Shown here: positions 1-20,025 of the stretch, in pieces
How positions within the stretch are numbered: the first letter of the stretch is position 1
Layout: every line of letters begins with the position of its first letter
IMG/VR virus record: IMGVR_UViG_3300023116_000466
Coordinates: 1-20,025 of that record
Strand: one strand, 5' to 3'
DNA: 20,025 nt
From: a virus
The notes under the pieces: model-generated
Told to the model about the DNA's origin: nothing
Databases searched by the model: none
The model's input: only the letters and a program-made list of their open reading frames with translations
Program-made: the position numbers and the translations under genes

Positions 1-738
1 CGTGGGTGGCAGGGTCGTCGTCGAGGTCGTCGTCGTCGAGGTGGTCGACGATGTGGACGTGGACGTAGTAGGTGGCGTCGTCGTGGTCGTCGGAGCCTGG
101 GTCGTCGTGGTCGTAGTGGTAGATGGTGGTGCCTCGCTGGTCGTGGTCGTCGTAGCGACGGTGGTCGTGGTCGAGGTGGTGGTTGGAGCGGCGGTCGTGG
201 TGGTAGTCGTCGGTGCGGCCGTGGTGGTCGTCGTGGTCGTGGTCGGAGCCAGCGTTGTCGTCGAGGTCGTGGTGGTGGTGGTCGTGGGCGGCGACCAGCC
301 CTCGGTTGAGAACGACACCGCCATCGACCCGGTCGGCACCTCCATCCCAGCAGACTCGCGCTGGAACGTCGTGAACCGCAGGACGTAGTCGCCCGCCTCG
401 GGTGTCAGGTGCAGCTTCGCCGAATAGCAGTCGCCGGTCTCGGTGTGGTTCCCGTCGTCGTCTGCCGCATACGTCGCGCCGGTCGAGTCGATCAGCAGCA
501 GGTACGGGTCGGGTGTCGTGGTGTGATCGAGCGGGCAGTCCACGCCGGACGACGCGATGACGTGCAGCAGCGTCTCACCGTCGAGCGTCAGGCTCCAGTC
601 GACGAACGGGTCGTCGGCCGACACCGACACCGTCCAGCCATCGGCCGCTGCCGGGTGGACCGGCCCGACCAGGGCGATCAGATACGACGCCGCGAGCGCG
701 GCTCTACTCGTCCGGCGGGTCCAGGTCGACAGTCGCAT
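1..738 (-). CDS. Secreted PPC-like protein with a long Thr-rich tail (3' end beyond the window)
   Basis: The frame starts at the ATG at 738-736 and is open to base 1, giving 246 visible residues. Residues 1-32 look like a Sec signal peptide: Arg at 2, 8, 9 and 12, a hydrophobic stretch at about 13-25, and a likely cut after HPAAA before Asp33. Residues 33-146 resemble a bacterial pre-peptidase C-terminal (PPC) beta-sandwich: DPYLLLIDSTG, an Asp-rich turn (DDDGN), then LTPEAGDYVLRFTTF. Cys68 and Cys104 could form a disulfide. From residue 152 to the edge the protein is mostly Thr with some Ala, Pro and Ser, like the glycosylated linkers of actinobacterial surface proteins. The start overlaps the preceding 56-aa gene by 35 bases. 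It is the last visible gene of the late block. It could be a surface or superinfection-exclusion factor, an envelope-acting lysis protein, or a glycosylated appendage; any C-terminal domain lies outside the window. Confidence 0.72.
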   Translation of the reverse strand, partial: MRLSTWTRRTSRAALAASYLIALVGPVHPAAADGWTVSVSADDPFVDWSLTLDGETLLHVIASSGVDCPLDHTTTPDPYLLLIDSTGATYAADDDGNHTETGDCYSAKLHLTPEAGDYVLRFTTFQRESAGMEVPTGSMAVSFSTEGWSPPTTTTTTTSTTTLAPTTTTTTTTAAPTTTTTTAAPTTTSTTTTVATTTTTSEAPPSTTTTTTTQAPTTTTTPPTTSTSTSSTTSTTTTSTTTLPPT

Positions 739-874
739 CGTCGCCAGCCTCGGCTTCGGCGACGCGCGCACTCAGGACTTCGTTCTGCGCCGTGAGCACG
801 GCGATCTCGAACTCGTTCGGGAATCGGGTCTGGAGGATTGCCAGGACCCGGTCGGTCAGGTTGATCTCGGTCAT
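704..874 (-). CDS. Small acidic coiled-coil-like protein, 56 aa
   Basis: The ATG at 874-872 overlaps the stop of the upstream tail-fibre gene as ATGA, which suggests translational coupling and fixes the start. The product starts MTEINLTDRVLAILQTRFPN and ends in an acidic tail (VDLDPPDE). Residues 22-44 (EFEIAVLTAQNEVLSARVAEAEA) have the heptad spacing of a short coiled coil. I do not recognise the family. Placed right after a fibre whose own C-terminus is helical, it might help fibre trimerisation or assembly, but that is inference. The end of the gene overlaps the start of the secreted Thr-rich protein in another frame. Confidence 0.66.
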   Translation of the reverse strand: MTEINLTDRVLAILQTRFPNEFEIAVLTAQNEVLSARVAEAEAGDDATVDLDPPDE

Positions 875-2004
875 GCTTCGAGCGTAGCGACCCGAGCGCG
901 TAGGTCTTTCACGGCGAGGACGAGGAGCGACAGGTAGGCGGTCTTGTTGATGCCGGTCAGGAACGGGACGTCCTCGGCGTCCGTTCCACGAGAGGCGAGG
1001 AACGGTGAGATCGCGTCCATGTCCTCAGCGATCGGGCCGATCTCGGGGTAGCCCGGTGCGTTGATGCGGTTCCACATCTTGGGCACGACCGAGTCGATCA
1101 TGTCGGCGGTCAGGTGCTCACCGAGGTCGTCGGTGATGTTCTCCTTCTCGGCAGCGGTCGACGAGTTCCGGCGCAGGTAGTAATACCCGAAGGTCAATGC
1201 CCACTCGGCGTCGTTGCCAGTACCGGTGGTCGGGCTGAGTGCGTAGACCGACTTGCCGCTCGTGTTGATCCGGAGGTTGCCATCGCTGAGAACTGCGACA
1301 TGGTTCGAGTTGCCTGCCCGCAGGCTTAGCTGGTCGCCGTCGGCACGGATGCCGACGTAGGAACTGCCCGTCGTTGAGTTGTCCACCAGGCTGAGGATCG
1401 CACCGGCATCGGTCGACTCGAACGTCGCCACGTTGTTCACGGTGCCTGCGTTCACATGCAGCTTGGCGCTCGGGGTAGAGGTGCCGATGCCGACCTCACC
1501 GCCAGCTTCGATCGCCATCCGGGTGAGGTTGTTCGTGGCGAAGTAGATGAGGCCAGACGACGTTTCGTTCTTGACATACAAGTCGTCGTTATCTGGGAAC
1601 CCAAGAAACCCGAGCCGACTGTTGAGGTCGAACAGGCCGATGTACGGCCCCTCGTTCTCGCCTGCATTGTTCTCCAGTCGGAGAAGCTCGGATGAGCCAT
1701 CATCTCGGCGGACGTGAAGCGGCGCTTGCGGTCCGGTCGTGCCGATGCCCATCCTGCCAGAGTCCGACATGATCGTATGGTCGCTGCCTGCAACCTCGAA
1801 CCGGATGTCGTTGCCGCCGCCGCCGTAGATGCGGGCGAGGTCGGTGTCCGCCGAGTCGGTGAACTTGATCGCGAAGTTGCTCGTGCCGGTCGAGTTCGTG
1901 TCCTTGAGAGTCAGGACCGGCGTCGCATCCGTCAGCGTCAGCGAGTCGATGTCGAGGTCGTTCAGTTGGGCGGCGGTCAGCACCTGACCGGATGTGAAGC
2001 TCAT
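871..2004 (-). CDS. Tail fibre/appendage with C-terminal S74-type intramolecular chaperone
   Basis: A 377-aa protein. The N-terminus (FTSGQVLTAAQLNDLD) is typical of actinophage tail appendages and probably attaches the fibre to the tail tip. The middle has two beta-helix style repeats, GIGTTGPQAPLHV (86-98) and GIGTSTPSAKLHV (172-184), as seen in trimeric fibres. Residues 281-377 match the peptidase S74 chaperone domain: SSTAAEKENI at 281-290 aligns with the usual SDxRLKENI, IGPIAEDMDAISP follows, and the end is a coiled coil (LRARVATLEA). In this family a Ser-Lys pair cuts the chaperone off after trimerisation; here Ser282 and Lys287 keep the five-residue spacing. The usual Asp and Arg/Leu between them are replaced, so cleavage may be altered. 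It likely binds the host surface. It lies 7 bases after the tail-tip gene. Confidence 0.88.
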   Translation of the reverse strand: MSFTSGQVLTAAQLNDLDIDSLTLTDATPVLTLKDTNSTGTSNFAIKFTDSADTDLARIYGGGGNDIRFEVAGSDHTIMSDSGRMGIGTTGPQAPLHVRRDDGSSELLRLENNAGENEGPYIGLFDLNSRLGFLGFPDNDDLYVKNETSSGLIYFATNNLTRMAIEAGGEVGIGTSTPSAKLHVNAGTVNNVATFESTDAGAILSLVDNSTTGSSYVGIRADGDQLSLRAGNSNHVAVLSDGNLRINTSGKSVYALSPTTGTGNDAEWALTFGYYYLRRNSSTAAEKENITDDLGEHLTADMIDSVVPKMWNRINAPGYPEIGPIAEDMDAISPFLASRGTDAEDVPFLTGINKTAYLSLLVLAVKDLRARVATLEA

Positions 2005-2011
2005 GGCGGTC

Positions 2012-3682
2012 CTATCCTAGGAGGTTCTCGTCGAGCACGCCGAACAGGTCGTCGTCGAGAATGAACGGCGAGAACAGGTCGGCGTTCTCGGAGAAGGTCG
2101 TGAGGGTCGCGCCGCCCCTCGGGGTGATGTCCCAACGCACACCGACGATCATGCCGTCGAAGCTCATCGTGGACCCGGCTGCGTCGATCGCGACCGAGGT
2201 CGCGTCGCCGGTCGAGAACTTGACCATCTCCCAGCCGTCGTTGTCGCCAGGGAACACGGGCGGGAACCGCAGCGACCGCAGCACCATCGGGTCGCCGTCC
2301 TCCGGGCCGTAGCGTTGGAGGAACGACTCGGCGCACGCGAGCGTCGCCGCGTCGGAGACGGTGTGCATGTCGGTCCGGTGCTGGTCCTGCACGCCGTAGG
2401 TGTTCTGGGTCGAGGTCTGGCCTGCGGTCTGCTCGGCACCGACGTCGCCCTCGTACGCGGTGACCTGGAACGTGATCGCACCCGACGAGGCGGCGGAGTC
2501 GGCGGTGGCGTTCACGGCGAGCAGCGACTGGCTCGGCACGTCGACCGTGATCGTCTGCGTGCCGGTGTCCCCGGCGGAGAGTTTGACGAACGTCCCGAAC
2601 GTGTCCCAGTCGCCGAACACGTCGGCGGTCTCGACGAAGATCTTCACGGCAGCGTCGACCGTGTTGGCGGTGACGTTTAGGTACAGCTTCGTCGAGTCCG
2701 GTGCGGGCCATGCGACGGCGGACTGCCGCCCGAGGGACGCGTACCCGATCGAGGTGCCCGAGGCGAGGTCGGTGCCGCTGATGTAGTCGTAGTGGGTCCG
2801 CATCGTGAACGACGCAGCGGTGAACCCGTACGAGGTGCCGACCTCGAACTCAGCGTTGGCGAAGTCACGCGCCCCGGCTGGTGGCGACGACACGCTCGTG
2901 TCGTAGGCGATCAAGGGCTCCAGGTGCGACACCGACAGGGTCGGGTCGTCGGTGACGGTCGGCCCGGACCGTGCCCGGTAGGTCAGGAGGTTCCGCTTGC
3001 CGGTCGAGGTGCGGACGATCGGCAGCCCGTGCCGGACGAAGAAGTCGCCGTTCTCCGCCTCGATCGCTTTCCGCAGGTAGTCGCCGATGTTGGCGAACTC
3101 GGGGAACGCCCACACGTTCTGATCGGACGACCCGCCGTTGATGAGGTAGTGGTCGGAGGTGAACTGGGTCGAGGTCGCCAGCGACAGCACGAACGGCATT
3201 AGCCCGTCGGATGGCAGGGCGTCGTCACCGAACGCGACCTCGCCGCCTTCGGTGTTGGCCGGGTCGTAGAACCGGCAGAACGCGAAGTAGGTGCCGAGCT
3301 GCCCGAGCGCGTCGGTGCAGGTCAGGATGACCCGGCTGTCGAACTTGTTCGCGAGCTTCAGGTCGACGTCGGTGACGTTCCCGGAGAAGAACCGCGGCGT
3401 GTAGTCGCCGAGGTCGGGCGACTCGCCGGTGACGGTCGTGTAGAAGTCGCACTCGACCCCGACGAAGCGAGCGTTGGCCCAGGTGCCTCCGCCGCCCGGT
3501 GTGAGCGCCCCGTCCGAGTTGTCCAGCTCGACCAGCATCCGACCGGCTGAGTACGAGGTGGCGATGGCGGTCTTGCCGTACTGGATCGACACGCCGAGCA
3601 CACGGTCGATCGGGATGGCGTCCGGGTCGGCCCCGCCGTCCTTGTCTTTCGGTTGGAGTGCGATGGCGTAGTCCCAGGCCAT
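2012..3682 (-). CDS. Minor tail / tail-tip protein with inserted beta-sandwich domain
   Basis: A 556-aa protein directly after the tape measure (3-base gap), the usual position of the distal tail or tail-hub protein. The N-terminal region (VLGVSIQYGKTAIATSYSAG, then LVELDNSDGALTPG) resembles actinophage minor tail proteins, which share a DNSDGxxTP-type motif. Residues about 330-411 form a separate domain, starting near LYLNVTANTVDAAVKIFV and ending near SSGAITFQVTAYEG, that closely resembles the C-terminal domain of the larger tail-tube protein at 7429-8187. After it come an Ala/Gln/Thr-rich stretch (415-430) and a C-terminal part rich in Asp and Phe. The protein probably forms the tip ring that joins tube, tape measure and fibre. 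Exact family unknown; the tail-tip role rests mainly on position and N-terminal similarity. Confidence 0.75.
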   Translation of the reverse strand: MAWDYAIALQPKDKDGGADPDAIPIDRVLGVSIQYGKTAIATSYSAGRMLVELDNSDGALTPGGGGTWANARFVGVECDFYTTVTGESPDLGDYTPRFFSGNVTDVDLKLANKFDSRVILTCTDALGQLGTYFAFCRFYDPANTEGGEVAFGDDALPSDGLMPFVLSLATSTQFTSDHYLINGGSSDQNVWAFPEFANIGDYLRKAIEAENGDFFVRHGLPIVRTSTGKRNLLTYRARSGPTVTDDPTLSVSHLEPLIAYDTSVSSPPAGARDFANAEFEVGTSYGFTAASFTMRTHYDYISGTDLASGTSIGYASLGRQSAVAWPAPDSTKLYLNVTANTVDAAVKIFVETADVFGDWDTFGTFVKLSAGDTGTQTITVDVPSQSLLAVNATADSAASSGAITFQVTAYEGDVGAEQTAGQTSTQNTYGVQDQHRTDMHTVSDAATLACAESFLQRYGPEDGDPMVLRSLRFPPVFPGDNDGWEMVKFSTGDATSVAIDAAGSTMSFDGMIVGVRWDITPRGGATLTTFSENADLFSPFILDDDLFGVLDENLLG

Positions 3683-3685
3683 CGG

Positions 3686-6397
3686 TTAGCTGCCCGTCGT
3701 GATCGGGACGTTGCCATTGCGTCGTGAGTACGAGTCGAGGGTCCGAATGATGTCCGAGGCGTCCGAGCCGACCGGCATCTGGATCGTGACGTTCATGGTG
3801 CCACCGCCACCGAACCCGGCCGGAAGCGGCGACGCACCCGGCGCAGTCGACAGCGGCACGACCGCTTCCGGACCGGCCTCCCCGATGAGCGCGGTGGTCG
3901 GGCGGCGGACGATCGCACCGGTCGCACCTGCGAACCCGCGCAGCTCACGCCCGATGCCGAAGTCGTCGACACCGAACACCTCGCTCAGTACTCGCACGTT
4001 GAACTCGATGTCCGCGCCTTCGAGCGCAGCCAGGATCAGTTGCAGCTCGGCGATCTCGTCGATGCCTCGACCAGCCGCCTCGCCGATAGCAGAGAGCGAC
4101 GTCACCATCGTCTGCACCGAGACGAGCGCAGCGGGATCGTCGAACACATCGATCTTCGCCAGCATCTCGTCGAGGACTCCGGCGACGTCATCGCCGCCTC
4201 GGACGAACGCCTCCGCCATGTCCGGCGCGTTCTTCTTGCCGATCTGCGCGGCGGTCTCCGCAAGCTCCGAAGCGACCCGCTCCGCCTCGTAGAGCGCGTT
4301 GCCTTCGCCGAGGATCGCCTCCATGAGCTTCGAGAACTCGTCACGCATCCGGAACGTCTCGTCGGCGCTCAGCCCCATCGCACGCGCCATCTCATCCGCC
4401 CCAGAGATCACCTCGTCGATCGGTCCGCCGGTCTCGGCGAGTTCACCGCCGAGCGTGTCAACCTCGATACCGGCACGGTGCGCTTCGATCGACATGCCGT
4501 TCAGCGACTCGGCGTGGTTCTGGACGAGCGTGTCGACCCGGCCCATGATCTCCAGGTTCGACAGGTTCTGCCGCTGGTATCCGGCGATGATGCCCTCGCC
4601 ATCGAGGTAGATGTCGTTCAGTAGCCGGACAGCGTCGCCGCTATCGACCAACGCCTCTGCCTGAGCTTCGAGTTTCTTGCGATTGTCGTCGAACGCATCA
4701 GCGGTCTCATCGACGACGTCGAGCATGTCGTCGAGTTGCTTGATCTCCAGGTCGCCTGCGTCGAAGGCGTCGATCAGCGCTTCCGCCAGCAGACGCTCCT
4801 CTCCGGTCAGGTCCCGTATCGCCGTTCGCATCGCGTCAGCCGACTTGGTGTTTTCCAGTACGTCCTGCAACTCCTGGAACGCGTCGGTGCCGCTCTCAGC
4901 GACGACGGCCACGTCGTTCATCGAGATCCCGAGTTCGTCGAACAGCGGCAGCGTGTCGTTCCCCAACGCCAACCCGAGCGCCGTGGACGAACCGACGATC
5001 GTGTCGACATCGTCGGTCGTGTCGTCCGCTGCGTCGCCGACGTCCCGGATCGCGGCGGCGAGTTCTTCCATCCGGCCGATCATGATGTGCGTCGGACTGT
5101 CGGCGTCGATGAACTCCTGGGTGAGTTCTTCCTGCCGGTCCTTCGCCTCGCGAGCGTTCCCGGCCATCTCGCCGAAGACGTAGAACAGACCGCCGAGAGC
5201 GATAGCGATCTGACCGATCGGGCCGGACGCCACCACGATCGCCGTGATCCCGGCTGCGGCTGCCAACGCTGCCGGGTGCATATCCTGGAACCCTTCGATC
5301 AGGAACTGCACACCTTCGAGCATCTGCAACACGATCGGGATGATCGTCTGCCCGATCCCGATCAGCGTCTCCTGAAGGTCGGCCATCGCCTGCTGAAACT
5401 TGAACCCGGCCGTGTCCGACACGACAGCGAACGCGTCGTCGAGCGTGCCGGTCGTGTCGCGCATGTTGGCGAAGATCTGCTCGGTCGTCGCGACGTTCGC
5501 GCCCATGAGGTCCATGACGCCGGACAGCGCTCGGACGTTGCCGAATACCGAGGCGGATGCGGCGGCGTTCCCGTCGAACTCCTCGGCGAGCGTCTGGAGC
5601 GTCGCCAGGAGGCCTTCGTCCTTGATCTGTTGACGTAGTCCTTCGGACGAGAGGCCCATGCCTTCGAGCGCTTCCTCGGCCTGCTTGGTGGGTCGCAGCA
5701 GCGAGGACAGGATGCCGCGCACCTGGGTCGCTGCCTCGGCGGCGTTCGTGCCGGTACGAGACAGAGCGGCGAACGCTGCGCCGACCTCGTCGAACCGGAC
5801 ACCCATCGCAGAAGCGATCGGGAGGACTCGACCCATCGACCCGGCCAGCTCGGATGCTTCGAGCTTGCCTTCTCGGACGGCGGCGGTGAGGACGTCGGTT
5901 GCTTGGACTGCCGACAGGTTCTCGGCTCCGTATGCGTTGAGCGCCGAGGTGGCGAGGTCGGCGATCTCGGTGACTTCGCCGAGACCGACCGCTGCGGCTT
6001 GCGCTGATGCTTCGAGGGTCTCCATCGCCACCGCTCCTCGGAGACCGGCAGACTGGATGAAGAACATGGCGTCGGCGAGAGCACCGGGTGCCTGGGCGGT
6101 CTCGCCCGATAGCGCCCGCACCGACTCAGCCATCGCGTCGACTTCGGACCCGGCGATACCGACCAACGATTCGATCTTCGTCATCGAGTCGTCGAAGTCG
6201 ACAGCAGCCTTCACGGCGGCCGCACCGACACCGATAAGACCGAGGGTAAGCGGACCCGACGCCGCACGTGCGGCGGTCGTCGCCGCCTTCTGAAACTCGC
6301 CCGCCTGAAGCTGCGCCTTCGCCATTCCGAGCGTGTACTGCTTCGTGTTGGCGGTGACGATCGTGTTGATGCGGGCGACTGTCGTGCCTACGGCCAT
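3686..6397 (-). CDS. Tail tape measure protein (TP901 type)
   Basis: A 903-aa protein, the longest in the window, beginning right after the frameshifted chaperone gene ends. Residues 66-80 (VDFDDSMTKIESLVG) and the Ala-rich helical region to about 340 match the phage tape measure TP901 core. Hydrophobic segments at about 345-367 and 376-410 are typical membrane-interacting segments of such proteins. Residues 411-800 are mainly charged helix. Near 836-849 the motif ALIGEAGPEAVVPL is a hallmark of tape measure C-termini. It fixes tail length during assembly and is ejected with DNA. At about 0.15 nm per residue the length predicts a tail near 135 nm, a rule of thumb only. ATG at 6397 abuts the stop of the upstream frame. 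Confidence 0.93.
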   Translation of the reverse strand: MAVGTTVARINTIVTANTKQYTLGMAKAQLQAGEFQKAATTAARAASGPLTLGLIGVGAAAVKAAVDFDDSMTKIESLVGIAGSEVDAMAESVRALSGETAQAPGALADAMFFIQSAGLRGAVAMETLEASAQAAAVGLGEVTEIADLATSALNAYGAENLSAVQATDVLTAAVREGKLEASELAGSMGRVLPIASAMGVRFDEVGAAFAALSRTGTNAAEAATQVRGILSSLLRPTKQAEEALEGMGLSSEGLRQQIKDEGLLATLQTLAEEFDGNAAASASVFGNVRALSGVMDLMGANVATTEQIFANMRDTTGTLDDAFAVVSDTAGFKFQQAMADLQETLIGIGQTIIPIVLQMLEGVQFLIEGFQDMHPAALAAAAGITAIVVASGPIGQIAIALGGLFYVFGEMAGNAREAKDRQEELTQEFIDADSPTHIMIGRMEELAAAIRDVGDAADDTTDDVDTIVGSSTALGLALGNDTLPLFDELGISMNDVAVVAESGTDAFQELQDVLENTKSADAMRTAIRDLTGEERLLAEALIDAFDAGDLEIKQLDDMLDVVDETADAFDDNRKKLEAQAEALVDSGDAVRLLNDIYLDGEGIIAGYQRQNLSNLEIMGRVDTLVQNHAESLNGMSIEAHRAGIEVDTLGGELAETGGPIDEVISGADEMARAMGLSADETFRMRDEFSKLMEAILGEGNALYEAERVASELAETAAQIGKKNAPDMAEAFVRGGDDVAGVLDEMLAKIDVFDDPAALVSVQTMVTSLSAIGEAAGRGIDEIAELQLILAALEGADIEFNVRVLSEVFGVDDFGIGRELRGFAGATGAIVRRPTTALIGEAGPEAVVPLSTAPGASPLPAGFGGGGTMNVTIQMPVGSDASDIIRTLDSYSRRNGNVPITTGS

Positions 6398-6939
6398 CTA
6401 CTTCCTAGCCTTCGCTCGTTGGGCGGCCTGTTCTCGTTCAGAGTGTTCGATCCGGTAGAGAGCGATCCACTCGGTCAGTTCTTCGGATGACATGCGGGCG
6501 AGTAGCTCGCCGACAGTCATGCCGAGGTCGCGTGCGAGGCGGAAGTAGAACCGGCGCTCGGGGTTACCGCCCGAGAAGCCTAGGAGTCTTTTCCCGCCTC
6601 GTTGACCTTGTCCTCGGTCATGCCCGATCGCTCGAAGCACATCGTCCACAACCGCTCGATCACGGTCGCTGACTTGTCCATGAGCGCTTCCATGTCTTCG
6701 GTCTCGAAGATCGGGTCGCCAGTCTCGGGGTCGACGATGCAACCCTGAAGCGTGCGAGCCCACATGCCGAGAACCTTGTTGGCGTCGATCCCGTCGCCCT
6801 GCTGCGCGAGTTCCATCACAGCGGCGCGGGACTTCGCTGACATCGACTTGATGCCGACGGTCACGCCCCACTCGGGAACCTCGACCGTGTCGGTCGGGGT
6901 GTCTGCTGCGGCGAGGATCGCGGCTCGTAGGTCGGTCAT
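6398..6939 (-). CDS. Tail assembly chaperone GT fusion made by -1 frameshift
   Basis: This is the long product of a two-frame gene: residues 1-117 from 6939 to 6589 in the first frame, then base 6589 is read again and 63 further residues are decoded to 6398, giving 180 aa. The slippery site GGGAAAA (plus-strand ttttccc, 6589-6595) sits as G GGA AAA in the first frame and fits the X XXY YYZ rule exactly. The T part has a conserved look: ERRFYFRLARDLGMTVGELL followed by ELTEWIALYRIEHS, like the gpT-type motif of siphovirus tail chaperones. No good independent start codon with a ribosome site precedes the T frame. In lambda and its relatives the G and GT proteins keep the tape measure soluble and recruit tube subunits. 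The position between tube and tape measure genes is diagnostic. Confidence 0.87.
6580..6939 (-). CDS. Tail assembly chaperone G (unshifted product), 119 aa
   Basis: The unshifted reading ends at TAG (6582-6580), three codons after the slippery AAA. The start chosen is the ATG at 6939-6937 (MTDLRAAILAAADTPTDTVE), because an AGGAG sits at 6950-6946 with a 6-base spacer; an in-frame ATG eight codons upstream lacks this. The protein is acidic and helical, ending NEAGKDS. Its size and place match gpG-type tail chaperones, which are made in excess over the fusion. A 14-bp hairpin lies immediately upstream, so its level may be set separately from the tube gene. Confidence 0.87.
   Translation of the reverse strand: MTDLRAAILAAADTPTDTVEVPEWGVTVGIKSMSAKSRAAVMELAQQGDGIDANKVLGMWARTLQGCIVDPETGDPIFETEDMEALMDKSATVIERLWTMCFERSGMTEDKVNEAGKDS
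6589..6595 (-). promoter_or_regulatory. Programmed -1 ribosomal frameshift site GGGAAAA
   Basis: On the minus strand the codons read gcG GGA AAA gac tcc tag; slipping back one base pairs the two tRNAs on GGG and AAA. The new frame is open for 63 codons to 6398. A 6-bp stem CTCGGG/CCCGAG with a 7-base loop begins 13 bases downstream (6575 to 6557) and may stimulate slippage, although 5-9 bases is the usual spacing. Confidence 0.85.
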
Positions 6940-6959
6940 GGTGTGCTCCTGTCGTAGTT

Positions 6960-6999
6960 CCACCCGGCACGCTACTGGAGGGGAGAGCGTGCCGGGTGG
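6960..6999 (-). terminator. 14-bp perfect hairpin after the tail-tube genes
   Basis: Arms at 6960-6973 and 6986-6999 (ccacccggcacgct / agcgtgccgggtgg) pair perfectly around a 12-base loop. The hairpin fills the gap between the smaller tube gene (ends 7009) and the chaperone start at 6939. No U-run follows on the minus strand, so it may be a leaky, actinobacterial-type terminator or an mRNA 3'-end stabiliser rather than a classical Rho-independent terminator. Confidence 0.6.
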
Positions 7000-7008
7000 A
7001 GGTCACGA

Positions 7009-7416
7009 CTAGACGGTGCCTCGGGTGACTGCGCCGGTGACCTGGAAGTCAGCGGAGAAGGTCACGACGTCACCGACGGGGGACGACAGCGAGTAGCTCG
7101 TAAGGATGCATTCGCCGGTGTACTTCGACTCGCCGGAGGTACCGGTCGGCTGGTACTCGAACGAGCGGCTGGCGGGTTCGGCTCCGCCCTTGAGGTAGCC
7201 GTCGACGGTGGCGTCGTACATGCCGGAGATCGAGATGGTGGCGGATTCGAGCGAGACGATGTAGCTGCGGCTCGACGCGCCGAACGCCGTTACCTCTGCG
7301 GTGTCGGTTGTCTCGGGGAAGTCGACGCTGTTCAGGACGTCGCTGATGGGCTGAAGGGTGCCGCCTGTGTCGTCGATCTTGAAGACGGCGGACTTGCCGG
7401 TGGTGAATGTGGGCAT
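7009..7416 (-). CDS. Tail tube protein, short paralogue (135 aa)
   Basis: Starts MPTFTTGKSAVFKID and contains DTAEVTAFGASSRSYIVS and GMYDATVDGY, then ends SSPVGDVVTFSADFQVTG. This is the beta-rich pattern of siphovirus major tail proteins, whose hexameric rings stack into the tube. It shares MPTFxxGKS, the VTxxGASSRxxI core and the PVxDVxxxxADFQ end with the larger protein encoded directly upstream, so the two are tandem paralogues. It has no extra C-terminal domain. A strong AGGAGGA (7430-7424) lies 7 bases before the ATG and overlaps the stop of the upstream gene, as expected for a highly made protein. A 14-bp hairpin follows. It could be the main tube subunit, with the larger one mixed in, or the reverse. 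Confidence 0.82.
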   Translation of the reverse strand: MPTFTTGKSAVFKIDDTGGTLQPISDVLNSVDFPETTDTAEVTAFGASSRSYIVSLESATISISGMYDATVDGYLKGGAEPASRSFEYQPTGTSGESKYTGECILTSYSLSSPVGDVVTFSADFQVTGAVTRGTV

Positions 7417-7423
7417 GGTTCGC

Positions 7424-7430
7424 TCCTCCT
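7424..7430 (-). promoter_or_regulatory. Strong Shine-Dalgarno AGGAGGA of the short tube gene
   Basis: AGGAGGA ends 7 bases before the ATG at 7416-7414 and overlaps the stop codon (7431-7429) of the larger tube gene. The near-perfect match supports high translation and this start. Confidence 0.7.
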
Positions 7431-8187
7431 AGAAGCGTGCGAACGACACCATGAAGGTGATCGCTCCGGACGAGCCTGCGGTGCTGGCCGTGACCCGCAG
7501 GTACTGGTTGACGGTGCCGGTCACGGCCGACAGTTGAGAAGTGATGGTCGACGCACCGACAGCGGTGAACGTCACGAGGTCGGCCCAGACCGCGTCGTCG
7601 GCCGAGTGCTGGACCTTGATGGTCGTCGCGCCGTCGACGGTGTTGGTCGGGACGTGGAGCAGAGCCGCTCCGCCGTTCGTGCTCGACGCGCCGTTGTCGA
7701 CCGAGGCGAGGTTGCCGAGCGACCCGTGAGCGATCGACGCGCCGGTCGTGAGCTGCACGGCGGACGCCACACCGAAGTCGACGTTGTTCGCCGGGTCGGC
7801 GGAGCATTGGAAGTCGGCGGTCAGCGAGTTCACGTCAGCGACCGGTGTCGCCATCGTGTAGCTCGTCTCGTTCGCTCGGGCGATGACCGCCCGGTTCCCG
7901 ATGGTGCCGCCCTCGATCGCGACGGTGAGCACCGGGTGAGTGGCGGACCCGAGGATCGCTTCGAACTCCTTGTCGGACGTTCCGGCGGTGTTGGTGGCGT
8001 CGATGAGTCCGTTGAACGAGAGCGTGCCGGATGCCTGCGACGCGATGAACGCCCGGCTGCTGGCCCCGTAGGTGGTGACGTCAGCGGTGTCCTGATCGAA
8101 CCCGACGTCGGATGCCTGGAGGTAGGCGCTCATGTCGAACTCGTCCAGATAGACGGACGTCGACTTGCCGTGCTGGAACGTGGGCAT
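7429..8187 (-). CDS. Tail tube protein, long paralogue with C-terminal decoration domain (252 aa)
   Basis: Residues 1-135 carry the tail-tube pattern (MPTFQHGKSTSVYLDEFDMS, VTTYGASSRAFIAS, TPVADVNSLTADFQ) shared with the 135-aa protein encoded next. Residues 136-252 are extra: a linker, then a beta-sandwich-like domain from LLHVPTNTVDGATTIKV to the end SSGAITFMVSFARF. This domain closely matches residues 330-411 of the tail-tip protein. In lambda gpV and SPP1 gp17.1* an added Ig-like domain decorates the outside of the tube; a similar role is inferred here. GAGGAGGAG at 8202-8194 lies 6 bases before the ATG and is itself formed by the last Glu codons of the preceding 60-aa gene. The stop lies 12 bases before the next ATG. 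Confidence 0.82.
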   Translation of the reverse strand: MPTFQHGKSTSVYLDEFDMSAYLQASDVGFDQDTADVTTYGASSRAFIASQASGTLSFNGLIDATNTAGTSDKEFEAILGSATHPVLTVAIEGGTIGNRAVIARANETSYTMATPVADVNSLTADFQCSADPANNVDFGVASAVQLTTGASIAHGSLGNLASVDNGASSTNGGAALLHVPTNTVDGATTIKVQHSADDAVWADLVTFTAVGASTITSQLSAVTGTVNQYLRVTASTAGSSGAITFMVSFARF

Positions 8188-8190
8188 CTG

Positions 8191-8373
8191 CTACTCCTCC
8201 TCGTCAGCCGGAGCGGCTGCGGTCTTGCCCGCCGGGGTCAGGTAGCCGTCGTCGACCAGCCACTTCACGGTCTTCGCTGCGGCGTCGAGGGTGTCGCCGG
8301 GTTCGTAGCGCTTGTCGCCGATGTCGATCCCGGCGTCGCCGCTCGGACCGCCGGTGACTGTGTAGCGTGGCAT
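8191..8373 (-). CDS. Small hypothetical protein of the tail block, 60 aa
   Basis: The start chosen is the ATG at 8373-8371, preceded by GAGAGAGG (8385-8378), rather than an upstream in-frame GTG at 8415 with no ribosome site. The protein is MPRYTVTGGPSG, then GIDIGDKRYEPGDTLD, AAKTVKWLVDDGYLTP and an acidic Glu tail. The pattern of a short beta sheet followed by a helix and DGYLTP is common in small proteins encoded beside phage neck or tail-tube genes, but I cannot name a family. Being directly before the tube gene, it may be a minor structural or assembly protein. Candidate promoter sequences lie 75-100 bases upstream. Confidence 0.66.
   Translation of the reverse strand: MPRYTVTGGPSGDAGIDIGDKRYEPGDTLDAAAKTVKWLVDDGYLTPAGKTAAAPADEEE
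8194..8202 (-). promoter_or_regulatory. Shine-Dalgarno GAGGAGGAG inside the end of the upstream gene
   Basis: The three final Glu codons of the 60-aa gene also serve as the ribosome site for the long tube gene (ATG at 8187-8185), with a 6-base spacer that contains the upstream stop codon. This decides the tube start and couples the two genes. Confidence 0.65.
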
Positions 8374-8483
8374 GAGACCTCTCTCGGAGCATGGAGCGAC
8401 CTCCGGAGAGGACACTCGGTCACGAGGCGACTCAGCGCACTAGGGCGAGTGTAGGTGCGCTGCGGCGTTCTCGCCATAGAGAC
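8374..8483 (-). promoter_or_regulatory. Intergenic region with candidate tail-block promoter and inverted repeat
   Basis: This 110-base gap is the widest but one in the window. On the minus strand it holds TACACT (8453-8448) as a possible -10 box in the string CTACACTCG. That string also occurs exactly before the small terminase gene. The -35 fit (TGGCGA, 8476-8471, 17-base spacer) is poor. The -10 lies between 7-base inverted repeat arms AGCGCAC (8434-8440) and GTGCGCT (8455-8461), which could be an operator or a weak hairpin. Transcription would start near 8441, leaving a leader of about 67 bases before the 60-aa gene. Confidence 0.42.
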
Positions 8484-8636
8484 CTAGTCGGGCCGGTTCA
8501 CCTTCCGGCATCGCGGGCACATGATCCGGAAGGGTGCGTTGACCTGCTCGGCGAGGAGCTTGCCGCACTCCGAGCATCGCAACTCGGCAGGCCATCTCGA
8601 CTCGACGTCGTCGCCGTACGGGTCAGGTGACCTCAC
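8484..8636 (-). CDS. Com-like zinc-ribbon protein, 50 aa
   Basis: From a GTG at 8636-8634 the frame reads through RCSECGKLLAEQVNAPFRIM and then CPRCRKVNRPD to TAG at 8486-8484. Cys21, Cys24, Cys40 and Cys43 form two CxxC pairs. The spacing and the words RCxxCxKLLAE and CPRCxxxN match the Com family of phage Mu, small zinc proteins that bind mom mRNA and switch on its translation. The start is uncertain: an in-frame stop lies just two codons before the GTG, TTG at residue 19 is too late, and no clear ribosome site is seen, so it may be coupled to the upstream gene, which it overlaps by 14 bases. Whether it regulates a modification gene, binds nucleic acid or is structural here cannot be told. 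Confidence 0.7.
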   Translation of the reverse strand: MRSPDPYGDDVESRWPAELRCSECGKLLAEQVNAPFRIMCPRCRKVNRPD

Positions 8637-9033
8637 GAGTCACGAGGAAGTTCACGACGTGCAGCATCCGGTCCTGGTCGTCTCGGTTGAGAGCGAACGG
8701 CGACTGCACCGGGTCGGCCAACAGGTAGCGGGTCGAGTTGATCGTCTCGTTGTCGATCAGGCACAGCGCCACCCAGACGTCGGTGCAGAGAGCCTCCGAC
8801 GTCGAGTAGGCGGCAGCGCGTGCGACGACCTGAAGGCCACGAGTCTCGACGGGCGGGGCCGAGTTCGTTCCGAAGACCAGCTCGGGTGCGGTGCCGCCAG
8901 TCTCGTACAACGCGACGAGCGTATCCGGCGTATCGGGGCGGCGACCGAGGAACAGGTTCGTGCCGAGCGTGAGCGACTCAGCCGGGATGGTCGCACCGGC
9001 GAGGTGGGTGCCGATGTCGTCGAGGAAAGCCAT
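8623..9033 (-). CDS. Probable tail terminator / minor capsid-type neck protein, 136 aa
   Basis: The start MAFLDDIGTHLAGATIPAES, the loop GTNLFLGRRPDTPDTLVALYE and the end RMLHVVNFLVTREVT follow the layout of small proteins that cap the tail tube and join it to the head (tail terminator, lambda gpU-like, or phage minor capsid families). It is the fourth gene of the neck series and lies just before the tail block, the normal place for such a protein. Its ATG overlaps the stop of the gp10-like gene by one base (TGATG), supporting coupled translation. Confidence 0.7.
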   Translation of the reverse strand: MAFLDDIGTHLAGATIPAESLTLGTNLFLGRRPDTPDTLVALYETGGTAPELVFGTNSAPPVETRGLQVVARAAAYSTSEALCTDVWVALCLIDNETINSTRYLLADPVQSPFALNRDDQDRMLHVVNFLVTREVT

Positions 9034-9446
9034 CAGAGGATGCCCTTCGACGCGGCGACCGACTTCGCGATAATCGCCTCCGCCTTCTTCGCGATCTGGT
9101 TCGACGGATATTCGAGATACTTCGGACCGCGACCTTGGCCCTCGGCGACCGGGCTGCCGCCCTTCGACTTCGGCGGGTGCGACAGGTTCAGGTTCTCGTG
9201 CTGGACGAGAGCGTACGGGGCAGCGGGTCCGCCGTAGCTGATCCTGCCTTCGATGTTTCCGTCGCCTGTGCCCTTGACTGACGTCGTCTGCGACCGGGAC
9301 AGCGCGCCGGTGTCGAACGGGACGAGTTCGTCGGCGCGTGCGCCGATCTCCAGAAGGATCTGGCCGACGCCGAGCCGAACACCAGCAGCGATCGCCCGTT
9401 GCTGTGCTGCCGCAACTTTGTTGAACGTGGAAGTCACCCGGCTCAT
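9033..9446 (-). CDS. HK97 gp10-like head-tail joining protein, 137 aa
   Basis: The start is the ATG at 9446-9444 (MSRVTSTFNKVAAAQQRAIA), which overlaps the upstream stop as ATGA. The same frame is open far upstream, but that extension is Arg/Thr/Pro-rich antisense-like sequence covering two better genes. The motif ELVPFDTGALSRSQ (residues 40-53) is the signature of the HK97 gp10/minor capsid group, followed by YGGPAAPYALVQHE and a Lys/Ala-rich helix at the end (NQIAKKAEAIIAKSVAASKG). Members act in the neck between connector and tail. Order here (connector, stopper, gp10-like, terminator) supports the call. Confidence 0.82.
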   Translation of the reverse strand: MSRVTSTFNKVAAAQQRAIAAGVRLGVGQILLEIGARADELVPFDTGALSRSQTTSVKGTGDGNIEGRISYGGPAAPYALVQHENLNLSHPPKSKGGSPVAEGQGRGPKYLEYPSNQIAKKAEAIIAKSVAASKGIL

Positions 9447-9808
9447 CGGCTGACTCTCCCGACGTACACGACCTGGCCGACCTGGCCGAGCGGGTCGGCG
9501 AGTGTCTCGACCGCGACGATCGGGCGGGTGCCGGACACCGGAGCGGGGAGGGTGATCTCGTCGCCGGTGTCGATCGACAGCGTCCGGTCCGGGATGAAGA
9601 CCTTGTACTCGACCGTCACGTCGGCGTTCACACCGGGCGGCTGGTCGAGGGTCCGTTCGATGTAGCAGTCGTAGGTGGTGGCGTCGCCGGTGAACGTCGC
9701 CTCGCCGTAGTTGTTCAGCGTCGAGGTCGTGCGCGTGCTGACCTGCTGCGGCGTCATGTTGACCCGGAGCGCCGTGGCGAACACGTCGGACGAAGCTGCG
9801 CCGGTCAT
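9443..9808 (-). CDS. Head-tail stopper / head closure protein, 121 aa
   Basis: A small beta-rich protein: NMTPQQVSTRTTSTLNNYGE near the start, DCYIERTLDQPPGVN in the middle, and TGDEITLPAPVSGTRPIVAV followed by VGQVVYVGRVSR at the end. The closing pattern (a GDxITLP strand and a VxYVGRVSR end) resembles phage head-closure proteins that seal the connector after packaging. The start and stop overlap both neighbours by 4 bases (ATGA), so the three neck genes form one translational chain. Family assignment rests on position and general shape. Confidence 0.64.
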   Translation of the reverse strand: MTGAASSDVFATALRVNMTPQQVSTRTTSTLNNYGEATFTGDATTYDCYIERTLDQPPGVNADVTVEYKVFIPDRTLSIDTGDEITLPAPVSGTRPIVAVETLADPLGQVGQVVYVGRVSR

Positions 9809-10293
9809 GACAGGGTGTCGTCGTCGATCCCGGCGTCGGCTCGGGCTGGGCCTGCGCCATAGTCGGACGTGTTGGCGAACTGGCCCGAGGTGAAGAACGG
9901 GTCGACCCGGTCGGCGTTGTCGCGGTCGATCCGCTTGTCCGAGACCGAGATGCCTCCGGCATACGGGACCGGCACCAGGTTCTCACGTCCGGCGAGGACC
10001 CGAAGCTGCTCGGCCTGGGTGCGGGCGTTGTCGGCCTTCTGCGACAGGTCGACGCGCATATCGCCGATGGCCTGGTTGGCGAGGCGGCTGAACTTCGAGG
10101 CGATCGCCAACATGACCCGGTAGGCGACGGTGTAGAGGTCCGTCGTCGCCGTGTCGGAGCCGGTGACCTGCGAGTTGGTCCAGGCGATCTCCTCGTCGGA
10201 GACGAGCTGGTCGTTCGTGTCGGTGTCGCCGACCAGGAACCGGATCGAGTCGCGTGCGTTCGTTGCCGGGTCTCCGGAGTAGGTCCACGTCAT
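9805..10293 (-). CDS. Head-tail connector (adaptor) protein, 162 aa
   Basis: Starts MTWTYSGDPATNARDSIRFL, followed by VGDTDTNDQLVSDEEIAWT, the opening seen in many phage head-tail connector proteins of the gp6/gp15 type, which sit beneath the portal. The helical region LYTVAYRVMLAIASKFSRLA and the Gln/Ala/Asn-rich helix to residue 105 match the helical connector fold. An AGGAT at 10305-10301 lies 7 bases upstream of the ATG. It is the first gene after the tandem hairpins that follow the major capsid gene, so its expression may be lower than that gene's. Confidence 0.8.
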   Translation of the reverse strand: MTWTYSGDPATNARDSIRFLVGDTDTNDQLVSDEEIAWTNSQVTGSDTATTDLYTVAYRVMLAIASKFSRLANQAIGDMRVDLSQKADNARTQAEQLRVLAGRENLVPVPYAGGISVSDKRIDRDNADRVDPFFTSGQFANTSDYGAGPARADAGIDDDTLS

Positions 10294-10319
10294 GCGGTCA
10301 TCCTATGCCACGAGGTCGG

Positions 10320-10383
10320 GCGCGTCTGCGGAGACGCGCAACAGCCCGCCCGGAAAGGAGAACGAAAACCGGGCGGGCTGTTG
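10320..10383 (-). terminator. Tandem hairpins after the major capsid gene
   Basis: The first hairpin met by minus-strand transcription has 15-bp perfect arms at 10383-10369 and 10353-10339 (caacagcccgcccgg / ccgggcgggctgttg) and a 15-base loop. A second, 8-bp hairpin (GCGCGTCT / AGACGCGC, 10320-10339, 4-base loop) abuts it. No U-run follows. Placed 31 bases after the major capsid stop and before the connector ATG, the pair could end part of the transcripts, or protect a capsid mRNA from decay. Confidence 0.65.
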
Positions 10384-10413
10384 GGGTGTTGGGTGTGGGA
10401 TCTACCCGAGGCG

Positions 10414-11367
10414 TCAGGCGACGCAGTTCGAGAAGAAGTACCCGAGGGCGCTGGAGACGACCTTGAAGTCCCAGGCGCTCTGGATCTCCAGGCGGTCGGC
10501 GCGGAGGTGGTCCATGCGGAACCGGCTGACGCTCGTCGAGGTGCCGATGCCGCCGCTGTTGGCGAGACCGGTCCAGGTGAAGTTGTAGCCAGCCGAGGGC
10601 TGCATGAGACCCGCGGACGCCGGGACGTAGGCGAGGAGCATGTCCTTGTCGCCGATCTGGGCGTAGGACGCCGTGGCACCCTCGTCCGCCGAGTTGACGA
10701 TGCTGCCCATGACGTGCAGCTCGTCGAGACCGAGGACCCGAGCGATCAGGTCGGTGGTCATGGACTCGCTGGTCGTGTACTTGTAGCGCTCGACGATGTC
10801 GGTGTGGTTCTTCAGGATCGAGAAGACCGCATAGCTGCACACGCCGACGTTCGGGCGGTAGCCTGTGTTGGTGAGCATCGTGTTGATGCCCGCCTGGACG
10901 TCGCCGATCGGGTCCGAACCCGAGGCCGACCAGAGGGTCGACGGGGTGGTGTCGGTGTCCCAGATGCCGGTGCCGAAGTAGTTGGTCGCCCAGTCGCGCT
11001 CCTGACGGATCAGCATCTGCTGGGCGAGGAAGCGGGTGGCGTCCTGATCCATGTTGAGCGGCGCGTCAGCGTTCGCTCGGGTCTGGTCGCCGATGTCCTT
11101 GTGGAGCGCCCACACGTTCGCCGAGTAGCTGTCGGTCGAGAGGCCGTAGCCCGAACCGGCGGACTCGGTGCCGTCGGCGCGGTACTGGACCTCGTCGCGG
11201 AAGAAGTCGGCCTGCGTGTAGGTGAAGAACTTGTCGGACTGCTTCGTCACCGGAACGCTCGGGAACACCTTGCCAGCGACGAAGTGATCCGCCTCCTGCA
11301 TGTAGGCGACCGAGATGCCGGTGAGGATCGCGTCGACATGGACGTCGGATTGAGTTGGCTGAGGCAT
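10414..11367 (-). CDS. Major capsid protein (HK97-fold)
   Basis: A 317-aa protein starting MPQPTQSDVHVDAILTGISV. Stretches such as YMQEADHFVAGKVFPSVPV, KQSDKFFTYTQADFFRDEVQ, GTESAGSGYGLSTDSYSANV and HKDIGDQTRANADAPLN follow the order seen in a widespread family of siphovirus major capsid proteins with the HK97 fold. The C-terminal part (DMLLAYVPASAGLMQPSAGY, then FRMDHLRADRLEIQSAWDFK) fits the A-domain and P-domain end. It lies directly after the decoration gene, with its ATG overlapping that stop (TGATG). GGGAGGG at 11381-11375, 7 bases before the ATG, is a strong ribosome site, in line with the highest-copy virion protein. No N-terminal delta domain is obvious; scaffold function seems to sit in a separate gene. 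Confidence 0.9.
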   Translation of the reverse strand: MPQPTQSDVHVDAILTGISVAYMQEADHFVAGKVFPSVPVTKQSDKFFTYTQADFFRDEVQYRADGTESAGSGYGLSTDSYSANVWALHKDIGDQTRANADAPLNMDQDATRFLAQQMLIRQERDWATNYFGTGIWDTDTTPSTLWSASGSDPIGDVQAGINTMLTNTGYRPNVGVCSYAVFSILKNHTDIVERYKYTTSESMTTDLIARVLGLDELHVMGSIVNSADEGATASYAQIGDKDMLLAYVPASAGLMQPSAGYNFTWTGLANSGGIGTSTSVSRFRMDHLRADRLEIQSAWDFKVVSSALGYFFSNCVA

Positions 11368-11753
11368 CAGCTAGCCCTCCCGTTCGAGATGTTGATGAAG
11401 GCGGTCTGGAGCGTGTTGGCGGCTCCGGCCGTGATGGCCTGGCCGCAGGTGTAGACGGTGGTCTCGGTGCCGACGGTGAGCGGCTGTGCCTGCCCGTCCG
11501 CCGAGGTGCCGATGACGTCGCCCGCGGCGAGCGTGGCGTCGGCGGACACCTTCGAGAGACCGAAGATGGTGACCTCGGCGCTCTCGCCTGCGGCCGGGGT
11601 GTTCTGGAGGACGCCGATCGGGACGTCGGTGACGGCGGAGCAGACGTTGACGGTCGACTCGCTGGCGAGCTTCACGAAGTAGTACTGCTTGCCGGACAGG
11701 TCAGCGGCCGCGGTGAGCGTGCCGATGTTGATCTGCGGGGACTCGTATGCCAT
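11367..11753 (-). CDS. Capsid decoration protein (DUF2190-like), 128 aa
   Basis: Starts MAYESPQINIGTLTAAADLS, and carries QYYFVKLASESTVNVCSAVT, VPIGVLQNTPAAGESAEVTI and TSADGQAQPLTVGTET. A short, Ala/Gly/Thr-rich beta protein with a VPIGVLQNxPAAGE-type segment, encoded between a scaffold and the major capsid gene, is the pattern of DUF2190-type capsid cement proteins, which trimerise on the outside of the head and stabilise it. GGGAAGGG lies about 10 bases before the ATG. Confidence 0.85.
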   Translation of the reverse strand: MAYESPQINIGTLTAAADLSGKQYYFVKLASESTVNVCSAVTDVPIGVLQNTPAAGESAEVTIFGLSKVSADATLAAGDVIGTSADGQAQPLTVGTETTVYTCGQAITAGAANTLQTAFINISNGRAS

Positions 11754-11758
11754 GAGTC

Positions 11759-12397
11759 TCAGCCCTTCCCGCCGACGTAGTCAGCGTAGAGGTCGGGACG
11801 ATCAGCTGCAACGAGCGCGATCGCCTGGTGGAAGTTGGAAGCCTTGCCGTCGGCCACGAGGCCCTTGGCGAGGTTCTGGATGGTGGACAGGGCATCGCTG
11901 TCGCCAGCGGCGTCGGTGCCGAGTTCCTTGGTGACGTCCGCCTCGGCGAACGCGATCTGGCAGGCGTCGAAGACCGCGGCCACAGCGTCACGCTGCTCGT
12001 CGTCGAGCGAGCGCAGCACCGGGACGAAGTCGTCGGTCATGCCGGGGACCTGATCCCATTCGGCAACCTTGGCGGCGGCCTTCTCGATGTCGGCGGTCTC
12101 GGCGAGCGCGTCACGCTCGGCGGCAGCCTTCTCGAAGTGGGCGGTCATGTCGGTGAGGGCCTTCCGCAGATCGCCGAGTTCCTTCGCCAACGCTTCGTCA
12201 GCGACCGGGGTGTCGACGACCGGGTCAGCCTCGTGGATGTCTTCCACGGGTTCCTCCTGGTCGGTGATTAGGTCGGCGAACGCGTCGGAGATCGGGTCGT
12301 CGGCTTTCATGACGAGCCAGCCTTCAACGAGGGACGCAGGGTGGTCGACCCCGGACACCTCGTCGAGTTCGAGATCTACGAGTTGATGCGCTTGCAC
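11759..12397 (-). CDS. Scaffold-like head assembly protein, 212 aa
   Basis: The start chosen is the GTG at 12397-12395 (VQAHQLVDLELDEVSGVDHP); the open frame continues upstream, but that part overlaps the minor head gene in antisense-like Arg/Ser-rich sequence. The segment LDLELDEVSGVDHPA-like at 7-21, then EGWLVMKADDPISD, is found at the start of many phage scaffold and protease-associated proteins. Residues 66-112 form an acidic, Ala/Glu/Lys coiled coil (DLRKALTDMTAHFEKAAAER and onward), as expected of a scaffold. The Asp/Glu-rich linker 45-66 is likely disordered. No protease motif is seen; the prohead protease is probably the gene at 15281. A promoter with a TACACT -10 box lies 7 bases before the GTG, so the mRNA may be leaderless. 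Confidence 0.7.
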   Translation of the reverse strand: MQAHQLVDLELDEVSGVDHPASLVEGWLVMKADDPISDAFADLITDQEEPVEDIHEADPVVDTPVADEALAKELGDLRKALTDMTAHFEKAAAERDALAETADIEKAAAKVAEWDQVPGMTDDFVPVLRSLDDEQRDAVAAVFDACQIAFAEADVTKELGTDAAGDSDALSTIQNLAKGLVADGKASNFHQAIALVAADRPDLYADYVGGKG

Positions 12398-12404
12398 GAG
12401 TCGA

Positions 12405-12433
12405 AGTGTAGGTGGCGAGTTTCGACGTGTCAG
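12405..12433 (-). promoter_or_regulatory. Candidate capsid-block promoter, possibly leaderless
   Basis: On the minus strand CTGACA (12433-12428, five of six bases of TTGACA) and TACACT (12410-12405, four of six of TATAAT) are 17 bases apart. The end of the -10 box is 7 bases from the GTG of the scaffold gene, so transcription would start at or next to the start codon. No Shine-Dalgarno is present, as expected for a leaderless message. Confidence 0.58.
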
Positions 12434-12440
12434 TAGAGGG

Positions 12441-13643
12441 CTACGAGACGGGGTTGATCGGCGCAATCCAGCCGTCGGCGAACTGGTAGCGGAACGGGTC
12501 GGTGATGGTGCCAGCACCGACCCGCACAGGTGGCTCGCCGATCGTCGGCACGACGCGGGTCTTGCATCGGCAGTTCGGATGGGCGGGCGGGTTGCCTGAT
12601 CCGCTCGGCCAGAAGAAGTCACCAGCGAGCGGGACCCGCGTGCCGCCGAGGGGGACGCAGATGTTGCAGACGTCGAACGGGCCAGTGATCCATTCTTTCT
12701 GCGACTCGGGTGCGACGACGCCCGAATCCATCAGCAGCTGGTTCTGGTACTGGATGCCCGCGTTCTGGGCGTAGGCGATCTCGGTGCGAGCGATCGCTCG
12801 GGCGCGTGACCGACGCAGTCGATCCCCGTAGCGCTGCATCGCTCGCTCGGCGACTCGAAGCGCGACGCTCGGTCGTTGACCTGCGGCGATCTGCTCGAAC
12901 GCGATCGCGTTGCCGTGCTTGATGACCGCGGCGGTGTAGCGGTCGGTGAGTCCTCGAGTGTGGCCGACGTAGCGGGCGGCGAGGTCGGCACCGGTCGGGC
13001 GGGTCGGGGAGATGTCGTCGAGGATGGCGTAGATGGTCTGGGCGGTCTGTTGCGGGGTCAGGCCGGTGACGGTGCGGCCGGTCGTGAACGACTGCGACAC
13101 GGTGAACGAGTCGGTGATGGCGGTCTCGATCGAGGTGCGGACGGTGGTGGTCAGGTCGTCGAGGATCGACTCGGAACGGAACCGGGCGTAGATGCGGCCG
13201 GGCGCGTTCGGGTCGGTGCGGTCGAAGGTTCGGAGGTCGGCGTCCCAGATGACCTCGCGTTTCGCCTTGCGGAGTTCCGCGGTCGAGCGCAGCATGACTG
13301 GCGACCCCAGGTCGTAGAGGACCCGGTTGACGTCGCGGCGTTGCTGCTCGGCGGCGTCCTGTGCGCCTGACTGGAACGCTGCGAAGATCGGGCGCTGGAG
13401 GATGTCGGGGTCGTCGGTGATGAGTTCTGCGATGCGAGCGGTGAGCGTGGCGATCGTGACTCGGTCGTAGATGTAGTCGACGAGCAGGTCGGTCTGGATG
13501 GCATCCGCGATCTTCCCGACGGCCGTGGCGACGGTGCGTTCGGACCCGTAGAGCTTGTCGGAGTCGACCGGTCGAAACTCAGGGCGGTGGTTCTTGTAGA
13601 CCTCGCCGGGATCACGGTCGCCCATGTCGACCCGTACCGTCAT
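12441..13643 (-). CDS. MuF-type minor head protein, 400 aa
   Basis: The start is the ATG at 13643-13641 (MTVRVDMGDRDPGEVYKNHR), overlapping the upstream stop as ATGA. An upstream extension in the same frame is Arg-rich and covers the 100-aa gene, so it is not used. Residues 250-330 contain VERAMQRYGDRLRRSRARA-like helices and ARTEIAYAQNAGIQ, and the C-terminal region has CNIC (326-329) with PPAHPNCRC (352-360), the Cys/His zinc-type motif of the phage head morphogenesis (MuF/SPP1 gp7) family. Such proteins bind the portal inside the capsid and may be ejected with DNA. It directly follows portal and a 100-aa gene, the normal order in Mu-like heads. Confidence 0.88.
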   Translation of the reverse strand: MTVRVDMGDRDPGEVYKNHRPEFRPVDSDKLYGSERTVATAVGKIADAIQTDLLVDYIYDRVTIATLTARIAELITDDPDILQRPIFAAFQSGAQDAAEQQRRDVNRVLYDLGSPVMLRSTAELRKAKREVIWDADLRTFDRTDPNAPGRIYARFRSESILDDLTTTVRTSIETAITDSFTVSQSFTTGRTVTGLTPQQTAQTIYAILDDISPTRPTGADLAARYVGHTRGLTDRYTAAVIKHGNAIAFEQIAAGQRPSVALRVAERAMQRYGDRLRRSRARAIARTEIAYAQNAGIQYQNQLLMDSGVVAPESQKEWITGPFDVCNICVPLGGTRVPLAGDFFWPSGSGNPPAHPNCRCKTRVVPTIGEPPVRVGAGTITDPFRYQFADGWIAPINPVS

Positions 13644-13942
13644 GGCGAATAGAACACCGAACCGACAGCGGTGCCGGTGATGACCTCGCAGTAGATCCCG
13701 TCGGGACAGTGGACGCCGTTCGGCCCGTACCAGATCGTCCCGGCACCGTTCGAGGAGATGTCCAGCGCGGCGACGTGTTCGCCCGACGTCGACGTGCCGT
13801 TGTGCAGGTGGACCTTCACGTTCGCTGCGCCCTCGTCGCACAGCACGATCCCGTAGAGGACCGAGCTGCCGGTGACGATCTGCTGGTTGCCGCCGGTGAA
13901 CTCGGCGATCGAGGCGGGCGGGTCGATGTACGAGTTGGTCAT
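13640..13942 (-). CDS. Hypothetical small beta-rich protein, 100 aa
   Basis: The ATG overlaps the portal stop (TGATG) and the stop overlaps the MuF start (ATGA), so it is expressed with both. The sequence has alternating beta-like stretches: SSVLYGIVLCDEGAANVKVH, LHNGTSTSGEHVAALDIS and YCEVITGTAVGSVFYSP. The words LYGI, VKVHxHNGTSTSG and VITGTAVG resemble small phage proteins of unknown function that form compact beta sandwiches. Two Cys (in HCPDGIYC) are close together near the C-terminus. It may be a head fibre, a decoration or a portal-associated protein; I cannot name the family. Confidence 0.7.
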   Translation of the reverse strand: MTNSYIDPPASIAEFTGGNQQIVTGSSVLYGIVLCDEGAANVKVHLHNGTSTSGEHVAALDISSNGAGTIWYGPNGVHCPDGIYCEVITGTAVGSVFYSP

Positions 13943-15270
13943 CAGTCGACCTGCGCTTCCTCGTCGGTCGGGAGTCCGCCGATCTCTCGCAGGTAGTCGT
14001 CGAGATTGTCGTCTGGGATGAGCGCGCCCGCGGTGGCGAGGCGGGAGACGTAGTTGGAGATCGTGTCGAGGTCGGGTGCGCGTGGTGCGGTGTAGGCGAT
14101 CGTCGGAGCGAGGCGCGGGTCGATCCCGTTGATCCGCATCAGGCGAGGCACCGCGTAGCTGTTGAGGACGTCAGCGATCGAGGCGAGGTAGGCGGCGATC
14201 GAGTCCTGGAACAGTTCGATCTTCGACACCGAGAGCGCCTGCGCGCCTATGCGGTCGTGACCGACCAGTAGGAAGTCGGCGAGCATCGTCATCGCGATCC
14301 GGGTGTCGTAGCGGCTGATGATGACGTTCGTGTCGAACTGGCGGCGACCACCAGTGCTCATGAGCTTGATGTCGTAGGCGAGGTTGCCGGTCTCGTGGTC
14401 GTAGGCCAGGGGGAATACGAGACCCTCTTGCTCGTCGCGTCTGATGTTGCGGACGATCTCTTTGATCGCGGTGAGGGCCTGGGTCTCGGCCGATGTGGCG
14501 GAGTCGGAGAGGAGCTGGGGTGGCACGAACGCCACAGGCATCCCGGCGAGATCGCGTTCGATGCCGATCGCTTCGATCTCGGCGATGCGCTTCTGGTAGT
14601 ACCACGAGACGTAGGCCGATCGCAGGATCGAGCGGCCTTGCGGGTTGTTCATGCGGGTCGTGGTGCGGAACAGCAGCGACTTCTCGATCGGGAGGAACAC
14701 GTTCGTCCCCGCCGAGGGGTCCTGCTGGATCGCGCCCTCGATCCCGCCGTGCGAGTCGAGCTGCCATTCGGTGATGGTGTCCTGTGCCCGGACGGGGAGC
14801 TTGCGCCACCCGATCCGGCCGTCGTCGAACTTCGAGGAGGTGCCGTCGTCGGCGAGGCCGTTGCGGCGCTTGTAGACGATCTCGTGGAGCGAGTAGCCGT
14901 ACACGAGGAACCCGAGGACGGACGAGATGAAGTCCTCCCACGAGGTGCTCATGTCGGACATGCACGACGCGACGAACTCGGCCTCGTCGATGGCGGCCTG
15001 GTCGTCGGGGTCCGCGGGCTGCACGGTCCAATCGACCGAGCGGAACAACATCTCGATCGAAGCGAGCGTCGCGCCGATGACGGGATGGTTCTCGGCCATC
15101 TCGCGGAAGATCGCCATCCCGCCTCGACCTTGAAGCTGTCGTAGGAAGTCCTCGGTGATCTGTCCCGCGTTCACCGACAGGCCAGCCGAGCCAACCTCAG
15201 CGAAGTCGGTCGACGTGACCTTCTGCTTCTTGACCGGCGTGGTCCGGCCGCCCGTCTTGTTCTGCGCCAC
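13942..15270 (-). CDS. Portal protein (DUF935 / Mu gp29-like)
   Basis: A 442-aa protein with a GTG start at 15270-15268, 10 bases after the protease stop. Residues 45-140 include LQGRGGMAIFREMAENHPVI, IGATLASIEMLFRSVDWTV and SWEDFISSVLGFLVYGYSLH, the start of the DUF935 portal family typified by Mu gp29. Further on, YDIKLMSTGGRRQFDTNVII and ISRYDTRIAMTMLADFLLVG match the portal core. Twelve such subunits form the ring through which DNA enters and leaves. The N-terminal 30 residues are basic and probably disordered. Mu gp29-like portals normally pair with MuF-type proteins, which agrees with the downstream gene. Confidence 0.9.
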   Translation of the reverse strand: MAQNKTGGRTTPVKKQKVTSTDFAEVGSAGLSVNAGQITEDFLRQLQGRGGMAIFREMAENHPVIGATLASIEMLFRSVDWTVQPADPDDQAAIDEAEFVASCMSDMSTSWEDFISSVLGFLVYGYSLHEIVYKRRNGLADDGTSSKFDDGRIGWRKLPVRAQDTITEWQLDSHGGIEGAIQQDPSAGTNVFLPIEKSLLFRTTTRMNNPQGRSILRSAYVSWYYQKRIAEIEAIGIERDLAGMPVAFVPPQLLSDSATSAETQALTAIKEIVRNIRRDEQEGLVFPLAYDHETGNLAYDIKLMSTGGRRQFDTNVIISRYDTRIAMTMLADFLLVGHDRIGAQALSVSKIELFQDSIAAYLASIADVLNSYAVPRLMRINGIDPRLAPTIAYTAPRAPDLDTISNYVSRLATAGALIPDDNLDDYLREIGGLPTDEEAQVD

Positions 15271-15280
15271 GATCGGCAGC

Positions 15281-17173
15281 CTACTCGCTGGTCGGGGTCA
15301 GGGATAGATCTGCCTCGACGCGGCGGGCCTTGCCGCCGATCGAGTAGCCGCGGAGCTGGCCCGCTTTGACGAGATCCCAGGCCCATGACTCCCACACGAC
15401 GCCCATGAACGGGGTCTCGGCTGGGAACTCGACCTTGCGGATGTCTTCGCCTGGGAGCGAGAGCGATGTCTGGATCGGCATCGGCCAGGTCAGGATCTCG
15501 ACCATCTCGCCCGCGGCTTTGTCGGAGTGCTGGAGGAAGATGGTGCGGTCGCCGGAGCGGACCCAGTCCCAGATCGCCTTCTGGAGTGTGGCGGCGTCGA
15601 TGAACTCGCCGTGGCCGTCGAGGCGGCCGGGGACGTACACCGGGCCGAGGGTGTAGCGCTCCTCGGCTTTGGCGAACGGGACGACGGCGTGGAGCGCTGC
15701 GAGCTTCTCGGTGGTGTCGCCGGTCGTGTACGGCGGAGCGAACCCGAGCGCTTCGAGGCGGTCCTCGATGACGCTGCGAGCGAGGTCGAGCATCATGTCG
15801 CCGCTCGACTTGTGAGTGAGTTGGTGGGCGGCGATGAGCTGCTCAGGTGTGAGACCATCGAGCGATCGAGAGAACGACTCGATCTGGGCGAGGCGTTCCT
15901 CGGCGTCGGCCATCGTGTCGTAGCAGCCGAAGCGTCGACCACGACCCTCGGAGTAGACACAGAAGCGACCATCCTCCTCGACGATCTCCTTGCGGAACTC
16001 GTGACCGTATCCCTTCGTCTCGTCGTCGTAGCCGTAGCCCGACTCGATCTCGACGTCGACCTCGGCGAGGATCGGCTTCCACGCAGCGCAGACATACCCG
16101 GCGCGGACCGCCGCGCCGAACTTCAGGCACGCGCCGATCTTGTAATAGGCGCAGTTGTCGCAGCGACGCTGACCGTCGGCGGGTGCGTAGGCGTCGGGGA
16201 GGGCGTGCGGGATCGGTTCGCCGTCGGGGTAGCGGATGTGGGCTTTGTCGGTGTCCATGCTTTTCCTGGTCGACAGCGGGTGCCCCTCGGGCAGTAGGTC
16301 GGTGTCGAAAGCTGATCGAGGGAATCGTCCCGTGCGTACCGCGGTGAGGAACGCGTTCACCCTGGCGTATGCCCACTGGTCCGCTGATCCGACGTTCGGT
16401 CGAACCGATGCTGGGTTGGTTCGGTAAGCGCCGACACCACGCTCGAACACGGCGCTCAGCATTCGCAGGGTGACTCGCTTCGAGGCGGTGCTGCCGTGCT
16501 TCTCGTTGTGGTCCTCGACCTTGCGTTCGAGCGCATCTCGGACTCGGGCCGAGACTTCTTTCTTGATTCGGTCGCTGATGTCGCCAGCTGGTCGAAGTTC
16601 CGAGGCTGATCGAAGCGCCTGTCGATCGGTCGGGGTCAGGCGTCGATCTTCGTCGATGGCGTACACCTGCATCAGGACGGCGGGGTCGTCGCTCGATGCT
16701 TCTCTCGTGTCGCCTGCGCGTTCGATCGTGCCAGTGCGGAACACTTCGACCGCGACGCCTGTGGCGTACTCGGTCGGTCCTGGCGGCTTCGGGATGGCGT
16801 AGAGGTACGCACGCCCGACACGAGCATCAGATCCCGCGACCTTCTCCAGTCGGTCTCGTGTGCGTTCAGCCCACTCCATCGCTGCCATCCTGTCCTGCCC
16901 GAGGGAACCGCCCCACAGCAACCACGCCACGATCCCTGGCGTGGGTCGATCGGTCTCCCCATTGATGAACGCTCGACTGTCGTCTGTCTCGATGTCGCCT
17001 CGATGTCGAGCGAACCACGCGGCCATCCGGGTCACCTTGTCCTCGGACACGTTGCCGCCTGCCATCGCCCGAGCTTCGCGGATCGTGGCAGGGCGCAGAC
17101 CATCACCAGCGAACTCCAGCAGGTCCAAGCCGCGGGACGCGTTGGCGGAGATGTACGAGGGGACTGCGACCAT
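15281..17173 (-). CDS. Multidomain prohead protease (XkdF-like) with N-terminal and Cys-rich domains, 630 aa
   Basis: The ATG at 17173-17171 (MVAVPSYISANASRGLDLLE) is chosen because the upstream extension is Arg/Ala-rich and overlaps the terminase end. Residues 1-110: GLRPATIREARAMAGG, KVTRMAAWFARHRGD and TPGIVAWLLWGG, a domain I know from many phage capsid-maturation proteins. Residues 335-370: RCDNCAYYKIGACL, then VCAAWKP, so Cys338, 341, 349 and 362 form a HiPIP-like or metal-binding cluster. Residues 411-446: FCVYSEGRGRRFGCYDTMAD and AEERLAQIESF, a small domain often found with the cluster. Residues 497-620: XkdF-like serine protease, with YTLGPVYVPG, His549 in FLQHS and Ser611 in RGYSIGGKARRV as likely catalytic residues. 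It should process the prohead. It is encoded before the portal instead of after it. Residues 110-330 are unassigned. Confidence 0.84.
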   Translation of the reverse strand: MVAVPSYISANASRGLDLLEFAGDGLRPATIREARAMAGGNVSEDKVTRMAAWFARHRGDIETDDSRAFINGETDRPTPGIVAWLLWGGSLGQDRMAAMEWAERTRDRLEKVAGSDARVGRAYLYAIPKPPGPTEYATGVAVEVFRTGTIERAGDTREASSDDPAVLMQVYAIDEDRRLTPTDRQALRSASELRPAGDISDRIKKEVSARVRDALERKVEDHNEKHGSTASKRVTLRMLSAVFERGVGAYRTNPASVRPNVGSADQWAYARVNAFLTAVRTGRFPRSAFDTDLLPEGHPLSTRKSMDTDKAHIRYPDGEPIPHALPDAYAPADGQRRCDNCAYYKIGACLKFGAAVRAGYVCAAWKPILAEVDVEIESGYGYDDETKGYGHEFRKEIVEEDGRFCVYSEGRGRRFGCYDTMADAEERLAQIESFSRSLDGLTPEQLIAAHQLTHKSSGDMMLDLARSVIEDRLEALGFAPPYTTGDTTEKLAALHAVVPFAKAEERYTLGPVYVPGRLDGHGEFIDAATLQKAIWDWVRSGDRTIFLQHSDKAAGEMVEILTWPMPIQTSLSLPGEDIRKVEFPAETPFMGVVWESWAWDLVKAGQLRGYSIGGKARRVEADLSLTPTSE

Positions 17174-17214
17174 GCGTCGATCGTAGTCGACGAAAACGAC
17201 CGCCGCCGCGGCCG
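17174..17214 (-). promoter_or_regulatory. Intergenic gap with weak -10-like box before the protease gene
   Basis: TACGAT (17185-17180) lies 6 bases upstream of the ATG, the same distance as the TACACT box before the small terminase, but no -35 box with suitable spacing is seen. No Shine-Dalgarno is visible either. The protease may be read through from the terminase mRNA or from a leaderless start here; evidence is weak. Confidence 0.28.
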
Positions 17215-18537
17215 TCACACTGTCCAGGGCGACTTTCGGGTCGACTGGAAAGGGACCACCGCCTGCGGCTCTCGACCGCCGACCATCAACTCCGACAGCG
17301 CCCACACGAGAGCGTCGAGCCTGTCGGGTGATGGTCCGTCTGGTGTCCAGGTGCACAGCTGATCTTCGAGTTCAGGGAACGCTCCCGCGTGGTGGACCCG
17401 GCCCTGCTCGTACAGGGCAGCGACGGGTTCGGCTCGGGTGCGCTTGCCGCGGGACGCGTGGACGAGCTTGACGGGGACCGAGGCGTCGATGGTGCGAAGG
17501 GTGTGGGAGATCATGTCGCCGCCCTGGTTCGCCTCTGCGACGATCCGGTCGGCCTTGTGGACGTGGTGCGCGGTGACCGCAGCGGACGCCCACTCGGCGG
17601 GGCTGCCCTTCATCGAGCGGTCCTCCAGGACGTAGCCGTGGCCGTGGTCGTCGACGCCTGCGACGATGATGCCGGTCTCGTCCGAGTCGACGTTGGCCGA
17701 AGCGGCTGGGTCGATCGCGACGACGACCCGGCGGAGGTTCGGGACGGTGGTGGTGCGGGCATCGTCGAGCATGTCGCGATTCCACAGCGCGCCGTCGGCG
17801 TCGAGGAGCAGTTCGGCTTCGAGTTCCTGACGACCCAGGCGGGTGCCCTCGTAGCGGTGTCGCATCTCGTCGAGGAACGTCGCGGACAGGTTGGCGGCGT
17901 TCTCGTAGGTCGAGCCTCTGGTCACGACGCAGTCGGGCCGGTCGGCGAGGTTGCGGATCAGGCGAGTCGGTCGAGGGGTGGTGGTGGCGACCGCCCGCGG
18001 TCGATCGCCGATCCGGAGGCCGAACATCAGCTGGTCCCATGCGTCGGGGTAGCGCCAGGCGGCGACCTCGTCGGCCCAGGCGAGATCGTGGTTCGGTCCG
18101 CGGAGTCGGTCGGGTTCGTCTGCTGAGTAGGTCGTGGCGATCGCTCCGTTCGGGAACGTGACCCGCCGCTTCGAGGGTTCGTATCGCGGGCGGGTCTCGT
18201 CAGGGAAGATGCGAAGCAGGCCGGACTCGCCCTCGATCATCGTGTCGCGGACGTCCGCGGCGGTCGCTCCGACGAGTGCGATGCGTCCAGCGTGACCAGA
18301 CTCGACCTGTCGTCGCACCCACTCAGCACCTGACCTGGTCTTGCCGAACCCGCGGCCAGCGAGGATCAGCCAGATGCGCCAGTCGCCGTCGGGAGCGAGC
18401 TGCGCTGGGCGTGCCCACACCGACCAGTCGTAGAGGATCGACCGGATCATGTGCGGGTCGTAGTCCTCGACCCAGTCGATGCCTTCGGCTTCCGCGGCGG
18501 CGATGAGCCGCTGCACCACCGATCGCTCGTCGGTCAC
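17215..18537 (-). CDS. terL: Terminase large subunit
   Basis: The GTG at 18537-18535 overlaps the stop of the small subunit (GTGA), fixing the start; the frame upstream is Arg-rich shadow sequence. The 440-aa product has an ATPase domain with Walker A GRGFGKT at 61-67, Walker B DLAWADE at 151-157 and a coupling motif ATTTPRP at 184-190. The nuclease domain holds Asp276 (VVVAIDPAAS), Glu335 (RIVAEANQGGD) and Asp408 (PDRLDALVWAL), which match the three acidic metal-binding positions. The words RAEPVAALYEQGRVHHAG and FPELEDQL belong to the COG5323/Terminase_6 group, also found in gene transfer agents. It drives DNA packaging into the prohead and cuts the concatemer. Confidence 0.95.
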   Translation of the reverse strand: MTDERSVVQRLIAAAEAEGIDWVEDYDPHMIRSILYDWSVWARPAQLAPDGDWRIWLILAGRGFGKTRSGAEWVRRQVESGHAGRIALVGATAADVRDTMIEGESGLLRIFPDETRPRYEPSKRRVTFPNGAIATTYSADEPDRLRGPNHDLAWADEVAAWRYPDAWDQLMFGLRIGDRPRAVATTTPRPTRLIRNLADRPDCVVTRGSTYENAANLSATFLDEMRHRYEGTRLGRQELEAELLLDADGALWNRDMLDDARTTTVPNLRRVVVAIDPAASANVDSDETGIIVAGVDDHGHGYVLEDRSMKGSPAEWASAAVTAHHVHKADRIVAEANQGGDMISHTLRTIDASVPVKLVHASRGKRTRAEPVAALYEQGRVHHAGAFPELEDQLCTWTPDGPSPDRLDALVWALSELMVGGREPQAVVPFQSTRKSPWTV

Positions 18538-19007
18538 GCTTCGAGCTTGCGAAGACGTTCTCGGAGGATCTCGCCGACGTCGGTGCGGAGTGGTCCGCCT
18601 TCTGGGCCGGTGACCTCGAGCTGGCGCGGTGCGTCCATCCCGAACAGTTGACGACGTGCGCTCGAGATTCTGATCGCTGAGTTCGTGAGGGTGGCGAGCT
18701 GGTTCGGATCGGCGTCGGCTCCGAGCTGGGCGATCGCGGTCGACACTCGTCGCCATAGCTGGTCGATGCGTTCACCCTCGGACGCTCGAACCTCTTCGAC
18801 TGCCGCGGTTCCCCATCGCTTCAGGGCGGCGTCGTAGGCGCGTTTGGCGGAGGACCGATCGGCGTAGCCGACGTGGTCGGCGATCTCGTCGAACGTCCAG
18901 CCGACTCGGCGCAGTTCGACGACTTTGCGGTAGCGGTCGGCTTCGTCGGGTGTGAGCGCGGCGGTGGCGTTCTTCTGTGGTGCGGGGTGTCCGGGCTTGC
19001 GGGCCAT
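18534..19007 (-). CDS. terS: Terminase small subunit
   Basis: A 157-aa protein directly upstream of the large terminase, sharing 4 bases with it. Residues 21-62 (DEADRYRKVVELRRVGWTFD, then EIADHVGYADRSSAKRAYD) form a helix-turn-helix that would bind the packaging site. Residues 70-125 are helical (IDQLWRRVSTAIAQLGADAD and following) and likely form the oligomer; the end (EVTGPEGGPLRTDVGEILRE) is typical of phage small subunits. The start is the ATG at 19007-19005, set by a promoter -10 box only 6 bases before it and the Met-Ala-Arg-Lys basic leader. Confidence 0.88.
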   Translation of the reverse strand: MARKPGHPAPQKNATAALTPDEADRYRKVVELRRVGWTFDEIADHVGYADRSSAKRAYDAALKRWGTAAVEEVRASEGERIDQLWRRVSTAIAQLGADADPNQLATLTNSAIRISSARRQLFGMDAPRQLEVTGPEGGPLRTDVGEILRERLRKLEA

Positions 19008-19013
19008 GTTGCG

Positions 19014-19041
19014 AGTGTAGCGTTGTCGGGCGGGTGGTCTA
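19014..19041 (-). promoter_or_regulatory. Candidate packaging-block promoter, possibly leaderless
   Basis: TACACT (19019-19014) lies 6 bases before the small-terminase ATG; TAGACC (19041-19036) is a four-of-six -35 match with a 16-base spacer. The whole element sits in the 31-base gap and overlaps the methyltransferase stop. There is no Shine-Dalgarno, so the mRNA would be nearly leaderless. The string CTACACTCG around the -10 recurs exactly at 8454-8446. Confidence 0.52.
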
Positions 19042-20025
19042 GTCGACGAAGTTTCGGGCCTTGCCAGTTCGTTCGAGGATGGGCTTCGTGTCGGTGTGTC
19101 GCTGGTATCGGTTGCAGATGATGTCGACGTAGATCGGGGAGATCTCGATGCCGTGGCCGCGTCGGTTGTTGGCGTCTGCGGCGAGGATGGTCGAGCCTGA
19201 TCCGCAGAAGGGGTCGTAGACGATGTCGTTGTCGTCGGTGTAGGCCTTGATGAAGAACTCGGGGAGGCCGACTGGGAATGCTGCGCCGTGGCCGGTCGCT
19301 TCGTGAGATGAGGCGAAGGTTGGGAGTCTGTTGGATGGGTAGGCGAGTCCTGGTTCGCTTCTGATCTTGAAGTCGAACCCTGGCTGGCCTTGTCGTTCGG
19401 CGTTGCTGCTCCCTTGGAGCTTCGCCCAGTTGGTGTCGCCCGCGCCTGGTCCTAGTGCCTGTGGGACTCGTTCCGATTCGTAGGTGACTGCGTCAGGGTT
19501 GAATCGCCACTCCTCGCCTGGGCGGGTGAACTGGTAGACAGGCTCGAACGCGTTCTTGAATCGACGGGCGGGTCTCATCGGGACGCCGTTGCGTTCCCAG
19601 CAGTACTCGGTCGCGATGTTCCATCCCCATCGTGTGTAGTGGGCGTTGACGAGATCCATGACGTAGGTCTCCATCGAGAGGCCGTTCGATCCTGCCTTGA
19701 TGTTCATGAAGTACGAACCGTCGTCGGTCAGGTGGTGGAGGATGTTGTCCGCGATTGGTTGATACCAGTCGACGTACTGGTCGGGTGGGATCGGTTGGAA
19801 GGGGGAGTCCTCGTCGTACTTCCTGCGGTCGGCGTATGGCGGGGATGTGACGGCGAGGTTGATCTGTTGGCCGTTGAGGAGGCGGGCGACGTCGTCGGGG
19901 TTGCGGGAGTCGCCGCACATCACTCGATGGTTGCCGAGTAGCCAGATGTCGCCAGGCTTCGCGATGCGAGGCACTTCTGCGAGCGGTTCGGGTAGGTCGG
20001 TGTCGTCGGGCTGTTGGAACGACTG
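19039..20025 (-). CDS. DNA methyltransferase, beta-class order, 5' end beyond the window (probable ParB-like fusion)
   Basis: The frame is open through the right edge; 328 residues are visible, starting QSFQQPDDTDLPEPLAEVPR. A GTG at 19974 could be a start, but the codons above it read as coding sequence joined to IAKPGDIWLLGNHRVMCGDS, the usual link between a ParB/Srx-like domain and an N4/N6 methyltransferase in phages. In the visible peptide, the catalytic motif is SPPY at 61-64 and the SAM-binding motif is DPFCGSGST near 271-279, i.e. motif IV before motif I (beta order). The target-recognition stretch lies between. It methylates adenine N6 or cytosine N4 in DNA, possibly to protect phage DNA from host restriction. 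It ends 31 bases before the small terminase. Confidence 0.85.
   Translation of the reverse strand, partial: QSFQQPDDTDLPEPLAEVPRIAKPGDIWLLGNHRVMCGDSRNPDDVARLLNGQQINLAVTSPPYADRRKYDEDSPFQPIPPDQYVDWYQPIADNILHHLTDDGSYFMNIKAGSNGLSMETYVMDLVNAHYTRWGWNIATEYCWERNGVPMRPARRFKNAFEPVYQFTRPGEEWRFNPDAVTYESERVPQALGPGAGDTNWAKLQGSSNAERQGQPGFDFKIRSEPGLAYPSNRLPTFASSHEATGHGAAFPVGLPEFFIKAYTDDNDIVYDPFCGSGSTILAADANNRRGHGIEISPIYVDIICNRYQRHTDTKPILERTGKARNFVD

Follow-up and report, generated by a model that had tools for sequence, protein, structure and literature searches.

A short open frame at the left end of a viral DNA stretch raises the question of why a phage should encode what looks like a bacterial surface protein, and what such a protein would do during infection. 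The stretch (the window) comprises 20,025 nucleotides of IMG/VR record IMGVR_UViG_3300023116_000466. An initial annotation had described its first 738 positions as a gene for a secreted PPC-like protein with a Thr-rich tail, located in a virion gene cluster, possibly acquired from an actinobacterial host and acting on the host envelope. We re-examined this gene, recovered its complete form from a second contig and compared its parts with those of other phages and of bacteria.

Parts of the surface protein

On the minus strand, the frame from 738 to 1 is open for 246 codons and runs to the window edge, and the remaining five frames of the same stretch contain 1-8 stops. Val-rich ORFs on the plus strand opposite the Thr tail were rejected as antisense shadows. 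The features used below are as follows.

1..738, minus strand: 246 codons from the 5' end of the gene for the surface protein, an open frame; the full gene is L002:5753-7222, 489 aa
643..738, minus strand: signal-peptide-like region, residues 1-32, MRLSTWTRRTSRAALAASYLIALVGPVHPAAA with DG following the putative cut; from charge, hydrophobic core and small residues (rule-based)
298..642, minus strand: PPC-like beta ectodomain, residues 33-147, with Cys68 and Cys104; from alignments A4/A10, sub-threshold PF04151 matches and an AF2 model
1..297, minus strand: start of the Thr/Pro-rich stalk; from sequence composition
704..874, minus strand: 56-aa ORF between the fibre and surface genes; conserved in relatives
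871..2004, minus strand: tail-fibre protein with a weak S74-chaperone-like C-terminus; upstream neighbour, given as context and outside the module

Residues 1-32 carry a net charge of +4 and a hydrophobic core and end in A-A-A before the D at the putative cut, so that by a rule-based check they fit the signal peptide with cleavage site that had been proposed. Nine homologues likewise have a basic n-region, a hydrophobic core and, around the predicted cut, small residues. The Thr-rich tail begins at about residue 150 and has some 96 residues inside the window, in agreement with the earlier estimate of at least 95. The frame and its domains are kept in at least nine phages at 44-91% identity and the N-domain has a dN/dS of 0.07-0.54, which argues that the frame is not a chance occurrence. 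For every part of the module compared dN/dS was <1, and by this measure the surface-protein module is under purifying selection. The 56-aa ORF (starting MTEINLTDRVLAILQTRFPNEFEIAVLTAQNEVLSARVAEAE...) overlaps the start of the surface gene by 35 bp and occupies the same position in at least seven related loci; it is strongly conserved in related phages and belongs to no known family.

The PPC-like domain was modeled by AF2, at moderate confidence, as an eight-stranded beta domain of sandwich type with a mean pLDDT of 69.5 (residues 33-147). Cys68 and Cys104 are invariant, occurring at equivalent positions in all aligned homologues. The Pfam family PPC (PF04151) was matched by six of eight family members with a best E-value of 0.0012, all sub-threshold; none of the eight reached the Pfam gathering score and the window protein itself gave no PF04151 match. 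Since the Pfam matches are sub-threshold only, 'PPC-like' is the right wording, and in this form the assignment of the initial annotation holds. Searches of the N-domain profile against PDB sequences gave nothing significant, Foldseek searches of its AF2 model against PDB and viral structures gave no match at E ≤ 0.001, and neither the N-domain nor the whole window matched the phage database used. The N-domain profile did match secreted subtilases of the host bacterial family, with an E-value of 3e-15. The same domain thus occurs inside secreted subtilases of that family, but its PF04151 match in the phage proteins stays below the curated cut-off and the phage protein contains no peptidase. 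In three of these subtilases (L063, L064 and L065) an inserted PPC-like domain is close to that of the phage; L063 has two peptidase S8 domains.

The missing 3' part of the gene was found on a 34 kb IMG/VR contig (L002) from the same virus, which is 99.97% identical to the window over positions 1-6490. The complete surface protein has 489 aa. Its Thr/Pro stalk is about 200-210 aa long with 48% Thr; after it come an acidic helical region, the hydrophobic segment STIDNGDRRTVIAVTAASTAALAM, a Pro-rich stretch and an Arg-rich tail, RKNRR. The continuation left of the window therefore supplies a C-terminal domain (C-domain), and neither a fibre nor a lysin domain, either of which would have spoken against the initial annotation, was found in the full 489-aa protein with Pfam, NCBIfam and PHROGs. 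Reading the 489-aa sequence by eye gave no LPXTG motif of the kind that marks sortase substrates, though a hydrophobic segment and a basic tail are present. The AF2 model of the C-domain is of low confidence (pLDDT 52.9).

A putative membrane partner and the lysis-gene setting

The gene that follows the surface gene in L002 starts with an ATG at 7219 and encodes a putative two-helix membrane hairpin of 58 aa. In window-type phages, where the hairpin (MRYIREIFILSWTLAGSAYILATLPPGS...) is encoded on its own, the stop of the surface gene and the start of the hairpin gene overlap as ATGA, with a Shine-Dalgarno sequence AAGGA(A). In other members both parts are fused, the chain terminating in a two-helix hairpin (FTLAGS...TLSG). 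The profile of the fused members (A9) aligned with that of the separate hairpin genes (A8) with an hhalign probability of 97.1% and an E-value of 6.7e-11, and an HMM built from fused members only picks up the next ORF in unfused loci of both phages and bacteria. C-domain and hairpin occur together, fused or as next ORF, at all 37 loci, 23 of them from phages and 14 from bacteria; 17 of the loci contributed to the combined HMM and 20 did not, and some are closely related. This constant fusion or adjacency suggests that the hairpin acts as a partner of the surface protein, and the architecture of the module as a whole is well supported by the sequence comparisons.

The small partner is also matched, separate or fused, by the profile of phrog_29041 (PHROGs v4, 55 aa), a family without a name or assigned function whose description includes neither the secreted partner nor the pairing. 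The hairpin was matched in 19 of the 22 records, against none of the 14 control genomes, and the three misses are a phage contig and the two genomes of bacteria; the match in contig G968 of the window virus had an E-value of 2.4e-5.

The existence of fused relatives, together with the position of the membrane gene in the -1 frame, suggested that the two genes might give one protein by -1 ribosomal frameshifting, and L002 does contain CGA-AAG, a sequence known for -1 slippage. It is not shared across the related loci, however, most of which have GAAGGAA, which fits a Shine-Dalgarno sequence for the ATGA-overlapping start. On these grounds frameshifting was rejected as highly improbable. The fused ORFs of L020, L029, L032-L034 and L036 contain an internal ATG behind a strong Shine-Dalgarno sequence, which may allow separate production of the hairpin in the fused phages as well. 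Candidate starts of such a nested in-frame gene in the large lake phages are L029:8613, L036:8460, L020:8619 and L033:8601.

In L002 the genes run in the order fibre, 56-aa ORF, surface gene, 58-aa membrane protein, holin, endolysin, small membrane protein and phosphoesterase/exonuclease. The holin is of the r1t type (E-value 2.2e-8) and the endolysin carries PG_binding_1. The surface gene thus sits where the tail-fibre genes meet the lysis cassette, and not in a virion gene cluster as had been assumed. The module also adjoins lysis genes in the other window-type phages, it lies next to VanY endolysins in L036, L029, L039/L040 and L044, and on actinomarine-type contigs assigned by binning to a 1.1-Mb genome from the same class it is found beside a DUF5675 protein and a holin. 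In the L043/L045 type the neighbours are small membrane proteins, one of which belongs to PHROG 32850 as in L002. No recognised lysis gene was found within ~3 kb of the module in DSL-LC01, L019, L020 and L033. Judged informally, the module stands beside lysis genes in most phage lineages.

Some further genes were noted in these loci. Three phage-like contigs binned in 1.1-Mb genomes of that class, L085 (G884:C30), L086 (G884:C36) and L087 (G816:C11), encode a very Glu-rich surface protein together with a hairpin; their neighbouring genes are for DUF5675, holin or phosphoesterase. In several lake phages the endolysin gene has behind it a gene for another apparently secreted protein (GGPIVLDGMDPVCHSGGEGTWGYIAQVLKK...), at L039:7364-8920, L040:9730-11187 and L044:10147-10953. 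In the window, a 691-aa protein encoded between portal and terminase (15284-17356, minus strand) has a long N-terminal part and a weak DUF5824 match mid-protein and ends in an XkdF-like protease region (Peptidase_S78_2), and a DNA methylase gene (N6_N4_Mtase; 19042-20025, minus strand) is cut by the contig end.

Relatives in phages and Acidimicrobiia

The surface protein is also present in the window-type phages L003, L004, L006, L010-L013 and L079, the L011 version having an additional FN3-like insert when inspected by eye. A more distant relative, Actinomycetia phage DSL-LC01, was first found as a weak tblastn match with an E-value of 0.3. The homology of its C-domain to that of the window-type phages was established by profile alignment (hhalign A3 vs P0003, probability 96.6%, E-value 4.9e-10), and the C-domain motif AP.E[IV]K..FE ... 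S.I..G.RR is present in the window-virus protein (A6 alignment and HMM). The DSL-LC01 protein (WJZ48438.1, 944 aa, 'hypothetical protein') resembles the window protein in having a signal-like N-terminus, beta domains, a Thr stalk and the same C-domain, but differs in that its ectodomain is another one, the hairpin is fused and no lysis genes adjoin it in the stretch seen. In the parts of the DSL-LC01 genome paper that were accessible to us WJZ48438.1 is not discussed. Use of a DSL-LC01-type query added 27 phage loci, including contigs of up to 210 kb. No Pfam family is matched by the C-domain or by the hairpin.

Bacterial genomes gave no match when scanned with the window-type C-domain alone. 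The widened C-domain family led to three MAGs, two named Acidimicrobiaceae and one Actinomycetota, in which RCC1/DUF4082-type surface proteins carry the same C-domain at the C-terminal end. Of 201 genomes sampled from the bacterial family to which G002 and G003 belong, 14 have a C-domain protein, each in single copy, and three of these 14 are the anchor genomes; in a sample of the whole phylum (397 genomes) the C-domain was recovered only in two of the anchors. Members of the family are thus found in window-type siphophages, in large lake phages and on Acidimicrobiia chromosomes. The gene neighbours in three bacterial genomes, named from our own reading of the sequences, are phosphoglycerate mutase and dCTP deaminase, an ABC transporter, and flavoproteins. 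Because such neighbours are housekeeping genes, the bacterial copies in these three genomes are not prophage genes. A plasmid search with the C-domain found nothing, and a search of the 201 genomes with the major capsid protein as a host clue gave no match and was uninformative.

In a tree that is based on a short alignment and has moderate support, phage and host clades are interleaved, and several transfers are therefore likely. Common ancestry of the phage genes with Acidimicrobiia host genes is well supported by these sequence relationships. The description as an actinobacterial-type surface protein is borne out by the C-domain in secreted Acidimicrobiia proteins and the N-domain in host-family subtilases. 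The proposed acquisition from the host stands as far as shared ancestry is concerned; the direction of transfer, which we could only infer, and the number of transfers are unproven.

The bacterial homologues also bear on the idea that the protein is a virion component, namely a tail-tip adhesin whose signal-like N-terminus is coincidental or serves as a membrane-crossing device. The surface gene directly follows the tail-fibre genes in the window and residues 94-213 gave a weak and probably spurious PHROG match to a major tail protein (E-value 7e-4) that extends over low-complexity sequence of the stalk. With a signal-like N-terminus kept in nine homologues, homologues on bacterial chromosomes and a constant membrane partner, a virion role is very unlikely.

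The ectodomains vary: an L-type lectin is found in L020 (E-value 1.6e-40), a SUEL-like lectin in L032 (4.8e-7), a PA14-like domain in L029 (7.9e-5) and RCC1 plus DUF4082 in the bacteria. Between L002 and L006 the N-domain is 80% shared and the C-domain 63%; between L002 and L012 the corresponding values are 45% and 88%. The identity patterns of ectodomain and anchor are thus in conflict among window-type phages, and judged from these patterns parts are exchanged between related phages. The initial annotation was largely right on the nature of the protein and missed the overlapping membrane-protein gene, the lysis-cassette setting and this ectodomain exchange. The 'glycan display' it had suggested should probably read 'glycan binding', since relatives carry lectin domains.

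Possible role of the pair

The preferred reading is that of a two-part surface-display module, shared with the host and anchored in the membrane, which would act late in infection, most likely in lysis; we assign it a probability of about 0.6. For the surface protein we infer the following topology and role. It would be exported by Sec late in infection, and its PPC-like ectodomain would be held beyond the cell wall on the Thr/Pro stalk of ~200 residues. The acidic helical C-domain, the hydrophobic segment and the Arg-rich tail would retain it at the membrane together with the 58-aa hairpin. The displayed ectodomain could then engage or loosen surface glycans at lysis, a LysZ-like step that would make lysis complete. 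A lysis-stage role is favoured by the gene position beside holin and endolysin and by the interchangeable, often lectin-type phage ectodomains. By this analogy an envelope step of the LysZ kind appears to be the most likely job of the module, with a chance somewhat short of even. More tentatively, the host-shared pair might form a third lysis component that breaks or releases an outer glycan or protein coat as holin and endolysin act. Against a lysis reading counts that the same module is kept in bacteria as chromosomal surface proteins, so that the anchor on its own is no device for lysis, and so does the lack of recognised lysis genes near the module in DSL-LC01, L019, L020 and L033.

LysZ of Corynebacterium phages is a lysis-cassette membrane protein thought to act on surface glycans (as described in PMC13056207). 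Such a factor in actinobacterial phages is a precedent for the lysis role proposed for the module, whose fit to it is one of genome position only. LysZ is a single gene product of 177 aa with one TM segment, belongs with a different envelope (mycolic acids, LAM) and is likened to the module by description and not by sequence. Spanins (Rz/Rz1 and the fused u-spanin), which link inner and outer membrane, share with the module the layout of two envelope proteins with overlapping or fused genes beside holin and endolysin; the likeness is one of layout, a lipoprotein is not known for the module and its homologues are ordinary chromosomal surface proteins. We know of no outer membrane in Acidimicrobiia hosts.

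The main alternative is superinfection exclusion or receptor masking, in which the ectodomain would cover or mimic a receptor and spare progeny from adsorption to debris. The protein is predicted to be secreted and surface-anchored, and the exchange of ectodomain and anchor between related phages is what receptor matching would predict. Precedents are T5 Llp, which brings about superinfection exclusion by a different structure (PMC9586334), and the secreted C. acnes phage protein gp41, for which such a role was suggested (PMC11480721). Exclusion proteins are often expressed early, as the T5 paper notes (PMC9586334), whereas the lysis-cassette position of the module in several lineages is late for this purpose, and we regard exclusion as rather unlikely. 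An ecological adhesin is less probable still: infected cells would adhere to particles or to one another via host-type glycan-binding domains and progeny would meet new hosts. The lectin, PA14-like, RCC1 and DUF4082 ectodomains of relatives would suit such a function, as would host copies that are ordinary chromosomal surface proteins, but it leaves the retention of the pair beside phage lysis genes unexplained.

For the surface-display module with its proposed lysis role, a limited search of the open-access literature found no paper describing the secreted/membrane pair. Acidimicrobiia are abundant aquatic bacteria, and as far as we know there is no description of how the envelope is crossed or broken by their phages. 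A pair conserved in several phage groups and in bacteria provides named targets for studies of lysis, exclusion and adhesion, and phrog_29041, a family without a function, gains a genomic context. The pair also suggests a possible LPXTG-free anchoring of surface proteins in Acidimicrobiia. The phages seem to share with these bacteria a surface-anchoring device, which they would use near the end of infection.

Follow-up and report, generated by a model that had tools for sequence, protein, structure and literature searches.

The window examined here, a phage contig stretch of 20,025 bases, carries its structural genes on the minus strand. Terminase and portal genes, named by reading their translations, stand at the head side of the structural block, head proteins are encoded between the portal and the major capsid protein (10414-11367, PHROG 1005), and several small genes lie between the major capsid protein and a long tail-tube protein of 252 amino acids (7429-8187). 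This long protein has the profile match of a major tail protein (PHROG 9522, E = 1.1e-46, residues 1-251, a span that takes in the jelly roll) as well as the gene position expected of one, before the tape measure gene. Its tube-forming N-terminal part (residues 1-136, 7780-8187; PHROG 9522) is paralogous to the neighbouring short tube protein, and its C-terminal part (residues 137-252, 7432-7779) is a predicted jelly-roll domain with homology to an insert in the tail-tip protein and a match to the cement protein of phage BPP-1. The short tail-tube protein (135 amino acids, 7009-7416, minus strand), encoded directly downstream of the long form, is without the jelly roll; it matched Pfam Phage_tail_2 (E = 7.2e-7) and PHROG 10528 (E = 1.9e-40), and the two tube proteins are paralogues with 35% identity (E = 5e-17).

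Further along the same strand are the tape measure protein (3686-6397; PhageMin_Tail, E = 9.3e-27, with PHROG tape measure matches), a tail-tip protein of 556 amino acids (2012-3682), called a putative hub because its gene follows that of the tape measure protein, and a fibre-like protein (871-2004). The tip protein consists of an N-terminal part (residues 1-293, 2804-3682) in common with relatives that have no insert, an inserted and diverged domain (residues 294-410, 2453-2803) to which the jelly-roll fold is assigned by homology, and a C-terminal part (residues 411-556 plus the stop codon, 2012-2452) where the relatives match again. Searches of Pfam, PHROG and PDB, including a hub profile compared with PHROGs and the PDB, returned no family for the tip protein. 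A twin contig of 34,315 bp (G001) matches the window at 99.97-99.99% over the stretches compared and has ends that overlap by 140 bases, at window positions 6351-6490, from which we infer that it represents the same phage, fully assembled as a circle. Searched in full, that record contains only the tube copy and the tip copy of the domain at E ≤ 0.01.

A domain common to the tube and tip proteins

A sequence-only reading of the window had proposed that the long tube protein and the tip protein contain the same beta-sandwich domain, recognizable by three motifs. The motifs are present as claimed, with NTVDGATTIKV, WADLVTF and SSGAITFMV starting at tube residues 182, 201 and 239 and NTVDAAVKIFV, WDTFGTF and SSGAITFQV at tip residues 340, 359 and 399. 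The similarity on which the proposed segments (tube 175-251, tip about 330-411) were based stands, while their bounds were too narrow: tube residues 142-248 align with tip residues 302-408 at 35% identity (blastp, E = 1e-7), and a domain of about 110 residues is better delimited at 7432-7779 (tube residues 137-252 of 252) and 2453-2803 (tip residues 294-410 of 556).

Smith-Waterman comparison of the tube C-terminal domain with the tip insert gave a z of 11.9, and none of 1000 composition-preserving shuffles reached the score. With eight other proteins of the window as controls (200 shuffles each), z did not exceed 1.2 for the tip insert or 2.4 for the tube domain, save for a z of 4.7 between the tube domain and a 100-amino-acid protein at 13643-13942. 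Tube proteins from other, independent contigs matched the tip insert too, and one of them (L004) did so with 27.2 bits, slightly above the phage's own tube protein (25.3 bits). In a profile comparison, 68 tube-protein rows, all checked for the tube N-terminal domain, aligned with tip residues 302-409 (hhalign E = 2e-5, probability 77%). Pairwise alignment, shuffles, cross-matches and profile comparison together bear out the proposal of one homologous beta-sandwich domain in two structural proteins, and we regard this as nearly certain. Convergence between two unrelated beta-sandwiches, or a shared low-complexity composition, is very improbable: A, T, S, V and G are indeed abundant in both segments as read from the sequence, but the composition-preserving shuffles fell short of the observed score, the likeness is co-linear over more than 100 residues, and independent relatives give the same cross-matches.

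Fold of the module and its probable kinship with capsid cement proteins

AF2 predicted a confident jelly roll for the tube copy from an alignment of 99 rows (pLDDT 92.3, pTM 0.85); the full-length long tube protein, modeled from 13 rows, had a pLDDT of 31. The structure closest to the tube model in VIA-align was the BPP-1 cement protein Bbp16 (3J4U; Z 12.1, 2.2 Å over 107 residues), followed by the Carin1 capsid decoration protein (8CJZ; Z 10.1, 2.4 Å over 105 residues) and XepA (Z 9.4), with other jelly rolls from about Z 9 down. 3J4U was also the top match of Foldseek in the PDB (E = 5.4e-5), and a stand-alone protein of phage PPpW-3 was the top match in the viral library (E = 1.2e-8). Unrelated jelly rolls in the VIA-align and Foldseek lists, including IBDV VP2, furin, Kex2 and 4-1BB ligand, were read as sharing a common fold only.

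Sequence profiles pointed in the same direction. The 68-row profile, built from tube proteins only, found 3J4U at E = 2.2e-6 and aligned with a 21-row profile of stand-alone relatives at E = 9e-17 (98.8%). The Pfam family Bbp16 (PF21190) was detected at E ≤ 0.01 in 14 of the 68 tube members, the tube domain of the window, taken alone, matched no Pfam family at E 0.01, and the sequence match to the Carin1 decoration protein was marginal (E = 0.054, mixed profile). The shared module is most likely a jelly roll of the BPP-1 cement protein (Bbp16) type with about 105-115 residues, an assignment that reaches the tip copy through its sequence, and common ancestry between the module and the cement proteins is very probable. 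Since the stand-alone profile barely aligns with the tip copy (hhalign E = 0.027, probability 1.8%), the link of that copy to cement proteins runs through the tube copies.

According to the available text of PMC3863775, Bbp16 of BPP-1 is a protein in its own right that sits on the capsid as dimers; the F strands mediate dimerisation, the protein binds the shell, and no infectious particles are obtained once it is deleted. The tube copy is like Bbp16 in its predicted jelly roll and in its detectable sequence homology, and the stand-alone relatives are mostly encoded beside a capsid gene. Unlike Bbp16, which coats the capsid as a protein of its own, the window copies are fused to a tube protein or inserted in a tip protein, and are therefore relatives of a cement protein used elsewhere rather than cement proteins. 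The Carin1 decoration protein has a jelly roll like that of the tube copy but decorates the head.

Conservation within the family sets the tip copy apart. Eight alignment columns (L, K, Q, H, S, D, F and R) were at least 90% conserved among the 98 other rows, 97 of which retain seven or eight of these residues; the tip copy retains two (L and F). The conservation of the QHS motif over all rows is partly built in, because most rows came from scans that required it; among the 28 rows from scans without QHS in the pattern, Q, S and R occurred in all 28 and K and H in 27. The BPP-1 cement protein, as it appears in the printed alignment, keeps Q, S, D and R and not K or H, and the copy in Streptomyces phage Dagobah also differs at the QHS motif, so this departure is not specific to the tip.

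These observations argue against the suggestion of the sequence-only reading that the two copies recognize a common ligand on the host surface, such as a glycan. The nearest relatives by both sequence and fold are capsid cement and decoration proteins, and with six of the eight near-invariant residues lost from the tip copy, there is no need for both copies to share a binding partner. On these grounds we find it improbable that both are carbohydrate-binding adhesins, gripping one host glycan along the tail and at its tip in the manner of the carbohydrate-binding modules (CBMs) of lactococcal 936 phages. CBM32, CBM16 and chitosan-binding modules do occur among the structural neighbors (Z about 7.5-8.4), and F5/8 type C was detected at E ≤ 0.01 in 18 of the 68 tube members (best 5.6e-5), but a stand-alone member scored only 23.5 bits for that family against a cut-off of 28.2, and Pfam searches at E 1 returned no F5/8 or CBM family in the long tube or tip protein. 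According to the available text of PMC6669499, modules rich in beta structure likewise occur in several virion proteins of the 936 group, and host cells were bound by GFP fusions of two of them, the extension of a tail protein and a CBM of the neck, whereas no family link to such modules was found here. A binding role suggested by the weak resemblance in sequence and model to F5/8-type-C and CBM jelly rolls is possible.

Insertion, divergence and source of the tip copy

The tip proteins of three relatives (L009, L011 and L014) match the tip protein of the window on either side of the domain and are without it, such that the domain is a clean insertion of 117 residues (294-410), at what looks from the alignment like a hairpin loop. 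A wider search yielded 59 tip-protein ORFs besides the window copies, of which 12 do not span the insertion site and were left out. Among the 47 fetched relatives that span it (30 distinct; 39 matching in one piece and 8 in two), none had the jelly roll, and the match lengths leave no room for one. In the tube protein, the initial search with the long form gave 37 loci, of which 36 match as far as residue 251 or 252 and one (L029) runs into the end of its contig; this count is not an unbiased prevalence, because the search started from the full-length long tube protein. Domain shuffling, which had been raised as the other explanation for the two copies, fits both the absence of the insertion from the fetched relatives and the presence of second copies elsewhere in three other records among 54.

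The tree nests the tip copy among the tube proteins (43-row branch, 100/100) and gives its branch a length of 2.72 changes per column. In AU tests with a subset of 46 rows out of 99, neither a grouping of the tip copy with its own tube clade (p = 0.43) nor one with the stand-alone set (p = 0.215) was rejected. One explanation is an internal event, in which the tube domain of this phage or of a direct ancestor was duplicated into the tip protein. The location of both copies in one gene block, the nesting of the tip copy among tube proteins and the AU result for its own clade in the 46-row subset favor such an event, but in the alignment the tip copy is 30% identical to its own tube copy compared with 34% to that of another locus (L083), and its branch is long; we consider internal duplication rather unlikely.

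Alternatively, the domain may have been acquired by horizontal exchange from a tube, capsid or tip protein of another phage and have diverged afterwards, a source that we entertain tentatively. This would agree with the slightly closer similarity of the tip copy to some tube proteins of other phages than to its own, and with the lack of the domain in the 47 site-spanning sister tip proteins that were fetched. Against it, neither the viral contigs nor the phage collection yielded a closer donor, in searches of limited reach with a sequence this divergent: queried with the tip protein in full or with the insert, the viral contigs returned only the near-identical G001, and the phage collection returned nothing, or one chance match at E 8.

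Apparent reuse along the particle and proposed roles

We also searched for the domain in other phages, and found it in tube proteins, as stand-alone proteins and in further contexts. The viral scan covered the best 80 of 423 relatives among the stretches kept and used the QHS motif as its sole pattern, so that non-tube contexts and members without QHS are under-sampled. Stand-alone relatives matched PHROG 5707 in all four cases scanned (L047, L158, L161 and L197), and two of them (L161 and L197) pass the Pfam cut-off for Bbp16. The neighborhoods of stand-alone relatives were gathered from one seed, the PPpW-3 protein, and a capsid gene was located just upstream in 27 of the 32 ORFs, stand-alone or unclassified, whose flanks were long enough for a judgement, in a biased sample that counts PPpW-3 twice (L047 and L156). 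These 32 are what remained of 34 listed ORFs after two with too little room (L174 and L186) were set aside; ORFs from L046, L097, L152 and L184 and the window copies had been left out before the count. Five ORFs had no capsid match: L180, L182 and three similar ORFs of 249 amino acids (L178, L179 and L181) that look like tube proteins, the one scanned of these three (L179) matching tube PHROG 9522 over residues 11-240.

Second copies were sought in 54 whole records, chosen as carriers of the domain, and were present in four: G001, with its tip copy, Arthrobacter phage Ottawa, G044 and G045. In Ottawa, gp102 (767 amino acids) belongs to the block of head genes, where a single small gene separates it from the capsid gene and it precedes the head-to-tail stopper; it matches the domain over one stretch at E = 4e-14 and weakly over one at E = 2.8e-4. 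In G044 the second copy is a small PHROG 5707 protein encoded after the capsid gene, and in G045 it is part of a 460-amino-acid protein. Ottawa and G044 have a tube copy as well as the head-block copy, and reuse between head and tail is thus not unique to this window. Arthrobacter phage Salgado is a further cultured relative in which the tube copy occurs. The Dagobah copy is in a 248-amino-acid protein that weakly resembles a lambda-type tube protein, below the cut-off for that family.

A short tube gene follows the long one in 102 of 118 ORFs with room for it (77 of 91 distinct) when a model of 89 short proteins is used, and in 90 of 118 with a single query, which suggests that decorated and plain subunits make up the tube together, mixed or in sequence. 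The pair is formally like the long and short forms of SPP1 gp17.1, which occur at 3:1 in the available text of PMC8718954; those are produced by a frameshift, whereas two paralogous genes encode the forms here. Tube proteins of other siphophages (lambda gpV, T5 pb6, YSD1, and the SPP1 gp17.1 extension) likewise end in a beta-sandwich, an Ig-like domain that the same text describes as facing outward on the lambda, T5 and YSD1 tubes. Ig-like decoration domains belong to a different fold family from the jelly roll, and no Ig family (Big_2, FN3 or I-set) was detected in the long tube or tip protein (Pfam, E 1) or in the 68 tube members (E 0.01).

By analogy with the C-terminal Ig-like domains of lambda, T5 and YSD1, the jelly roll of the long tube protein would project from the outer surface of the tube, in the place that Ig-like domains hold on other siphophage tails, while the N-terminal part would polymerise with or beside the undecorated short paralogue. 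There it could pack against neighboring subunits and stabilise the tube, and perhaps provide weak surface adhesion. That the domain decorates the tube surface is likely, and we lean slightly towards a mainly structural rather than glycan-binding function for this copy. In the tip, a family member would have entered a loop of the hub-like protein by insertion and could fold there as an outward bulge of its own; it would then have lost its polar signature and most likely have taken up a different contact, with the fibres of the tip itself or with the host. With the signature gone, a changed contact is likely, and on balance the tip copy seems to have taken on a different role. Taken together, the domain is probably a portable module for decorating the virion surface, structural on the tube and diverged to another role in the tip. 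It is conceivable, in a more speculative extension, that one jelly-roll lineage supplies interchangeable cladding for the whole tailed-phage particle, as capsid cement, tube decoration and tip insert, passing from head to tail genes or back, in one genome or from one genome to another, and that the tip copy here was remade as a new contact or receptor-binding element.

A literature search by titles and the openings of abstracts, with most subscription papers outside its coverage, found no work connecting tail-tube or tip proteins with a jelly roll of the cement type. Precedents in kind are already known, in the promiscuous Ig-like domains, which occur in head, tail and decoration proteins (available text of PMC7602432), and in the carbohydrate-binding modules of 936 phages (PMC6669499, likewise in its available text). 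Promiscuous decoration domains are known mainly as these two kinds, and a cement jelly roll on both tube and tip, if true, would broaden this view and tie surface parts of head and tail together through common ancestry; a part that decorates the head appears to be reused along the virus particle. It would also give a testable structural meaning to the function-unknown PHROG 5707 and to the C-terminal half of PHROG 9522, whose name says nothing about this domain even though the match spans the jelly roll. With a decorated long and a plain short tube protein encoded side by side, the phage provides a natural setting for comparing what decoration does for a flexible tail.

Jelly-roll family members in other phages

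ORF-7 of Pseudomonas phage PPpW-3 (L047 7289-7636), annotated as hypothetical, belongs to the cement-type jelly-roll family as a stand-alone protein and is encoded close to the capsid gene. In gp102 of Arthrobacter phage Ottawa (L211 6089-8392), a hypothetical protein of 767 aa encoded within the head gene block, the jelly roll was matched twice, strongly in one stretch and weakly in the other. The jelly roll of a 386-aa tube protein from another record (L212 9449-10606) looks internal rather than C-terminal, because about 76 more residues come after it.

The tube gene pair and smaller proteins of the window

The long and short tail-tube genes (window 7009-8187) are neighbours and paralogues at 35% identity, and the pair was again present for 102 of the 118 ORFs with enough flanking sequence to judge the neighbouring gene. 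Annotations among Arthrobacter, Microcystis and Microbacterium phages conflict as to whether the long or the short tube protein is the major tail protein.

Between the portal and head genes lies a gene for a beta-rich protein of 100 aa (13643-13942). Shuffle comparison of this protein with the tube jelly roll gave z = 4.7, and its sole PHROG match was PHROG 28102, of unknown function. At the window edge, the protein encoded at 1-771, truncated by the contig end, was read by eye as having long threonine-rich runs and a signal-like start, and a Pfam search with this cut sequence returned no match.

An insertion in a relative of the tip protein

A relative of the putative hub protein at the tail tip (L152 3791-6607, in another record) carries a different insertion, of 416 aa net, near hub position 90, and part of this relative matches PHROG 5313, also of unknown function. 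The tip protein seems to tolerate insertions at more than one site.
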